Source: Polyangiaceae bacterium
Lineage (GTDB): Bacteria; Myxococcota_A; Polyangia; Polyangiales; Polyangiaceae
Direction of reading: 5' to 3'
NCBI GenBank assembly: GCA_029261965.1
Contig: JAJDAH010000036.1
Coordinates: 1 to 64,000, forward strand
DNA length: 64,000 bases
Shown here: piece after piece, positions 1 to 64,000 of the stretch
Layout of the letters: each line of letters begins with the position of its first letter
How positions within the stretch are numbered: the first letter of the stretch is position 1
Notes under the pieces: model-generated
Seen by the model: the letters and a program-made list of their open reading frames with translations, nothing else
Databases searched by the model: none
What the model was told of the DNA's origin: nothing
Made by a program: the position numbers and the translations under genes

Positions 1-1800
1 CTTGCTCTGATTGGTGAGCGCCACTCGCGTCGAGGGCACGCCCTCTTCTCGCTCGAACCCCGCTTCGACAGGCGCGGTTTCGGCCGGGTCGGCGGGCTCC
101 GGCGGCTGCTCGAGAAGCTCCGCCCCCGGAATGCCGACACAGTCCTTCGGTTCCACGTCTTCGCGCACGCCACGGAAACGTGGAAACCGCAAATGACCGT
201 TCTCGCTCCAACCCGAGTAGGCGACGTTCACGACGAGCTCGGGTCGCGTGAAATGCCGAGCCCTGGTGGTTGGTTGCACGTCCCCTTCGGCCGGGGAGGA
301 GTCTGCCTCGAGCGCGCGCAGTCGGTCGAGCATGGTGTCGAGCCCCCGGCGGTCGAATCCGCTTCCGACGCGACCCCGGTGCACGAGCCGTTCGCCGGAC
401 CAGCTCGCCACCTCGACGGATCCGAGGCTACCGCGAGCTCCCTTGCCCTCGGCCCACCCGACGACGATGAAGTCCCCTTCCCTCTCCCGCTTGACCTTGA
501 TCCAGTCCTCCGACCGGTCGGGGCCGGGTCGATAGATGGATTGAGCCCTTTTTGCGACTACTCCTTCGATTTGCTGCTGCTCACAGAATTCGAAGAGCGT
601 CCGGCCATCTTCCAAGTGGTCGAGCGCGCGCACGAGCCCATCACCTCGTACGAGCTCGGCGAGCAGCTCTTTTCGTTGCAACAAAGGCAAACCGCGCAAA
701 TCCCGCGACCCGATGGCGAGTAAGTCGAAGACCAAGAAAACCACGGGGACTTCGATGGTCGCCCGTTTGACTTCGAAAGGTGTGCCCACGTGAATTCGAC
801 GTCCGAGCCGCTGGAAGTTCGGCCGACCTTCGGCATCGAAAGCGACGATCTCCCCATCGAGCACGACGCGCTCCGGCGCCATCGCGCGCACGGCACGTGC
901 GATCTCCGGATAGGCGGCCGTCGCTGATCGCTTCGATCGATAGCGGAGCGAAACTGTATCTCTTCTCTTGTCGGCAATGATGCGCACTCCGTCGAGCTTG
1001 AGCTCGTAGATCCATCCTGGTCGGCCAAATGGAGCGTCGGTCGTCGCACACAACATCGGCACGAGGGACTTGCACTCGATCTGCCCCTCGGGTGCACCCC
1101 GGTCGGCCGCGTGCTGCTCTACCTCGAGGGCAACGGCGTCTTTGCCCTCGAGCTCTTGGATCGTGAGCCCACTGAGCACGCTGCGTGGTCGCTCGACGGT
1201 GATATCGCTGCCGGACTTGCTGAACGCATCCTGTTTCTTGATGAGCAACCATTGTGGCTGGGCGTTTTTCGTCTTGGGCGCCGACGAGCGGCGGCTGGTT
1301 TCCACAATCGCGAAGCGACCCTTCAACTTGTGACCGAAAAGCTCGAGCTTGAGATCGCCCCGCTGGAGCCCTTTCTCGGCGGTCGTTTCGAGGTACTGAA
1401 CGCGTCCGATGTCCCATGCGATCATCGGCCCTGCGCCGTAGAGTCCGTCGGGAATCACATCCTCGAAGTCGAGATAGTCCAGAGGATGAGCCTCGGTTTG
1501 CACGGCGAGTCGTTTGTCCGCCGGGTCGAGGCTCGGGCCCCGGGGCACGGCGAAGCTCGTGAGCGCGGTCCCTATCTGGATGCGTAAGTCGAAGTGTCGC
1601 CGGCGCGCATCATGAAGATGAACGACAAAAGCGCCGGAGCTGGTTTCGCTCGAGCTGTCTTTGCGTTCAGCTTCGAACGGCTCGGTCGTTTTTGCCGGGT
1701 CGCGCTTGGCTCGGTATTTTTCGAGATCGTCGGCTCGTGCCGCTGTCTCGGGTTGCCCGTCGCCGCTAGTTCCACCGGCTTTTGCCGAACTCTTCGTCAT
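1..1800 (-). CDS. ligD: ATP-dependent DNA ligase D, 3' part cut by left edge
   Basis: Multi-domain repair ligase of bacterial non-homologous end joining. The open frame runs from ATG at 1800 to the left edge without a stop (600 codons seen). The N-terminus is a 3'-phosphoesterase domain: LEKYRAKRDPAKTTEPF, then VVHLHDARRRHFDLRI (about residues 59-74, metal-binding His/Asp/Arg) and AHPLDY near 104-109. The adenylation domain follows, with nucleophile lysine 268 in KLDGVR, VLDGEIVAF near 313-321, EGVVAKR at 412-418 and DWIKVK at 432-437, then an OB fold. The last visible residues (VALTNQSK) look like the start of the primase/polymerase domain, so the order is PE-Lig-Pol as in Pseudomonas rather than the mycobacterial order. 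It is divergent from ku with only 35 bases between start codons, as expected for an NHEJ pair. The start is supported by the family-typical N-terminus. Confidence 0.96.
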   Translation of the reverse strand, partial: MTKSSAKAGGTSGDGQPETAARADDLEKYRAKRDPAKTTEPFEAERKDSSSETSSGAFVVHLHDARRRHFDLRIQIGTALTSFAVPRGPSLDPADKRLAVQTEAHPLDYLDFEDVIPDGLYGAGPMIAWDIGRVQYLETTAEKGLQRGDLKLELFGHKLKGRFAIVETSRRSSAPKTKNAQPQWLLIKKQDAFSKSGSDITVERPRSVLSGLTIQELEGKDAVALEVEQHAADRGAPEGQIECKSLVPMLCATTDAPFGRPGWIYELKLDGVRIIADKRRDTVSLRYRSKRSATAAYPEIARAVRAMAPERVVLDGEIVAFDAEGRPNFQRLGRRIHVGTPFEVKRATIEVPVVFLVFDLLAIGSRDLRGLPLLQRKELLAELVRGDGLVRALDHLEDGRTLFEFCEQQQIEGVVAKRAQSIYRPGPDRSEDWIKVKREREGDFIVVGWAEGKGARGSLGSVEVASWSGERLVHRGRVGSGFDRRGLDTMLDRLRALEADSSPAEGDVQPTTRARHFTRPELVVNVAYSGWSENGHLRFPRFRGVREDVEPKDCVGIPGAELLEQPPEPADPAETAPVEAGFEREEGVPSTRVALTNQSK

Positions 1801-1820
1801 TCCCTCGCTCGCGCGATAGC

Positions 1821-1834
1821 ATCGACGTATCGAT
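1821..1834. promoter_or_regulatory. Inverted repeat between ligD and ku starts
   Basis: ATCGA-cgta-TCGAT is a perfect 5-bp-arm inverted repeat. It fills much of the 35-base gap between the ligD and ku start codons and ends just before the ku ATG. It could be a shared operator or part of overlapping promoters; no regulator is assigned. Short palindromes also arise by chance, so confidence is modest. Confidence 0.35.
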
Positions 1835-1835
1835 T

Positions 1836-2708
1836 ATGGCAGCGCGCGCGACCTCCTCAGGCACGATTTCCTTCGGTCTCGTTTCGATTCCCGTCAAATT
1901 CTACACGGCGGCCAGCTCGGAACAGGTCCGATTCAACATGCTTCACCCGAAGAGCGGGGCCAGATTGAAGCAGCAGCTGTACTCGCCCGTCGACGACGAG
2001 CTCGTCGAGCGCAAGGACACCGTGAAAGGCTACGAGTACGCCAAAGGCCAATACGTCCAGTTCACCGAGGACGAGGTCAAGGCACTCGAAACCGCTCGGT
2101 CGTCGAGCATCGACATCATCGAATTCGTGCCGCTCGACCTCGTGGATTTCGTGCATGTGGAGAAGAGCTACTATCTGGGTCCGGACAAAGGCGGAGACAA
2201 GGCGTACCGCCTCCTCAACCAGTCGATGGAGGTCAAAGGCAAGGTCGCCATTGGTCGCTGGGCGGCTCGAGGCAAGGAGCAACTCATCTTGATCCGTCCT
2301 TACAAAGACGGATTGATCCTGCATCAGCTCTACTACGCCAACGAGGTCCGAAACTTCGAAGACCTCGACCGCGGCTCGGAGTTCGAATTCTCGGAGAAGG
2401 AGCTCGACTTGGCGGAGAAGCTCATCGAGCAACTTGCGGTCGATGCCTTCGAGCCAGAGAAGTTCAGCGACGAGTACGCGGACCGCGTTCGGGCCGCCGT
2501 CGACGAGAAGGTCGCCGGCAAGGAGATCACTATCGCGCCCGAGGCCCCGAAGGCGCAAATCATCGACTTGTTCGAGGCGCTGAAGAAGAGCCTGTCCGGC
2601 GAGGCGGAGGATTCCGAGGACGCCGAGGGCGGCGGCGAGGACTCCGCGGCGAAACCACCCAAGAAGGTGGCCGCTAGCCGCAAGGTCAGCAAGAAGAAGA
2701 CGGGGTGA
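1836..2708 (+). CDS. ku: Ku homodimer protein (NHEJ end-binding)
   Basis: Bacterial Ku, 290 residues, which forms a homodimeric ring on DNA double-strand ends and recruits LigD. The N-terminus SSGTISFGLVSIPVKFYTA is diagnostic for the family. The core continues with LDLVDFVHVEKSYYLGPD and KEQLILIRPYKDGLILHQL, and ends near residue 255. The acidic/Gly segment and lysine-rich tail (KKVAASRKVSKKKTG) match the basic C-terminal extensions seen in many bacterial Ku proteins, which help DNA binding. ATG at 1836 is preferred over an upstream in-frame ATG at 1782, because the latter would overlap the start of divergent ligD and adds a non-family extension. A GTG at 2704-2706 overlaps the Ku stop and begins the next small frame. 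Confidence 0.96.
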   Translation: MAARATSSGTISFGLVSIPVKFYTAASSEQVRFNMLHPKSGARLKQQLYSPVDDELVERKDTVKGYEYAKGQYVQFTEDEVKALETARSSSIDIIEFVPLDLVDFVHVEKSYYLGPDKGGDKAYRLLNQSMEVKGKVAIGRWAARGKEQLILIRPYKDGLILHQLYYANEVRNFEDLDRGSEFEFSEKELDLAEKLIEQLAVDAFEPEKFSDEYADRVRAAVDEKVAGKEITIAPEAPKAQIIDLFEALKKSLSGEAEDSEDAEGGGEDSAAKPPKKVAASRKVSKKKTG

Positions 2709-2971
2709 ACGACGCCGGGCGGGAGTGGCCCGCGATCGGGCTGCTTACGTTCTGTCAGGTGCTCGCGCTGAGCGCGTGGTTCTTCTTCGCGTGCGCGCTC
2801 GCCGTGGCCGCGGCGAACGCTTGCATGTTCGTAGTCGACCCCGCCGAACTCGGCGCCCCGCTTCTTCGGTTGGTGCTCGGCGCGTGCATGGCGGGGGTCT
2901 ACCCGGTCTGGGCCACGGCTCGACTTCGCTCACTGCCCGAATCCGCCTCGCTCGCCGGCGGTAGGCGATGA
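2705..2971 (+). pseudogene. Remnant of an MFS transporter (internally deleted)
   Basis: 88-codon frame starting at a GTG that overlaps the ku stop. The N-terminal piece LLTFCQVLALSAWFFF resembles TM1 of major facilitator transporters (pattern CQVLALSxWF). The second half, ALAVAAANACMFVV then LRLVLGACMAGVYPVWATARL, resembles TM3-TM4 of the same family (LTGACLAGVYPVGMKLAA). The roughly 40-residue TM2/loop between them is missing and nothing follows TM4, so this looks like an internally deleted and truncated MFS gene that is still open. It may be translated by coupling to ku as a small three-helix membrane protein. The alternative is an unrelated small membrane protein. The family match rests on motif memory, not a search. 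Confidence 0.55.
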
Positions 2972-2996
2972 GCAACGGCGTCGAGGAACGCCGCCC

Positions 2997-3293
2997 ATGA
3001 GCGACGACACGCCTAGCGATGACGTCGCGGTCGTCGAAATCGAAGACAGCATCGATCTGCACGGATTCCAGCCGCGGGACATCCCCGACGTCGTCGTGTC
3101 CTACATCGAGGCAGCCTTCGACAAGGGTTATCGCGAGGTACGGCTCATCCACGGTCGAGGAAAAGGAGTGCAGCGAAGTCGCGTGCAACAAGTCTTGCAA
3201 AGCTCGCCCTACGTCGACAGCTACCGCGATGCTCCGGCGACACGAGGCGGCTGGGGCGCGACAGTGGCTTGGCTCAAACCGCCAAGCTCCTGA
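2997..3293 (+). CDS. Smr-domain protein
   Basis: 98-residue stand-alone Smr (MutS2 C-terminal) domain protein. The domain fills residues about 15-95. It opens with the IDLHGF motif and carries the HGRGKG signature, followed by the typical tail SYRDAPATRGGWGATVAWL. Smr domains are nucleic-acid nicking or binding modules; in MutS2 the domain limits recombination or acts on stalled ribosomes. Its position beside ligD/ku could suggest a DNA-repair context, but stand-alone Smr proteins have varied roles, so this is inference. ATG at 2997 gives a length normal for single-domain Smr proteins. Confidence 0.85.
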   Translation: MSDDTPSDDVAVVEIEDSIDLHGFQPRDIPDVVVSYIEAAFDKGYREVRLIHGRGKGVQRSRVQQVLQSSPYVDSYRDAPATRGGWGATVAWLKPPSS

Positions 3294-3385
3294 GCACGAC
3301 GGGCGGGATCGAGGACCGGGCCGGGCCCGCGCCTCCCGGTCGGCTACAAACCGGCTGATTGGCGGCATTGCGTTCGAGCGGTACG

Positions 3386-4411
3386 ATGAGGATGGTGAGC
3401 GACGAAACGACCCGGCGAAGGCGGATCGCGGAACCCTCGAGATCGAGCGCGAACAGAGTCGCTTTCGGATTGTCCGCTTGGCTCGTCGGCGCCGCCGCCG
3501 CCACGGCGCTCATGGCCGCTCCTGTCGCCGCCGTCGCCGACGAAGCCCCAGCCGTCGATGCAAAAGCCAAGAAGGAGGCCGGGAAGCTCTTTCGCGAAGG
3601 CGAGCGCGCGTTCAAGAAACACGACTACGAAAAGGCCGCGAACGCCTTCGAAACCGCAAACGCTCTCGCGCCCCACCCAGCCGCCCTCTACAACGCCGCA
3701 AAAAGCTGGCAGCTCGCCGGAGAGCTCGTCCGCTCTGCCAACCTGTGCTCTCGCTATCTCCGGGACGCCCCAGAGAACGAGAAACGACGACCCAAAGCGC
3801 TCAAGCTCATTGCGGATCTCACGCCCAAGCTCGGCCGTATCGAAATCCAAGCCGGAGATGGGGAGGAACTGAAAATCGACGGCGCGACGCCCGAGCTCGA
3901 CGTGACTTTCGTGTCTGCCGGTGACCACCTCGTGACCGCGGAGTTCGACGGCGAAATCGTCGAGCGCAAAGTCGAGCTCGTGGCCGGCAGTCTCGTGACG
4001 GTCAAGCTCGAGCAGCCATTACCGGAACCCCCCGACGAAGAGGAGCCCGACGACGAAGACAAGAAGCCCGTCGCGCCACCACCGGCACCGCCGGAGGGAT
4101 GGTCGCCTGGCATCTTTTGGACCGGCGCTGGTCTCACGGCGGCGCTGGGCGCAGTGAGCATCTGGAGCGGGCTCGACACCAACGATGCGCGGAGCGCGTT
4201 CGACGAGAACCCCACTCGCGAGGGGCTCGACGACGGACGCGGCAAGCAGAAGCGCACGAACATCCTGTTGGCGACGACCGCCCTCGTCGGCGTCGGCACT
4301 GGCGCCGTCGGGATTTTTCTCACCGACTGGAGCAGGAAGCCCGAATCCAAGGAGAAAGGCATCGCCCTTGGCGTCGGTCCGGGCGCCGTCCAGCTTCGCG
4401 GCAGGTTCTGA
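3386..4411 (+). CDS. Exported TPR/PEGA-like protein with two C-terminal membrane segments
   Basis: About 341 residues; ATG at 3386 or 3392 is likely, since only a TTG lies further upstream. A basic n-region (RRRR) and hydrophobic stretch (LSAWLVGAAAATALMAAPVAAVA) form a signal peptide or anchor. A TPR-like helical pair follows (AGKLFREGERAFKKHDYEKA, LAPHPAALYNAAKSWQLAG). Next comes a PEGA-like beta region (GRIEIQAG...LKIDGA, then SAGDHLVTAEFDG). After an acidic/Pro-rich linker there are two hydrophobic helices near the C-terminus (FWTGAGLTAALGAVSIWSG, ILLATTALVGVGTGAVGIF). TPR+PEGA proteins are common in myxobacteria next to Ser/Thr kinases. The kinase gene begins at the very next base after this stop, so co-translation is likely. 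The specific role is unknown. Confidence 0.8.
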   Translation: MRMVSDETTRRRRIAEPSRSSANRVAFGLSAWLVGAAAATALMAAPVAAVADEAPAVDAKAKKEAGKLFREGERAFKKHDYEKAANAFETANALAPHPAALYNAAKSWQLAGELVRSANLCSRYLRDAPENEKRRPKALKLIADLTPKLGRIEIQAGDGEELKIDGATPELDVTFVSAGDHLVTAEFDGEIVERKVELVAGSLVTVKLEQPLPEPPDEEEPDDEDKKPVAPPPAPPEGWSPGIFWTGAGLTAALGAVSIWSGLDTNDARSAFDENPTREGLDDGRGKQKRTNILLATTALVGVGTGAVGIFLTDWSRKPESKEKGIALGVGPGAVQLRGRF

Positions 4412-6154
4412 GTGAGCGACGACGACCGCACGAACGCGGGCGAAGCGACGTTCACGACCTTCGACTTGCACTACCTCGACGATGACGGAGCGCTGCCCCA
4501 CAGCCAGGGGGTCGTCGGTGCCCAGCAAGTCGGACGCTACGAGCTCTTGCTAGAGCTCGCCCACGGCGGCATGGCGACGGTTTGCATCGGACGGCAGCGC
4601 GGCGCGGGCGGCTTCGAACGGCTCGTCGCGATCAAGCGCATGCACCCTCACATCAGCGCCAACGACGAGCTCGCCAAATCGTTCATGGACGAGGCACGCA
4701 TCGCGTCGCTGATTCGGCACCCCAACGTGGTGAGCGTGCACGACGTCTACGAGAGCGAGGAGGAGGGCGAGCGACTGCTCGTCATGGACTACATCGAGGG
4801 GGTGAGCCTGGCCGGCTTGATGAAAGCGGCGCGAAAACAGAAGGTCAAAATTCCCCGCCCGGCGGCCGTGCGCATCATCATCGACGCGCTCAACGGCCTA
4901 CACGCCGCGCACGAGCTCAAAAACATGGACGGGCGACCCATGGCCGTCGTTCATCGCGATGCCACGCCACACAACCTTCTGATCGGCGTGGACGGGTCGG
5001 TTCGCCTCACGGATTTCGGGATCGCCAAGGCCGCGGAGCGCTCGACGCACACTCAGGACGGCGTAGCCAAGGGCAAGTTCCGCTACATGGCCCCCGAACA
5101 GGCCCGGGGAAAGAGCCTGGACCGCCGTGTCGACATTTTTGCGATGGGCGTCGTGGCTTGGGAAGTTTTCACCTCGCAGCGCTTGTTCAAAGGAGGCACC
5201 GACGTCGAAATCCTGATGGAGGTCAGCGAGGGGAGAATCGAGCCGATGAAAAAGGCCGCTCCCGACGCGCCCGAAGCTCTGGAGAAAATCGTCATGCGCG
5301 CGCTGAGCTACGGCCCCAACGACCGTTGGGCGACCGCGCAAGCCTTCAGCGACGCGCTCGAACAGTGGGCTCGTGAGGCCGGAGAGCTCACTACTTCGAG
5401 CGAAGTCGCTCGGCTGGTCGACCAGCTTTGCGGCGAGCAAGTCCGCCAGCGACAAACGGAGCTCAAAGACGTTCTCCACGGGCGCCGGCTGCCGGCGGGA
5501 CAAAAACCCAAAGCGCGCGGCGCAACCGCTGGGACCGGATCGGCGAGTGGGACGAGTGCTCCGCTGACGGTCGACAGCGTCAAGGTGGTCGCGGCAGTTT
5601 CGGAGGAAGACCTCAAGCGTGCGCGGACCAAACGGCAGCTCAGTCTCATCGCCATCTTGCTGGGTGTGTTCGCCCTGGTGGGAGTCGGGGCTCTGTTGAC
5701 GAGCGCGATCACCGATAGTGGTGCGCAGCCCGAAGCACCCGCGGGGGCAGCAACGACGGCCAGCGAACACGCACCGACGTCGGAGCCCGCGCCGTCGCTG
5801 CCTGCCAAAGTGGAAATCGAAATCGTCGCAAACGTCGGAGTCACCGGCGTCGAGGCTCCGGGAGCCGTCGACGTCAAGATCGATCGGGACACGGCCACCT
5901 TCGCGCTGCCTCGATCCGACGAGAGTGTGATGGTGGAGGTTCACCTCGCCGATGGCTCCAAGATGACCGAGGTGGTCACGCCCAAACGCAGCATGACGAT
6001 TCACCTCCGGGTCGGTCAGGGAGTGGAAAAGGTGGAGCCGGTCGCCACCCCGACGAGTGCCAAGGCCACAAGCCCCCCGGGTCCCAAAACCGTCGTCAAG
6101 CCCGACCCCAAGCCGACGAAGCCGAGCGATCTCGAATCCAATCCCTACGAGTGA
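4412..6154 (+). CDS. Membrane-anchored Ser/Thr protein kinase
   Basis: 580-residue Hanks-type kinase, GTG start directly abutting the upstream stop. The kinase domain spans roughly residues 42-320: glycine loop LAHGGMATVCIG (49-60), ATP lysine in VAIK (K75), catalytic loop HRDATPHN (181-188), DFG (201-203), MAPEQ (226-230) and DIFAMGVVAWE (241-251). The catalytic-loop lysine usual in HRDxKPxN is threonine here; myxobacterial kinases often carry Ser/Thr at that spot, so activity is still plausible. A single membrane helix (LIAILLGVFALVGVGALLTSAI, about 412-433) leads to an Ala/Pro-rich linker and a small C-terminal sensor-like beta domain (KVEIEIVANVGVTGVEAPG...). It probably acts with the upstream TPR/PEGA-like protein. 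It converges on the next gene with a single base between stops. Confidence 0.93.
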   Translation: MSDDDRTNAGEATFTTFDLHYLDDDGALPHSQGVVGAQQVGRYELLLELAHGGMATVCIGRQRGAGGFERLVAIKRMHPHISANDELAKSFMDEARIASLIRHPNVVSVHDVYESEEEGERLLVMDYIEGVSLAGLMKAARKQKVKIPRPAAVRIIIDALNGLHAAHELKNMDGRPMAVVHRDATPHNLLIGVDGSVRLTDFGIAKAAERSTHTQDGVAKGKFRYMAPEQARGKSLDRRVDIFAMGVVAWEVFTSQRLFKGGTDVEILMEVSEGRIEPMKKAAPDAPEALEKIVMRALSYGPNDRWATAQAFSDALEQWAREAGELTTSSEVARLVDQLCGEQVRQRQTELKDVLHGRRLPAGQKPKARGATAGTGSASGTSAPLTVDSVKVVAAVSEEDLKRARTKRQLSLIAILLGVFALVGVGALLTSAITDSGAQPEAPAGAATTASEHAPTSEPAPSLPAKVEIEIVANVGVTGVEAPGAVDVKIDRDTATFALPRSDESVMVEVHLADGSKMTEVVTPKRSMTIHLRVGQGVEKVEPVATPTSAKATSPPGPKTVVKPDPKPTKPSDLESNPYE

Positions 6155-6155
6155 T

Positions 6156-7418
6156 TCACTGCTGGCAATTGGCGCGGTTGTCGTTGCAGCAGTTGCCGAG
6201 GCAGCTCGAGCTGTAGGACGTCGACGTGCTCGAGTAACCCGGAGGACACGAAAGTCCGCATTGAGTGAACGAGCTCGTATTGCGAGCACAATTCGTCCGG
6301 TTGTCGTTGCAGCAACTGCCGAGGCAGCTCGAGCTGTAGCTGTAGGACGTCGGGTGGTAGCCGGCGGGGCAGCCGATGCCGCACTTGGAGAAAGAGCTCC
6401 CGCAGTCGAACGAGCACGACGCGCGGTTGTCGTTGCAGCAAGACCCCGGGCACGACCCGGAATAGCTGTAGGAGGTCGGATGGAAGTTGGCAGGACAGCT
6501 CAGCCCGCAGACGGTTTGGCTCGAAATGGTCTGGTTTCTCACGCCGGTGGAGGGATCGCACGTATCGGTCGTGCAGTCGTTCCCGTCGTCGGGATCGATG
6601 GGCGTGTGCGACACGACGCCGGTGGTGGTGTTGCAGGAGTCGGCCGTGCAAGCGTTGCCGTCATCCACGTTGACGGGAATGTGCGACACCCCGTTCACCG
6701 GATCACACGAGTCGAGAGTGCAGGCGTTCTGGTCGTCGACGCTGAGTGGCGTGCCGGCGGCGCAGTTACCTAGCCCGTCGCAGACCTCCTGCCCGTCGCA
6801 CACGTTGTTGTTGCCGCACAACGCCATGTTGAAGGAAGTGATGCAGCGTTGAGCGATGCAATCGTTGTCAGTGCAGACGTTGCCGTCTGCGCAGTCGACG
6901 AAGGACACGCACTCGGGCGGAGTACCACCGGTGCCTCCTGTGCCCGCGCCTCCTGTGCCCGCGCCGCCCGTGCCCGCGCCGCCTGTGCCCCCGCTGCCGG
7001 GCATTCCGCTCATGCCACCGACACCGCCAGTGCTCATCCCTCCGCTGCCCGCGCCACCGCTCATGCCGCCGACGCCGGCGCCTCCGGTTCCACCCGCGCC
7101 GAGCCCACCGGTACCCACACCACCGGTACCCACACCGCCGGTACCCACACCGCCTGTGCCCACACCGCCGGTACCGAGACCGCCGGTACCCGAGCCGCCC
7201 GAACCCCCGGTTCCAACGCCACCAGACCCAGCTCCGCCGGCTGCGGCTCCGCCGGTCGCTCCCCCTGAAGAGCCGTCCGGCATGGCACCACCGAAGCCGA
7301 CCACTCCGCCCTCGGTGTCGTCGAGCAGTGATTCCGCACCGCTGAACGCGGTACAGCCGGCGGCGAATGCGAACCCAATCACCGACGCAACGCCCAGCTG
7401 GCGCACGTGACGAAGCAT
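6156..7418 (-). CDS. Gly-linker Cys-rich repeat lipoprotein
   Basis: About 420 residues starting at ATG 7418; longer in-frame starts lack a signal peptide at the N-terminus. A signal peptide with lipobox ([10 protein letters not shown]) is followed by a long G-T-G-G/V linker. A myxobacterial Cys/Asp-rich region comes next ([62 protein letters not shown]), typical of secreted proteins with likely Ca-binding DxDxD-like turns. The C-terminus has three copies of a roughly 41-residue Cys-rich module with core C-G-[LI]-x-C-P ... SCCNDNR/NCCNDNR. It is probably a surface-displayed outer-membrane lipoprotein of unknown binding function. Confidence 0.8.
6176..6530 (-). repeat. Three tandem copies of a 41-42 codon Cys-rich module
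   Basis: The core ggttgtcgttgcagca occurs at 6176, 6299 and 6425 (spacing 123 and 126 bases, both multiples of three). Each copy encodes C-G-x-x-C-P-x-x-[YF] ... SxSCxGxCCNDNR. DNA identity between the first two copies is high (shared gccgaggcagctcgagctgta), suggesting recent duplication inside the gene. Confidence 0.8.
7110..7199. repeat. Six 15-bp tandem units in Gly-rich linker
   Basis: Six consecutive 15-base units of the type ggtacccacaccgcc (7110, 7125, 7140, 7155, 7170, 7185), some with one to three changes. On the minus strand they encode the pentapeptide G-[VL]-G-T-G and variants in the linker of the Cys-rich lipoprotein. Unit length is a multiple of three, so copy-number change would keep the frame. 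Confidence 0.85.
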
Positions 7419-7488
7419 TCCGGGATGGTAGCGCTTGACGGCGTGGCGTTCTAGGCGGCCGGCGGGCCGGAGCCGCGCCTCCCGCACA

Positions 7489-9393
7489 TCAGGGGAGTGA
7501 CCGCGGCACGACTGGCCGTGACTCGAGCAGCTGCCGGAGCGGATCGAACACCTCACGCTCGACCGTGGGTCCAAACGTGACCGTCTCTTCGTAGTGCCTA
7601 CCCGGTGCTTCGACGAAGTACGGCAAGCTCTCGTCGAGAAGGAAATCGTACTCGGGAACGATGTACCCGGCATAGCCGAGCGCCAACGAAACCACCCAGC
7701 GATGCTCGACGTCCGAATGTCGAGACAAGTCCATGACTCGATCGCGATCCATGATGGTGATGTCCGTCACCTCCGGCTGACACCGCGAATAGCCATCGGT
7801 CTCGCAGTCGGGGTGAACCGACGGATGATTGAGCACTTGGAATGGTTCCGGCGTGAACAGGTACGGCGGATCGACGGCGGTCAGGCCATCGCGAGTGGCG
7901 AGCATGAGTTCGGCATGTGGCTCGCCCGGGACCGTGACGAGCTGGGCCAGGCCCAAGTCGACAACGGCGACCTGCGCCTTGAGGAGTGGAAAGTTACCTG
8001 CGGCGATGGGCAACGCCGGGTCGTAGTGAAACCCAGTGACGTCGAACAAACCGAGCTCGGCGCCGAACAGAAGCTGAAGGTTCTGAGCTTCGACGAAGAT
8101 CTCTTGGGCGCGGATCCCCAAGCGAGCGACCTCCACGGTCCGAGCGCCGGCCTCGAGAGATCGGAGCGCGTACGCCGCAAGCAACTTCCCCTGAGTCTCG
8201 GCATTTTCGATACTGCCTCCCGGGTTCTCGACGCCGTCGAAGCCCGTGCGGCGCACGACACCCGGACCCACTTGCCCGCCTAGAGCTCCGGGAAAGAAGA
8301 TCGCCTCACCACCCACACCCGAGGCCTCGAAGAGCACTTCACCGGAACCGCCGCGCTCGAGGATACCGCCCTCGACGGCGTCGCGAAGCGCGCCGGGGTA
8401 GTCGGCGTGGAGGCGAGTATTGCCGAGCCCGGCGTACTCGGCGTGCGCCGTCCAGTTGATGAGCGTCGCCACCGTCGCGCCGTCGCTCGTCGCGACAAAG
8501 CGAATCGTGCGCAGCTCGTCGTCGATGACGACCGGATCGCGGGTGTCACTCACGAACGCCGCGGCTCGATGACCGGCCCGATCGGTCCCTTCGAGACTAC
8601 CGTCGACTCGGATGGATCCGAATTGCGTGCTCACCGGTTGGCGTGTCGACCACGCGCTCGCGATCGCGTCGACCGTTTGCTGCCGAATGCGCTCGTTGTA
8701 TTCGAGCTTGAGGCCCGTTTCGTTCACGTTTCTGCCGAAGAACCCTACGGTGTCCTGGGTTTGATGGTCGTGGGTGGCAGAAACGACGACCAGATCGACC
8801 TCGACCTCGGGGTGCTGGGCCCGTAGCAGCTCCCTCGTGCGCTCGACTTCCTCGTACAACCAGAGGATCGCGTCGACCGCGCAGAGCGCCACTGCAGTCT
8901 CGCCCTGGGAGAGCACCGCGCATCCCACTTCGGTGGGTCCCGCGACCTCGGTGATGCCGCGCCCGAGACTCGTGCCGGCGATCCACCAACAATTGACCGG
9001 ATCGACTGCGTCGCAGGTATCCGGTTGGGTGGGATCGCAGGAGCCGAGCGCCACGCACTTGTCGCCGATTCCGGGCTCGAAGATGACGTCGCTGCCGCCA
9101 ACGGCGTGGGCGATCACATGGTCGACGTCGGGCGTGATGTCTCGCACGGCGACACCGGCATGAAGCGTGAGATCTTCCGACGGCGCGCAGCGGTCGTCAC
9201 CAGGGCAGCGAAGCCCGGGCAGCTCGTCGTTGAATTCGTTTCCTACCGGAGGCCCAATCGGGGCGCCGGCATCCATCGTCGCTCCAGCGGAACCCCCGCT
9301 CGACATGCCGGCCGCCACAGAATCGTCGGTGGCGCAGCCCGACAGCGACAGCACCACACCAACGAGCAAGGAGTAAGCCGCGGTAGGGCGCAT
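7489..9393 (-). CDS. Neutral ceramidase-like lipoprotein
   Basis: About 634 residues from ATG 9393, chosen because it gives a clean lipoprotein signal (SLLVGVVLSLSGC). After a short Gly/Ala linker the protein resembles the N-terminal domain of neutral/alkaline non-lysosomal ceramidases: LHAGVAVRDITPD, then the metal-binding-type motif SATHDHQTQDT, and later INWTAHAEYAG and VPGEPHAEL. The ceramidase catalytic hexapeptide GDVSPN is not present at the expected place, where the sequence reads ASGVGGEAIFFPGALGG. A ceramide substrate is therefore doubtful; family membership is likelier than function. It is divergent from the FG-GAP lipoprotein with 69 bases between starts and probably sits on the outer membrane. 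Confidence 0.75.
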   Translation of the reverse strand: MRPTAAYSLLVGVVLSLSGCATDDSVAAGMSSGGSAGATMDAGAPIGPPVGNEFNDELPGLRCPGDDRCAPSEDLTLHAGVAVRDITPDVDHVIAHAVGGSDVIFEPGIGDKCVALGSCDPTQPDTCDAVDPVNCWWIAGTSLGRGITEVAGPTEVGCAVLSQGETAVALCAVDAILWLYEEVERTRELLRAQHPEVEVDLVVVSATHDHQTQDTVGFFGRNVNETGLKLEYNERIRQQTVDAIASAWSTRQPVSTQFGSIRVDGSLEGTDRAGHRAAAFVSDTRDPVVIDDELRTIRFVATSDGATVATLINWTAHAEYAGLGNTRLHADYPGALRDAVEGGILERGGSGEVLFEASGVGGEAIFFPGALGGQVGPGVVRRTGFDGVENPGGSIENAETQGKLLAAYALRSLEAGARTVEVARLGIRAQEIFVEAQNLQLLFGAELGLFDVTGFHYDPALPIAAGNFPLLKAQVAVVDLGLAQLVTVPGEPHAELMLATRDGLTAVDPPYLFTPEPFQVLNHPSVHPDCETDGYSRCQPEVTDITIMDRDRVMDLSRHSDVEHRWVVSLALGYAGYIVPEYDFLLDESLPYFVEAPGRHYEETVTFGPTVEREVFDPLRQLLESRPVVPRSLP

Positions 9394-9427
9394 CCGACAT
9401 GAATATACCCCTCGCGGCATCAATGCC

Positions 9428-9456
9428 TCGTCAGTCGGCATCCGAGCGGATAAAAT
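9428..9456 (+). promoter_or_regulatory. Candidate sigma-70-like promoter for the FG-GAP lipoprotein
   Basis: TCGTCA at 9428-9433 and TAAAAT at 9451-9456 are separated by 17 bases, giving 4/6 and 5/6 matches to -35 and -10 consensus. The ATG at 9463 lies 7 bases after the -10 element, so a transcript from here would be leaderless. Prediction only. Confidence 0.4.
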
Positions 9457-9462
9457 GCGTCG

Positions 9463-11229
9463 ATGATTCGCTCGATCGGCGTATTGACCGCGTGCACGCT
9501 CGCCCTCGGCACCGGTTGCGGAGACTCGAATTCGAATGGAGGCGGCTCGGCGGGATCCAGCGCAGCGGCGGGATCCGGCGCGGCGGCGGGGTCCGGCGCG
9601 GCCGGATCCAGCGGCGCGGCGGCGGGTGGCTCAGGAGCGACCGCCGCCGGCGGAACCGGGGCTGTGGCTGGTGCAGGCGGTAACGGCACCGGCGGCAGCT
9701 CCGCAACCGGCGGAACGGGGGGCGGCACCACGACGCCTCCACCGGCGGCGTGCGACCCGGCGGCTAGCGGCGGCTCCGCGACGGTCTCGGCTCCCGAGCT
9801 CTTGTTCCGCGCGGGGGACCGCTGGCAGGAAGGTTGGCTCGGCTCGCCGGCCGTCGCCGACTTGGATGGGGATGGCTCGAACGAAATCGTGGTCGCCCGC
9901 GGCGCGGCGTTGCTCGCGTGGAGCTCCACGGGTGATGTCCGGTTCAAGATCGACCTCGGGATGGGTCGCATTTGGGCGAGCCCCGTCGTGGCCGACTTCC
10001 GCGGCGACAACAAGCTCGAGATCGTTTTCGCCAACAGAGACGAGATCCACATGGTGGACGACCAGGGGGCTGAGGTCTCCGGCTTCCCGGTTACGTGGGA
10101 CGACGAGATTCGTTCCCTCGCGGCCGGTGACGTCGACGGCGACGGGGCCCTCGACATCGTCGCGGCACCGGCCCGAGGCAACCCCACCGACGTGATGAAC
10201 GCGTGGCGCGCGGATGGCAGCCCCGTGCCGGGTTTTCCGCCGTTGGGCTCGGCCACGAGCGGCTGCGACATGCGTTGTTATCTCGCCGGGTGTTTCGACC
10301 AGAACCTCGCCGTCGGGGATCTCGATGGTGACGGCAAACACGACATCGTTGCCCCTCACGACAACGCCTACGCCAGTATCCATCGCGGCACCGGCGAGGC
10401 CTTCGACGCCGAATCGAGCTTCATGGGCGCGAGCAAGACTCCCGGCGTGCGGTACCTGCACGACATCGCGTTCGCTCGACAGGGCTGGGCCCCGGACGAG
10501 AGCACCGCGCTGCAAGCCCACTTCACCAACACCGCCCCAGCGATCGCGGACCTCGATGGCGACGGTACGCCCGAAGTTCTCATGCTCGCCAGCGTACAGA
10601 ACGCGTCACAGGACGATCGAGAGCAAGGCGTCGCGCTCTGGGCCGTGAGATCCGACGCGAGCCGGTATCCTGGCTGGGAAGAGCCGTTTCACGCGCCGGG
10701 CTACCTCTCTGGGCTCTGGGACTACGGCAACAACATCGTCGCGATCACCAACCAGGTCACCGTGGCGGACATCGACCCCCAAACGACGGGTCCGGAAATG
10801 ATCTTCGCCGGTTTCGACGGAAAGATTCACGCGGTCTCCAGCGCCAAGCAGAGCCTCTGGACGGCGACATACACGGCCGACCCCGACGTGGCGACTGGCG
10901 GCGTCGTCGTCGCCGACCTCTCGGGCGATGGTCGTCCGGAGATCGTTTTTGCGACTTACTCGTCGGACGACGACAAGGGCGCGCTGTTCGTGCTCGATGC
11001 GGGGGGCAACACGCTTCACCAGGTCGCCCTGCCGCGGCGGGGGGCCATGCCCGTGCCGACCATTGCGGACGTCGACACGAACGGGAGCTTGGAAATTGTG
11101 GTTTCGCTCAAAGACGCCGAAGACCGCGTGGAAATGATTCGCGTCTACACCGTGCCTGGCTCCGAAACGAACTGTCTCTTGTGGCCGACCGCCCGCGCCA
11201 ACCTCTTGAGAAACGGTTGGGTCCGCTGA
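9463..11229 (+). CDS. FG-GAP/VCBS-repeat lipoprotein (beta-propeller)
   Basis: 588 residues. The signal peptide ends in a lipobox (TLALGTGC), then an S/A/G-rich linker to about residue 95. The rest is an integrin-alpha-type propeller with repeated D-x-D-G-D calcium-loop motifs: ADLDGDGSNEIVVA, GDVDGDGALDIVAAP, GDLDGDGKHDIVAPH, ADLDGDGTPEVLML, ADLSGDGRPEIVFA and ADVDTNGSLEIVVS. Such propellers occur in exported adhesion or scaffold proteins. A short Cys-rich insert (CDMRCYLAGCFDQ) sits between the second and third blades seen. A small downstream frame overlaps its 3' end. Confidence 0.88.
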   Translation: MIRSIGVLTACTLALGTGCGDSNSNGGGSAGSSAAAGSGAAAGSGAAGSSGAAAGGSGATAAGGTGAVAGAGGNGTGGSSATGGTGGGTTTPPPAACDPAASGGSATVSAPELLFRAGDRWQEGWLGSPAVADLDGDGSNEIVVARGAALLAWSSTGDVRFKIDLGMGRIWASPVVADFRGDNKLEIVFANRDEIHMVDDQGAEVSGFPVTWDDEIRSLAAGDVDGDGALDIVAAPARGNPTDVMNAWRADGSPVPGFPPLGSATSGCDMRCYLAGCFDQNLAVGDLDGDGKHDIVAPHDNAYASIHRGTGEAFDAESSFMGASKTPGVRYLHDIAFARQGWAPDESTALQAHFTNTAPAIADLDGDGTPEVLMLASVQNASQDDREQGVALWAVRSDASRYPGWEEPFHAPGYLSGLWDYGNNIVAITNQVTVADIDPQTTGPEMIFAGFDGKIHAVSSAKQSLWTATYTADPDVATGGVVVADLSGDGRPEIVFATYSSDDDKGALFVLDAGGNTLHQVALPRRGAMPVPTIADVDTNGSLEIVVSLKDAEDRVEMIRVYTVPGSETNCLLWPTARANLLRNGWVR

Positions 11230-11849
11230 TCGACGGCGCGAAGCATCGTGTCTGTGATCGAGCCAGACGTGCCCACCGACGCCGGCTGGTCAGCGCCGTC
11301 TTCGTCACAATCGGCGCCACCACCGCTTGCGAGGGCGCGCTGGAGGAAGGAACGGCTCGGAGTACGACGCCGCCGAAGCCGACGGTCGAGATCCAGACCC
11401 CCGAGTGGCCGAACGAAACGCGAATCCACCGACCCGCGCTCGAACGATTGACGGAAACCTCCCGACGAGCGGTTGCGGCTTCGCCGGTACCGGCCCTGGT
11501 TCCCAATGATCCGAGTCTATTGGCGGTGGGCTTGGTGACGACCGGCGAGCACTTCGTCGCGTTCAGCGCCACCGTCGGGGACGTCAACCTGAGCGTGCAC
11601 GCGACGCGGGTCGCGCATCGTCGGGCGAACGTTGGGCCGGCGCGTGGAGATCGAGATATGCGCGGTAGCCGAGGCTTCGTGTCTCGGAACGAAGGAATTT
11701 GGTCGGCGAGTTGGCTCGAAAGCGGCGTGGCCTACAGCCTCGAAGTCGAATGCGCTCGAACCGACACCCGTTGCGACGACGAGCGCTACTTGCTCGAACA
11801 GGTCGAACGACTGGTTTTTGTAGGACCTGCCGTAGGCGAAGAGCCTTGA
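11181..11849 (+). CDS. Hypothetical lipoprotein
   Basis: 222 codons if read from GTG at 11181, which overlaps the end of the upstream gene by 49 bases. The true start may be a CTG/TTG nearer the hydrophobic segment, as no ATG is available. The segment RRRLVSAVFVTIGATTACEG looks like a lipoprotein signal (TTAC), followed by a Pro/Thr linker. The body (SLLAVGLVTTGEHFVAFSATVGDVNLSVHATR ... WLESGVAYSLEVECART) reads like a small beta-rich domain containing two later cysteines. I recognise no family. Position and overlap suggest co-expression with the FG-GAP protein. Confidence 0.55.
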   Translation: MADRPRQPLEKRLGPLIDGAKHRVCDRARRAHRRRLVSAVFVTIGATTACEGALEEGTARSTTPPKPTVEIQTPEWPNETRIHRPALERLTETSRRAVAASPVPALVPNDPSLLAVGLVTTGEHFVAFSATVGDVNLSVHATRVAHRRANVGPARGDRDMRGSRGFVSRNEGIWSASWLESGVAYSLEVECARTDTRCDDERYLLEQVERLVFVGPAVGEEP

Positions 11850-12008
11850 AGCCCAGAGGCGAGCAGAGGCGAGCCCACCCCTGATTTTCCGGTGGCGGGT
11901 GCGACATTGCGTCGAACCCGACGCCGCCAAGTGGACGCGCTGCCGAAAGAGTAAAGCCAAGCGCCGCGACTTATGAGAAGGTAACTTGACGCCGTTTGTC
12001 GTCGCGCA

Positions 12009-12650
12009 ATGTGGCTCAAGTTCCGGCAAACTCACTTCCCGCTCCGACAGGGACAAACCCTGATCGGTCGGAGCCCCTACTGCTCACTGGTGATCAGTAG
12101 CGGGCGAGTATCGCGGGAACACGCCATCGTCATCCTGACCGGAAGCACTCTCGAGCTCGAAGATCTCGGCAGTTCGAATGGAACGTTCCTGAACGGGAAG
12201 AAAATCCAGGAGAGACGCGAACTCGCTCTCGGCGACGCGATTCGAATCGGCACGGAATTCCTCGAAGTCGTCGAAGTCGGCTCGGACGAGCGAGCACGCG
12301 CCAAGACCTATGACGGCGAAAACTACGAGGCCACGAGGGAGGACGAGCCAACGACGAGCACCCACGACGACGCGCTCAGCGTCCTCGAATCTCTCGTCGC
12401 CGCCGCATCGGATGCCCAGCGGTACGAGTCGCTCGCGCCGATGATAGAAAAGGCCGTCAACTCGATGGTCGACGAGTACAAAAGAGGCGCGCTCGAGCTC
12501 GACGAGCCTCGCGCCATCCGACTGGCGGCGTGCGTGGCCCGCGTAGTTTCCTGGTTCCCGAACGGTTCACGAGACGCGTGGCGCGACCACGTCGAAGGCG
12601 CGCTCAAACCTTATGGCCTCCGCCTATCGAGCCGGCCGCCGGCTCCGTGA
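12009..12650 (+). CDS. FHA-domain protein
   Basis: 213 residues. An FHA phosphothreonine-binding domain occupies about residues 3-92: LIGRSPYCSLVI, SGRVSREHAIV and DLGSSNGTFLNGKKI carry the conserved GR, SR-H and NGT/N residues. The C-terminal 120 residues are helical and acidic (LSVLESLVAAASDAQRYESLAPMIEKA) with no family that I recognise. There is no signal peptide, so it is cytoplasmic. FHA proteins read phosphothreonine marks made by Hanks kinases such as the one at 4412, but linkage to that kinase is inference. The 159-base gap upstream holds a tandem agaggcgagc duplication near 11856 and no gene. Confidence 0.88.
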   Translation: MWLKFRQTHFPLRQGQTLIGRSPYCSLVISSGRVSREHAIVILTGSTLELEDLGSSNGTFLNGKKIQERRELALGDAIRIGTEFLEVVEVGSDERARAKTYDGENYEATREDEPTTSTHDDALSVLESLVAAASDAQRYESLAPMIEKAVNSMVDEYKRGALELDEPRAIRLAACVARVVSWFPNGSRDAWRDHVEGALKPYGLRLSSRPPAP

Positions 12651-12702
12651 GCTCTTCCACCGGCGCTCGAACATTTCACGATTGAGCTTAGTTTCCGCAA
12701 AA

Positions 12703-12734
12703 ATGCAGATTTGCACGTACATGCAGACCTGCAC
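12703..12734. promoter_or_regulatory. Two 14-bp direct repeats upstream of RCC1 lipoprotein
   Basis: ATGCAGATTTGCAC (12703-12716) and ATGCAGACCTGCAC (12721-12734) differ at two positions and repeat with an 18-base period. The linker between them gives TGCAcGTACaTGCA, a near-palindrome. The pair lies about 20-50 bases before the likely ATG at 12756, so it may be a regulator-binding site. Confidence 0.45.
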
Positions 12735-12755
12735 TTAACCTACCGTGACGGGCGC

Positions 12756-14330
12756 ATGAAGGCTCGTGCAAACCGAGGTGGGCTCTGTCGAGCGGTGGTG
12801 CTCTTGGCCGGCGTTTCGCTCGCCGCGTGCGCGACCGCCGAGCCACCTCCCCGGAGCCTGGGTTGGTCGCCCGGCTCTGGTAACTCCGCCGCGGCCGGCG
12901 CCAGCGGCTCGACGGCGATGCCACCGAGTCCGGGTTCGCCGTCGGCCACCGGGGGTAACGGTTCCACCGGAGGTGCGGGAGGTGTGGGCGGCGGTCCAGG
13001 TGGCTCCGAACCGGCGGGTGGCACGGGCGGCCTCGCGGGGAGTGCAGGATCGGCGGGTTTGGGTGCCGCCGGCAGCGTCGGTTCGACGGGCGGCGCGGGT
13101 TCGGCCGGCCGCGCCGGTGCGGGAGGTTTGGCGGGGGCGGCTGGAACGACAGGCAGTGCCGGCACTGGCGGTCAGGGCGGAACTGGCGGTCAAGGCGGAA
13201 CCGCCGGTCAAGGCGGCGCAGGAGGCGCAGGAGGCGCAGGAGGCGGAGTGCTCGTGCCACGGCTCGGTTCGATCGCGTCCGGCGACGATCACACCTGCGC
13301 GCTCCGAACCGGCCAAGTCGCGTGTTGGGGAGAGAACATCTTCGGTCAGGTCGGCGATGGGACGTCGCAGTCTCCACGCGCAACTCCGCTCGTGGTGGGC
13401 AGCATCGCCGACGCGGTCGACGTGACCGCAGGAAGCAACTTCTCGTGCGCCACCCTGTCCACGGGCACGGTCCAGTGCTGGGGACAGAACGGGTTAGCGC
13501 AGCTCGGTCGCGGCAATACGAGCGGCAGCGAAAAGAATGCGGGGGCGGTGAGTGGGCTCACCGACGCCGTGCAGGTAGCGGCCGGCAGCGACTTTGCGTG
13601 CGCGCTCCGCAGCACGGGCGAGGCTTCCTGCTGGGGATGGAACGACTGGGGGCAACTGGGCGACAGCTCGACGAGCCAGCGTCGTTCGCCGGTTGCGGTC
13701 ACTGGCATCGCGGATGTGGTGCAAGTGGACGCGGGCAACGACCACACCTGCGCGCTTCACGCAACGGGAGCAGTGAGCTGTTGGGGTCGAAACCACGCGG
13801 GACAACTCGGGAAGGGCACCACATCCACACGCGAGACGACGCCGGTGCTGGTTTCGGGGATCTCCAACGCCACTCGGGTCGCCGCCGGAAACGATTTCAG
13901 CTGCGCGGTGCTCGACGACGGGCAGGCAGCGTGTTGGGGCTACAACATTTGGGGCCAGCTCGGCAACGGAACCACGTCGAATCAGAATCCGACGCCGACG
14001 AACGTCTCGATGATCACCGACGCCGTTGCCATCGAGGTCGGGGGCAAACATGCGTGCGCGGTGCGTGCCTCCGGCGCGGTGTCGTGCTGGGGCTACAACG
14101 ACTTCGGCCAACTCGGCAATGGAACGACCACCCGAAGCTCGGTCCCAGTCGACGTCGCTCCACTCATGGATGCCGCGGGGATCGCAACCGGATCTGGCCT
14201 CGGCCATTCGTGCGCCGAGCGCGCGAACGGAGCGATCGATTGCTGGGGCTACAACATCTTCGGTCAGCTCGGCACGGGCAGCACGACCCTGAGGGAAGCC
14301 TCGCCTGTCGCCGTGATCAGCCTGCCCTGA
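12756..14330 (+). CDS. RCC1-repeat lipoprotein
   Basis: 524 residues from ATG 12756. Another in-frame ATG lies 45 bases upstream, but it overlaps the direct repeats and adds no sensible signal. The signal peptide has lipobox VSLAAC, then a Gly/Ala/Ser linker to about residue 165. Seven RCC1/BNR-type blades follow, each close to H/SC[AS][LTV]...G...CWG.N..GQ[LV]G.GT, for example DHTCALRTGQVACWGENIFGQ and GKHACAVRASGAVSCWGYND. The set suggests a complete seven-bladed propeller displayed on the surface. Each blade contains a Cys pair (CAx / CWG), a common extracellular variation. The ligand is unknown. Confidence 0.9.
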   Translation: MKARANRGGLCRAVVLLAGVSLAACATAEPPPRSLGWSPGSGNSAAAGASGSTAMPPSPGSPSATGGNGSTGGAGGVGGGPGGSEPAGGTGGLAGSAGSAGLGAAGSVGSTGGAGSAGRAGAGGLAGAAGTTGSAGTGGQGGTGGQGGTAGQGGAGGAGGAGGGVLVPRLGSIASGDDHTCALRTGQVACWGENIFGQVGDGTSQSPRATPLVVGSIADAVDVTAGSNFSCATLSTGTVQCWGQNGLAQLGRGNTSGSEKNAGAVSGLTDAVQVAAGSDFACALRSTGEASCWGWNDWGQLGDSSTSQRRSPVAVTGIADVVQVDAGNDHTCALHATGAVSCWGRNHAGQLGKGTTSTRETTPVLVSGISNATRVAAGNDFSCAVLDDGQAACWGYNIWGQLGNGTTSNQNPTPTNVSMITDAVAIEVGGKHACAVRASGAVSCWGYNDFGQLGNGTTTRSSVPVDVAPLMDAAGIATGSGLGHSCAERANGAIDCWGYNIFGQLGTGSTTLREASPVAVISLP

Positions 14331-14346
14331 ACGGTAGGCCCTGCAC

Positions 14347-14381
14347 GGTAGAGCTAAGAGCTACCCTCCCTGCGCGGGAGG
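14347..14381. terminator. Stem-loops in convergent intergenic gap
   Basis: Between the stops of two convergent genes lie GGTAG(9 nt)CTACC (14347-14365) and CCTCCC-tgcgc-GGGAGG (14365-14381). There is no clear U-tract, but the GC-rich second hairpin could stop transcription from either side. Confidence 0.45.
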
Positions 14382-14382
14382 C

Positions 14383-15342
14383 TCAGCGCGGCACGCACTT
14401 GCCCGGCGAGTCGGGCACCAGGCACGCCGAAAGGCACTGACACACGCTCGCGCCGTCGCATCGGCCACCGGCACAATCCGTGTCACGCCAACATTCTCCC
14501 GTCACCGGCGGCGCCTTGCACGCACCGTTGACACAGCTCGGTGCGGCCATCGTGCAGTCTCGGTCGGTCGAACAGCAGGCGGGATCGTCGGGGACACAGA
14601 GCCCCTGCTGATCCGCGGTGGCGCAATCCGCATTGCACGGGCAAACGAACGCGCCCGAGCACTTCATGCTACCGCCACACTCCCCGTCTCTCCAACAGCT
14701 CCCGGAATCCGACGGGCTCTTGCAAATGGTGGAGATGCAGATCGACCGCATGCCCGGACACTGGACGTCGTCGGAGCAGCACGCCGGCGGATCCACGCAC
14801 GGCTCTGCTTCGAGCCGCCACATCCCGTTCGAGCAACTCGCGCTCAAACGACCGGCGCCGCCGCACTCGTCATAGCGACAAGCGTCGCCGGGTATGTCGC
14901 AAGGATCGCAAGCTTCCCCTGCGGTCGGAACCTGCATGGGGCACTCCGGTGGGGCACACCCCGGGCAGACGGAAGGTTGCCATTGACCGTTTTGACAGAC
15001 GTTCGAGCATGGGCAGCACCCGTTCTCGACGCAATTAGCGCCTTCGGTGTCGCAAGAGCCCCCGGCAACGCATCCGTTGCTCCCGCCGCCGGTACCCGAG
15101 CCGCCAGCACCCGAACCGCCCGTTCCGGTACCGCCGGTGCCCGAGCCTCCTCCGCCACTCGTTCCGCCGGTCCCGGTCGCTCCGCTGCCGCCACTCCCCG
15201 TCGACGTCCCGCCAGCGCCGGCGCTGGCCCCGCTGCCAGCGTCCCCCCCGGATCCATCACCGGTCTCTGATGTCGACCCACCACAAGCGACCGCCCAGAG
15301 CCCCACGCTCGCCACCAACACCGCACTGAAGATCCTTGCCAT
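14383..15342 (-). CDS. Cys-rich Gly-linker lipoprotein
   Basis: About 319 residues; starts at ATG 15342 or 15351. Lipobox ASVGLWAVAC, then a Gly/Ser/Ala/Thr linker to about residue 90. The body is a Cys-rich chain with repeated short motifs: CPGCAPPECP, ACCSDDVQCPG, ACCSTDRDC, GSCWRDGEC, GECWRDTDC, CPCNADC, CQCLSAC. These give two related halves of the type S/T-G-x-CWRDxxC-x-G ... CxC-x3-C. It is likely disulphide-bonded and extracellular, with no known enzymatic motif. Its stop converges on that of the RCC1 gene. Confidence 0.78.
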   Translation of the reverse strand: MARIFSAVLVASVGLWAVACGGSTSETGDGSGGDAGSGASAGAGGTSTGSGGSGATGTGGTSGGGGSGTGGTGTGGSGAGGSGTGGGSNGCVAGGSCDTEGANCVENGCCPCSNVCQNGQWQPSVCPGCAPPECPMQVPTAGEACDPCDIPGDACRYDECGGAGRLSASCSNGMWRLEAEPCVDPPACCSDDVQCPGMRSICISTICKSPSDSGSCWRDGECGGSMKCSGAFVCPCNADCATADQQGLCVPDDPACCSTDRDCTMAAPSCVNGACKAPPVTGECWRDTDCAGGRCDGASVCQCLSACLVPDSPGKCVPR

Positions 15343-15469
15343 GGCAAGCATTGAGCACGCCCCATGCCAACGGCGCAACCCAAAAACCAGCGACAATCGG
15401 GGCAACGGTTGTGCCAGTTGGCACATCCCCGGGTGCGGATGCCCGACCCCCTGCGTCGGCTTCAAATCT

Positions 15470-16435
15470 TCAGTTCAGGTCGCAGAGCTCGAAGACCAGC
15501 GCGCCGTCTGCCCGACACATCGTCGCGGGGGTGGAGGGATCGACGTACTCGGTGCACGAGAAAGTGGCGCGGATGAACCCCGGCCCGACGAGCCCACCGA
15601 CGTCTGCAGTCGAGTCGAGAGCCACGGTGCAGGGTGTCGTACTGGGATTCTCACCGCTGAAGCCGGGAACCGTCACGCTCGAGATGGACGCCGACGCACT
15701 GGCGAACGGCATGATGGACCCGTTGATGGCGAGCGTGAACGCGTGGTTGCCCGCTTGAGACATGCTTCCAAAAACCTCGAAGTTGCCGTTGGGCAGCTCG
15801 TGCACACGACAATCGACGCTTGCTCCAGCCATGCCGTTGGCGATTCGGTTGCCGCCTGGCACCGGCTCGCCGAGCTTGGCCTGAGGCAGAACCGGGCATT
15901 GGTTCCCGGAGAAGCGAATCTCCATCGCGCCGAATCTCAATGGCGGTGCCCCGCCCATGCCTGAGGCGCCGCCCATGCCTGAGGCCCCGCTCGTGCCCGA
16001 TGAACCGCTCGTGCCCGATGAACCGCTCATGCCCGATGAACCGTTCATGCCCGATGCGCCGCTCGTCCCACCGTTGCCGGCGGCGCCACTCGTACCACTC
16101 GCACCCGCCGCACCGCTCGCACCCGCCGCACCGCTCGTCCCCGACGCACCACTCGCCCCCGCGGATCCGACCATCCCGCCCGCGCCCGATGCGCCGGCGG
16201 CACCGCCCGTTCCCGGAGCACCGCCCGTCGCCACGCCGCCGCCAGTGCCTGTGGCGCCGCCCGTGCTGGGCGACCCGCCCGACCCGCCTGACCCGCCCGA
16301 GGAGAGCGATCCGCCAGTGCCCTCAACTCCGCCATCCGTATCCGCGCCGGCATCAGTCGCATTGCTCGCACCGGCGCTACCGTCGGAGCACCCCCAAGCC
16401 ACCGCAATGAACAAGATCGAAACGCTTCTTCGCAT
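15470..16435 (-). CDS. Gly/Ser-linker lipoprotein, small C-terminal domain
   Basis: About 321 residues from ATG 16435, which has a good Shine-Dalgarno (gagagga, 4-5 bases before). The signal SILFIAVAWGC is followed by an unusually long G/S/A/T/M low-complexity linker of about 150 residues. The C-terminal 120 residues (MEIRFSGNQCPV ... DCRVHELPNGNFEVFGSMSQAGNHAFTLAING ... FSCTEYVDPSTPATMC) form a small beta-rich domain with four to six cysteines of unknown family. It lies 8 bases downstream of the metallophosphoesterase stop, so the two are probably one transcript. Confidence 0.75.
   Translation of the reverse strand: MRRSVSILFIAVAWGCSDGSAGASNATDAGADTDGGVEGTGGSLSSGGSGGSGGSPSTGGATGTGGGVATGGAPGTGGAAGASGAGGMVGSAGASGASGTSGAAGASGAAGASGTSGAAGNGGTSGASGMNGSSGMSGSSGTSGSSGTSGASGMGGASGMGGAPPLRFGAMEIRFSGNQCPVLPQAKLGEPVPGGNRIANGMAGASVDCRVHELPNGNFEVFGSMSQAGNHAFTLAINGSIMPFASASASISSVTVPGFSGENPSTTPCTVALDSTADVGGLVGPGFIRATFSCTEYVDPSTPATMCRADGALVFELCDLN
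15993..16064. repeat. Four 18-bp tandem units in linker
   Basis: Units of gtgcccgatgaaccgctc start at 15993, 16011, 16029 and 16047; the first two are identical and the others have a few changes. They encode six-residue S-S-G-[TM]-S-G-type units on the minus strand. In-frame copy-number change is possible. Confidence 0.9.
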
Positions 16436-16443
16436 CTTTCCTC

Positions 16444-18213
16444 TCAAGGCGCGGAAAAGCTCGCCAGAGTCGCCGTGGATTCGATAAGCGTCGCCCAGCT
16501 GTGCCGGGCCAACTCGTCCGCCACCGCGTCCGGGATCCGAATCCGCAACAGCAAGTTCTGCGAGCTCAAATCGCTCGCCCAAAAGCCCGCGACGTCGGGC
16601 TTCGACTCGAGCGACGGGAACGGCCATCGCGCCGCGGCGAGCGGAATCGCCGCATGCGCGAGAGTGTCCACCGGCGAGTTGTGTCCGATGTTCGTCGCAT
16701 AAACGGAAATGTAACCGTTGGCCTCGTCGACAATTTCTATCGCTCGGCTGTGCATCGGAAAATCGACGGTCGATGCGAGCATGAGCTCCCAGTAGCCGTA
16801 CTCGCTGCTCGCCATCGGCATCGACGCCGGGTGCTGGGTCTTGCGGTTGCGATGGCCGTGCCCGGTGACCTGCAAAACGACTCCTTCACTCGCCTCCATC
16901 GCGGCAACGAGTTGCGCCTCTGATACGGGACTGGTCGCGTTGATGTCCTCCGCGCGGTGATGACTCATCACGACGATGAGCTCGTTGGCCGCGTCAGCGG
17001 CCGCCAACTCCCGCGTGAACCAGTCGAACTGTTCGACAGTCATCCACCCGAGGGACCCGACGCCCAGGATCGGCGGATCCGGATGGACGGTATCGAGCGT
17101 GATGAGTCGGATCGGCTTGCCGTCGATCGGAGTGACGCTGAAATAACCTCGGCCACCGTCCACGTCGCTCTGGGTCAGGCCGTGCCCGGACGGCGTGCCC
17201 GCCGCGTCCGTGAGCGCTTGAAGCACCTCGCTACGACGGAGCATGAGACGCCGCGCGTCGGCGGGCGTCGGGCCCACCGTGCGCACGTCCGCGTTGGGGG
17301 TCGCGCCGTCACGAAACCCGTTCTCGAAGGTGTTCGAATCGAACACTTCCTCGCCGACACTGGCAGCGCGCATCTCGTCGGTGATCGCCAAGAAGCCGCC
17401 GTTGTAGAGCGTCTCGTGGTTTCCAATCGCCGCGTACCAATCGACGTCGAGCCCATCGGAAACGAAGGGGTCGTTGTAGTCGTTGCCGGGGCCAGGGACG
17501 GGGTCGTCGTCCTGACCGGAATCTGGATCGATGACGCCACCGTTGAGCGCATCGAGAAACCAGTCGAGCTCGTTCTGATGGCTACCGTCGGTCAAGTCCC
17601 CTGCGAGAACGGCGAAGTCGAAGGGGCGACCGCTGACCTCGCTGATGCGGGCGGCGGTGCGGACGTGCGCTTCGAAAGTTTGAAGCGTGAGGTGCCCGTT
17701 CGCACGGAAGATCGAGGCAAACGGCTCGAACCGCACCGGGGACTCCTCATCGATGATTTGCGGATCCGCCGCTTGCCACACGTAGAGCAAGCTCCGTCGT
17801 TCACTCGGCAGGCCTTCGACGAAACCCGGGGCCAGGTCCGCGTGCTCGGTCCACGACGTGCCCGGAGCCGAGCGTACCCCGAGCCCGGCCGCGGCGAAGC
17901 GGTCGAGGTCGTAGATCGTCAGCTCTTTGGCGCGAATCATCTCGAGAGTCGATTCCGGTGGGATCAATGGCTCCCACACCATCTGGAGGGTGGTGTAGGG
18001 CGCCGGGGTCAGTGGGTAAGTGGCCGGAGCATGGCCGGTCGAGCCCGCGCTTCCCGCCGAGCCCGCAGTTCCCGCCGAGCCCGCGGTGCCACCGCCCGCA
18101 CCCGCAGCACCGGCGCCCCCACCAGCACCCGCGTCGCTGCCCGACGCGCCCTCCGAACACGCGAGGACCAACGGCAACGCGGTCAGGAACCCCGAAAGCA
18201 AAAGCAAGCGCAT
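16444..18213 (-). CDS. Calcineurin-like metallophosphoesterase lipoprotein
   Basis: About 589 residues from ATG 18213, which starts a lipoprotein signal (TALPLVLAC). A short Gly/Ala linker leads to a large exported phosphoesterase. Metal-ligand motifs appear in order: FAVLAGDLTDGSHQNE, AAIGNHE, VVMSHHRAED and VTGHGHRN, matching the GD/GNHE/H/GHxH set of the family. The usual first D-x-H motif is not clear in the N-terminal part. A long insert between GDL and GNHE (about 40 residues, DPDSGQDDDPVPGPGNDYND) is Asp-rich. It resembles the long actinobacterial-type metallophosphoesterases. Substrate unknown. It is followed closely by the small lipoprotein at 15470. Confidence 0.85.
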   Translation of the reverse strand: MRLLLLSGFLTALPLVLACSEGASGSDAGAGGGAGAAGAGGGTAGSAGTAGSAGSAGSTGHAPATYPLTPAPYTTLQMVWEPLIPPESTLEMIRAKELTIYDLDRFAAAGLGVRSAPGTSWTEHADLAPGFVEGLPSERRSLLYVWQAADPQIIDEESPVRFEPFASIFRANGHLTLQTFEAHVRTAARISEVSGRPFDFAVLAGDLTDGSHQNELDWFLDALNGGVIDPDSGQDDDPVPGPGNDYNDPFVSDGLDVDWYAAIGNHETLYNGGFLAITDEMRAASVGEEVFDSNTFENGFRDGATPNADVRTVGPTPADARRLMLRRSEVLQALTDAAGTPSGHGLTQSDVDGGRGYFSVTPIDGKPIRLITLDTVHPDPPILGVGSLGWMTVEQFDWFTRELAAADAANELIVVMSHHRAEDINATSPVSEAQLVAAMEASEGVVLQVTGHGHRNRKTQHPASMPMASSEYGYWELMLASTVDFPMHSRAIEIVDEANGYISVYATNIGHNSPVDTLAHAAIPLAAARWPFPSLESKPDVAGFWASDLSSQNLLLRIRIPDAVADELARHSWATLIESTATLASFSAP

Positions 18214-18282
18214 GGTCGGGATTCTGCCAGCCCGAGGGGCCCGACCGCTAGTGGGCAACGACCCCGCTACCACTCGTTGGGG

Positions 18283-19236
18283 TTATCGCCCAAGGAAACC
18301 ATGCACCAGTGATTGCACCTGTTCGACCCGAAATCGCGAGTCATCGACGTCACCGACGACTCGCTGGGCGGTTCGAGCCGCCTTGTCGAAACATTGACCG
18401 GTGGGTCCCGATTCGTGGTCGATGCAAACGGGGCTGTCGAAACCGATGCAGTAGCTGTAGGCGGTAATCGCTCCACCACACTCGGAAGCAAAACATGCAT
18501 CGGGATCTACCCGCGAATAACAATCCTCCAAGCAGCACATCAGGAGGGCAACTTGTTCAGCGCACCCCTCCTGCCAAGCGCAGGCGCTCATCTGCCGAAA
18601 GGTGCAACCTTCACAGTCCAGCTCCACTCCCTCGTGCTTGGTCGCCGGAGACTCGTCGGCGGCCACGCAAGCGTCCTGACACTCGCTCACCGCGTCTTCG
18701 TCTTCGGAAACGATCGAGGTGCAATCCACGACGCACTGCCACGTCGACGAGCTGCATCGGGGGATTGCCACGGCCTCCAAGAACGTCACTTCGGCGGCGC
18801 AGGCGCCGGTCGGCACCGGAAGCGCTGTCTCGGGTGGGGGCGGCTCTGGACTGAAAACCCGCGTCCCCACCGGCGCACCACACTCGAGCCATTCGCCGAG
18901 CAGCCGACGTTCCTCGGCGGTGGGGCCACCCACCGGCGGCATGTTCTGAAGGTGGACCGCTCGCTCCATGATCCGCGGCTGGTGCTTCCGAATGTCCTCC
19001 AACGTGTCGAAATTGATCTGCACGGGAGCTTCTTGTCGCTCGCCCTCGCTCAAAACCGAGCTGTGACAGCCGGTGCACCAGTCCAGAAGGAAAGGGCCAG
19101 CGAAGTTGTCGTAAGTCAGCGCCGCCTCGGATTTGCAAACAGCGTCGCGAGCGTCGGAATCACCCGAAGAGCACGCCACGCCGAGCGCGAGCGCCCCCGC
19201 GGACACTGCTAGCCCCAATCTACACAGAGAGCGCAT
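18283..19236 (-). CDS. Exported single-haem (CxxCH), Cys-rich lipoprotein
   Basis: About 317 residues from ATG 19236, overlapping the end of the DUF1501 gene by 17 bases. Lipobox GALALGVAC. Residues about 38-125 look like a planctomycete-type cytochrome c module: FAGPFLLDWCTGCHS gives CxxCH, then QNMPPVGGPTAEERRLLGEWLECGAP with the MPP motif used as axial-ligand region. The rest is a disulphide-rich domain (CSSSTWQCVVDC, CLEDCYSRVDPDACF). It is the last gene of a four-gene operon that also encodes a second CxxCH protein. Confidence 0.78.
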   Translation of the reverse strand: MRSLCRLGLAVSAGALALGVACSSGDSDARDAVCKSEAALTYDNFAGPFLLDWCTGCHSSVLSEGERQEAPVQINFDTLEDIRKHQPRIMERAVHLQNMPPVGGPTAEERRLLGEWLECGAPVGTRVFSPEPPPPETALPVPTGACAAEVTFLEAVAIPRCSSSTWQCVVDCTSIVSEDEDAVSECQDACVAADESPATKHEGVELDCEGCTFRQMSACAWQEGCAEQVALLMCCLEDCYSRVDPDACFASECGGAITAYSYCIGFDSPVCIDHESGPTGQCFDKAARTAQRVVGDVDDSRFRVEQVQSLVHGFLGR

Positions 19237-20482
19237 CGAACGGTTCCACCCCCGGGAAGTGTGGCTCGGGGTCGACGCCAGCAATCTTGATCAAGCCGGC
19301 GATGAAGTTCGACGTCTGTAGCTGCTTTCCGTTCGCGTCGGGCGCTCCGGTTTTCATGTCGATGCTCGTCGCCCCGAGCGACGAATCGCTGGCACCGAGC
19401 GTCCGATCCCCTCGGATCCCAGCACCGCAGACGAGCGCGCTCGTCACCGGCCAGTGGTCCTTGCCCATGGAGTTGTTGAGCTTGGGCGTCCGCCCCATCT
19501 CGCTCATGACGACGACGACGGTGCGGTCGAGCATTCCTCGCTGCTCGAGACCATCGGTGAGCGTCAACAGCCCCCGGAAAAACGTTTCTTGAAGCTCGCT
19601 CTGTCGGGCATTTTGCGTGTGCGTGTCGAAGTCGCCCGTCTCGAGCATCACGGACTGACAAAGGCCGCCTTCGAGGGCGCTCAGAGCCACCGCGGTCTGG
19701 ACCGAGAGGTCCGGCGTGTAGTCACGCTCACCGAAACCGCCTCGATCTTTCACGAATTCGCGGAGCTGCTCCTGTCGTTCGATCGACTTGACGAAGTTGT
19801 CCACTTGCTTTGCGTTCGATCCGTTTTGACCGCGGGTTGCACGGACCCGCGCGGCGGTGGCTTCGAGGTAGCGAGCGACGAACCCCTGTTCGGTGTCGTC
19901 GGGGCGAAATCCACGTGACGGTGTAATTTCTCCCGCGTCACCGTAAACCGCCGCATTCAACAGGGAGCCGAGCTGGTTCGTCGTACCTGCCCTACCGGTT
20001 ATCGCGGCGAGCGGGCCGCTGAGCGCGCTCGTGCCGAGCACGAGGTACGGCACCGGCAGCTCTCGTCCGTGCTCGAACGCGGTGATGGCGCCGAAGTCCG
20101 GCTCGAGGTCGCTCGGAGTCCCCGTGAGCACTCGTTTCATGCAATCCGCGTGGATGAAGGAACGAACCTGAACGCCATTCACAACGGCGCTCCGACCCCC
20201 GTAACGCTCGAAAAAACTCGTGACCGACGGGCGCGAGGCGTCGGTCAGGATCGGGATTTCTCCGAACCTCGTGACCGTGCCGGCGGGCGTGTCGATGTCG
20301 GGGCTATCAGGCTTTGGATCGAGCGAGTAGGTCGAGTCCCAGCCCCCGCTCGCCATGACGATGACGATGTTTTTGGGAGACGGCTGCGCGAAGGCGGAAC
20401 GAGCCCAATAGGGCACCACGGCGCCGGCGGCGAGCGCGGCGCTTGCTTTGAGCCAGTCCCTACGTGCGAGCTTCGTCATCAC
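19220..20482 (-). CDS. DUF1501 family protein with Tat signal
   Basis: 420 residues. The Tat motif RRDWLK (residues 8-13) with hydrophobic region ASAALAAGAVV predicts export as a folded protein. The body matches the DUF1501 pattern, distantly related to alkaline phosphatase/sulfatase folds: KNIVIVMASGGWDSTYSLDP near the start, ETGDFDTHTQN, and VVVVMSEMGRTPKLN...GKDHWPVTSALVCG. These proteins are typically encoded beside DUF1549/1588-type cytochrome-like proteins, as here (9 bases downstream). The function of this pairing is not established; roles in exported macromolecule processing have been proposed for planctomycetes. Confidence 0.88.
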   Translation of the reverse strand: MMTKLARRDWLKASAALAAGAVVPYWARSAFAQPSPKNIVIVMASGGWDSTYSLDPKPDSPDIDTPAGTVTRFGEIPILTDASRPSVTSFFERYGGRSAVVNGVQVRSFIHADCMKRVLTGTPSDLEPDFGAITAFEHGRELPVPYLVLGTSALSGPLAAITGRAGTTNQLGSLLNAAVYGDAGEITPSRGFRPDDTEQGFVARYLEATAARVRATRGQNGSNAKQVDNFVKSIERQEQLREFVKDRGGFGERDYTPDLSVQTAVALSALEGGLCQSVMLETGDFDTHTQNARQSELQETFFRGLLTLTDGLEQRGMLDRTVVVVMSEMGRTPKLNNSMGKDHWPVTSALVCGAGIRGDRTLGASDSSLGATSIDMKTGAPDANGKQLQTSNFIAGLIKIAGVDPEPHFPGVEPFDALSV

Positions 20483-20491
20483 GATTTCTTC

Positions 20492-22174
20492 TCAGTAGTA
20501 CGCCATGCGAAAGTCCTGCAGCATCGTGAAGATCAACGTCTTCCATGCGCGCTTGGGGTCGCCGCCGTGCGCGAGCACGTCGCGGAACAGCTGATACGCC
20601 GCGGTCGTCTCCGGCGAATCCGTTTCGACGAAGCTCCCGTAGAGTCGCAAGTGCAACTCGACGATCTTCCTTCGAACGAAGCTCTCCTCCGACTCCGACG
20701 GAGCACGACCGCCGAGCAGCTTTGCGGTGCTCGGGAACTTCGCATCGTCCTCGACGACCTTCTCCGCGGCCTGCGAAGCGAGCTCGTGCAGGACCAGACT
20801 GGTCGTCGCCGTCATCGTGTGCGCGGGAATCGTCACGTTCTGAGAGTCGATGCCACCGGCGAGCACCTCGAAACCGAAGAAGCTGTCGGTCAGGAGGTTG
20901 ATGCGCCCGATTCGACCGACTCCAAAGTCGACCTCGAGAAAGGCCTCCCAACGAAAACCGGTCAAATCGTCGATGGTGCGCGCCAGCTGCCAGGGCCGGA
21001 TCTTGAACATCGCGTTCGCGTCGAGCGCGGGGTCGGCGCTCTCGATGTGGGAAATCTGAAAATCGTCCGCGAGCACGATGGCTTTCGCGAGCTTCTTGGC
21101 GCTCCAACCGTCGAGCAACACCGCCTGGAGCTCGGCGGCCCGTTGCCGAGGAACTTCTTCGAGCGGGACTTGGTGAAAGTAGGCAAAAAAGCGAGTCGCC
21201 GCGCATAGCGAAAACCGAGGATCTTCCGCGATCATCTTACCGAGGTGGGCGACGTCACCGCCGCCATATCCGAAGTACGCGGGGCTCCGAACCGTGTAGA
21301 AGTCGCCGAGCTCCGGCACGAAGAACTCGAACGGATATTCTTCGATGTCCGAAGCCACGTAGATGGGATGAAAGCTGCCGAAGTAGCTCGCTAGCGGATC
21401 GAGTGTCTGGTGACAGCTCGCACAGGCGGGGTTCGCGACGACGGCGTCAGCGACCTCGTCCTCGTCCGCCAGATTGATGCTCGAGTCGACCTCTAGCTGC
21501 CTCGAGATGAAATCGTTACAGAGCAACGCTCTCGAGATGACGTTGGCCCGGCCGCGGTTCTTGTTGGAGCTCGTCGTGGAGTGCCGGGTGAACAGCCAGG
21601 AGTCGCTCAACACTCCGGCGTGCGCCCGACCATCTTGATACCGGGTTTGTTCCCAGCTGGGCCCCGAACCCTCGTAGGGCAGCCCCCAAACCTCCGCGAC
21701 GACCTCGTCCGCAACGGTGTAGTCCGCAGTGACAATTTCCGTGTACGGCCGGTCGTTCATCACCACGTGCTCGATGAGGCGAAGCGGGGCGTCGGTCACC
21801 GAGACGTTGATTCGCTGCACGTCCATGTCGGCGAGAGGTCCAATCGCCGGAAACCCCGCGGGGTAGATGGCAGCGCCAGTACGAGCGGTAAGTGCCTCGT
21901 TGTGGAGATCGCGAATCATTTCCGCGAAGCCCGCGGTCTCGAGGTAGCCGTCGACGATGGCCTCGAAGCTCCGCGGATCGTCCTTGACCCGGTGAAGCTC
22001 GTCGAGCGTCGGCCGCTTGCCTTGGAGCGACATCGAGGCGCGAACTAGCGCGTCCGTCTTGTCGAGCAAGATACGCTCCTTCGGGCCACCGCCGTCGTCG
22101 CCACCGCAGCCGCTCGCCGCCGCAACGGCGGCGGCGAGCAGTGGCCCGAGGTTCTTCTTCACGACGTTCCTCAA
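20492..22174 (-). CDS. DUF1549/DUF1588-like exported CxxCH protein
   Basis: 560 residues, lipoprotein signal (AAAVAAASGC) followed by an Asp/Gly stretch. The N-terminal half (LDKTDALVRASMSLQGKRPTLDEL) resembles DUF1549-type proteins. The middle NRGRANVISRALLCNDFISRQL and ANPACASCHQTLDPLASYFGSF carry a DUF1588-like pattern with one c-type haem site (CASCH). The C-terminal half (RIRPWQLARTIDDLTGFRWE ... VRRKIVELHLRLYGSFVETDSPE) fits the remaining PSD1-like regions. The typical partner is a DUF1501 protein, encoded directly downstream. Probably anchored at the outer membrane and redox-active. Confidence 0.82.
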   Translation of the reverse strand: MRNVVKKNLGPLLAAAVAAASGCGGDDGGGPKERILLDKTDALVRASMSLQGKRPTLDELHRVKDDPRSFEAIVDGYLETAGFAEMIRDLHNEALTARTGAAIYPAGFPAIGPLADMDVQRINVSVTDAPLRLIEHVVMNDRPYTEIVTADYTVADEVVAEVWGLPYEGSGPSWEQTRYQDGRAHAGVLSDSWLFTRHSTTSSNKNRGRANVISRALLCNDFISRQLEVDSSINLADEDEVADAVVANPACASCHQTLDPLASYFGSFHPIYVASDIEEYPFEFFVPELGDFYTVRSPAYFGYGGGDVAHLGKMIAEDPRFSLCAATRFFAYFHQVPLEEVPRQRAAELQAVLLDGWSAKKLAKAIVLADDFQISHIESADPALDANAMFKIRPWQLARTIDDLTGFRWEAFLEVDFGVGRIGRINLLTDSFFGFEVLAGGIDSQNVTIPAHTMTATTSLVLHELASQAAEKVVEDDAKFPSTAKLLGGRAPSESEESFVRRKIVELHLRLYGSFVETDSPETTAAYQLFRDVLAHGGDPKRAWKTLIFTMLQDFRMAYY

Positions 22175-22181
22175 TCGGCGG

Positions 22182-23285
22182 TCAGCAGCCGGTTCCGCTG
22201 GAGCACGTCAGGTCCTTGCAGTTGTTGCTGAAGCACACGTCGTCCGTCACACACGATCCGCCGAGCCGCTGGAATCCTCGACACATGCCATTTTCGCAGC
22301 GCGTGTTCGGGGCGCAGATGTCGCCGGTGCCCGGGTCGTCGAAAGGCCCGGTCTCACAGGCTTGCCCGGCCACTGGGGCCGTCGTGCACGTCCCGACGAG
22401 ACTGTCGACCGCTTTGCAGAACTCGCCCAGCGGGCAAATGTCTGGGAACGAAATCTCGCAATCCGCGCCCGACGCGACCTTCATCTTGCAGGTGGCCGTG
22501 AACGAGCCGTCGTTGGGATCGAAGGCTTCGATCGCGCAGCCCAGTCCCGCTTTGCAAAACGGCCCCTCGGTCGGCGAGCACGCCGCTCCGGCGTCGGCGG
22601 AGAAAGTCTCGTCGATGGTACGACAGGTGCCGGACGCGCCGGTCTCCTCGTCGTCGCCGACGCAGAAGTACCCGGGCTGACAATCCGGATCGCTGGCGCC
22701 GCCGCACGCATTGCCGGGGCCGGCTGGGGCAGTGCAGCGATCGGTACTCTCGGAGCAAATCAGCCCAACGGAACAGTCGTCGTCGGACTTGCATTCCCCG
22801 TTGGCCGTCTCGAGGGGCGCACAGGCTCCCGGGCAGACGTTGCCAGTCTTGCAATACGCGTCGCCGGAGCACTCTTCGTTGAGCGTGCAGCTGCTGCCGC
22901 TCGCCACCGTGCCTTGAAGAGCATCCTTGCAGGCCTGTGGCTCGCCTCTCAGGAGCCCATCACAGCCGCTGCTCGACACGGCGTCGAGACACGCTTGCAC
23001 ACGATCTCCATGAAAGGTGACGCGGCCGTCGTCGATGGCCGCCTTGAGGGCGCCGAGCTGATCGTCGAACGCCGTCTCGAAGCCCTGAGCGCAGTCTTCC
23101 CCGGGCTGGAACAACTCGAGAACGTTCCCGAAGCAGTCCGTCACCGCTTTGCACTGAGCGTCGGCGTACAGCGAGCCCACGTCGTCGATGGCGATCTCGC
23201 TGCCACTGCTGCTCGATCCGCCACAGCCGACAGCGGCCACTAGGCCCGCGACACTCGCTCCTACGAAGAATAGTCTGATGCGCAT
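22182..23285 (-). CDS. Dickkopf-like Cys-rich lipoprotein
   Basis: 367 residues from ATG 23285, selected by a strong Shine-Dalgarno (ggaggag just upstream) and an immediate lipoprotein signal (VAGLVAAVGC). The first third is helical with a few Cys (YADAQCKAVTDCFGNV). The rest is a chain of disulphide-rich units: GSSCTLNEECSGDAYC, GECKSDDDCSVGLIC, NACGGASDPDCQPGYFC, GADCEISFPDICPLGEFC, GGSCVTDDVCFSNNCKDLTC. Such units are usual in myxobacterial secreted proteins. It is the first gene of the four-gene operon with the DUF1549-like and DUF1501 genes, 7 bases from the next. Confidence 0.8.
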   Translation of the reverse strand: MRIRLFFVGASVAGLVAAVGCGGSSSSGSEIAIDDVGSLYADAQCKAVTDCFGNVLELFQPGEDCAQGFETAFDDQLGALKAAIDDGRVTFHGDRVQACLDAVSSSGCDGLLRGEPQACKDALQGTVASGSSCTLNEECSGDAYCKTGNVCPGACAPLETANGECKSDDDCSVGLICSESTDRCTAPAGPGNACGGASDPDCQPGYFCVGDDEETGASGTCRTIDETFSADAGAACSPTEGPFCKAGLGCAIEAFDPNDGSFTATCKMKVASGADCEISFPDICPLGEFCKAVDSLVGTCTTAPVAGQACETGPFDDPGTGDICAPNTRCENGMCRGFQRLGGSCVTDDVCFSNNCKDLTCSSGTGC

Positions 23286-23494
23286 TCGCTCCTCCATCTC
23301 GGCCCACCGGGTGGCGCCAAAGCTCTGGCGGCCCGGTAGCAATCACCGTGCCGCGGTTCGATGGCCGCATTACGGCGCGAACGCTCGCGAAAAACCAGCG
23401 AAATTCCCGCCGAGCTCGAGCCGCCCAGGCGCAGAAAAGCCCTGGTTCACACCCCGAGCGACGCCCCCAGTTCACTCGCCGAAGCTCGAGCGCG

Positions 23495-24256
23495 TCAAAG
23501 CAGATACGGAATCAGGGCGGTACGGCTCGGCGGGTACTCGGAAAAGGTCTCGCGGTACCACCGGTGATGGTCTCTGGCACGCGGGGTGAGATTGGAAGCG
23601 CTCCAGAGAAAGAAGGCCAGCCCGGAGAGCGACCAGGTCGCGACGGCCCAACCCGCCCACTCGACGAGTTCGCCGAAGTAGTTGGGGCACGAAACCCAGC
23701 GGTAGAAACCGCCACGGGGAATCGAGTAGTCACCCGGCTTCGTTTTTTTCAAGCGCCGGAGGACTTCGTCGCTGTGCACGTTGATCGCGAACCCAATGGC
23801 GAACAACGTAGCTCCGACGACGAATCGAGGATCGGCGAGCCAGAACAGGTCGAGATCCGGCCCAAAGGTGAAGAGCCAACGCGCGTTCAGATAGTTGATG
23901 CCGACGTTCGTGACGAAGGCCATGAGCACCACGGCGGCGGGCATCGGCTTGAGCACCGCCCGGCGACGAAGCGGGTAGACGACGGTCCGATTGAAGTAGT
24001 GAAGCTCCCACATGCCGAGCATCACGATCGCAACCGGGTTCGACTGTCGCTCGCCCAGGGCGAACAGAATCGGAAACGTCGCCAACGCCGGAAGCTCCAT
24101 CAGGGCCCACGCCACCCAGCCCGGCAGCTCCGGGCCCCACCCGCGGCGGGTGTGTCGCCCGTAGGGCGCGGTGATGAACTGAAGCGCGACGAACGTAATG
24201 CCGGCGAGCGCGAACCAACCGATCAGCAGGAAATCGAAAAACTCCCGTTCGTTCAC
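23495..24256 (-). CDS. Steroid 5-alpha-reductase-like membrane protein
   Basis: 253 residues from GTG 24256, overlapping the upstream stop (GTGA). Polytopic membrane protein with about six helices. The C-terminal half has the family signature: YLNARWLFTFG, FAINVHSDEVLRRLKK, then PRGGFYRWVSCPNYFGELVEWAGWA and HHRWYRETFSEYPPSRTALIPYLL, matching 3-oxo-5-alpha-steroid 4-dehydrogenase family proteins (NADPH-dependent enone reductases) over the expected length. The substrate could be a sterol, polyprenol or other enone lipid. Translationally coupled to the alpha/beta hydrolase. The 209-base gap downstream holds the promoter region of the next operon; I see no gene in it. Confidence 0.85.
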   Translation of the reverse strand: MNEREFFDFLLIGWFALAGITFVALQFITAPYGRHTRRGWGPELPGWVAWALMELPALATFPILFALGERQSNPVAIVMLGMWELHYFNRTVVYPLRRRAVLKPMPAAVVLMAFVTNVGINYLNARWLFTFGPDLDLFWLADPRFVVGATLFAIGFAINVHSDEVLRRLKKTKPGDYSIPRGGFYRWVSCPNYFGELVEWAGWAVATWSLSGLAFFLWSASNLTPRARDHHRWYRETFSEYPPSRTALIPYLL

Positions 24257-25128
24257 AGCGCCTGGTCGAGCCAGTCGAATACCAAGGCCCGCGCCGTCGA
24301 TTGCTTGCTCAGGAGCGCGATTCCGTGGTCGGAAATACCGGCGAAGATTTCGATGCGACGCGGATCCGACGTGGCGTCGAACAGCGTCTGTGCATCGGCG
24401 GCCTGATTGCCCGAGTCCAGCTCCGCCGCCAGATAGAATACCGATTGCATCCCCACCGCGGGGGCGCCGGCGAGCGCTTCTGTCGGCGGCAGCCGCGCGG
24501 AGAAAGCCACATAGGTCTTGGCCTTCGCGCCGATGGACGACGCCACGGCGAGGTTGGCACCGATGCTCGTCCCGACGATTGCGATTCGTGAGGCGTCGGC
24601 CCCTCCGTCTGCGGCCAGGTACCGAAGCGCGGCGTCGACGTCCGACGGCGCGCCGTCCGGGTCGTTCAAGAGGTTGCTGAGAGCTCCGCTGTAGGGGTCC
24701 GAGTCCCCATGACCACGAAGGTTGAACGCGAGAGTGCGATAGCCCGCGACGGCCAGGTCTTCCGGGAGCATCGCCCATTGCTCGTCGTCGCTCTGAAACT
24801 GATGCAAGAGCAGCACGCCTGGGGAGCCGGTGGGTGCTTCGGGCGCGGTGGTCAGGTGACCCCGGAGGGTCAACGAGTCGGTCGTTGGAAACTCGACGTC
24901 GGTCCGGACGGGCGCCGAGGCGGATGCCCCACCCTGCCCCGCCAGCCCGCCGCCGCCTCCCGTGCCCGCCGATGAGCCGCCTTGCGCTCCCGAGCCGCCC
25001 GAGCCGCCCGAGCCGCCTTGCGCCATCGAGCTTCCCGCCGCGCCGGTCGCACCCGGCGATCCGGAGGAGCCCGAACCACCGCAGGCGGCGACCGACCAGA
25101 TGCCGAGCGCGAGCCCGAGGGCCCGCAC
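24253..25128 (-). CDS. Alpha/beta-hydrolase lipoprotein
   Basis: About 291 residues from GTG 25128, which sits 31 bases after the ammonium transporter stop and starts a lipoprotein signal (LGIWSVAAC). An ATG at 25251 would overlap the transporter and give a long non-signal N-terminus. A Gly/Ser linker is followed by a compact hydrolase: VLLLHQFQSDDEQW, AFNLRGHGDSDP, nucleophile elbow GTSIGAN, and late His in GISDHGIALL. It resembles dienelactone-hydrolase/BAAT-like small hydrolases. Exported, substrate unknown. It overlaps the 5-alpha-reductase-like gene by four bases. Confidence 0.82.
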   Translation of the reverse strand: MRALGLALGIWSVAACGGSGSSGSPGATGAAGSSMAQGGSGGSGGSGAQGGSSAGTGGGGGLAGQGGASASAPVRTDVEFPTTDSLTLRGHLTTAPEAPTGSPGVLLLHQFQSDDEQWAMLPEDLAVAGYRTLAFNLRGHGDSDPYSGALSNLLNDPDGAPSDVDAALRYLAADGGADASRIAIVGTSIGANLAVASSIGAKAKTYVAFSARLPPTEALAGAPAVGMQSVFYLAAELDSGNQAADAQTLFDATSDPRRIEIFAGISDHGIALLSKQSTARALVFDWLDQAL

Positions 25129-25159
25129 CAGATGGCGGCAGGACCCGTTGGCCCGGTGG

Positions 25160-26389
25160 CTACTCGTAGTGGTAGGCCTCTTCGCCGTGCAATCTCCCGT
25201 CGAGACCGTCGCGCTCTGCTTCCTCTTCGACACGAAGCCCAATGACCGCATCGATTATCTTTAGCAGAACGAAGGTGACGACCGCGGCGTAAACTGCGGC
25301 GGCACCGACTCCGATGAGCTGCTCGACGAACTGACTCGAATTGCCAGCGAGAAGACCGTCGGTGCCGGCGCTCGGGTCCTTCGGATCGCCGTTCCAAACT
25401 TTCGAAGCGAACACGCCGGTCAGTATGGCGCCGAGGGCTCCACCGACACCGTGAATGCCGAACGCATCGAGGGAATCGTCGTAGCCCGCGCGATCCTTGA
25501 GGAGGACCGCCCCGTAGCAGACGAGGCCCGCGGCAGCGCCGAGTGCGACCGACGCCATCGGTCCGACAAAACCCGCCGCCGGCGTGATGACGACGAGCCC
25601 CGCGACGAGCCCGGAGGCCACACCGAGTGCGGTCGGCTTCTTTTGCGTGAACCACTCCGCCAACGCCCACGTGAACCCGGCCGTCGCGGCCGCGATGTGC
25701 GTGTTGACGAGGGCGAGCGCGGCGTTCGCATTCGATGCGAGCGCGCTACCCGCGTTGAAGCCGAACCAACCGAACCACAACAGCGCTGCTCCGAGCAGCA
25801 CGAGCGGGAGGTTGTGCGGCGGGCGCGGACGCTTGCGCTTTCCGATGACGATGGCGAACACCAAGGCGCTCACTCCGCTAGACAGATGCACGACGGTGCC
25901 GCCCGCGAAGTCGAGCGCTCCTCGAGCCGCGAGCCAGCCACCTGGACCCCAAACCCAATGGCAAATCGGGTCGTAGACGAGCGTGCCCCAAAGAAGAATG
26001 AAGACCGCGTAGGCGCTGAACTTGAGTCGCTCGGCGAACGCACCGGAAATGAGCGCCGGGGTGATGATCGCGAACATCATCTGAAACGCCATGAACAGAA
26101 GATGTGGAATCGAACCGTTCGGCTCGAGACCAACGCCGTTGAGGAACGCAAAGTCCAAGCCGCCAATGAAACCGCTCCCGGTGTCTTCGCCGAAGGCCAG
26201 CGAGTAACCGATGAAAATCCATTGAAGTGTCATCAGGCCCATCGCGAAGAAGCTGTGCATGCAGGTGCTCAGCACGTTTTTCGAACGGACCATGCCGCCG
26301 TAAAACAGTGCTAGCCCTGGCGTCATCAGCATGACGAGCGCCACGGAAACCATCATCCAGCCGGTATCGGCTCCGTTGATCCCTTCCAT
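25160..26389 (-). CDS. amtB: Ammonium transporter (Amt/AmtB family)
   Basis: 409 residues, eleven predicted helices. Amt motifs are clear: GADTGWMMVSVALVMLMTPGLALFYGGMVR at the N-terminus, the conserved pore histidines in GGTVVHLSSG (H168) and FGIHGVGG (H313), and FNAGSALASN. It conducts ammonium or ammonia across the inner membrane. No glnK-type PII gene is adjacent, unlike the usual glnK-amtB pair; downstream lie a hydrolase and a 5-alpha-reductase-like gene. The C-terminal tail is short and acidic (LRVEEEAERDGLDGRLHGEEAYHYE). Confidence 0.96.
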   Translation of the reverse strand: MEGINGADTGWMMVSVALVMLMTPGLALFYGGMVRSKNVLSTCMHSFFAMGLMTLQWIFIGYSLAFGEDTGSGFIGGLDFAFLNGVGLEPNGSIPHLLFMAFQMMFAIITPALISGAFAERLKFSAYAVFILLWGTLVYDPICHWVWGPGGWLAARGALDFAGGTVVHLSSGVSALVFAIVIGKRKRPRPPHNLPLVLLGAALLWFGWFGFNAGSALASNANAALALVNTHIAAATAGFTWALAEWFTQKKPTALGVASGLVAGLVVITPAAGFVGPMASVALGAAAGLVCYGAVLLKDRAGYDDSLDAFGIHGVGGALGAILTGVFASKVWNGDPKDPSAGTDGLLAGNSSQFVEQLIGVGAAAVYAAVVTFVLLKIIDAVIGLRVEEEAERDGLDGRLHGEEAYHYE

Positions 26390-26458
26390 CGTGTTCGCGT
26401 CCTCTTCGTTGGGGTTCGGCCGTCGGTTGCGCCTGTATTCCCTCTAGGCGGGCGAGTA

Positions 26459-26477
26459 TTTCGCGAACGTTTCGCGA
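26459..26477. promoter_or_regulatory. Phased TTTCGCGA direct repeats upstream of amtB
   Basis: TTTCGCGA at 26459-26466 and again at 26470-26477, an 11-base period, lies 70-88 bases upstream of the amtB start in the 143-base gap. Each unit contains the palindrome TCGCGA. It could be a regulator site; no sigma-54 -24/-12 element is visible in the gap. Confidence 0.35.
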
Positions 26478-26532
26478 TGGACGGTCCGAGGCCGGGAGGG
26501 GGCGATCCCGCTCGTAAAACCCGGCAGAATCC

Positions 26533-27669
26533 CTACTCGGACGGCGGCGCGGGGTCCTGCCCGGTCGAGCGCTGCCAACGAGACCCGAGGGCGCGCAACG
26601 CGTCGGGGAAAACCCCAAAATGAGCGCAGTGGTCGAGCTTGCCGTTGCCGCTGTACCCGCGGACGTGAAAGTCGCCCTTCGAGAACCACTCGATCAAGTC
26701 GAGCCCGAGCGGGTCGCGCCGGCGCGCCGGACGCGGCCGATAGCCGAGCTGGTTCAAGAGCGAGTGCACTGTCTCCGTCGTCGAAGCGTAGTCCGGCGGG
26801 TCTATCGACGAGTGCGAAGCGAAAAAGAACTTTTCCCCGTCGACGGCTCGTCTAGCGAAACGAACGAAACGGGCAAGCTGCTCTTCCTGTCGGGCCCGAT
26901 CCCGTGAGGCGTGCAGACTGTCGAGCAATACGAGGGCATCGACCTTGCGCCCGAGGGGTTGCACCAGAATGTGCTCGATGGCTTCGTAGCCGCGACTCCA
27001 ACTCGTGAGCGCGATGCGACGAACCTCGGCGGACGGTACGGCGGCGCCTGCGGCGATCTTGGTCTCGACCTCGGAGACGAGTTTTTCGAACAGCATCGGA
27101 TCGGAGAACGGCGGACCGTAGGCTGCCCCGATGCCGAGGCTCACGCCGAGCAAGACTAGGTCCTCTCCCGATCTCGCCAGCTCTTTGCGCGCCGGGCGGT
27201 GGCCGTGAAAGTGCACGACGAGATCGAAGTGGCCATCCTCGGACAAGGTCCCGAGCCGGGGCGCCACGAACTGCCCCATGGGCCGCACGTGGACCCAATC
27301 GGCCAAGACTCCGAAACCTGGGTCCGGCGCCTCGCACGGGTTGACCCGGCGATCGTCTCGCGTGAGCGAATATTGCGTCCCGCGGGTCGGCCGACCCAAC
27401 CAATCGTCGTTCTCCTCATCGTCGGCCACCGGCCAAAGCGATCGCTGACTGAGCGGATCCACTAGCTCGGCCGTCTCGATCTCGATCTCGATCTCGGGCT
27501 CGGTCTCGGGCTCGGTCTCGGGCTCGGCACGCACGACGAGCTCATTGCTCGGCTCGAGCGCCAGCGGGTCTTTGGGCGGCGAGACCGCATCAGCCCAGGG
27601 CGACGTGGAGGCGAAACCGGCGCCGACGAGCACGACTGCTCCGAGCCCCAACCACATCGCTCGCTCCAT
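26533..27669 (-). CDS. Exported protein of unknown function, hydrolase-like
   Basis: About 378 residues from ATG 27669. The signal peptide or anchor (MWLGLGAVVLVGAGFAST) is followed by an acidic repeat segment (PETEPETEPEIEIEIETAE). The body has DLVVHFHGHRPARKELAR, GVSLGIGAAYGPPF, RRIALTSWSRGYEAI and VDALVLLDSLHAS, which fits an alpha/beta-hydrolase fold with S-W-S-R-G at the nucleophile elbow, and HFHGH like an oxyanion-loop HG. A later FFFASHSSIDPPDYAST and FHVRGYSGNGKLDHCAHFG supply possible acid/His residues. No named family recognised. Divergent from the next gene with 33 bases between starts. Confidence 0.7.
   Translation of the reverse strand: MERAMWLGLGAVVLVGAGFASTSPWADAVSPPKDPLALEPSNELVVRAEPETEPETEPEIEIEIETAELVDPLSQRSLWPVADDEENDDWLGRPTRGTQYSLTRDDRRVNPCEAPDPGFGVLADWVHVRPMGQFVAPRLGTLSEDGHFDLVVHFHGHRPARKELARSGEDLVLLGVSLGIGAAYGPPFSDPMLFEKLVSEVETKIAAGAAVPSAEVRRIALTSWSRGYEAIEHILVQPLGRKVDALVLLDSLHASRDRARQEEQLARFVRFARRAVDGEKFFFASHSSIDPPDYASTTETVHSLLNQLGYRPRPARRRDPLGLDLIEWFSKGDFHVRGYSGNGKLDHCAHFGVFPDALRALGSRWQRSTGQDPAPPSE
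27475..27527. repeat. Hexanucleotide-type simple repeat inside a gene
   Basis: (ctcgat)n followed by (ctcggtctcggg)n makes an almost perfect 6/12-base tandem array. On the minus strand it encodes alternating P-E-T-E and I-E-I-E residues just after the signal peptide. Changes by unit length keep the reading frame. Confidence 0.85.
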
Positions 27670-27702
27670 GATGCTCCGCCATCGTAAGGTTCGCCCGCGG
27701 CC

Positions 27703-28446
27703 ATGAAAAGGCGCCTCTCCCTTCCACTCGTCTACGGTGGCGACGAGCTCACCGGCGCCGCGCCGGCAGAGCTCGAGCGCGCGGCGCGCGGCTGCCGTTC
27801 GGGCGACCGGACGCACAAGGGACTCGTGTTTCTGTGCAACGCCCTCGCCCACTACGGCCTGAGGAGCTGCGTTCCACCCAGCGCCCGCGGGCTTGCGGCG
27901 GCCACCCTGGACACCGCCGAGGGGTGGGCCCTAGGGCGAATTGATCCGTCCGTGGCGCAAAAGGCGCGAAGTGAAGCCTTTGCGGCAGTCATCGCCATCG
28001 AGAAAAAGACCATCGACGCGGTTCGCGCTTCGCGACGTCGCATCGACGGCAAGGCCCACACCGAGCTGGACCCGCACGCTGATGCCGTCGTGCTCCGCTA
28101 CGCCGGGCTCGCCGCCAACCACGCCACGTTCGCCGCGCTGCTCACCGCCGATGGCATCGAGGAGCCCGCAAAGCTGGCGGACGTGCCGCGCCAAGTGGCC
28201 GGCGCGATGGCCTACTTGGACGCTGGGCTCGGCCCAGCTCGCTCCGCGGATCTTCGAGCCAAGGCGTGGGGCCAAGCCGAATGGGAGGCGCAACGGCAGG
28301 GCGCTCCCGACGGGCACCCCGTTGGAGCCTTGGCCGTGCAGATATTTCACGAATACCTGGGCGCATATTGGAAAGATCGAAGCGACGGCCAACGGCTGCA
28401 GCTCGGAGAGCTGGCGGTATGGGCTCTCGCAGCCGATGCGAGCTGA
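27703..28446 (+). CDS. Hypothetical cytoplasmic helical protein
   Basis: 247 residues, no signal peptide or membrane helix. Predicted mostly alpha-helical and Ala-rich: THKGLVFLCNALAHYGLRSCVPPSARGLAAATLDTAEGWALG, then KARSEAFAAVIAIEKKTIDAVRASRRRIDGK, and a C-terminal GALAVQIFHEYLGAYWKDRSDGQRLQLGELAVWAL. The first part (LxxARGCRSGDRTHKGLVFLCNALAHYGL) suggests a helical bundle. I recognise no family. Convergent with the FGE-like membrane gene (12 bases between stops). Confidence 0.7.
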   Translation: MKRRLSLPLVYGGDELTGAAPAELERAARGCRSGDRTHKGLVFLCNALAHYGLRSCVPPSARGLAAATLDTAEGWALGRIDPSVAQKARSEAFAAVIAIEKKTIDAVRASRRRIDGKAHTELDPHADAVVLRYAGLAANHATFAALLTADGIEEPAKLADVPRQVAGAMAYLDAGLGPARSADLRAKAWGQAEWEAQRQGAPDGHPVGALAVQIFHEYLGAYWKDRSDGQRLQLGELAVWALAADAS

Positions 28447-28458
28447 GCGCGGCCGACT

Positions 28459-30012
28459 CTATTTGCAACAGCGCGCGCCGATGAACGGCCAACGGTGCCT
28501 CTCGAGCGCCTTGCGGGTCAAGAGGCTCCGGTAACGACAGTCGACGGCGTAGTCGGACCGAAACGCGTCGTTGGGACCCGCCATCAAGACGCCGGTCGCG
28601 CCCACGACCGGTGACACGACTTCGCTGGATCCATGCAGCATGCTTGCCGTTTCGTCCTCTCTGCGCCGCTCGTCACCTTCTTCTTTTTCCTTCGAGACTC
28701 GATAGACCAGCGTGTAGTTCGCCCGGAGCTTCAGCCCGGTGTTCGATTCTCCCGGGTAGGTGCAGAGACAGCCGATGTACCACTCGTCCGACGTACACAG
28801 CCGCTTGCCCTGACTCTCACACGCTGCGGCGGCGGCATCGATGTCGACGAGCGGCGAATCGATCGGGGTTTCGTCGACGTCCATGGTGAAGATTCGATCG
28901 GCCGAGCTGTAGGTGATCGCGCGCTGCTTCGCAGACCCAACGACTTTGATGTCCGCACACGTCTCGGAGGGGGCGCCGAGCAGTGGCGAAATCTTTCCGA
29001 GTGTCGAGTGCTGAAGCGCCCCTAGCGCCGCGATCAGCGCGGCGCTTCCAACTCCGGAATATACCGCCGCGCTCAGGCGCGGTCGTCGCATGCGCTTCTC
29101 CACGGTCGAGAGCAGCGGCCCGAGATCTCGGACACGTCCGACTTGGGCAATCCAACCGAGCGCGGCGAGCGCGACGAGAACCGGCGTCACGAAGAGCCCC
29201 AGCGCCGCGAGCAGGAGCAGTAGCAAGTTGCTCGTCCTGAGCGATCGCGCGAGCCATCCCACGGACGCCAGCCCCTCAGCGACAAAGAACGGAAGCATCA
29301 CGAAGAAGACGAACCGAAACGCATCGGCGAGCAGCGGTTGCGAGAATCCGATCCAAACGCCGGCGCTCACGCCCGCAAACACTAGGGAAGCGACCATCGC
29401 GCCGGGCAAGAGCTGGGTGCCGAAGTTGGGCGTTGTCCGGTCCGCCAGGTAGGCGAAACAATAGTGGGCAAAGCCGAACGAGGTCAGCGCGATGAGCGGA
29501 CCGATGTTGCCGGAAAACGCATCGACCAGATCGCTCACCCGCCCTTCGGAGCCAGCGAGCACGGTGGTCGATTCGCCGAGCACCGCGGCGAGGGCCGGCA
29601 GACCGAGCTCCGCAGATGTCTGGTGCAACGCGAAGGTAAACACCGACGACGCCACCATGCCTTCGACCAGGCCTTTACCGTGCAAGTAGGCGTAGGTGAC
29701 GAGCAACAGGCCGACGTAGAGCTGAATGAAACCCAGACGCTGGCGCCCTTCGCTGCCTCGCACTTCAATCGCGGCGCCGAGAAAGAGCCAGAAGGTGAGC
29801 CCGCCACCGAGGAACAGGAAAATCCATCCAGACTCGAAGAAAGTCAGCGCCGCCAGCCCCGCGAGCAGCACGGCCAGCCAACCGGCGTAGCGAGGCATCG
29901 ATGCGTCCTCGGCCGAGATGTACTCGTCGACTAGCCGGCGTGCCCCGGCGAGCATGCCAGCGGTCACGAGCGTGGCCACCAAGCAGGCGAATGCGACGAC
30001 GAACCCGGTCAT
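28459..30012 (-). CDS. Polytopic membrane protein with degenerate FGE/SUMF1-like C-terminus
   Basis: 517 residues from ATG 30012, which overlaps the upstream stop by one base (TGATG). About nine to ten hydrophobic helices fill residues 1-335. The C-terminal about 165 residues look like an exported formylglycine-generating-enzyme-like module: RIFTMDVDETPIDSP (compare FxMDxYE-P), IDAAAAACESQGKRLCTSDEWYIGC (GKRLCT at 402-407), then DCRYRS and the final IGARCCK (family end IGFRCC). The central GN-V-x-EW motif is not recognisable, so the module is degenerate and may bind rather than oxidise. Translational coupling with the PEP-synthase-like gene implies a joint function in the inner membrane. No literature family is known to me. 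Confidence 0.75.
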   Translation of the reverse strand: MTGFVVAFACLVATLVTAGMLAGARRLVDEYISAEDASMPRYAGWLAVLLAGLAALTFFESGWIFLFLGGGLTFWLFLGAAIEVRGSEGRQRLGFIQLYVGLLLVTYAYLHGKGLVEGMVASSVFTFALHQTSAELGLPALAAVLGESTTVLAGSEGRVSDLVDAFSGNIGPLIALTSFGFAHYCFAYLADRTTPNFGTQLLPGAMVASLVFAGVSAGVWIGFSQPLLADAFRFVFFVMLPFFVAEGLASVGWLARSLRTSNLLLLLLAALGLFVTPVLVALAALGWIAQVGRVRDLGPLLSTVEKRMRRPRLSAAVYSGVGSAALIAALGALQHSTLGKISPLLGAPSETCADIKVVGSAKQRAITYSSADRIFTMDVDETPIDSPLVDIDAAAAACESQGKRLCTSDEWYIGCLCTYPGESNTGLKLRANYTLVYRVSKEKEEGDERRREDETASMLHGSSEVVSPVVGATGVLMAGPNDAFRSDYAVDCRYRSLLTRKALERHRWPFIGARCCK

Positions 30013-32135
30013 CAGAAACGCACCACCCCGGAACGCCCATCGATGGCGATGGGATGTCCGTTGGGAAATCTGGTCACTGGCGTCGCATCGACGCAAACCA
30101 CCGCTGGAACGCCGAGCTCGGCGGCGAGCGTCGCCATCGGCGACAGCGTTCCACCGCCGGTCAACACCACACCGCGCGCGCTCAACACCTGATGGCGAAA
30201 ATCCGCTCGACCGTCGGGTAAGACGACGATTGTGCCAGCGTAAGGTGGCTCGTCGGGCTTGAGCACGACCGCGGCGTGTGAATTGGCCACGCCATCCACC
30301 AGGCCGATGACGCGCAACTTCGACTCGGCTTCGGGGCGCCGAACCAGCGGCGGCTCGAACATTCTGTCGGCGGGTGGCTCTTCGCCGCCCTCGGCATACT
30401 TGTCGGCTTGGGCGGCCCAGTCCTTGCCCATCGCCTCACGCGCCGACGGGTCACTGACCCATCGGTCGAGCTCGGCCAAGCTCGCGTGTCGAAAGCCGTC
30501 GCCGATGAACATCCCGCTCCATCCTTGAGCCGCGCGTCCGAGCACCTCGGCAACCGCCTCCGGTAGCTGCTGCTCGGCCGTGCCGAACAAGGCCGTGATG
30601 CGTGCAATCTCGGCGGCACAGGTGCGCGCTCGTCGTTCGAGGATCCACCGGAACGCAGCGCGCATCCTTCGGCTCTCGTCCTCGGCGAAGTCGTAGCGAA
30701 GAGCGCTAGCCGCGGAATCCATCATCCAGCGGCGTACGAGGTAGCGGGCCTGGTCGCGCGCCAGGGGCGCCACGTTCCGACGATGCCATGATCGGAGCTT
30801 CGACCAGGCGCGGATGGCGTCGCTTCCGGCGGCAGGGACTTTGCTCAACCCTCGGCTGAGCACTGGGCCTATCAGGTTGATCACGTGAAAGAGCGGCGTC
30901 CTCAGCAAGAGCGTGCGCGCCTGCTGAGCTAGTGCCCGCCGCAGCGCCGTGACTTCGACGAAGCGAACACCGTGCACTTCCCGGAGCTCGTCCTCGGTCG
31001 GTCCATCGCCGAGTCCGCCGACGCGGATCGTTTCGCGCATCGCCTCGGCGAGCACTTCCGGTCCGCCTCGCACCTCGCGCACGAGCCGAGTGAGTCGAGA
31101 CTTCGGCGCCGTCAGAGGCCCGCCGGAGCTCAGCCAGCACTTGCGCTTCGGTACGCCGACCTGACGGACCTGCAGAATCCACAGCTGCTCCTCCACCACG
31201 GCGAACTCGAGCTGAACGCATCCGCCCACGTCTTCGTCGAGCGCCAACGCGAGCAGACTCAACCGAGTCATCCACCCCGGTGTCTCGGCGAGCCTGCCGC
31301 TGGGCGCGATCGGCACCGCCTCGCCGCGCACGAGATCGTATCGCACGCTGCGTATCGGCGAGCGCCGGCGAGCGTAGTCGATCACGGTGCAATCCGTTCG
31401 CCCGTCCGGCGACCGGGATTGCACGACGCCAGTCACGTCGCCGTCCACCTGACGTTGGAGGAGGACCGCCCGGGGCAGAGCCTTGACGACTTTCTTTCGT
31501 CGTCGGTACTCGAGCGCCGACGGCGCCTCCGCGGAGCGGCACACGTGCAAGACGGCGGCCGCAACGGCAGCGCGGTGACCCGCGTCCACGTCTTTCACGT
31601 GTTGAAACACACCGGGATGAGAAGCTTCTCTGTCTTCAGCGGCGAACGAAGCTCTGACGATGATCTTGCTGCCACGGCAGCTGTGAAGGAAGGCTTCGAG
31701 TTGTCGCTTGGCTTCCGGCGGCAGGACGCTCCACGGGTCGTCCTTGCGCGTCGCGGCGACCCCGAGCCACGTGCTCACGAACGAGGACGTCAGCACGACT
31801 CCTTCGGGTGTCGGCACGCCCAGGCGCTGCAGACGGGCCACGCCCAGCCCTTTGCCGCCAATGGTCTCGAGCTCGAGCTTCTGATTCGCCGCCAAGGTGT
31901 GGAGGTTGACGACGAACTTCGGACGCCGACGACGATCGACGAATCGCAGGCTCGACTCGGCGACGAGCAACACTGCCAGCGCGATGCCGAACGCGGCGAA
32001 ACCCGCGATCACGGGGCCGCCCAAGCTCGAAACCAGCGAGCTCCACAGAGCCGCCGCGGTCACCCCGAGCACCGCGAGAAAAACGAATGCCGCGAGGAAC
32101 GGGATGAACTGGAGGGACCCGACGAAGGGAATCAT
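30012..32135 (-). CDS. Membrane-anchored PEP-synthase/PPDK-like protein lacking the catalytic His
   Basis: 707 residues. Two membrane helices (about 10-33 and 41-60) precede a PPDK/PEP-synthase N-terminal ATP-grasp domain: TIGGKGLGVARLQRLGVPTPEG (GGKG 93-96), IIVRASFAAEDREAS (R161, E167), VDGDVTGVVQSRSPDG, and CVQLEFAVVEEQLWILQVRQ with Q308, E310, Q322 and R324. A long helical middle (330-600) has no assigned family. The C-terminal swivelling PEP-utilisers domain ends GVVLTGGGTLSPMATLAAEL (655-674): the phosphorylatable His of the usual GG-x-x-SH motif is Pro666, and the following Arg is Ala. Classic phosphotransfer is therefore unlikely. It is coupled to the FGE-like membrane gene. It lacks the PEP/pyruvate TIM barrel of full PPDK, resembling rifampicin phosphotransferases in architecture. 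Confidence 0.85.
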   Translation of the reverse strand: MIPFVGSLQFIPFLAAFVFLAVLGVTAAALWSSLVSSLGGPVIAGFAAFGIALAVLLVAESSLRFVDRRRRPKFVVNLHTLAANQKLELETIGGKGLGVARLQRLGVPTPEGVVLTSSFVSTWLGVAATRKDDPWSVLPPEAKRQLEAFLHSCRGSKIIVRASFAAEDREASHPGVFQHVKDVDAGHRAAVAAAVLHVCRSAEAPSALEYRRRKKVVKALPRAVLLQRQVDGDVTGVVQSRSPDGRTDCTVIDYARRRSPIRSVRYDLVRGEAVPIAPSGRLAETPGWMTRLSLLALALDEDVGGCVQLEFAVVEEQLWILQVRQVGVPKRKCWLSSGGPLTAPKSRLTRLVREVRGGPEVLAEAMRETIRVGGLGDGPTEDELREVHGVRFVEVTALRRALAQQARTLLLRTPLFHVINLIGPVLSRGLSKVPAAGSDAIRAWSKLRSWHRRNVAPLARDQARYLVRRWMMDSAASALRYDFAEDESRRMRAAFRWILERRARTCAAEIARITALFGTAEQQLPEAVAEVLGRAAQGWSGMFIGDGFRHASLAELDRWVSDPSAREAMGKDWAAQADKYAEGGEEPPADRMFEPPLVRRPEAESKLRVIGLVDGVANSHAAVVLKPDEPPYAGTIVVLPDGRADFRHQVLSARGVVLTGGGTLSPMATLAAELGVPAVVCVDATPVTRFPNGHPIAIDGRSGVVRF

Positions 32136-32266
32136 GTCGCTCCCTGCCCTTTGCCCCGCGCGGGCGCCCGCCTGGCGGGCGACGACAGCCGCACCTCACG
32201 GATCAGCCGCACTCTACGGATGATGCCGCGCGTCATCCCGAGAGGGCAAGTTCCCCGACACCGATT

Positions 32267-32929
32267 TCAGCGCTTTCGCGCCAACATCAACCCATCTCCG
32301 ATAGGCACGAGGCTCATCGACACGCGCTCGTCGCGACCGACCTTTTCATTGAGCGCCCGGAGCGCTTGGGTGCTTTCGCCGTCGTTTCCGGGGTCTGCCA
32401 CCGAGCCACTCCACAGCACGTTGTCGATGCTCACGAGGCCGCCGGGACGAAGGAGCTCTAGACAGCGCTCGTAGTAGGCGTCGACGTTGCGTTTGTCCGC
32501 GTCGATAAACGCAAAATCGTAGCGGCCGCTTTCCCCGGCTTCGACGAGCCCCGCGAGCGTTTCGAGAGCCGGCGCAATTCGCAAGTCGATCTTCGTGGCC
32601 ACCCCCGCCTCTTTCCAGTAGCGGCGAGCGATGTTCGTCCACTCCTCGCTCACGTCGCACGCGACGATCTTTCCGTCGTCTGGCAGCGCCAGCGCGACGG
32701 ACGTCGAGCTGTAGCCGGTGAACACACCGATCTCGAGGCACCGCTTCGCGCCGAGCATCTCCGCCAACAGAGACATCAACTGACCCTGTTCTGGCGAAAT
32801 CTGCATTTGCGCCTCGGCCAGCTGATTGGTTTCTTCTCGAAGTCGCGCGAGAACGTCGGGCTCGCGCACTGCGACACGCAGCATGTAGTCGTAGAGCCGA
32901 TCGGTGACCTGAATGGTCCGACGGCTCAC
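32267..32929 (-). CDS. Class I O-methyltransferase (family 3)
   Basis: 220 residues from GTG 32929, overlapping the peptidase stop (GTGA). SAM-binding motifs: CLEIGVFTGYSSTSVALALPDDG, then KIVACDVSEEWTNIARRYWKEAG, and FAFIDADKRNVDAYYERCLELLRPGGLVSIDNVLWSG, which is the signature of caffeoyl-CoA/catechol-type O-methyltransferases (metal-binding D-x-D...DN). The N-terminus ISPEQGQLMSLLAEMLGAKR is also family-typical. The small-molecule acceptor is unknown. Translationally coupled to the M20 peptidase; 131 bases separate it from the PEP-synthase-like gene downstream. Confidence 0.93.
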   Translation of the reverse strand: MSRRTIQVTDRLYDYMLRVAVREPDVLARLREETNQLAEAQMQISPEQGQLMSLLAEMLGAKRCLEIGVFTGYSSTSVALALPDDGKIVACDVSEEWTNIARRYWKEAGVATKIDLRIAPALETLAGLVEAGESGRYDFAFIDADKRNVDAYYERCLELLRPGGLVSIDNVLWSGSVADPGNDGESTQALRALNEKVGRDERVSMSLVPIGDGLMLARKR

Positions 32930-34299
32930 GAAGGCACCGCCCGGCAAAAGTCACGCACGAGCCCGTAGAGCACTTGTAGCCCCCACGTGAAGCCGTCGAT
33001 GGGAATGCGCTCGTTGTGACCATGGTACATGCGCGTGAAGTTGAGGTCCGGCCGCAACTTGACTGGAGAGAACCCGTAGCAAGTGGCGCCGAGGCGGGCG
33101 TAGGCGAACGAATCCGTGAATCCTGGAATCATGTAGGGCACCGGAACCGCCCGCGGCTCGCGCGCGACGAGAGCTCCACAAATCGCATCGTATAGCGGCG
33201 TCTGGGTGTCGAACACGGTACCGTCGTGCTGGTCGAGCACGGTAATCTTCAGCTCGTCGCCGACGACCTTTTGAATTTCCTGGATGAACGAATCGATGCG
33301 TTGCCCCGGTATCACGCGCCCGTCCACCCGAACGCTCGCGTTCGACGGGATCACGTTCACTTTCGTGCCGCCGGACAACATCGTCGGCGACGCCGTGTTT
33401 CGAAGCATCGCGTTGAGCCCGATGGCTTGATCGCGGTTTTGCTTCTCGAGCACGTCGAGCAGCTTCGGCGCGAGGGTCGGGCTCAGCATCAACGGCAGCA
33501 ATTTGCTCTGCGGGAACGGTGCCCCCGCGGCGAGCGCCCGCACGAACTCCTCGACGATCTCGGTGTTGTGCTGAGGAAGGCGCGTTCGACCGAGCTTGTC
33601 GATGGCTCGCGCGATCTTGACGACGGCGTTCTCTGGATGCGGCATCGAGCCGTGGCCCGGCTCGCCGGAGGCGGTGAGCTCGAACCAGCAGATCCCTTTT
33701 TCGGACACCTGAATCGGGTAGTAGAGGGTGTCGCCCATGTAGAGCGTGTGCCCACCCACCTCGTTGAGCACGTACTCGGCGCGCACGAGCTCCGGATGCT
33801 CTTCGACGAGGAACAGCGCTCCTTTGTGCGAGCCGGCCTCCTCGTCAGCCACGGCCGCGAAGATGACGTCACGATCGAGCTCGATGCCTTGCCGCGCGAG
33901 CAGAATCAGGCTCATGAGCCCCATCGTCACCATGTTCTTCATGTCGATGGCGCCTCGGCCCCAGATGCATCCATCCGCCTCGACGGCTCCGAACGGCTCG
34001 TGTTCCCATTTGTCCGCGTCGACGGGCACGACGTCGAGGTGCCCATTCAGCAAGAGCGGGTCCTTCTTACCCGTGCCCCGAAGCCGCGCGACCAAGCTGG
34101 CTCGCGTGGGCTCGCTTTCCAAGATCTGGTAGTCGATCCCCTCCTTGTCGAGCACCCGGGCGATGTACTTCGCCGCTTCGATCTCGTTGCCGGGAGGGTT
34201 GGTGGTATCGATCCGAAGCAGCGCCTTGAAATGCGCAATCGCCTCGGCCTCGACGCTGTCCCAATCGAGATCCGCTCCCGTTTTTACCGCGGTTGCCAT
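32926..34299 (-). CDS. M20 family metallopeptidase/deacylase
   Basis: 457 residues from ATG 34299, chosen because upstream in-frame codons add a non-family extension. Zinc-ligand motifs in order: LLLNGHLDVVPVD (His, with catalytic Asp), WGRGAIDMKN (bridging Asp), VADEEAGS (general base Glu pair) and the late MYHGHNERIPI His. The lid/dimerisation domain carries ASGEPGHGSMPHPENAV. The family covers carboxypeptidases, aminoacylases and succinyl-diaminopimelate desuccinylase-like enzymes; this one resembles the long CPG70/PM20D1-type subgroup. No signal peptide, so it is cytoplasmic. Confidence 0.92.
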   Translation of the reverse strand: MATAVKTGADLDWDSVEAEAIAHFKALLRIDTTNPPGNEIEAAKYIARVLDKEGIDYQILESEPTRASLVARLRGTGKKDPLLLNGHLDVVPVDADKWEHEPFGAVEADGCIWGRGAIDMKNMVTMGLMSLILLARQGIELDRDVIFAAVADEEAGSHKGALFLVEEHPELVRAEYVLNEVGGHTLYMGDTLYYPIQVSEKGICWFELTASGEPGHGSMPHPENAVVKIARAIDKLGRTRLPQHNTEIVEEFVRALAAGAPFPQSKLLPLMLSPTLAPKLLDVLEKQNRDQAIGLNAMLRNTASPTMLSGGTKVNVIPSNASVRVDGRVIPGQRIDSFIQEIQKVVGDELKITVLDQHDGTVFDTQTPLYDAICGALVAREPRAVPVPYMIPGFTDSFAYARLGATCYGFSPVKLRPDLNFTRMYHGHNERIPIDGFTWGLQVLYGLVRDFCRAVPS

Positions 34300-34385
34300 C
34301 GCCCTCGGGTTAACAAGGCGCCGCCCGGGCGGAAAGAGCGGCTTGGACCGTTGCGTCGGACGGCCGTCGCTCGCATAAACGCGGC

Positions 34386-35375
34386 ATGAAAAAGGCACTG
34401 GTGACCGGAGGTTGCGGATTCCTCGGCTCATCGATCGTCAAAGCGCTGCTCGAGCGCGACGTCGACGTGCGCATCCTCGCCCTTCCGAACGAAAGCACGT
34501 TCAACGTCGATGGCCTCGACGTCGAGATCCTCCGCGGCAACGTGCTCGACATCGACGACTGCAAGAAATCGGTCGCTGGGGTCGATACGGTCTTCCACGC
34601 CGCCGCCGTCTACAAGGCGTACATGCCGGATCCGACGCCGATGTACCGCGTCAACATGAGCGGCACGTTCAACATGCTCGAGGCGGCACGACGGGCCGAA
34701 ACCGAGCGCGTCGTCTACACAGCAAGCATCGTTTCGGTCGGCCGACCGGAGCCCGGCTCCCTGGGTGACGAAAATACAGCCTTCGAGTCGTGGGCCATCG
34801 ACTTTCCGTACGGTCGCAGCAAGTACCACAGCCGCGAGCTCGCCGAAGACTTCGCGAGGTGGGGTCTGGATCTCCGAGTGGTGTGTCCCGGCGTCGTGCT
34901 CGGTCCGGGCGACATCGGACCGACACCTTCGGGGCAGATCATCATCAACACCGCCAAAGCCGTCGGCCCACCCCTCTACACGGAGGGCGGCGCCAGCTAC
35001 GTCGACGTTCGGGACGCGGCCGAAGCGCACGTGCTGGCCGCCCTGAAGGGCAGACGTGGGCAGCGATACCTCGCCACCGCCCACAACCTCAGCACGCTAG
35101 AATTGATGAACGCCATCAACCGCGTGACCGGCAAAGAACGCAGGTATCGAAAGATCCCAGTCGGGGTCGCGAGAGCGGCCATCGCCGCGCTCGCCAAGGT
35201 GGCCGTGAAGAGGGGTTCGGAGCCGGAAATCACGCCGGAGTTCTACGAGTATTCGCTCCGCCCGTCGTTCTATTCGAACCGGCTGGTTCGAGAAGAGCTC
35301 GGTGCCTCGTTTCGCCCGATCAACGAAACGATTCGGGACGCCATCGACTACTTCCGCCACCGCGGTCTCTTGTAG
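34386..35375 (+). CDS. NAD-dependent epimerase/dehydratase (extended SDR)
   Basis: 329 residues. N-terminal Rossmann motif TGGCGFLGSSIVKALLE, VFHAAAVYKAYMPDP and active-site YGRSKYHSRELAE (Y-x3-K). GGASYVDVRDAAEAHVLAALKG follows, typical of dihydroflavonol-4-reductase/HpnA-like sugar epimerases and 3-beta-hydroxysteroid dehydrogenase-like members. The substrate is uncertain: a lipid-linked sugar or a hydroxy-steroid/hopanoid would fit the neighbourhood. Divergent from the M20 gene with an 86-base gap; the E2-like acyltransferase gene follows 77 bases downstream on the same strand. Confidence 0.9.
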   Translation: MKKALVTGGCGFLGSSIVKALLERDVDVRILALPNESTFNVDGLDVEILRGNVLDIDDCKKSVAGVDTVFHAAAVYKAYMPDPTPMYRVNMSGTFNMLEAARRAETERVVYTASIVSVGRPEPGSLGDENTAFESWAIDFPYGRSKYHSRELAEDFARWGLDLRVVCPGVVLGPGDIGPTPSGQIIINTAKAVGPPLYTEGGASYVDVRDAAEAHVLAALKGRRGQRYLATAHNLSTLELMNAINRVTGKERRYRKIPVGVARAAIAALAKVAVKRGSEPEITPEFYEYSLRPSFYSNRLVREELGASFRPINETIRDAIDYFRHRGLL

Positions 35376-35452
35376 CGCGACGCGCGCCGGCCGCGCCCCA
35401 TCGACGCGAGACAGTGGCGCCACGGTTGCCCCTTGGTCTACGCTCGGGCGCG

Positions 35453-36286
35453 ATGATTAACACGCGCCCGGACGGCAAGCTCGCCGAGGACATCCCTGCG
35501 TATCGCCGGATCATGCCCTACCTCATGCGGGGGGCGAACGAATCGGCCGTCTACTTCGATCTCGAGCTCGATGTCACGAAAACCCAGAAGTTCATCGAAG
35601 AGTTCAACGACAGACACCCCGAAACGCCCGTTTCGATTTTCCACGTCGTCCTCTGGTGCGCCGTCCGAGTCATCGACCGACGGCCCCGCTTGAATCGATT
35701 CGTGGCTGGCGGCCGATTGTGGGTCCGCAACGGGATTTGGGTCACCTACTCTGCGAAGAAGCGCAAAGACGACAAGTCCCCCGTAATCATGGTCAAACGC
35801 GAGCTCGATCCGCACCAGTCGTTCGAAGACATGGTCGCGGGGTACTACTCACAGCTCGCCGAAGGGCGTTCGAACAAGAAGAGCCGCGTCGACAAGGAGC
35901 TTGGCGGACTGCTCGTTCTGCCGGGGTTCGGCCTCAGAGCGCTGATGAAGCTCTCCAACGTCGTGGACGCCCTCGGCCTGTTTCCCAAGTCATACATCGA
36001 CGGCGACCCGATGTTCGCGAGCCTCGTCATCGCGAATCTCGGCAGCCTGAAGATGGACGCGGCATATCACCACCTCTACGAGTACGGGAACGTGCCGATT
36101 TTCTGTGTCATCGGGCGCACGAAAGAGACGCCCGTGGCGGAAAATGGCGAGGTCCGCGCCAAGCCGGTCACCACGCTGCGCTTCACCTACGACGAGCGCA
36201 TCGAAGACGGGCTCTACGCACAGAAATCGCTGATGATTCTGCAGGACATGGTCGAGGACCCCATCGCCGCCGGCATCGAAGAGTAG
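35453..36286 (+). CDS. Single-domain 2-oxoacid dehydrogenase E2-like acyltransferase
   Basis: 277 residues from ATG 35453, about the length of a lone catalytic domain; no lipoyl or E1/E3-binding domain. FDLELDVTKTQKFIEEFN and RLNRFVAGGRLWVRNGIWVTYSAKKRK fit the chloramphenicol-acetyltransferase/E2 fold. Near the C-terminus, where dihydrolipoyl acyltransferases have DHRVVDG with catalytic His, this protein has YDERIEDGLYAQKSL, so the histidine is replaced by Glu while the downstream Asp-Gly is kept. It may use a different acyl carrier or mechanism, or be non-catalytic. I have the impression that such free-standing E2-like proteins recur in myxobacteria. Convergent with the PilZ gene (13 bases). 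Confidence 0.83.
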   Translation: MINTRPDGKLAEDIPAYRRIMPYLMRGANESAVYFDLELDVTKTQKFIEEFNDRHPETPVSIFHVVLWCAVRVIDRRPRLNRFVAGGRLWVRNGIWVTYSAKKRKDDKSPVIMVKRELDPHQSFEDMVAGYYSQLAEGRSNKKSRVDKELGGLLVLPGFGLRALMKLSNVVDALGLFPKSYIDGDPMFASLVIANLGSLKMDAAYHHLYEYGNVPIFCVIGRTKETPVAENGEVRAKPVTTLRFTYDERIEDGLYAQKSLMILQDMVEDPIAAGIEE

Positions 36287-36299
36287 TGTTCGCCGAGAT

Positions 36300-36656
36300 C
36301 TAATCGCCTCGAGGCGGCGCGCTCGACCGGGCCGGGGTCCTCGTGACTTGGAGTAACGATTCGAGCTCCGGTATCGCGTCGACGAATTCGATGGCCATCT
36401 CGTTGGGCCAAAGCCCATTGGGATCGAGTTCGTTCGGACCGACGCGCACGACGCGCCCACGCACGGTCCTCTCGGATTCGGACTCCGGCGGAAGTCGAAA
36501 CGCGATGTCTATCTCCGCCCCGGGCTCCAGCGTGCCCCGCGAAACGATTTTCAAGCCTCGTTTGCTGGCGTCGTGACTGACGGCAACCCCGTCGTCGAGC
36601 CCTTCTATCCGGACCGGTAGCCAAATCTGGTATCGCTCATGCGCCCGCCGTTCCAC
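36300..36656 (-). CDS. PilZ-domain protein
   Basis: 118 residues, a single PilZ domain. The c-di-GMP-binding motifs are present: ERRAHERYQ (RxxxR) at the N-terminus, and VSHDASKRGLKIVS (D/N-x-S-x-x-G) about 20 residues later. The rest (EPGAEIDIAFRLPPES ... RTVRGRVVRVGPNE) forms the usual six-stranded barrel. Such lone PilZ proteins are common in myxobacteria and act as c-di-GMP effectors; the partner here is unknown. Divergent from the PlsC-like gene with a 122-base gap in which I see nothing clear. Confidence 0.9.
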   Translation of the reverse strand: MERRAHERYQIWLPVRIEGLDDGVAVSHDASKRGLKIVSRGTLEPGAEIDIAFRLPPESESERTVRGRVVRVGPNELDPNGLWPNEMAIEFVDAIPELESLLQVTRTPARSSAPPRGD

Positions 36657-36778
36657 CGCCCCAATACTAATCGAGGGCCGCCGGGCGCCGAAACACTTCT
36701 GCGCGGAAGGCCGACCGCACTGCCGAAACCGGAGAAAAAGACGGCGAGGGCGCCGCCGACGGTGGCATCCTCCCCGCC

Positions 36779-37717
36779 GTGCTGTCGCCGAACCGCCAAG
36801 AGCTCGTCGACGTCATCGTCGATTCGATCCGTTCGAGCGCGGCAGAAGCCACCGAATCGATGCGGGCGCGCGTCACCGCCGTCGTCGGCGAAGCCACGAG
36901 CGAAGAGCTCCGCGAAATGGGCGAACGGGTCGCCGCGACGGGAGGAGAGTGGGGCTACCACCCGCCGAACGCGCTGGCTCGAAAGCTCAACCACGCGATG
37001 GCGGGCGCGCTCATCGCCCCAGGCTCGAGCCTGGACGGCGTCGACGTGCTCGACGCGGCGCGGCGCGGCCCAGTCACGTTCTTGGCAAACCACCTATCCT
37101 TTGCCGACGCCAACTTGTTCGAGGCGATGCTGCACGAGGCCGGCTGCGATGACATCGCGGGGGCTTTGACCGTCGTCACCGGCCCGAAGGTGTACTCCGA
37201 CGTCAGTCGCCGATTCTCGAGCCTGAGCTTCGGCACGATCAAAACTCCTCAGAGCGTCAGCCGCGCTTCGGGGGAAGCGGTGATGACCCGACGAGAGGTC
37301 GCTCGGCTCGCCAAGACCACTCTCGCCGCGGTCGCGGAGCGCCGAGCGGCCGGCGACCACACGATCGTGTTCGTCGAAGGGACGCGCAGCCGAACCGCAA
37401 CGATGCAACGAACCCTCGACGCCGTGTCGCGCTACGTGGACGACGAGTCGAGCACGATCATTGCGCTCGGCGTCACTGGTTCCGAGAGAATGGTTCCCAT
37501 CGGCGACGAGCGGCTGCACCGCGCGGAGGTTCACCTTCATCTCGGACGTGCGGTCAGCGCCCGGACCATCAAAGAGAAGACCCGGCGAAACCGCCGGCTA
37601 GTGATGGACGTCGTGGGGCACCTCATCGCGGCGCAGCTACCGTCGGAATACCGTGGCGTTTACGGGAGCGACGGCGACGAGCTCGCCGAGGCGCGCGACA
37701 TCGCCCGCCTGCTCTAA
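36779..37717 (+). CDS. PlsC-like glycerolipid acyltransferase
   Basis: 312 residues from GTG 36779; no clear Shine-Dalgarno, so the start is uncertain. The central acyltransferase motif I is FLANHLSFADANLF (NH-x4-D variant) and motif III is TIVFVEGTRSRTATMQ (F-x-EGTRSR), matching 1-acyl-sn-glycerol-3-phosphate acyltransferases. The N-terminal 80 residues are helical and acidic, longer than in E. coli PlsC. A C-terminal helical tail follows (RRNRRLVMDVVGHLIAAQLPSEYRGVYG). No obvious membrane helix, so peripheral association is likely. Convergent with the giant Cys-rich gene (22 bases between stops). Confidence 0.87.
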   Translation: MLSPNRQELVDVIVDSIRSSAAEATESMRARVTAVVGEATSEELREMGERVAATGGEWGYHPPNALARKLNHAMAGALIAPGSSLDGVDVLDAARRGPVTFLANHLSFADANLFEAMLHEAGCDDIAGALTVVTGPKVYSDVSRRFSSLSFGTIKTPQSVSRASGEAVMTRREVARLAKTTLAAVAERRAAGDHTIVFVEGTRSRTATMQRTLDAVSRYVDDESSTIIALGVTGSERMVPIGDERLHRAEVHLHLGRAVSARTIKEKTRRNRRLVMDVVGHLIAAQLPSEYRGVYGSDGDELAEARDIARLL

Positions 37718-37739
37718 TACGGCCCCTCGGGCGACCGTT

Positions 37740-40700
37740 TCAGGCGGCTCGGCGCCGACGACGCCGAGCAACCATGATTGCTGCGAGCGGCGCGAGCCAC
37801 CACGCATGCGCACTCTCCGATCCCGCCGCGCGGCAGCTGCATCCACCCGTCTTTTCGGGGTCGCTTCCGGTACCGCCATCAGGACCAGCATCGCTGACCG
37901 TGCCGGCGCTACCGCCAGCGCTCGTGCCGCCGCCGGTGCCGCCGGTGCCGCCTCCGCCGGTCCCACCAGTTGCCATGGTGCCGGCGCTGCCTCCGGTCGC
38001 ACCGCCGTCCATCATGGTCGCGCCGCCGGCTCCCGTCATTCCGCCCATGCCAGCCGCGCCGGCGCCGCCGTCGGGCCCCGGGAGCTCACAGCTGCCGCCT
38101 AGGCACTCGAATCCAGCCGCGCATTCGGTGCTGTCGGTACACGTCGTGGCGCAGGCCTCACCGTCGCAGAAGAGGAACGGCGCACAGCTCGACACCGTCG
38201 GCTCGAGGCAGGTGCCAGCGCCGTTGCACGTCGGGGGATTCGTCGCCACACCACCGGTGCACGAGCCCACCCCGCACACGGTGGTCGAATCGGGCGACGA
38301 GCAACTCAGGTTGGATGCGCCCGTGCAATTCGCCGCGCAAGGTCCGAAGCCGACACACGCCCCTCGCCCGCCATGGGGCGCGCCCATCACGGTCGAACAG
38401 AACCCGAGTGAACCCTGCACATCGCACGCCTCGCACTGACCCGTGCAGTCGGTGTCACAGCAGAATCCGTCGATACAGAAACCACTCAGGCACTGGCTCG
38501 GACCGCTGCATGCCTCGCTGATGAGCTTCTTCGGCAAGCACACACCGCCCGAGCAGAATTCGCCGGCCGCGCAGTTCGCGTCGGTCGTACACCCACCAGC
38601 ACAAAGGTTTCCGCCGCAGCTACCGGGGCACACCTGGGTCTGGGTGCCCGGGCAAGCACCGCTTCCGATGCAGTTGGCCGCCAACGTGGCCACTCCTGCG
38701 CTGCACGCGGGCGCGCGACACTGAGTCGACTGACCGGGATACGTGCACGCCGTCCCGAGACCGCCGTCGCAGGCGCCGGCGCAAGCGGACGCGTCCGTAG
38801 CGCACGGCGGCCGAGTGCCGACCGGAGCCCCTACGACAGAAGTGCAGGCCCCCTCGTTGCCCGGCACATTGCACGCCTCGCACTGACCCGTACAGGCCCG
38901 CGAGCAGCAGAATCCATCGGTGCACGCGCCGGACACGCATTGAGAACCGGCGGCGCAGGGATCGCCGAGAGCACCCTGCGGCAGGCAAACCCCGCCGGAG
39001 CAGAACTCACCGACTAGACAATCTGGGTCGACGACGCAGCCGCCCGCGCAGAGATCGCCGGAGCAACCAGCGCCCGAGCAATCTTGCCGGATCTCCGGTG
39101 GGCAAGCACCTTGGCCGTCGCAGAACGCGCCGAGAATCGCCTGATCGCTCGCGCAGCTGGCGTCCCGACATACGGAGCCGGTTGTCGGGTACACGCACGA
39201 GACGACCGTCGTGCCGTCACAAGTGCCGCCACAAAGCGAGCCGTCCGTCGCGCAAAGTGGCCGACCTCCCCGGGGGTCGCCCAAGACCGGGGTGCACGCA
39301 CCCTCGAAACTCGAAACGTCACAGGCTTCGCACTGCCCGGTGCAGAGACCGTCGCAGCACACGCCGTCGACACACAACCCACTCGCGCACTGATTCGGAG
39401 AGCCGCAGGCGTCCCCGTTCGGGAACTCCGGCACACAGTTGCCACCCATGCAGAAGCTCGAGTCGTTGCATTGGCTGTCGACCACGCAAGTGCCGAAGCA
39501 TGCGGTGGTCGAGCAGACAAACGGGTCACACGCCATCGTCTGCTCCGCCGGACAGTTGCCTGTGCCATCGCACACCGCCCGGACCGTGGCGACACCCGAG
39601 TCGCAGGAAGCCGCTCGGCACTCGATTGCCGCCCCAGGGAACGTGCAGCCGGTCGTCACGACGCCGTTGCATTGGCCACCGCAGAGCGAGCCATCGGTCG
39701 AGCACAGTGGGCGAGTCCCCCGCGGATCTCCCACGACAGGGTTGCATGTGCCCGGGTTGATGTCGCACGCCTCGCATTGACCCAGACATCCGTTGTTGCA
39801 GCACACGCCATCCACACAGAAGCCGTTCACGCACTCGTTCGACGCGCCGCACGAAATGCCGTTGACCTTCTGCGGGACGCAGCTCCCATTGGCGCAGTAG
39901 TTGCCGACGAGACACTGGTTGTCGTTCGTACACGAGGTGTGGCAGAGCGGCCCGTTGCAAGCGAACGGCGCGCAATTGATGATCTGCTCGCTCGGGCAGG
40001 TCGGGCCGGTTCCGGGACAGTTGGCTTCCACCGTGGAGGAGCCTGCGGAGCACATGCCCGCCCGGCAGACCGTGCTCGCTGGGAGGAAGGAATCCCCCGG
40101 GCACGCCGTGCTCACGCCGTTACAGACCTCGGCGATGTCGCACGTGCCGGCAGACGCCCGGCAGGCCGTCGACGCCGGAAGCGGCGTGCACGTTCCCGCG
40201 TTGGGGGTGGCGCAAGATTGGCAGTCATTGGGGTTGCTGCCGCCACAATTGGTGTTGCAGCACACTCCGTCGGCGCACTGGTTCGTAATGCACTCGTTCG
40301 ACGCGGTGCAGGCGGTACCGTTGCTCTTTTTTGGAAGACAGTTGGGGGCCGCGCAATAGTTGCCCGCGGAGCAGTCCGTATCGTCGGTGCAGCCACCCGT
40401 GCACGAGCTTCCAGAGCAGGTAAACGGGGCACAGGAGGTCGGCGGCGGCGCTGCCGGGCAGCTCGCCATGCTTCCGTTGCAGAGGGTCGGCGGCTGAAAC
40501 GTCGTCGCGTTGACGCAGCTCGGACCCGCACACTGGGTGGTCGGCGGCTGGAAACCATTGGCGGGACACGTCGTCGAAACGCCGTCGCACGTCTCGGCGA
40601 TGTCGCAGATCCCAGCGCTGGCTCGACAAAGAGTCCCCGGGTTCCCCGCTGGGTGGGTGCACGGCCCGCTCACTCCGTTACAGATGTCTTGAGTGCAGGG

Positions 40701-41861
40701 ATTGCTGTCGGCACCCGTCGGGCACGGGGTGCCGTTGCCGAGCACCACGTTCCCCGGACAGCTGGCGCTGCTCCCCGTGCAGACCTCTTGCGGGTCGCAT
40801 GTGCCGGTCGAAGCGCGGCAAATGGTGCCGCCACTGCCGGGATCGGCGCGCTCGACGCACGCGCCGCCGCCGTTGCACTCACCGCGCGAGCACACGTTGC
40901 CGGGGTTCGGATCGGCGCAGAGCGTGCCGTTGCTGAGCGGATCGCTCGTGCACGTGCCCGAACCCGCCTGGCAGTAGCCGGCCCCGAAACACTGGCCGCC
41001 GGAAGAGCACGAAGGCGCCGAGCAGCACACCTTGATACCCGGGTTGGCCGTCGCCACGCAGCGGTCGCTGTCGCAGTCGCCGTTGACGCTGCAGACTTGC
41101 CCGAGCGGCAGCTCGTACTGCACGAAGAGCTGGGGCCGACAGCCGGCGCCGCAGGGCATGCCCGTGTTGTTTCGCGAGGCGAACCGCCGCATCGTGTTTT
41201 CGACGCCTTCATTGCCGCGAATGATCCACCCGTAGTTGAAAGAGGGATTGTCGACGAAGAACTCTGCGTCGTTGTTCATCGCGGTGCTCGAGAACGTGCG
41301 CAAGATGGGGGTCGTCGTATCCCCACCAATCGCGGTGGACACCGAGGCGCTCGCCCCGAGAAAATCGCCGCCGGCCAGCGACCACGCGGTCCCGGAGCTG
41401 TTTTCGCGACGGCGGCGCCAAGATACGCCGTCCAAAAACGAAGAGCGACCGATCGCCGCCTGCGTCGCGTCATTCGGGTTCGGCGTTCCGTTTTCGCCCC
41501 AGAACGTCGCTCCAGTGACTCGGCTAGCGGTGATGGTCGCAGACCCGACCGTCGAGGTCGACCCCACTTGATAGAGCCGAAGGTCCGCATTCGTGACATC
41601 CGAACCCGGTGGAATCGAGGTCAAGTTGAACTGAACGAGGCTTCGTTCAGTGGCCCCGCAAATGCTATTGGCGGCGCAGCTTCCCGCCACTCCGACCCGG
41701 CCCGCCATGAGCTGGATCGAGAATCCGGACACGTTCGACGTCAGGGTGCTGTAAATCGTCGCGTCTTTCGTCGCCGTCAAGGTGACGGACAGATCGGCTC
41801 TCGCCGACGAAGTCGCGAGCACAGCCAAAACGAAGACACACCAAGCTACGATCCGAGACAT
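37740..41861 (-). CDS. Giant Cys-rich repeat surface protein with DNRLRE-like domain and MYXO-CTERM tail
   Basis: 1373 residues from ATG 41861, which starts a Sec signal (IVAWCVFVLAVLATSSARA). Residues about 24-225 resemble DNRLRE/CBM96-like beta domains: LTATKDATIYST, RSLVQFNLTSIPPGSDVTNADLRLYQVG. Then about 1000 residues of disulphide-rich repeats follow, with at least four complete copies of a roughly 120-residue unit: CxxDxxCxxGxFC, NGxxCxxxxxC, DGVCC...GQCEACD, GDPRGxRPxCxTDGSxCGGxC, CRxASC, C. A Gly/Ala/Thr linker leads to GGCSCRAAGS...WWLAPLAAIMVARRRRRR, a MYXO-CTERM sorting signal (Cys motif, membrane helix, Arg cluster). It is probably processed by a myxosortase and attached to the cell surface. 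It has no lipobox, unlike its linker-bearing neighbours. Confidence 0.88.
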   Translation of the reverse strand: MSRIVAWCVFVLAVLATSSARADLSVTLTATKDATIYSTLTSNVSGFSIQLMAGRVGVAGSCAANSICGATERSLVQFNLTSIPPGSDVTNADLRLYQVGSTSTVGSATITASRVTGATFWGENGTPNPNDATQAAIGRSSFLDGVSWRRRRENSSGTAWSLAGGDFLGASASVSTAIGGDTTTPILRTFSSTAMNNDAEFFVDNPSFNYGWIIRGNEGVENTMRRFASRNNTGMPCGAGCRPQLFVQYELPLGQVCSVNGDCDSDRCVATANPGIKVCCSAPSCSSGGQCFGAGYCQAGSGTCTSDPLSNGTLCADPNPGNVCSRGECNGGGACVERADPGSGGTICRASTGTCDPQEVCTGSSASCPGNVVLGNGTPCPTGADSNPCTQDICNGVSGPCTHPAGNPGTLCRASAGICDIAETCDGVSTTCPANGFQPPTTQCAGPSCVNATTFQPPTLCNGSMASCPAAPPPTSCAPFTCSGSSCTGGCTDDTDCSAGNYCAAPNCLPKKSNGTACTASNECITNQCADGVCCNTNCGGSNPNDCQSCATPNAGTCTPLPASTACRASAGTCDIAEVCNGVSTACPGDSFLPASTVCRAGMCSAGSSTVEANCPGTGPTCPSEQIINCAPFACNGPLCHTSCTNDNQCLVGNYCANGSCVPQKVNGISCGASNECVNGFCVDGVCCNNGCLGQCEACDINPGTCNPVVGDPRGTRPLCSTDGSLCGGQCNGVVTTGCTFPGAAIECRAASCDSGVATVRAVCDGTGNCPAEQTMACDPFVCSTTACFGTCVVDSQCNDSSFCMGGNCVPEFPNGDACGSPNQCASGLCVDGVCCDGLCTGQCEACDVSSFEGACTPVLGDPRGGRPLCATDGSLCGGTCDGTTVVSCVYPTTGSVCRDASCASDQAILGAFCDGQGACPPEIRQDCSGAGCSGDLCAGGCVVDPDCLVGEFCSGGVCLPQGALGDPCAAGSQCVSGACTDGFCCSRACTGQCEACNVPGNEGACTSVVGAPVGTRPPCATDASACAGACDGGLGTACTYPGQSTQCRAPACSAGVATLAANCIGSGACPGTQTQVCPGSCGGNLCAGGCTTDANCAAGEFCSGGVCLPKKLISEACSGPSQCLSGFCIDGFCCDTDCTGQCEACDVQGSLGFCSTVMGAPHGGRGACVGFGPCAANCTGASNLSCSSPDSTTVCGVGSCTGGVATNPPTCNGAGTCLEPTVSSCAPFLFCDGEACATTCTDSTECAAGFECLGGSCELPGPDGGAGAAGMGGMTGAGGATMMDGGATGGSAGTMATGGTGGGGTGGTGGGTSAGGSAGTVSDAGPDGGTGSDPEKTGGCSCRAAGSESAHAWWLAPLAAIMVARRRRRRAA

Positions 41862-41999
41862 CCAGCCTCCCGAGGCAAATTGCCGCCCAAGCCCTACCCG
41901 GCCTACGATGATGGCCAGCTGGGCCGCCGTCAATTTCCATTTCAGGCGGCGCGGTTTCGCGGGGGCTTTTGGCACGGCAGCCCGGGCCACGGTTCGACC

Positions 42000-42794
42000 A
42001 TGCGGGAAAAAACAGAACACTCCTTCGACGCGCAGGCCGAGTCGTTCGATTCGCGCGCTGGCCTGCCACCGTCGGCTCGCCGCATCATCGCCCACGCCGT
42101 ATTCGACCTTGTCCAAACCAAGTCGAACGCCGTCGTGGACGTCGGCGCCGGCACCGGAGAAATCGGCGCCGAGTTTCAGCGCCTGGAGACACGCTACGTC
42201 GGCATGGACGCCTCCAGCGGAATGCTCGAGCAATTTCGCGCTCGCCTTTCTCCGGATGAAGGCGCTCTCGAGCTCCACCTCGCCGACGCGAGAAGTGCTT
42301 GGCCGGTCGCCGACGCTTCGGCCAGCGTCGTTTTCGGCTCACGAAGCCTGCACCTACTCGACTCGCGACACGTGGCCGCCGAGGCGTTTCGCGTGCTCGA
42401 CCCCGGCGGCTCGGTCGTGGTTGGTCGAGTCACGAGGGCTTCGGAGAGTCCGCGGCGCCAGCTTCAGCGACAGATGCGTCGGTTGCTTCGCGCGCGCGGC
42501 ATCGATGGCCGCGCGGGCGAGTCCGACGAGCTGCTCGATCTTCTCGAATCCCGCGGTGCGGTGAGAACCGCGCCGGAGGCCGTCGCCGAATGGACGGTGC
42601 GCTCGTGTCCGCGCGATCAACTGCTCGGGTGGAGCGGAAAGCCGGGATTGGCTGGGCAGAGCGTTCCCGCCGCCACAAAAAGAGACGTGCTCCGGGAGCT
42701 CGAAGAGTGGGCGAAAGAAAAATGGGGCGACATCGGCGAGCCGCTCGAATCGACCGAGCAGTATTCGCTGTCGGTCGCGCGGCTGCCGACCTAG
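42000..42794 (+). CDS. SAM-dependent methyltransferase (class I)
   Basis: 264 residues from ATG 42000. Motif I VVDVGAGTGEIGAEF (about 44-58), then YVGMDASSGMLEQFRARL, LELHLADARSAWPVADASASVVF and LLDSRHVAAEAFRVLDPGGSVVVGRV, which is a complete small-molecule methyltransferase core of the UbiE/Methyltransf_11 type. The C-terminal part (SPRRQLQRQMRRLLRARGIDGRAGE) is basic and helical. The acceptor is unknown. It reads divergently from the giant surface-protein gene with a 138-base gap and is followed 36 bases later by mosB, so it may be co-transcribed with the molybdenum storage genes. Confidence 0.88.
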   Translation: MREKTEHSFDAQAESFDSRAGLPPSARRIIAHAVFDLVQTKSNAVVDVGAGTGEIGAEFQRLETRYVGMDASSGMLEQFRARLSPDEGALELHLADARSAWPVADASASVVFGSRSLHLLDSRHVAAEAFRVLDPGGSVVVGRVTRASESPRRQLQRQMRRLLRARGIDGRAGESDELLDLLESRGAVRTAPEAVAEWTVRSCPRDQLLGWSGKPGLAGQSVPAATKRDVLRELEEWAKEKWGDIGEPLESTEQYSLSVARLPT

Positions 42795-42830
42795 CCGCGG
42801 TCGCGGTTCTGGGGTACTCCCCCGGGTCCC

Positions 42831-43664
42831 ATGGCCACCGAATCCATCGGCAAGAGCGAGCTACTCACCGCACTGGGTCACGACCTCGTCAGTGGATCGC
42901 TCACCGACGAGGCGCTGCTCGCGCGAACCGACAAAACGCCACCGGTCGACATCCTGCCCCAAGCGAACGTCGTGAAGATCGGCGGTCAGAGCATCATCGA
43001 CCGCGGCCGATCGGCCGTTTTTCCACTGCTCGACGAGATCGTCGAGAACCTTCCGAAGCACCAGATGATCCTCGGAACCGGGGCCGGCACCCGAGCGCGT
43101 CACGGCTACAGCGTCGGCATCGACCTCGGGGTCCCCACCGGGGTGCTGAGCGTGCTCGGCACGTTCGTCAGCATGCAGAACGCGCGCATGCTGCACTTCC
43201 TGCTCGCCAAACACGGCATTCCATTCATCGAGCCCATCCAGTTCCCCCAGCTTCCGCTCTATCTCGCCGAACGGCGGGCGGTCATCTTCTTCGGCATGCC
43301 ACCGTACACCTTTTGGCACCGCAATCCGAAGGTCGGCCGTATTCCACCCAACCGGACCGACACCGGCTCGTATCTCGTCAGCGAGGTTTTTGGCACCCGC
43401 GCCATGATTTACGTGAAGGATGAAGACGGCCTGTACACGGCGGATCCCAAGAAGGACAAGGGCGCCAAGCTCATCCCCAAGATCACCGCGAAGGAGCTCG
43501 TCGAGATGGACCTGCAAGACGTCGTCGTCGAGCACGCGGTGCTCGAGCTGATGCAAAACGCCGAGCACCGAAAGACGATTCAAATCATCAACGGTCTCGT
43601 GCCCGGCAACCTGACGAGAGCCTTGGCAGGTGAGCCTGTTGGAACCATCATTTCCGCGGAGTAG
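42831..43664 (+). CDS. mosB: Molybdenum storage protein subunit beta
   Basis: 277 residues of the amino-acid-kinase/UMP-kinase fold that closely follows the MosB pattern: ANVVKIGGQSIIDRGR (nucleotide loop), ILGTGAGTRARHGYSVGIDLGVPTGVL, MPPYTFWHR...IPPNRTDTG, IYVKDEDGLYTADPK, and the near-diagnostic C-terminus INGLVPGNLTRALAGEPVGTII. In Azotobacter, MosA and MosB assemble into a cage that stores molybdate or tungstate as polynuclear oxo-clusters using ATP. The next gene is its alpha partner, 6 bases downstream. No nif genes are in view, so storage may serve other Mo/W enzymes. UMP kinase itself is unlikely, given the pair and these motifs. Confidence 0.9.
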   Translation: MATESIGKSELLTALGHDLVSGSLTDEALLARTDKTPPVDILPQANVVKIGGQSIIDRGRSAVFPLLDEIVENLPKHQMILGTGAGTRARHGYSVGIDLGVPTGVLSVLGTFVSMQNARMLHFLLAKHGIPFIEPIQFPQLPLYLAERRAVIFFGMPPYTFWHRNPKVGRIPPNRTDTGSYLVSEVFGTRAMIYVKDEDGLYTADPKKDKGAKLIPKITAKELVEMDLQDVVVEHAVLELMQNAEHRKTIQIINGLVPGNLTRALAGEPVGTIISAE

Positions 43665-43670
43665 GCCCTC

Positions 43671-44501
43671 GTGAACGACTCGAAAAAACCTGCCGACAGC
43701 AGGCACCACCTCGACTCGCTCTTGATGCGAGAAAGTCTGCTCGACAAACAAGTGATGGCCCGATCGGAGAGCAACGTCGTCCGCATGCTCCCGAATGCCC
43801 ACGTCGTGAAGATCGGGGCGGGCTCGTTTCTCGACAAGGGTCGCGAGGCGACCGGCCCGGTCATCGAAGCCATCGGCAACATCCTCGAGTCGAAAAAGCT
43901 CATCGTCACGACCGGGGGCGGCGCCCGCACGAGGCACCTGTTCTCGATCGGTCTCGACCTCGGTCTCCCCACCGGCGTGCTCGCCCAGCTGAGCGCTGCG
44001 GACGCGCTCGGGAATGCGCACTTGCTCGGCGCCCTGCTAGCCCCCTACGGCGTCGTGGCCATTCCGCCGGAAATCCTCGGGCACCTGTTGCCGCTCTTCG
44101 TTCACGCCGTACCCGGTGTCATTTTTCATGGGGTGCCGCCGTACGCACTTTGGGAGCACCTCCCGTCGGTCGGCCGGATCCCTCCGCACCGCAGCGACGC
44201 CGGCGCGTTTCTGCTGTGTGAGACCTTCGGGTGCAAAACGCTCACCCTCGTCAAAGACGTCGACGGCGTGTTCACCGCGGATCCAAAAACCGACCCGAAG
44301 GCCGAGTTCATCCGGGAGACGACAGTTGCCGACCTCCGGGAGAGGAATTTGGCGACCCTGCCGTTCGACCGCGTGCTCATCGAGCTGCTCGAAGACGCTC
44401 GACTGCTGGAGCAATTCCAAGTCGTCAACGGCAACCACCCCGAGCTCCTCGCGCGGGCGATCGACGGCGAGCACGTCGGGACCGTGGTGAAAAAAACCTG
44501 A
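43671..44501 (+). CDS. mosA: Molybdenum storage protein subunit alpha
   Basis: 276 residues, GTG start 6 bases after mosB. It is a paralogue of the preceding gene with the same fold: AHVVKIGAGSFLDKGREA, IVTTGGGARTRHLFSIGLDLGLPTGVLAQL, VPPYALWEHLPSVGRIPPHRSDAGAFLL, LVKDVDGVFTADPK, and VVNGNHPELLARAIDGEHVGTVV. MosA subunits provide the main cluster-binding pockets of the storage cage. The loop between PPY and RIPPH, which lines cluster sites in characterised proteins, has one His here, so cluster chemistry may differ. The a/b assignment is by similarity to the Azotobacter pair from memory. Confidence 0.86.
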   Translation: MNDSKKPADSRHHLDSLLMRESLLDKQVMARSESNVVRMLPNAHVVKIGAGSFLDKGREATGPVIEAIGNILESKKLIVTTGGGARTRHLFSIGLDLGLPTGVLAQLSAADALGNAHLLGALLAPYGVVAIPPEILGHLLPLFVHAVPGVIFHGVPPYALWEHLPSVGRIPPHRSDAGAFLLCETFGCKTLTLVKDVDGVFTADPKTDPKAEFIRETTVADLRERNLATLPFDRVLIELLEDARLLEQFQVVNGNHPELLARAIDGEHVGTVVKKT

Positions 44502-44517
44502 AGCCGCTTCCCTGGGG

Positions 44518-44546
44518 TTGCCAACCAACCGGTTGGTTGGTATCTT
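44518..44546 (+). promoter_or_regulatory. Sigma-70-type promoter with a perfect 20-bp palindromic operator
   Basis: TTGCCA (44518-44523), 17-base spacer, TATCTT (44541-44546). The palindrome CCAACCAACCGGTTGGTTGG (44521-44540) is perfect over 20 bases and overlaps the last half of the -35 element and the whole spacer. The GTG start at 44556 is 9 bases after the -10, so the message would be nearly leaderless. ACCAACCGGTTGGT-type palindromes are typical of TetR-family operators; no TetR gene is in this window. Confidence 0.75.
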
Positions 44547-44555
44547 CACCTCAGA

Positions 44556-45548
44556 GTGAACGAAACGGCGAACATCGCGCTGGAAAGCCGGGACGGGGGC
44601 GGCGCCGGAAGCTCGGCCGCCCAACTCGGCCCTAGCCAGGTCTACCGGGAGCTCGCCGGCGCTCGGCGGTGGCTGGCCGCCGTCGGCTACCCCGGCATCA
44701 TCGCGATCGCGCTTGCCGGTGCATGGACGGCGCTCGATCGGGGCGTGAGCGTTCTCGCCACGACCGCAACTGTGGTCGTCGGTGCCGCGCTCGGGATTTG
44801 GGCGCTCGAACGGGTGCAGCCCTACACGACGGCCTGGCATCCCACCCGAAACGCGTTTTTCGTCGATCTCGTTCACTCGCTGGTCTCCGCCAACGCGGTG
44901 GCCCCCTTGGTCCGCGGCGCGGCGCTCGGCGCCGCCACCTGGCTGGGTGCCGCGGCGGCGGGAGCGTGGGGCGTCGGCATTTGGCCGTCGGATTGGCCGC
45001 TCGCCGCCCAAGTCGCTCTCGGGATCGTGGTTGCCGACCTCGGCGCGTACGCCGGTCACCGGTTCATGCACGTCACCCGGATGGGGTGGAGCCTGCACGC
45101 CGTCCACCACAGCGCGGAGCGGCTCTACTTCCTCGCCTCCGGGCGCGCACACCCCTTCAACGCCGTCCTGACCCTCACTCTGGAAACGCTGCCGGTCGTC
45201 GTGCTCGGGATCACGCCGGAAGCGCTCGTCCTGATGACGGTCTTCAAGGCGGTCAACGGCATGCTCCAGCACTCGAACGTCGATCTGCGCCCCGGCTTTC
45301 TGAGTCACGTCATCGCAACGAACGACGTGCACCGCTGGCACCACTCGAGGGAGCTCGACGAGTCCAACACCAACTTCGGCAATACGACGATGCTCTGGGA
45401 CCAGCTGTTCGGCACGTTCTTCCTGCCAAAACGTGTCCCGCCGCGTGCGGAGGTCGGCATCGCCGGCTCCGCCATCCCCGAGCGGTACCTATCCCACCTC
45501 GTCACACCTTTCGTGCTCGACCGCTACGAATCCCACGACCCGAGCTGA
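44556..45548 (+). CDS. Fatty acid hydroxylase/sterol desaturase family protein
   Basis: 330 residues, GTG start immediately after a palindromic promoter. Polytopic integral membrane di-iron oxygenase: HRFMHVTRMGWSLHAVHHS gives the H-x3-H and H-x2-HH boxes, and NDVHRWHHSRELDESNTNFGNTTMLWDQLFGTFF provides the third box and the conserved NFG-x6-WDxLFGT motif. About five helices precede and flank the boxes. Substrates of the family include sterols, fatty acids and carotenoids; sterol or hopanoid chemistry would agree with the 5-alpha-reductase-like and epimerase genes in the window, but this is inference. Regulated by the upstream operator, likely as a single gene. Confidence 0.9.
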   Translation: MNETANIALESRDGGGAGSSAAQLGPSQVYRELAGARRWLAAVGYPGIIAIALAGAWTALDRGVSVLATTATVVVGAALGIWALERVQPYTTAWHPTRNAFFVDLVHSLVSANAVAPLVRGAALGAATWLGAAAAGAWGVGIWPSDWPLAAQVALGIVVADLGAYAGHRFMHVTRMGWSLHAVHHSAERLYFLASGRAHPFNAVLTLTLETLPVVVLGITPEALVLMTVFKAVNGMLQHSNVDLRPGFLSHVIATNDVHRWHHSRELDESNTNFGNTTMLWDQLFGTFFLPKRVPPRAEVGIAGSAIPERYLSHLVTPFVLDRYESHDPS

Positions 45549-45584
45549 CATCCCCCAGCCGAGGAACGTGCTACCTTTGGCTCC

Positions 45585-47078
45585 GTGCGACGAAGCTTTT
45601 GGGTTTGTTCTTTCCTTGGGATCGCAGTGGCGGCAGCTTGCGGGGGTAACCCGGAGATTGTCTCTGGCGGCGACGGCTCGGCTCTCGATGACGGCGGTCC
45701 GAGCGGCGGCAACGCCGGCGCCACCGGATCGACCGGCGGCTCGGGCGGCGCCTCCACCGGCGGCTCGGGCGGCGCCTCCACCGGTGGCAGCGCGGGCAAC
45801 TCCACCGGCGGAACCGGCGGCTCGACGGGCGGCTCTGGCGGCGCCACCGGCGGGTCCGGCGGAACTGGCGGCTTCCTCTTCGACGGATCGACCTCGGACG
45901 TCGCTTTCGTCTACGACGCGACCGCGCCCGCGGAAGATGCCTGCGCCGAGGTCGAAGCCGAAGCCACGCTCGAGCTCAGACCCGTCGACATCATCTTCGT
46001 CATCGACAACTCGAGCAGCATGGACGACGAAATCATCGAGGTGCAGGATCGCATCAACAACGATTTCGCCACCATCATCGGTGCGAGCGGAATCGATTTT
46101 CGGGTCATCATGGTCGCGCGGTATGGCCTCGTCGCCAGCGACATCGGCGGAAGCGACAACCCGATCTGCATCCGTGCTCCCCTCGGCGCCGGCGACTGCG
46201 CCGATCCGAACAACACGCCGCTGGTCAACAACGCTCCCCGGTTCTTCCACTACAGCGCCGACATCGAGAGTCGCGACTCGCTCTGCAAGCTGCTCGGGGG
46301 CTACACCCGACCAGACGAGCTGGCGGACACCGCTGGGGAGCTCGGCACACGACCCTTCGCGTGGACACCGCTCGCCCCGAACGGGTGGAGCGAATGGGTG
46401 CGGCCCGAAGCGTTCAAAACGTTCGTCGAGATCACCGACGACGACGTGAGCTGCAACAAGTACGGCTTCAACTTCGACGACGGCAACAGCATCGCCGGCG
46501 GCACCCAAGTCGCCACGGACTTCGACGCGGCGCTGCTCGCTCTCGATCCGGCACAGTTCGGCACCGCGGCCAACCGGAACTACAACTTCTTCAGCATCGT
46601 CGCGATGAGCGAAAACACGCCGCCGACCGATCCGTGGCCGTTCACCGCACCGATTCAGACCAGCAATTGCAGCCCCGGATCCTCGGGCCCAGGCACTGGT
46701 TACCAGGGCCTCAGCATTCTGACCGAAGCCCTTCGCTGGCCGACCTGCCGCAACGGCGATTTCAACGCCGTCTTCCAAGCCATCGCCCAAGGCATCATCG
46801 ACAACACCCAGGTCGCCTGCGAGTTCGACATCCCGACGCCGGACGCCGGCATCATCGATCCGTCGAAGGTCCAGGTCCAGTACACGCCGGGCGGAACCGG
46901 CACGCCGGTTCTCTACAGCCCCGTCGCGGACCAGGCGGCTTGTGCCACATCGGACGGCTTCTACTTCGACGACCCCATGGCGCCGACCAAGATTTTCCTG
47001 TGTCCGACTACTTGCACCACGGTGCAGGCGGATCCCGACGCGAAGATCAACGTGCTGTTCGGCTGCCTCGGCTCTTGA
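45585..47078 (+). CDS. VWA-like lipoprotein
   Basis: 497 residues, GTG start. Lipobox GIAVAAACGG, then a Gly/Ser/Thr linker to about residue 95. The body begins LRPVDIIFVIDNSSSMDDEI, the MIDAS D-x-S-x-S signature of von Willebrand A domains, and continues through FVEITDDDVSC and GYQGLSILTEALRWP. A long insert with paired Cys (CKLLGGY, NPICIRAPLGAGDC) and a C-terminal tail (CATSDGFYFDDPMAPTKIFLCPTTC) are typical of myxobacterial surface VWA proteins. Probably binds a protein ligand through a metal ion. Converges on msrQ with one base between stops. Confidence 0.87.
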   Translation: MRRSFWVCSFLGIAVAAACGGNPEIVSGGDGSALDDGGPSGGNAGATGSTGGSGGASTGGSGGASTGGSAGNSTGGTGGSTGGSGGATGGSGGTGGFLFDGSTSDVAFVYDATAPAEDACAEVEAEATLELRPVDIIFVIDNSSSMDDEIIEVQDRINNDFATIIGASGIDFRVIMVARYGLVASDIGGSDNPICIRAPLGAGDCADPNNTPLVNNAPRFFHYSADIESRDSLCKLLGGYTRPDELADTAGELGTRPFAWTPLAPNGWSEWVRPEAFKTFVEITDDDVSCNKYGFNFDDGNSIAGGTQVATDFDAALLALDPAQFGTAANRNYNFFSIVAMSENTPPTDPWPFTAPIQTSNCSPGSSGPGTGYQGLSILTEALRWPTCRNGDFNAVFQAIAQGIIDNTQVACEFDIPTPDAGIIDPSKVQVQYTPGGTGTPVLYSPVADQAACATSDGFYFDDPMAPTKIFLCPTTCTTVQADPDAKINVLFGCLGS

Positions 47079-47079
47079 G

Positions 47080-47727
47080 TCAGTCCGAAGCTCCGACATC
47101 GAACAAGCGCCGCTGACGGGCACGCTCGCGTTCGCGCAAGGCGTCGACGACCCGCGGTAGGAGCAGCGCCACGAGCACCGCACCGTAAACGAGCGGTTCT
47201 GTCGTGTCGGCTTTCACGCGCATGTAGAAGTGCACGACGCCGAGCACGGCGATCACATAGGCCAGTCGGTGAAGCCACTTCCACCGCTTGAAACCGAGCT
47301 TCTTCAGCCCGCTGCGGGTCGAGGTCGCCGCCAAGGGGATGAGGAGCACGAACGCAGAAAAACCGACCAGAATGAACGGTCGCTCGAAGACGTCGGCGAA
47401 CACCGCGCCGAGCGCGAGCCCTTGGTCGAGCACCAGGTAGACGAGAAAGTGGGCGAGCACGGTGAAGAACCCGAGCAGCCCCAGCAGCTTGCGAACCCGG
47501 AGCGGCCAGTTCCACCCGAGGACGAGCTTGAACGGAGTACAGGCGAGCGAAGCCAGGAGAAAAATGAGCCCGAGCAGCCCGAGCTGATTGAGCGCGGTTT
47601 CGATCGGGTTCGCCCCGAGACCGCCTGTGACCGCTCGCCCAGCGAGAACGATGAACGGCACGAACGAGCCCACGAGCACCGCGGGTTTGAGCCATGCTAG
47701 TGGCCGGCTCTTCTTGCTCCCGGGCAC
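47080..47727 (-). CDS. msrQ: MsrQ haem membrane subunit
   Basis: 215 residues from GTG 47727. Six-helix ferric-reductase-like membrane protein that passes electrons from quinone (or flavin) to MsrP. NPIETALNQLGLLGLIFLLASLACTPF, RKLLGLLGFFTVLAHFLVYLVLDQG and GFKRWKWLHRLAYVIAVLGVVHFYMRVK contain the conserved haem-binding histidines and the KRWKxLHRLxY motif of MsrQ/YedZ. Length matches E. coli MsrQ. It lies 22 bases downstream of msrP, forming the usual msrPQ repair system for methionine sulphoxide in envelope proteins. Confidence 0.92.
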   Translation of the reverse strand: MPGSKKSRPLAWLKPAVLVGSFVPFIVLAGRAVTGGLGANPIETALNQLGLLGLIFLLASLACTPFKLVLGWNWPLRVRKLLGLLGFFTVLAHFLVYLVLDQGLALGAVFADVFERPFILVGFSAFVLLIPLAATSTRSGLKKLGFKRWKWLHRLAYVIAVLGVVHFYMRVKADTTEPLVYGAVLVALLLPRVVDALRERERARQRRLFDVGASD

Positions 47728-47749
47728 GTCGTTCTTCCTTCCACGGCGC

Positions 47750-48739
47750 TCAGTAGTTTCGAACGAGGTCGAGATCCGCGTACATGTGGGCGACGTGCTC
47801 GGCGTAGCCGTTGAACGGTAGGGTGTCGCGCCGCCCGAGCTCGCCGATTCGGCGCTCGGTCGCTTGGCTCCATCGAGGGTGGTCGACGTTCGGATTGACG
47901 TTGGCAAAAAAACCGTACTCGCGCGGCGCGGCACGGTTCCAGGTCGTTTTGGGCCGCGTCTCCGTGAACCGAATCCGCACGATCGACTTGACGCCTTTGA
48001 AGCCGTACTTCCATGGCACGACGAGCCTGAGCGGCGCTCCGTTTTGACCAAGTAGGACCTGATCGTAGAGACCGACGGCCAGCATCGTCAGGGGGTTCGT
48101 CGCCTCGTCGATCCCGAGCGCCTCGACGTACGGCCAAGGCAGAACCGGCCGGCTCTGACCTGGGAGCTGCTCGCGATCGAGCAGAGTCGTCATTTCGACG
48201 TATTTCGCCCGCGACGTCGGGGCCACCCGCCGGATCAAGTCGGCGAGCGGGAAACCGACCCACGGGATCACCATCGACCAGGCTTCGACGCACCGCATGC
48301 GATAGATGCGCTCTTCGAGGTCGAACCAACCGAGCAGCTTTTCGATGTCGACGATCTCTGGTTTGTCGACTTCGCCCTCGATGGCGACGCTCCACGGTCG
48401 AGGTTTCAGCGTGTGCGCGTTCTCGGCAGGTTCGGACTTGCTCAGTCCGAGCTCGTAGTAGTTGTTGTAGGTGACGATGGCGTCGAACGGAGTTCTTGTC
48501 TCGTCGGTGCCGTAGCGACCACGCCTCGAGACGTCGAGTCCCGGGGCCTCGGGCAAGGGCACGTCCGCCTGGCCGCGGCTCGACAGGGCGACGAGCCCCG
48601 TGCCCCACGCCCCCGCGGTGCCCAGAAAAGCCGCGCCACGCTTCAGAAAATCGCGCCGCCGCGCGTAGACCGCCGGCGGAGTGATCTCCGAGCTCGGCGG
48701 CTCCGCGATCTTCGCCACGATGAGAGCATAGTCGTGCAA
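47750..48739 (-). CDS. msrP: MsrP periplasmic methionine sulphoxide reductase (molybdopterin)
   Basis: 329 residues with a Tat motif RRRDFLKRGA (27-36), so the folded Mo-cofactor enzyme is exported. YNNYYELG and the molybdenum-ligand Cys in MRCVEAWSMVIPWVGFPL (C150) match the MsrP/YedY family, as do PLRLVVPWKYGFKGVKSIVRI and ANVNPNVDHPRWSQATER. It reduces protein-bound methionine sulphoxide in the periplasm with electrons from MsrQ. An internal GTG at codon 8 is another possible start. It depends on Mo, linking it to the mos and mod genes in this window. Confidence 0.95.
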   Translation of the reverse strand: MHDYALIVAKIAEPPSSEITPPAVYARRRDFLKRGAAFLGTAGAWGTGLVALSSRGQADVPLPEAPGLDVSRRGRYGTDETRTPFDAIVTYNNYYELGLSKSEPAENAHTLKPRPWSVAIEGEVDKPEIVDIEKLLGWFDLEERIYRMRCVEAWSMVIPWVGFPLADLIRRVAPTSRAKYVEMTTLLDREQLPGQSRPVLPWPYVEALGIDEATNPLTMLAVGLYDQVLLGQNGAPLRLVVPWKYGFKGVKSIVRIRFTETRPKTTWNRAAPREYGFFANVNPNVDHPRWSQATERRIGELGRRDTLPFNGYAEHVAHMYADLDLVRNY

Positions 48740-48770
48740 GCACCGAAGCCCATGCGATAATCGCTAATCG

Positions 48771-50684
48771 ATGCAGCCAGGCACTTGGGCTTGTCCATGG
48801 TGCGCCGGTCAAAACCACGCCGGCGAGCCCGTGTGCCGTTGGGGTGGTCGCTCGCCTCATGCCCCGCAGATGGCGGCGTCGCCTCCTCCGGGGCAGTCGC
48901 CTGCCTATGGCTATCCCCACCCGCCGCGTCCGTCGCCGCCGAAAAAGAAGAGCAGCGCGTTTCGTTTGCTCATCGTGTTCGTGCTGGGCATCGCGCTCAC
49001 CGGCGGCATCATCGTGGGGCTGCTCTACTGGCGGCACAGCTCGGGGCCCGAGGCGCTCCCGGTGGAGGTTTCGGTCGATCCGCTCGATCCCATCGTCGGC
49101 CGTGTTCGCATCCCGACGTCGGCGGATTCGAAAGTCCAAGTGGTCGAGCTCGAGCGCGGCAAGACGCCGACGTCTCCCCCGGAGCGCGCGTCGTTCATCG
49201 TCGAAGACGACGACCCACTGGTCGCGGATCTCGACGAGCACGGGCTGCCGACGACGCTGCAGGGGACCGATGGCTCGAGCCTCCGGTTCGAATACCTACC
49301 CGGCAGCCAAGTCAGAATCACCGTCACCGCCGCCAACGGAAAAACGGCCACGACGACTCAGGCGATCCCGAAGGATCTGCAAAACGCCATCGACGCCCAA
49401 CGAGCCCGCTACTCCGGGGTCAAGTCCGGGTTCGTCGATTCCGAGCCCAACACGGACGTTCTCGGCGCGATCGAATCCGCGCTCATCGGGACGGCCCACG
49501 CCGAAGTTGTCGAGTGCACGGCGAATCGCGCCGTTCAAGTCAACGTGCGCGTCGAAGACCCGAACGGCGCGCTCGTGTCGCGGGGCGTGCGGCTGAGCCT
49601 CGAGTGCACGAAGCTCGGTTGCCGACAAACGGGTCGCTGGACGCTGCGAGGCGGCCGATCTCAGCCGACGATGTACCACTCGGTCACTCGCGCCATCGAC
49701 GTCAAGCCCCCCTCGAATTTTTCGGCGATGATCCGTGAGTGCGAGCAGGGAGAACGAACGTCGAACAACACGCTCGCGGTGATTGGCGGAATGCTCGCCC
49801 TCGGTGGCTTGGCCCTCACCGCCGGTCCGGTCGTAGCAATCATCGGAGCCACCGCCGGCAAGGTGTCGATCGGCGTCGGTGTCGCGGGCTTGCTGGGGTC
49901 GGTGGCGTCCTACAGCGGTGGCTCGTTGTGCGTCGACAACATGCTGAAGCTCGCCGGCAGCGCTCAGCTCGCCGAGCAGCTCGCCGGGGAGCGCGTGTCG
50001 GCGAAGATCTGCGCATCGCATCCCGATCGATCCGGCGGTTGTGCGAGCTTTTCTTACGCGCCGTTCGGGTTCAGACAAGCCCGCGCTAGCGCCGGAAACA
50101 TCACTCTGAGGCTCGGCCCCAAGCGCTCGGAGGGCGAGCCGCCAGCGAACGAGAAACCCGCCGACGGCGATCCAGGGAGGCTGCCCGCGGAATTGTTTTT
50201 CTCGGGAAAGTTCGATCTTACCCAGAGCGATTCAGGGTGCAGCAAGTCGAGGGCCCCGGCGACGTTCGGCCCCCCGGGCTCGTTCAAAATCACCGTCAAC
50301 CGCGAAACCGGCATCATCAGCGGAACGCTGAAGACTTCCGGCGGAGGGACCCGCAACGGGCTGAGCTGCAAGGGCGACACCTTCTCTCTCTCGTGGCGTC
50401 AGAGCTACCGCGCGAGCTTTCGGCAGACGGTGTCGAAAGAGAAGCTCGCCGGCGGCACCATCAGCATCAACTTGACTGGTACGCTCTCGGGCAACGGAGG
50501 CGGCACGCTCTCCAACTGCAAGAAGGGGAACAAGCCCATCAAGTGCCCGGCGGGGGGCTTCAGCTCCTACTCGTACCCGGTCACGATTTCGGGCAAGCTC
50601 GATCTCGACCGCCGCCTGGGTGCGGGCAAGATCAGCGTTTCGAAGATCGGGCTCAGCACCCGGGGAACCTGGACGCTGCTCTAG
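48771..50684 (+). CDS. Membrane protein with broken zinc finger and exported C-terminal domain
   Basis: 637 residues. The N-terminal TWACPWCAGQNHAGEPVCRWGG follows a RanBP2-type finger spacing (W-x-C-x2-C-x3-N-x6-C-x2-C), but the fourth Cys is Gly, so zinc binding is doubtful. A Pro/basic segment (PPRPSPPKKKSS) leads to a membrane helix (FRLLIVFVLGIALTGGIIVGLLYW, about 64-87). The exported part begins with a beta domain, then a hydrophobic Gly/Ala-rich segment (LAVIGGMLALGGLALTAGPVVAIIGATAGKVSIGVGVAGLLGSVAS), and a C-terminal beta-rich domain with repeated SGTLKTSGGGT / TGTLSGNGGGT turns. No family recognised. Divergent from msrP with 31 bases between starts. Confidence 0.72.
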   Translation: MQPGTWACPWCAGQNHAGEPVCRWGGRSPHAPQMAASPPPGQSPAYGYPHPPRPSPPKKKSSAFRLLIVFVLGIALTGGIIVGLLYWRHSSGPEALPVEVSVDPLDPIVGRVRIPTSADSKVQVVELERGKTPTSPPERASFIVEDDDPLVADLDEHGLPTTLQGTDGSSLRFEYLPGSQVRITVTAANGKTATTTQAIPKDLQNAIDAQRARYSGVKSGFVDSEPNTDVLGAIESALIGTAHAEVVECTANRAVQVNVRVEDPNGALVSRGVRLSLECTKLGCRQTGRWTLRGGRSQPTMYHSVTRAIDVKPPSNFSAMIRECEQGERTSNNTLAVIGGMLALGGLALTAGPVVAIIGATAGKVSIGVGVAGLLGSVASYSGGSLCVDNMLKLAGSAQLAEQLAGERVSAKICASHPDRSGGCASFSYAPFGFRQARASAGNITLRLGPKRSEGEPPANEKPADGDPGRLPAELFFSGKFDLTQSDSGCSKSRAPATFGPPGSFKITVNRETGIISGTLKTSGGGTRNGLSCKGDTFSLSWRQSYRASFRQTVSKEKLAGGTISINLTGTLSGNGGGTLSNCKKGNKPIKCPAGGFSSYSYPVTISGKLDLDRRLGAGKISVSKIGLSTRGTWTLL

Positions 50685-50721
50685 CTTTCATGGCTCTAAC
50701 AGGCCGCGCCCCGCCACCCGG

Positions 50722-51903
50722 TCACTTGGCGGGAATGCTCCCCTTGTTCTTTTGATACCAGGCCTTGGTCAACTTCGCGTTGCGGTCGAGGTCCTTCTCT
50801 GCCTGCTTGTAGTTGATGCGTTCGAGCTTCAGCTTGGGATCGCTGAGACCGACGATCGCGTTGATGACCGCGTCGTACACCCTCGACCACGCCGAGCCGT
50901 CGTGGTGCACCGAGCCGGTGGTCCCGTCGAGCTTCTTGAATCCGCGAATGTCGTAGGTGTTCTTCTCTTTGTCGTCGAGCAGCTTCACCAGCTTGTGGAT
51001 CGCCGGCTTGTGTCGAGCGTAGCGCAGAGTGCCCGCCGCTTCGGAACGCACGTAGGGGTGTTTGTCGTCGAGCGCCTTCATGGCGATGTCGACGACGTCC
51101 TTGTCCTTGGCGAATCGCGAGCCCAAGATCTCGATGGCGCGGCCACGAACCCCCGGATCGTCCGACGCCGTGAGCTTCACGAGCTTGGTCTTGAGCGCGG
51201 CTTGATCGAACGGGGCCGAGACACTGGTCAGCCGAAACAGGGCGCGAGAAATCAAGTAGTTGTCCGCCGAGTCCAACGCTTCGAACCAAATCGCTTGGTA
51301 GTCCGGAGTCTGCTTGTCACGCGGGACGGCGTAGAGCGTATCGATGATCTCCATTCGGAACGGAGACGCGGTGGAGGCTTTCGCCACCTCTACGATCTTG
51401 CTGATGACGTCCGACCGCGCCTCTTTGCCGATGATGACCGACTTGGCCGCGTTGAGCGCCCGAGCCTGCACGCGTCCGTCCGCTGCCGCGACTCGCGCCA
51501 TGACGACCGAGGCGTAGTCGTCGTCGACTTGCTCGACCTTGGCGCTCGCCTTTTGCCCGTGGGTCTGTCGCATCGCGTCGAGCGCGGCGGCAATCACGTC
51601 GTTGCTGGTGCCGGTCGCCGCGAGGTAGACGAACAGCTTGGCGTTCTCCTTGCCGACTTGGTCGTGCGGGAACCGCGCATAGCTGTTGACCTTCGCCGCA
51701 ATCGCGTCCGCGGCGGCTTTCTGCTCCGGCGTGGGCTGAAACTTCAGCGCACCGAGAGGAGCACCCGTGGACCCGGCCTGAGCGCTCGCAGCGCTCGCCC
51801 CATCGTCGTCGCCCTTGAGCAACTTGCATCCGAGAAGTGGCGGGACCACCCCGAGCACCGCCACCAACATCGCACCTTTGAACACACTTCTTTTCTTCGG
51901 CAT
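50722..51903 (-). CDS. HEAT-repeat-like lipoprotein
   Basis: 393 residues from ATG 51903, which starts the signal MLVAVLGVVPPLLGC (lipobox LLGC). After a short acidic/Ser-Ala linker the chain is entirely helical with HEAT/Armadillo-like repeats: DVIAAALDAMRQTHG, VQARALNAAKSVIIGKEARSDVISKIVEVAKAS, SADNYLISRALFRLTS, PGVRGRAIEILGSRFAKDKDVVDIAMKALDDKHPYVRSEAAGTL. Probably a periplasmic or outer-membrane scaffold. No catalytic motif. Convergent with the preceding gene and divergent (110 bases) from the DUF4091 lipoprotein. Confidence 0.82.
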   Translation of the reverse strand: MPKKRSVFKGAMLVAVLGVVPPLLGCKLLKGDDDGASAASAQAGSTGAPLGALKFQPTPEQKAAADAIAAKVNSYARFPHDQVGKENAKLFVYLAATGTSNDVIAAALDAMRQTHGQKASAKVEQVDDDYASVVMARVAAADGRVQARALNAAKSVIIGKEARSDVISKIVEVAKASTASPFRMEIIDTLYAVPRDKQTPDYQAIWFEALDSADNYLISRALFRLTSVSAPFDQAALKTKLVKLTASDDPGVRGRAIEILGSRFAKDKDVVDIAMKALDDKHPYVRSEAAGTLRYARHKPAIHKLVKLLDDKEKNTYDIRGFKKLDGTTGSVHHDGSAWSRVYDAVINAIVGLSDPKLKLERINYKQAEKDLDRNAKLTKAWYQKNKGSIPAK

Positions 51904-52013
51904 CGGTTGCTTCTCTCCCAACTGAACCCGGATAGGGTCGCACCCTTTAACCGATCCCCTTCGACACTGGAACCGCCGGCGGAAGCCCACGACGGACTGG
52001 GCTACAATGCCGC

Positions 52014-54296
52014 ATGCTCGACATCCGTTTTTTCTTCTCCCTCGGTGGTATCTCGAGACCATCCGTCGTGCTGGGAGTCTCGGCGGCGCTCGCTACGGCT
52101 TTGGCCTGTGGGGGTCGCGGCGGTGGAGACGGTGACGGAAACGGAAACGACGGCAGCGCCGGAGCGGGCGGCCGCAACGGCATGGGCGGACCCACGGAGC
52201 CGGTGCCGATTTCGCCGGGGCAGTTCACCTACACGCTCGACGAGAGCCCGAGCGATCTCCCGCTTTGGACGACGCCGGTCGCCAACAAGATCCGCACGAA
52301 CGATCGCGCCCCCGGGTCGACTAAGTCCGGTCTAACCCTCAGCGCCGCCCGCAACGAATTCGAGCCGGTTCAACTCGTCATCGGGCCCGCATCCGGCAAC
52401 GTGACGGTCACCATCGCGCCATTTCCCAATCTCGGATCGGGTCAGCGGGTCGAGCTCGCTGTCGCCAGCTACGATCAGGGCTGGGCGGAGAACCTCGGTT
52501 CGCTAGCGTCGGGTGCCACGGTCACTCTGGACGGGGCCGCCGGCACGCCCGTGTGGCTCACGGTGTTCGTTCCCAAGGGGGCGCCCCCGGGCGAGCACTC
52601 GACCACCTTGGGCATCGAGCGCGGCGGCGCGACGACGAACGTGCCGGTGTCGCTTTACGTGTTTGATTTCGATCTGCCCGACGAGATCCATTTTTCGAGC
52701 CAGCTCAACTTGGACATTTCCTCTTTGCTCGGCAGCGGAAGCGTCGACGACGCGAAGACGATGCTCTTCGAGCACCGGTTCACGCCCAAAAGCGTGACCT
52801 GGCCGAGCGGTTTCAACTGGAACATCACTTGGGACAGCGGCTCCAACCCCAACCGTTGCACCCAGTTCTACGACGAGCCCGACGAGGGTCCCGAGTTCGC
52901 GATTCACCAGTTATCGAAGCGGTACATCCTCGGAGAGAACTGGAACGACATCGGCTTCCCGAACGCGATGATCTTCCAGTTCGTCGACAATTCCACACCA
53001 CGGCCGGACACGTTCTGTGGAGAGGCGCGCGGCGATCACTTCGGCACCAACCGCTACAACGCCGAGTGGAGCGCGTTCCTCTCGGGTCTCGACGACTACT
53101 TGGTCTCGAACGGCATGGCAGACAAAGCGTACCACTACGTTCAGAACGAGCCGCAGGACGCGGACGACGACCGACTGGCCGCGCACCTCTGCCGACTGAG
53201 CCGAGCGGCGGCACCAAACCTCCGCATCGCGATCAGTGAAGAGCCCAAAGCTCGCATCGCCGAAGACGCCGACGGAGCGTGCGGCTACGACATTTGGATC
53301 GCTCACGCGCCGGCTTTCGAGCAGGGCTACGCCAACGTGCGAAAGCGCGACTTCGGCGAAGAGCTCTGGTTCTACTCCCTCGACCAGGACGCCGACCCCT
53401 ACTTCAACCCGACGGTCATCGACACCCAAGGCATGCACCAGCGGATCATTCCCTGGGCCGCATGGAGCCATCGGATCACCGGCTGGGCGTTCTACGACAT
53501 GAACCGATTTTTCAGCGGCACGGCCCCCGGAGTGCGCGCCGAGCTCTTCCGAGAGGGGTTCGAGGACTACGAGTATCTGTGGCTCGCCAATGGCGGCGCG
53601 CACCCCGCGGTCGACGTCGAGGCGTTCGTCGATCCCACGACGAAGAGCGTCGCGGCCAGCATGACGAGCTGGACCCGCGACGCGGATGCGCTCATGGCCG
53701 TCCGCCACGAGCTCGGCCTGTTCATCGAGGGCACGCGCGACACGCTACCGACCTTGTCGTCGGACACGGGCGCACGAGAGCGCGGCTCGTACTACATCAA
53801 CTTTCAGGATCCGAACGGAATGCCGTCGGCGGATCCTCTCATCGTCGACGGCAACGAATACCTCAAGGTGGGCTGGGAGGCCTGGGCCGACGACGCTGGC
53901 CTCGGCTGGTTCGGCGAGAACGTCGGCAGTAACATCGTCATGTTCGGCTACGAAAGCTCCGACGGCTTCGACGAGCTCGAGAGGAGCTACGTCTATGACG
54001 ACTTCGGCCGAAAGAATCTTTTCGAGTTCGCCCTCGAGAGCGGTCGCTACCGAGTGACGATCGGCGCCGGCAACCCCCGCCGCGGCTACGCGGGGGACCC
54101 GCACAACGTGACCGTCGAGGGCGTGCCCCTCATCGTCGAGCACGTCACCACCGACAGCGACCCGACGGTAGCGGAAACCGCCGAAGTCGATCTCACCGAC
54201 GGAAAGCTCAGCATAGAAATGGGCGGTCGAAGCACCACGACGGGAGAGTTCGCGTTCACCTTCCTGGCGTTCGCCCGGATCGAGCCCGTCAACTAG
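52014..54296 (+). CDS. DUF4091 glycosidase-like lipoprotein
   Basis: 760 residues. Lipobox SAALATALAC is followed by a Gly/Asp linker. The N-terminal beta domain (LTLSAARNEFEPVQLVIGPASGNVTVTI, GTPVWLTVFVPKGAPPGEHSTTLGIE) and TIM-barrel-like middle (HYVQNEPQDADDDRLAAHLCRLSRAAAPNLRIAISEEP, WAAWSHRITGWAFYDMNRF, REGFEDYEYLWLA) match DUF4091/GH123-like proteins, where a nearby Asp-Glu pair would be catalytic (NEPQD). The C-terminal about 200 residues form an extra beta domain ending FTFLAFARIEPVN, resembling a carbohydrate-binding module. Probable extracellular glycoside hydrolase acting on amino-sugar polymers, though that is inference. A LamG lipoprotein gene starts 36 bases downstream. Confidence 0.82.
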   Translation: MLDIRFFFSLGGISRPSVVLGVSAALATALACGGRGGGDGDGNGNDGSAGAGGRNGMGGPTEPVPISPGQFTYTLDESPSDLPLWTTPVANKIRTNDRAPGSTKSGLTLSAARNEFEPVQLVIGPASGNVTVTIAPFPNLGSGQRVELAVASYDQGWAENLGSLASGATVTLDGAAGTPVWLTVFVPKGAPPGEHSTTLGIERGGATTNVPVSLYVFDFDLPDEIHFSSQLNLDISSLLGSGSVDDAKTMLFEHRFTPKSVTWPSGFNWNITWDSGSNPNRCTQFYDEPDEGPEFAIHQLSKRYILGENWNDIGFPNAMIFQFVDNSTPRPDTFCGEARGDHFGTNRYNAEWSAFLSGLDDYLVSNGMADKAYHYVQNEPQDADDDRLAAHLCRLSRAAAPNLRIAISEEPKARIAEDADGACGYDIWIAHAPAFEQGYANVRKRDFGEELWFYSLDQDADPYFNPTVIDTQGMHQRIIPWAAWSHRITGWAFYDMNRFFSGTAPGVRAELFREGFEDYEYLWLANGGAHPAVDVEAFVDPTTKSVAASMTSWTRDADALMAVRHELGLFIEGTRDTLPTLSSDTGARERGSYYINFQDPNGMPSADPLIVDGNEYLKVGWEAWADDAGLGWFGENVGSNIVMFGYESSDGFDELERSYVYDDFGRKNLFEFALESGRYRVTIGAGNPRRGYAGDPHNVTVEGVPLIVEHVTTDSDPTVAETAEVDLTDGKLSIEMGGRSTTTGEFAFTFLAFARIEPVN

Positions 54297-54331
54297 TGGT
54301 GGGTCTGGCGAGTAGACTAGACTACGCGGTC

Positions 54332-55702
54332 ATGCGCGCGTCGCACGCTGCCGCCCTGGCGATTCTCCTGCCCGTGGCGTGCTCGCTCACCAATTCGGTG
54401 GACGATCTGAAAAACGGCAGCGCGCTGGATGGTGGTGCGGCGAGCGGAGGCACGACCGGCGGCTCGGGAGGAACCGCAGGCGCGGCGGCTACCGGCGGTT
54501 CGACAGGAGGCACCGGCGGCTCGGCGGGTGGCAGCGGCGGCTCGGCGGGTGGCACAGGCGGCTCGGCGGGAGGTGCCGGCGGCGCCGATGCCGCCACGGG
54601 AGGAGGACCCGCCACGGACGCGGCGAGTGACGCGCACAATCCGCTGCTCTGTTTCAATCAGACGCTCGACGGCGACGAAACCGACATCGACTGCGGCGGG
54701 GACACCTGTGGACCGTGCGGCGACGGGCAGCTCTGCGCCATGGCCAGTCGCGACTGCTCGAGCCGAGTCTGCACGCGGAACGTGTGCATCGCGGCGGAGT
54801 GCGACGACTTGGTGCAAAACGGCGATGAGACCGACGTGGACTGCGGCGGCGGCACGTGCGCCGTGTGCACCGACGGCCTGGGGTGCGAAGAGGGCGAAGG
54901 CCCACGCGACTGCACGAACAGCGTCTGCGCCGGCGGCATCTGTCAGAGCCCGACGTGCTCCGACGGCGCGACGAACGGAAACGAAACCGACGTGGACTGC
55001 GGCGGGCCCCAGTGCGGGGGTTGCCTCGGCGGACGAAACTGCACCCTGCCCTCGGACTGCTCGAGTGGCGAATGCCGCGCCGGAATGTGCACGGGCCTGG
55101 TCGCACACTGGGCGTTCGACGAAGGCGCCGGCACCGTGGCCGTCGACGGCTCCGGCAACGACAACAACGCGGCCATCATCGGGCCACTGTGGGTCCCCGG
55201 CGTCTCCGGTATGGCGCTCAACTTCGTCGGCTCGACCACGATAACCGCGTCCCATTCGCCCACTCTCGATCTGACGACCGAGATGACGCTCTCGATGTGG
55301 CTCACCGCCGACGCGTTTCCGATCAACTGGCACGTGCCGCTCATCAAGTCCTCCACGGGCCAATGGCTCGACGGCTACGGCATCTTCTACGACCAGGCGC
55401 AGGGCAACCTCTGCGTGTACGTCACCGCTTTCGCCAACCGAGCATGCTCGCCGTTTTCGCCCACACCGGCCTTCCGCCACGTCGCGGGGACCTACGACGG
55501 AACGACCCTGCGACTTTTTCTCGATGGTGTGGAAACCGCCACACTGCCGCTACCCGGCACAATCTCGTCCACCGCCGAGGCGCTGTTGATCAGCCACGAC
55601 GAATTCCCCGGACGCCAATGGCTCGGTCGCATGGACGAAGTCAGGATCTACAATCGCGCGCTCGACGCCGCGGAGATTCTGGCGCTGCACGACTCGCCGT
55701 AG
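54332..55702 (+). CDS. LamG-domain lipoprotein with Cys-rich repeats
   Basis: 456 residues from ATG 54332. The signal has lipobox LAILLPVAC, followed by a Gly/Ser/Ala linker. Three tandem Cys modules of the type NG-[DN]-ETD-[VI]-DCGG-x2-C-x2-C (DGDETDIDCGGDTCGPC, NGDETDVDCGGGTCAVC, NGNETDVDCGGPQCGGC) precede a C-terminal concanavalin-type LamG domain: LVAHWAFDEGAGTVAVDGSGN, MTLSMWLTADAF, FRHVAGTYDGTTLRLFLDGVE, GRMDEVRIYNRALDAAEI. LamG domains bind carbohydrates or proteins. It probably works with the preceding DUF4091 glycosidase-like protein. Confidence 0.9.
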   Translation: MRASHAAALAILLPVACSLTNSVDDLKNGSALDGGAASGGTTGGSGGTAGAAATGGSTGGTGGSAGGSGGSAGGTGGSAGGAGGADAATGGGPATDAASDAHNPLLCFNQTLDGDETDIDCGGDTCGPCGDGQLCAMASRDCSSRVCTRNVCIAAECDDLVQNGDETDVDCGGGTCAVCTDGLGCEEGEGPRDCTNSVCAGGICQSPTCSDGATNGNETDVDCGGPQCGGCLGGRNCTLPSDCSSGECRAGMCTGLVAHWAFDEGAGTVAVDGSGNDNNAAIIGPLWVPGVSGMALNFVGSTTITASHSPTLDLTTEMTLSMWLTADAFPINWHVPLIKSSTGQWLDGYGIFYDQAQGNLCVYVTAFANRACSPFSPTPAFRHVAGTYDGTTLRLFLDGVETATLPLPGTISSTAEALLISHDEFPGRQWLGRMDEVRIYNRALDAAEILALHDSP

Positions 55703-55714
55703 CCACAGCTCGCT

Positions 55715-56563
55715 TCAGTCGAGTCGAATTTCGCCGGCCGAGCTCGCGTCGTAGCCCGGCGCCGCCTCCACGCTCCGTCGAAATCCGTCGGACTGCGCCG
55801 CCTCGGCCATCGCGAGCACCGTTGGATCCCCGAGGGTTGCCGAGTCCACGACGAGCCCGTACGGCTCCACCGCGACCGGCACGAAAGCCAGCCCCAACCG
55901 CGCGGCCCACGCCCGCGACGCGATGCCCACGTCGGCCTCCCCCCGCGCCACCGCCAAAACCACGTCGCGATGGGAACCGAGAATGACCGCCGAGCCGTGA
56001 GCGGCGACAGGATCGATTCCGCTCTTGGTCAGCGCAACATCGAGATGGTGCCGGATCCCCGCGGTGGCCGGACGGCTCGCGAGCCGCATCTCCGGAAGCG
56101 CCGCGAGCGATGGAACGCGTGCAGAAGCTCTCGCCACGAGCCCCACCTCGCGATCGACGAGATGAATTCGAGCGAGTTGCTTCGACCCGACGTGCGAGGG
56201 CGGATCGCCGCCGTGGAACCCGACGGCGGATACGCGCTTCTGCTCGAACAGCCCGAGCGCCCGGCCGGAGTCCGAGAGCACCAACCCAATCACTGCCTTG
56301 CCGCCCGCCTCGACGACGTCGAGAAAGACTTCGATCGCCACGTCTCCATTGGCCGCCACGAGCGGAGTGACCCGTGGGCGGGAGCTCACCTCGAGATCGC
56401 GCCCTCGCCCGGACCAACCCAGCACCTCGCGTCGAAGAAACCTCCACTCGCCCCCGACTTTTCGGGCGGGGAGACCATCGGACCTGATGAGGCGGTAAAC
56501 CTGCTTGGGGTGCACCCGCAGCAGCTCGGCCACCTCGTCCGTCGTGAGGAGAGCCTCCGTCAT
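55715..56563 (-). CDS. HTH + periplasmic-binding-protein-like regulator of molybdate uptake
   Basis: 282 residues. The N-terminal excisionase/MerR-type HTH (LLTTDEVAELLRVHPKQVYRLIRSDGLPARKVGGEWRF) is followed from about residue 60 by a type-2 PBP-like domain: RVTPLVAANGDVAIEVFLD, GADPV-type segments, HRDVVLAVARGEADVGIASRAWAARLGLAFVPVAVEPYGLVVD. This fusion is known beside molybdate/tungstate ABC transporters, where the PBP domain senses the oxyanion. It is divergent from modA with a 93-base gap that carries repeated sites. Likely represses or tunes modABC, and itself, in response to molybdate or tungstate; ligand and sign are inference. Confidence 0.87.
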   Translation of the reverse strand: MTEALLTTDEVAELLRVHPKQVYRLIRSDGLPARKVGGEWRFLRREVLGWSGRGRDLEVSSRPRVTPLVAANGDVAIEVFLDVVEAGGKAVIGLVLSDSGRALGLFEQKRVSAVGFHGGDPPSHVGSKQLARIHLVDREVGLVARASARVPSLAALPEMRLASRPATAGIRHHLDVALTKSGIDPVAAHGSAVILGSHRDVVLAVARGEADVGIASRAWAARLGLAFVPVAVEPYGLVVDSATLGDPTVLAMAEAAQSDGFRRSVEAAPGYDASSAGEIRLD

Positions 56564-56582
56564 GGGCGATCCCAGCGCCGCT

Positions 56583-56610
56583 GATCGATCTTCGGCGATC
56601 GATGATCGAT
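56583..56610. promoter_or_regulatory. Three GATCGAT repeats upstream of the HTH regulator
   Basis: GATCGAT occurs at 56583-56589, 56597-56603 and 56604-56610, just upstream of the regulator start (56563, minus strand). The last two are in tandem. Possible operator for autoregulation. Confidence 0.4.
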
Positions 56611-56630
56611 TTTAGGCTCGCGTTCACGAG

Positions 56631-56672
56631 TAATGATTAGTAATCATTAGTACAAATTGGGAATAATTAGTA
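56631..56672. promoter_or_regulatory. Helically phased ATTAGTA sites and 19-bp palindrome at modA start
   Basis: TAATGATTA-G-TAATCATTA (56631-56649) is a perfect inverted repeat with 9-base arms. ATTAGTA occurs at 56636, 56646 and 56666, i.e. spaced 10 and 20 bases, on one face of the helix, and the third copy overlaps the first codons of modA. The AT-rich block stands out in this GC-rich DNA. Likely operator of the divergent HTH-PBP regulator. Confidence 0.65.
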
Positions 56673-57481
56673 TCAGGATTCTGGTCCTGTGCTGCGCTGT
56701 GGGGCTTCTCGCCGCCTGCAGCAGGCCGTCCGGGCCTGCGCCATCAGGCTCGGCCTCCGGGGCGCCGGATCGGTCGGACGCGCCACTTCTGGTGTTCGCG
56801 GCCGCCAGTCTCCGGGATGCGCTCACCGAGATAGCGCGCACCCGGCCGGGCGGAGCCCGGGTGGATTTCAACTTCGGACCGTCGAACGCCCTGGCTCGTC
56901 AAATCATCGCGGCGCCTCGAGCCGACGTTTACCTGTCGGCCAACGACGAATGGATGGACGAAGTGCAGAAGGCGGGCCGGCTCGTTCCCGGCACGCGCCG
57001 AACGCTCTTGTCGAACGGACTAGTGGTGATCGCGAATGCGGAAACGAGCTTCGAGGTGGCAAGCGCCGAAGACTTGGTGACGGCTCCCTACAAGCACCTG
57101 GCGCTGGCGGATCCGAAGGGCGTTCCGGCGGGGAGATACGCACGCGAGTGGCTCGAAGCGGCTTCTCTCGGACACGACACCGTGTGGGCACGACTCAGAG
57201 ACCGCGTGGTGCCGGCGCTGGACGTTCGGGCGGCGCTGCTCTTGGTGGAAAAAAAGAGCGACACGGTAGGCATCGTCTACCGAAGCGACGCGAAGTCGAG
57301 CCGGCGGATCCGCGTCGTGCTCGAGGTGCCGGAAGATGACGGACCGGAGATCCGATATCCGGCGGCGCTCGTTAGCGGTCGGCCGTACGGCGCGGAGGCG
57401 AAGCAGTTTCTCGAGCAGCTGGGCGCAAAGGCGGCGTCCCGGATTTTCGAAGCTCACGGCTTTTCGACCGTGAAGGACTGA
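56657..57481 (+). CDS. modA: Molybdate-binding protein ModA
   Basis: 274 residues. TTG at 56657 is the only reasonable start that leaves a lipoprotein signal ([14 protein letters not shown]); no clear Shine-Dalgarno, so the message may be leaderless. The mature part has the ModA pattern: [66 protein letters not shown] and [25 protein letters not shown]-type hinge. It captures molybdate or tungstate in the periplasm for ModBC. First gene of modABC, with modB starting one base after its stop. Regulatory repeats overlap the start. Confidence 0.93.
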
Positions 57482-57482
57482 A

Positions 57483-58157
57483 GTGCAGACTTCGACGCTC
57501 GACGCCTTGCGGCTCACGGTCGAGGTCGCAGCGACCTCGACTTTTCTGGTGCTCGTTCCCGGCACGCTCGTGGCGTATTGGCTCGCGCGGCACCAGTTCG
57601 TCGGCAAGAACGTGCTGAGCGCGCTCGTGCTGTTGCCGATGGTTCTGCCGCCGACGGCGGTCGGTTACTTGCTTCTCGAGCTCCTCGCCGACCGCGGGCC
57701 GCTCGGGGTCTCCACCTTGGGCTTCGACCTCGAGATCCTGTTGACGTGGAAGGCCGCAGTGCTCGCCGCCGCGGCTATGGCCTTTCCGCTCGTCGTGAGG
57801 ACAGCGCGGGTGACCTTCGAAGGGATCGATCCGCGACTCGAGACGATGGCCCGCACGCTGGGGCACGGAACCGTGAGCACGTTCGTCCGGTTCACCCTGC
57901 CGATGGCGACGCGCGGGCTTCTGGCGGCGATGATTCTGGGGTTCATGCGTGCGGTCGGAGAGTTCGGCGCGACGGTGATGATCGCCGGCAACATTCCGGG
58001 CAAGACGCAGACCCTCGCGCTCGGCATCTTCAGCGCCCAACAAGTCGGCGACGACCGCGAGGCTCTCTTTTTGCTCGCGGTCGCGCTGCTCGTGGGATTC
58101 GTCGCGGTCCTCGCGGCCGAGCAGTTGGCCGGCACCCAGCGAGCCAAACCGTCGTGA
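57483..58157 (+). CDS. modB: Molybdate ABC permease ModB
   Basis: 224 residues, GTG start one base after the modA stop, with aagga about six bases upstream. Five to six helices and the ABC-permease EAA loop: [35 protein letters not shown]. The ModB-typical [19 protein letters not shown] and [32 protein letters not shown] are present. Forms the membrane channel of the molybdate importer. Its stop overlaps the modC start (GTGA). Confidence 0.95.
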
Positions 58158-59290
58158 GCGCCAAGAAACTCGCTCCCGGGTGCGAGACGTTGGCGGCGCG
58201 TCTGCAGATGAGTCTCGACCGATTCGATCTGGACGTGGATTTCGAGACGAGCGGGCGCGTGACGGGGATCTTTGGCTCGTCGGGCTCCGGAAAAACGAGC
58301 CTCCTGGAAGCGGTGGCGGGGATCCGACGCGCCCGCGGCGTCGTGCGCCTCGGCCCGGAGGCGTGGTTGGACTCCGCGAGGGGGCACCACGTCGCGGCTG
58401 AAGAACGGAGCGTGGGGTACGTGCCGCAGGACGGCCTCTTGTTTCCGCACTTGAACGTACGGGCGAACCTTCTTTCTGGGGCGCGTCGGGCCGAGCGCGC
58501 CGGACACGACGTGGCGAGCACGCTCGCGCTCGTCTCGCGAACGCTCGGCATCGAACCGCTCCTGACGAGAATGTCGACCACGCTATCCGGCGGAGAGAAA
58601 CAGCGTGTGGCTCTCGGCCGAGCTCTGTGCTCGGCCCCGCGGCTCCTACTTCTCGACGAGCCGTTCGCGTCCCTCGACATTCCGCTTCGGCGTCGGCTTT
58701 TGCCTTTTCTCGATCGAGTCCGCGAGCAGTTCCAGATCCCGATGCTGCTCGTCTCTCACGATCCGGCGGAAGTGCAGGCGATCTGCGACGAGGTGATCGT
58801 GCTCGAACGAGGTCGGGTCAAAGCGCGGGGAGAGCCGCGGACGGTTCTCGCACTCGAGGCGGGCGTCGAGGACTTCGACAATGTTTTACCTTGCAAAGTC
58901 GTCGGAATGAGCGACGAGGCTGGGCGGGTCGAGCTCTCGGACGGGACCGTCCTGGCCACCAGGCCGGCGGACGCCCGCGTCGGAGACACGACCTTCGTGA
59001 CCATCGGCGCCCGGGACGTCATCGTGGCGACGAGCGAGCCCCACGGCCTTTCGGCGCGAAACGTGCTCCCCGGCGTGGTCCAAAAAGTACAAGATGCTGG
59101 CGTTCGTCGATTGTTGGAGGTCCGCGTGAACCAGGAAGATCTGGTGCTCGAGCTGTCTCGAGCCGCGTGCGAGGAGCTCGGACTCGTTGCGGGAAAGTAC
59201 GTACATCTCGTCATCAAATCGTCGTCGTGCGTGCTCTACCCCGCGGCAAAGTCCCAGACGTCCGACGTCGAGCAACCTGACGCAACGTGA
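58154..59290 (+). CDS. modC: Molybdate ABC ATPase ModC
   Basis: 378 residues from GTG 58154, overlapping the modB stop. Walker [11 protein letters not shown] (41-50), signature LSGGEKQR, Walker [13 protein letters not shown] and switch His in [11 protein letters not shown] are complete. The C-terminal part carries a TOBE/MOP-like domain ([37 protein letters not shown] ... [10 protein letters not shown]) that binds molybdate and gives trans-inhibition in ModC. Energises the importer and may report Mo status. Length is normal for the family. The 169-base gap after it contains no gene. Confidence 0.95.
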
Positions 59291-59459
59291 CCCGGAGCGA
59301 TTCCTGCCGACGCGACGAAAGAGCTTCGCCCGTCCGATCCTGGCCGGCGGGTCGTTTCCGCCCCCAACAAATGCGTTGTGGCAGCGGCGCGGTGCGCTAA
59401 CCTCAGCCTGACAAAGCGCGGGCGAGGCGACGCTTTCATTCCCCAAGGGAGAACTTCGA

Positions 59460-60992
59460 ATGCATTGGCGACAGGTTGGAAGTCTGGCCGCAGCGGCCGC
59501 GGTGAGCGTGTGGATGTTTGGTTGCGGCTCGAGCGGCGACAAAGACGACGGTACGGGCGGTGGCGGCGGCCAAGCCGGCGGCTCGGGGGGAAGCGGCGGG
59601 AGCGCAGGGTCCGGTGGTAGCGGCGGTGGCGCCGGCAGCGGCGGAAGCGGCGGCGGCATGGGCGGAAGCGGCGGCGGCATGGGCGGCGCTTCCGGCGCCA
59701 GCGGTGCAGCGGGGAGCGCTGGAACCGGCGGCGGCACGGGCGGCATGGGCGGCACGGGCGGAGGCGCAGCCGGCATGGGCGGCGTGGGCCAGGGCTTCCC
59801 GGAATATCCGCCAGTCCCGTTCCCGACCGAGAACCCATTCGAGGCGAGCAAGGCGATGCTCGGAAAAGTCCTGTTCTGGGAGGAGCAGATCGGCAGCGAC
59901 GACACCGTCGCGTGCGGCACCTGTCATCGCGCGGCTTCCGGTGGAGCCGACGGCCGCCCGGCGAACCCCGCCTCGGTGAAGCACCCAGGCATCGACGGCA
60001 TCCTCGGAAACGCCGACGACATCAACGGCGCGCAGGGCATCGCGCGATGCGACAATACCGGCGCGCCCAAAGCGGACCCGGTTTTCGGAAACATGGTCCA
60101 GGTGACCAAACGTCGAGCTCCGAGCTACCTGGACGCGATGTTCTTCCCCGAAATCTTCTGGGATGGGCGCGCGACGAGCGTCTTCGTCGACCCGGACACC
60201 GGCTCGAACGCCATCCTTTCCGGAGGCGCGCTCGAGAGCCAGGCGGTGGGGCCGCCGCTCAGCGACGTCGAGATGGCGTGCGAAGGGCGCACGTGGCCGG
60301 ACATTCACGCCAAGCTGCAGACGGTCACCCCGCTCGCTTTTGCGACGAACATCCCGACCGCTATGCAAAACTTCATCGCCGGCAAGTCGTACCCGGATCT
60401 CTTCAACGACGTGTACGGCACGACCGAGATCAACACGATGCTCATCGCGTTCGCGATCGCCACCCACGAGCGCACGCTCACCAGCGACGACACCCCGTGG
60501 GATCGCTGGAACGCGGGGGACTCGAGCGCGATGACCGCGGATCAGATCCAGGGCTTCCGGCTCTTCGACGACCCGGCCAAGGGCAACTGCACCGTGTGTC
60601 ACAGGCCGCCGGAGTTCAGTGATCGCTTGTTCCACAACATCGGGTTCCATGCGTTCAACGCCCTCGACCAGGGGCGCATGGAGTTCTCGGCCCAGGCGGC
60701 GGACAACGGCAAGTTCAAGACACCGACCCTCCGCAACGTGGGGCTTCGGGAAGACGCGGGGCTTTTGCATGACGGCATCGCTCCCCATGGCGGCGATCTG
60801 CAGGCGGTCATGGACGCCTACAACGTGCCGCCGAATCTCAACAACATGGTCGACGGCGACATCAACGCCCTCAACCTGACTGCCGCGGAAGTCACCCTGA
60901 TCATCGACTTCCTCAAGAACGGGCTGACCGATCCCCGGGTCGAGGCGGAGACGGCCCCCTTCGATCGCCCGACACTGTCGACAGAGCCTTGA
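59460..60992 (+). CDS. Di-haem cytochrome c peroxidase/MauG-like lipoprotein
   Basis: 510 residues; Shine-Dalgarno gggag 8 bases before ATG. Signal with lipobox SVWMFGC, then a Gly/Ser/Met linker to about residue 110. Two c-type haem sites: DTVACGTCHRAASG and KGNCTVCHRPPEFSD, in the bacterial CcpA/MauG arrangement, with DGRATSVFVDPD between and KFKTPTLRNVGLREDAGLLHDG near the end, typical of the family. It could reduce peroxide at the cell surface or act in electron transfer. First of three consecutive exported proteins with related architecture. Confidence 0.92.
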   Translation: MHWRQVGSLAAAAAVSVWMFGCGSSGDKDDGTGGGGGQAGGSGGSGGSAGSGGSGGGAGSGGSGGGMGGSGGGMGGASGASGAAGSAGTGGGTGGMGGTGGGAAGMGGVGQGFPEYPPVPFPTENPFEASKAMLGKVLFWEEQIGSDDTVACGTCHRAASGGADGRPANPASVKHPGIDGILGNADDINGAQGIARCDNTGAPKADPVFGNMVQVTKRRAPSYLDAMFFPEIFWDGRATSVFVDPDTGSNAILSGGALESQAVGPPLSDVEMACEGRTWPDIHAKLQTVTPLAFATNIPTAMQNFIAGKSYPDLFNDVYGTTEINTMLIAFAIATHERTLTSDDTPWDRWNAGDSSAMTADQIQGFRLFDDPAKGNCTVCHRPPEFSDRLFHNIGFHAFNALDQGRMEFSAQAADNGKFKTPTLRNVGLREDAGLLHDGIAPHGGDLQAVMDAYNVPPNLNNMVDGDINALNLTAAEVTLIIDFLKNGLTDPRVEAETAPFDRPTLSTEP

Positions 60993-61110
60993 CATAGGCC
61001 GAAAAGGCAGGTCGCCGCGTCGCGCTTTACTGCGAACGGCGGCCTGCTAGTCTCGGACAATCGGTTTGCTTGGTGGCTGGCGGTCGGGGAGCGACTGTCG
61101 GAGGTAGTGC

Positions 61111-63228
61111 ATGAACGATAGGGTCTTGGCAACGTTGCTCGCGCTCGGGCTCGGAGCCACAGGTTGCGGCGGCGGAAACGGCAACGACGACGGCACTGGT
61201 GGCTCGTCCGCCGGTGGCATGGGCGGCGCCAACGGCGGCTCGGCCGGCGTCGGAGGCACGGCGCCAGTCGACACGACGGCCCCGGATTTCGCCGGCGCTA
61301 CGGCCGCCAACATCGTCAGCGAAACTCGCCTCGAGGTCACGTGGGACGCCGCCAACGACGATCTCAGCCCCGGCAGCCGAATCGCCTACCGCGTCTACAT
61401 GTCGACCACCGCTGGTGGGCACGACTTCTCCCGCCCGTTCACGACCACGTCCTCGGGTTCGGCCACCGCGTTCCTCAGCGATCTCGACCCGGACCAGGAC
61501 TACTTCTTCATCGTTCGAGCCGTGGACGAAGCCGGCAACGAAGACGGCAACAGCGTGGAGGTCTCGGCGACCACACCGGACACGTCGCCACCCAAGTTCC
61601 CTGGCTTGACGGCGATGACCGCGCTCACTTCTCGAAGCCTGATGCTCGAGTGGCGACCGGCCGCGGACACGGGCGCGGACGAAGCCCAGCTCCAGTACAA
61701 CGTCTACCTCTCGCCGCTTTCGGGAGCGCAAGACTTCGGTGCGCCGCCTACCGCCACGAGCGCACCAGGCGAGACGACACTCATCATCGACACCGGAATC
61801 AACCCGGAGACTCAGTATTTCGCCGTCGTGCATGCCGTCGATCCGACCGGCAACGAAGACGACAACACCGTCGAGCGCGGAGTGACCACCCCCGAGGGAA
61901 ACCCCCCGACGTTTGCTGGCCTCCGGTACGCCATCTCCGCGCCCGACGCGGTGAATCTGTACTGGACGCCCGCCAACGACCTGCCGGACACCGAAACCGC
62001 AAACCTCGTGTACGACGTCTTTGCGTCTACGAGCTCGATGGCCCAGGACTTCAGCGCGCCGGTGGCGACGACGCCCCCGGGCGTGTTCACGCACGCGGTG
62101 ATGGGGCTGCCCGCGGACACCGAGCATTTTTTCATCGTCCGCGCTCGGGATCCGTCGGGCAACCTCGACAACAACCGCACCGAACGGCGCGCCACGCCCA
62201 TCGGCACGGACACCGTCGCGCCGAACTTCGCCGGCGCTACGGCGGCGATGAGCAACAGTCCGTCGAGCATCGAGGTCACCTGGGCTGCGGCTACGGACAA
62301 CAAGGCCGCGGCGAACGACATCGCGTACGATGTCTACGTCTCGGCTATGGCGGGCGGACAAGACTTCTCTTCGCCGACGTTCAGCACGCGGAGCGGCGCG
62401 ACGAGCGCGACCATCGCGGGGCTGAACCCCGGCGCCAGCCGCTCGGTGGTCGTTCGCGCCCGGGATCAAGCCGGCAACCGTGACGGTAACTCGATGGAAG
62501 TCACTGCGGCGGCATTGGCCAAACCGACGCCTGCGGATACGACCGCGCCGACCTTCACCGGCGCGCCCACCGCAATGAGGGTTGACACTCGCCCCGACTC
62601 GCTCGACGTCGCCTGGGTGGATGCCACCGACGACACCGTGGCGGCCGCGGACATTCGGTATCACATCTGCGTCGAGGTCAACGTCACCGACTGCGTCGGT
62701 GCCGCCTTCTTGGACCACATCGCCTTCACCACCGACTTCGGGGACTTGAGCGCGCGCGTCAACAAGCTCCGCACACGGACCAACTACGAGGTCTTCGTGC
62801 GAGCCGAAGACCGCAACGGCAACATGGAGACGGGCAACAACAGCGCTCAGGCGACGACCGCCACGTCGTGGCAGAACGACGTGCTGCCGCTGCTGCAGGC
62901 CAAGTGCAACGCCTGCCACGATTTCCAGACCATCCCGAGCTTGTCGAACGTGCCGAGCAGCTTCGCCGACGCCAGTCTCGTCGGAACGTTTCCCCCCGAC
63001 GGCCAGCTGCCGTTCGTCCGGCCGGGGCAGCCGGAGCTCAGCATGATTTATCGCAAGGTCAACGCCATCGGAATCGTGCAGCCACCGTTCTCGGTGGCTC
63101 TGCCCAACGACTACCTCGGAAATCGAGAGCCGCGGGACGGCGGTGGGTTGGGACTCGTAAACGAGCTCAGCGCCGCGGAGAACGGCACCATTCGTGACTG
63201 GATCGAGCAGGGAGCGCTCGGAAACTGA
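61111..63228 (+). CDS. Fn3-repeat lipoprotein with C-terminal haem domain
   Basis: 705 residues; Shine-Dalgarno ggagg 6 bases before ATG. Lipobox LGLGATGC, short Gly linker, then five fibronectin-III-like repeats, each starting near APxFAG/PPxFAG and ending in N-xE-V-A-A/T-T patterns (DQDYFFIVRAVDEAGNEDGNS, TEHFFIVRARDPSGNLDNN). The C-terminal about 115 residues carry one c-type haem motif: VLPLLQAKCNACHDFQT ... LSAAENGTIRDWIEQGALGN, resembling small planctomycete-type cytochrome modules. Probably a rod holding a haem head away from the membrane, acting with the di-haem peroxidase just upstream. Confidence 0.88.
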   Translation: MNDRVLATLLALGLGATGCGGGNGNDDGTGGSSAGGMGGANGGSAGVGGTAPVDTTAPDFAGATAANIVSETRLEVTWDAANDDLSPGSRIAYRVYMSTTAGGHDFSRPFTTTSSGSATAFLSDLDPDQDYFFIVRAVDEAGNEDGNSVEVSATTPDTSPPKFPGLTAMTALTSRSLMLEWRPAADTGADEAQLQYNVYLSPLSGAQDFGAPPTATSAPGETTLIIDTGINPETQYFAVVHAVDPTGNEDDNTVERGVTTPEGNPPTFAGLRYAISAPDAVNLYWTPANDLPDTETANLVYDVFASTSSMAQDFSAPVATTPPGVFTHAVMGLPADTEHFFIVRARDPSGNLDNNRTERRATPIGTDTVAPNFAGATAAMSNSPSSIEVTWAAATDNKAAANDIAYDVYVSAMAGGQDFSSPTFSTRSGATSATIAGLNPGASRSVVVRARDQAGNRDGNSMEVTAAALAKPTPADTTAPTFTGAPTAMRVDTRPDSLDVAWVDATDDTVAAADIRYHICVEVNVTDCVGAAFLDHIAFTTDFGDLSARVNKLRTRTNYEVFVRAEDRNGNMETGNNSAQATTATSWQNDVLPLLQAKCNACHDFQTIPSLSNVPSSFADASLVGTFPPDGQLPFVRPGQPELSMIYRKVNAIGIVQPPFSVALPNDYLGNREPRDGGGLGLVNELSAAENGTIRDWIEQGALGN

Positions 63229-63254
63229 CTCCGAGAAGAGAATATAGGATGCAA

Positions 63255-64000
63255 ATGAAAACTCGGAACTTGATTGGTCTTGTCGGAACGACGGTTGCCG
63301 GCGCGGTGTTCTTCAGCGCGTGTGGCGGCACCAGCACCACGTGCGGCGAAGGCACGACGCGCGACGGCAGCAAATGCGTCGCCTCCGGCGACGGCAGCGG
63401 TGGCGCGAGCGGCTCTGGCGGAGGCTCGGCCGGCCAAGCTGGCAGCGGCGGCTCCGCCGGCGGGCCCGTCGCCCAGAACGATCCCCCGGACTTCGCTGGC
63501 GTGGACGCGGTGGCGCCGGCCACGGAAACGGCGTTGCTCGTGGCCTGGCAACCAGCGAGCGACGACACCTCGGCGCCCGAAGACATCCGCTACAACATCT
63601 ACGTCGCCAACGAAGACGGCATGCAGAACTTCGGCGCCCCGCAGGCCGAAGCTCCTCCGGGCGCGACGTCCCTGATTCTCACGAACTTGACGCCCAACGT
63701 GGAGCAATTCGTCGTCGTGCGGGCCGTCGACGCCGACGGCAACGAAGAGGAAAACACGCACCAGGTCAGCAACGAGCCCGGCTTCGACACCGGCGCCCCG
63801 GACTTCGGTGGGGTGGTTTCCGCCGAGCCCGCCGGCCCGGCCGCTGCGACCGTGCGCTGGGACGCCGCTTCGGACGACCGATCTGCCCCGGGAGCGATCT
63901 CCTACTTGGTCTACTGGAGCGACACGGAGGGGCAAGCCATCGACGGCACCCTCGGCGTCATGACCGCGCCCGGTGTGACGGAGGTCGAGGTGAAAGGCCT
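63255..64000 (+). CDS. Fn3-repeat lipoprotein, cut by right edge
   Basis: At least 248 codons. ATG 63255 is preferred over 63249 because agga sits 5 bases before it. Signal with lipobox AVFFSAC, a short Cys pair (TTCGEGTTRDGSKC), then a Gly/Ser/Ala linker and at least two Fn3-like repeats starting PPDFAGVDAV and APDFGGVVSA. The repeats are close to those of the preceding gene (26 bases upstream), so the two are paralogous and co-transcribed. Whether it also ends in a haem module cannot be seen here. Confidence 0.85.
   Translation, partial: MKTRNLIGLVGTTVAGAVFFSACGGTSTTCGEGTTRDGSKCVASGDGSGGASGSGGGSAGQAGSGGSAGGPVAQNDPPDFAGVDAVAPATETALLVAWQPASDDTSAPEDIRYNIYVANEDGMQNFGAPQAEAPPGATSLILTNLTPNVEQFVVVRAVDADGNEEENTHQVSNEPGFDTGAPDFGGVVSAEPAGPAAATVRWDAASDDRSAPGAISYLVYWSDTEGQAIDGTLGVMTAPGVTEVEVKG

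Follow-up and report, generated by a model that had tools for sequence, protein, structure and literature searches.

A Polyangiaceae gene pair encoding a membrane-anchored RPH/PPDK-like protein without the swivel histidine and a multi-helix membrane protein whose tail is exchangeable

RESULTS

Two overlapping genes encode a pair of membrane proteins

We analysed a stretch of 64,000 nt from a Polyangiaceae bacterium (contig JAJDAH010000036.1; hereafter the window), the minus strand of which carries two consecutive genes, P1 (32135–30012, 707 aa) and P2 (30012–28459, 517 aa). P1 is an open frame beginning with ATG and has four full-length homologues with 36–40% identity and a common start region. 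Its stop codon (30012–30014, minus strand) shares one base with the ATG of P2 at 30012, so that the junction reads TGATG and bears out the one-base overlap of the original prediction. The assignment of P2 is supported by its open frame, this junction and its homologues. As the gene arrangement shows, the two proteins are made together by translational coupling.

P1 matched the Pfam families PPDK_N (PF01326, E = 2e-16) and PEP-utilizers (PF00391, E = 1.7e-10). Hydropathy analysis revealed two hydrophobic helices at residues 10–28 and 41–59 (31959–32108, minus strand), followed by RRRRPK, and the same N-terminal hairpin was present in all P1 members. An ATP-grasp/swivelling protein with two N-terminal helices had indeed been predicted here. 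The positive residues after the second helix suggest that the protein beyond the hairpin is cytoplasmic. This part begins with an ATP-grasp domain (about residues 88–330; 31146–31874, minus strand), as delimited by the PPDK_N match, the structural match to PPDK and rifampin phosphotransferase (RPH), and residue mapping. It is followed by a middle region (about residues 331–605; 30321–31145, minus strand) in the position of the substrate-binding domain of RPH, an assignment made from domain order only, since the structural model falls below pLDDT 50 here. The C-terminal swivel (PEP-utilising mobile) domain (residues 606–706; 30018–30320, minus strand) was placed by PF00391 and by structural alignment with VIA-align.

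P2 consists of a membrane part with about nine helices (residues 1–345; 28978–30012, minus strand), as judged from hydropathy and a low-confidence AlphaFold model (pLDDT 52), and a cysteine-containing C-terminal module (residues 353–517; 28462–28956, minus strand) that is FGE-like and probably periplasmic.

The pair is conserved as a unit in three genera of one family

Single-protein and profile searches of the class and phylum detected the pair in five genomes (the window genome G000, G006, G012, G054 and G281), which belong to three genera of one family, the Polyangiaceae; this sample of five genomes and three genera is the basis of all statements on conservation below. P1 and P2 were adjacent and in the same order in all five, as expected if the genes belong together in related genomes, and in none of the 377 phylum genomes sampled did one gene occur without the other. 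In the P1 profile search of these 377 genomes, five full-length P1 proteins scored >1100 bits and the next protein 66 bits. Similarly, a profile of the P2 membrane part found the same five genomes only. The junction is TGATG in G000 and G054, GTGA in G012 and G281, and a 3-nt gap in G006. All frames are intact, with 34–40% identity across genera. An assembly artefact is unlikely because G054 is an assembly of five contigs. Of the pair-bearing records, two are named as Polyangiaceae MAGs and one as a Myxococcales groundwater MAG.

For the wider distribution, a pattern-seeded scan of 84,980 species, which would miss members without the seed motifs, returned three loci of the family, all in Myxococcota, as well as one ordinary relative that keeps its histidine, in a Desulfobacteraceae bacterium. 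A locus in a Desulfobacteraceae MAG (L064:283–7678) encodes a fusion of HMG-CoA reductase with a kinase-like domain, then an RPH-like protein in which the histidine is retained, together with a membrane protein that is unassigned and has a DDLTDLEHD motif, a CDP-alcohol phosphatidyltransferase and a CDP-archaeol-synthase-like protein; the run resembles a bacterial gene cluster for isoprenoid lipids of the archaeal type.

A larger conserved operon was considered and rejected, as the genes on both sides of the pair differ between genera. In the window the upstream genes encode a methyltransferase and an M20 peptidase, in G006 an ABC ATPase, and in G012, G281 and G054 a HEAT-like secreted protein; downstream lies a cysteine-synthase-like gene in the genus we call g13. 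Because no flanking gene is common across genera, the pair itself is the unit. The large secreted protein at L063:4414–6453 and the HEAT-repeat-like secreted protein encoded by the next gene, likewise found in G012 and G054, occur upstream of the pair in g13 only. Two further genes of the window, at 27703–28446 (plus strand) and 26533–27852 (minus strand), have no Pfam match; their longest frames overlap at the starts, and the start of the latter was therefore probably called too far upstream. A plasmid-borne element was also rejected, as neither protein matched in the plasmid collection.

P1 has the domain order of RPH

The model of P1 has low confidence (mean pLDDT 44). With this model, Foldseek returned Listeria RPH (RPH-Lm; PDB 5FBS/5HV1) as the best match (E = 1.6e-7). 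VIA-align superimposed P1 residues 72–239 with a Z-score of ∼14.7 on RPH-Lm and 15.1 on PPDK (∼15 over 147 residues), so that the expected ATP-grasp fold was found in a model of that pLDDT; the swivel residues 604–687 gave a Z-score of 6.0 against RPH-Lm (5fbu). P1 runs from the ATP-grasp domain through the middle region to a C-terminal swivel. This is the order of RPH, in which the swivel is C-terminal, whereas the swivel of PEP synthase is central (PMC4844700). P1 differs from RPH-Lm in its membrane hairpin and in its middle region, which is shorter (about 275 aa, as against the region between residues 314 and 767 of RPH-Lm). With PEP synthase and pyruvate phosphate dikinase (PPDK) it has the PPDK_N and PEP-utilizers domains in common, but its swivel is not central, it is membrane anchored and, as described below, it lacks the catalytic histidine. 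Furthermore, no Pfam match to the PEP/pyruvate-binding TIM barrel was found in P1, which ends with the swivel domain.

All NCBIfam matches of P1 were far under their cut-offs. A full-length match to rifampin phosphotransferase (NF041857) was not obtained (15.7 bits; cut-off 999). The second best match, to the prodigiosin ligases PigC/RedH (NF052631, NF052632), which have the same domain superfamily, covered the ATP-grasp part only (E = 4e-14) and reached 51 bits against a cut-off of 1300; no prodigiosin genes were seen around P1.

All P1 copies lack the swivel histidine and one genus also lacks ATP-grasp residues

Residue numbers of P1 were counted from its alignment to RPH-Lm, which maps K22 to K95, R117 to R161, E297 to E310, Q309 to Q322 and the catalytic H825 to P666 (codon at 30138–30140, minus strand). 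All five P1 proteins have Pro at position 666, where the 19 relatives checked all have the phosphate-carrying His. A Ser beside this site occurs in ordinary enzymes too, and no conserved nucleophile replaces the histidine at the site across the five proteins. With the swivel histidine lost, P1 cannot, judging by its sequence, run the relay from ATP to His to substrate.

The ATP-grasp residues are distributed differently. The window P1 keeps K95, R161, E310, Q322 and R324, as does its G006 counterpart, and R161 and R324 do not vary among the five proteins. In the three g13 copies, K95 is replaced by Glu, E310 by Gln or His and Q322 by Ser, at positions where the relatives have Lys (18/18), Glu (7/7) and Gln (7/7), and Pfam did not detect PPDK_N in two of these copies. 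Of these changes, that of the lysine is the most informative, since RPH-Lm K22A has no activity while E297A is still active (PMC4844700). ATP binding is therefore plausible in the window and G006 proteins, the first of which may still bind or hydrolyse ATP, and doubtful in g13. Nevertheless, dN/dS of P1 between g13 copies was 0.15–0.24, indicating purifying selection despite the missing catalytic residues; for P2 within g13 it was 0.24–0.51. Ratios between genera were saturated and not used.

P2 combines a conserved membrane part with an exchangeable tail

The P2 membrane part aligns throughout among the five genomes. It belongs to no known family, with no match in Pfam, NCBIfam or PADLOC or to PDB sequences, and Foldseek returned only MFS-like and chance matches (none with E ≤ 0.001; model pLDDT 52). 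At this model quality, the absent fold match is no evidence of a new fold. Hydropathy and charge distribution suggest that the tail lies outside, in the periplasm, and the P1 domains inside.

No curated Pfam family matched P2, including PF03781 (FGE-sulfatase/SUMF1-like) for the tail. In the window, however, the tail shares two blocks with myxobacterial FGE-like proteins, CESQGKRLCTSDEW and RCC (general form CxxxGKRLCTxxEW and a terminal RCC, here ARCCK), and hhalign aligned it to a set of such proteins with a probability of 98, one protein of the set scoring PF03781 at E = 3.2e-11. The tail differs from FGE-sulfatase in that the central GN.HEW block was not found and in its position on a multi-helix membrane protein. 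By eye, we also saw no CxxxxC pair, the form of the catalytic cysteines in true FGE, before the RC.xR block. Many myxobacterial proteins (L039, L040, L042, L054 and others) bear the FGE-like domain in this Cys-rich form, GKRLCTxxEW...GFRCC, on varied scaffolds, some of them (L054 and L055) with a LysM-like tail.

Four of the five genomes have an FGE-like tail. In the fifth, G006, the P2 homologue (L062:10113–12347) carries after the conserved SPxLGxPxxxC a CapA/PGA_cap domain instead (PF09587, E = 1.8e-50). Unlike CapA, this PGA_cap domain is fused behind the P2 membrane part, and the motifs usual in CapA, NNH and NLE, read TEH and NLV here. A nine- to ten-helix protein ending in an FGE-like module had been predicted; the helices and the module were recovered, but the tail is not a fixed part of the protein. 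As it is swapped in one genome, the conserved core consists of P1 and the P2 membrane part.

No described system was found for the pair

PADLOC yielded no match to an anti-phage defence system beyond a chance-level one to a membrane segment (E = 0.051), and a defence system was rejected. Each of the domains is already known. For the way they are combined in P1 and P2, for the anchoring in the membrane and for a swivel histidine lost in every copy, we found no description in the open papers searched, where the RPH structure paper was the only relevant find. In line with the original prediction, the pair is thus no known transporter or enzyme set as far as Pfam, NCBIfam, PADLOC and these papers reach.

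DISCUSSION

The gene pair described here is a Polyangiaceae-specific two-gene unit in which P1 appears to derive from a three-domain phosphotransferase of the RPH/PEP synthase type, to be tethered to the membrane by its N-terminal hairpin and to have lost the swivel histidine. We tentatively favour, at slightly less than even confidence, the reading that P1 is a membrane-anchored pseudo-phosphotransferase, structural or nucleotide-responsive, that partners P2, which would display an exchangeable periplasmic module. P1 would most likely bind P2 and, working from the cytoplasm, serve as a partner that is either structural or responsive to a ligand or nucleotide, a conformational change of its ATP-grasp and swivel domains setting the state of the P2 membrane part. 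The periplasmic head of P2, whether FGE-like or CapA-like, may then bind or modify something in the cell envelope. In this sense, we infer a regulatory role for P1. As the window and G006 copies retain the ATP-grasp residues that g13 has lost, any single role shared by every copy would be structural: P1 may have a structural role throughout, or g13 may have lost the sensing.

Alternatively, P1 could be active by another route, driving P2 through an ATP-grasp domain that hydrolyses ATP or directly activates a substrate with no phosphohistidine relay involved. This would fit the complete set of Lys, Arg, Glu, Gln and Arg in two genera and the two arginines invariant in all five copies. We nevertheless consider it unlikely, because the gene is under selection in g13 with Glu in place of the lysine, and the corresponding K22A change inactivates RPH-Lm (PMC4844700); an enzymatic function shared by all copies would have to manage without Lys, Glu and Gln. 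Somewhat less likely still, P2 would be the working part, as a transporter or an envelope enzyme whose periplasmic domain is FGE-like or CapA-like, while P1 would only aid assembly or stability and sense no ligand. The loss of ATP-grasp residues in g13 and the coupled translation agree with such a division of labour, but the residues retained in the other two genera hint at ligand binding there.

The original prediction had suggested a membrane-bound PEP-synthase-type phosphorylation device acting on a lipid or small molecule. Although the RPH-like three-domain order with ATP-grasp and swivel domains would suit it, we rejected this very improbable reading on the His-to-Pro change found in every P1 with no alternative nucleophile at the site, and the ATP-binding lysine that RPH-Lm needs is Glu in g13. 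Least credible of all are decaying leftovers, to which the patchy distribution and the lost catalytic residues could point, given intact frames in all five genomes at the identities reported across genera, low dN/dS for both genes in g13, invariant motifs and the same His-to-Pro change everywhere.

Pseudoenzymes are known in many protein folds, but in the open papers searched we found none described for the PEP-synthase/RPH phosphotransferase class. If P1 is a pseudo-phosphotransferase, it could represent a family in which the RPH/PEP-synthase scaffold senses a nucleotide or metabolite in the cytoplasm and switches a membrane protein of a new type, the periplasmic heads of which are interchangeable; we regard this broader proposal as possible though doubtful. 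The swap of the P2 tail offers a clean route to the function of the core, as no other part is shared by all copies. If confirmed, the pair would be a case in which the swivelling machine, lacking its phosphate carrier and anchored in the membrane, has been put to another use.
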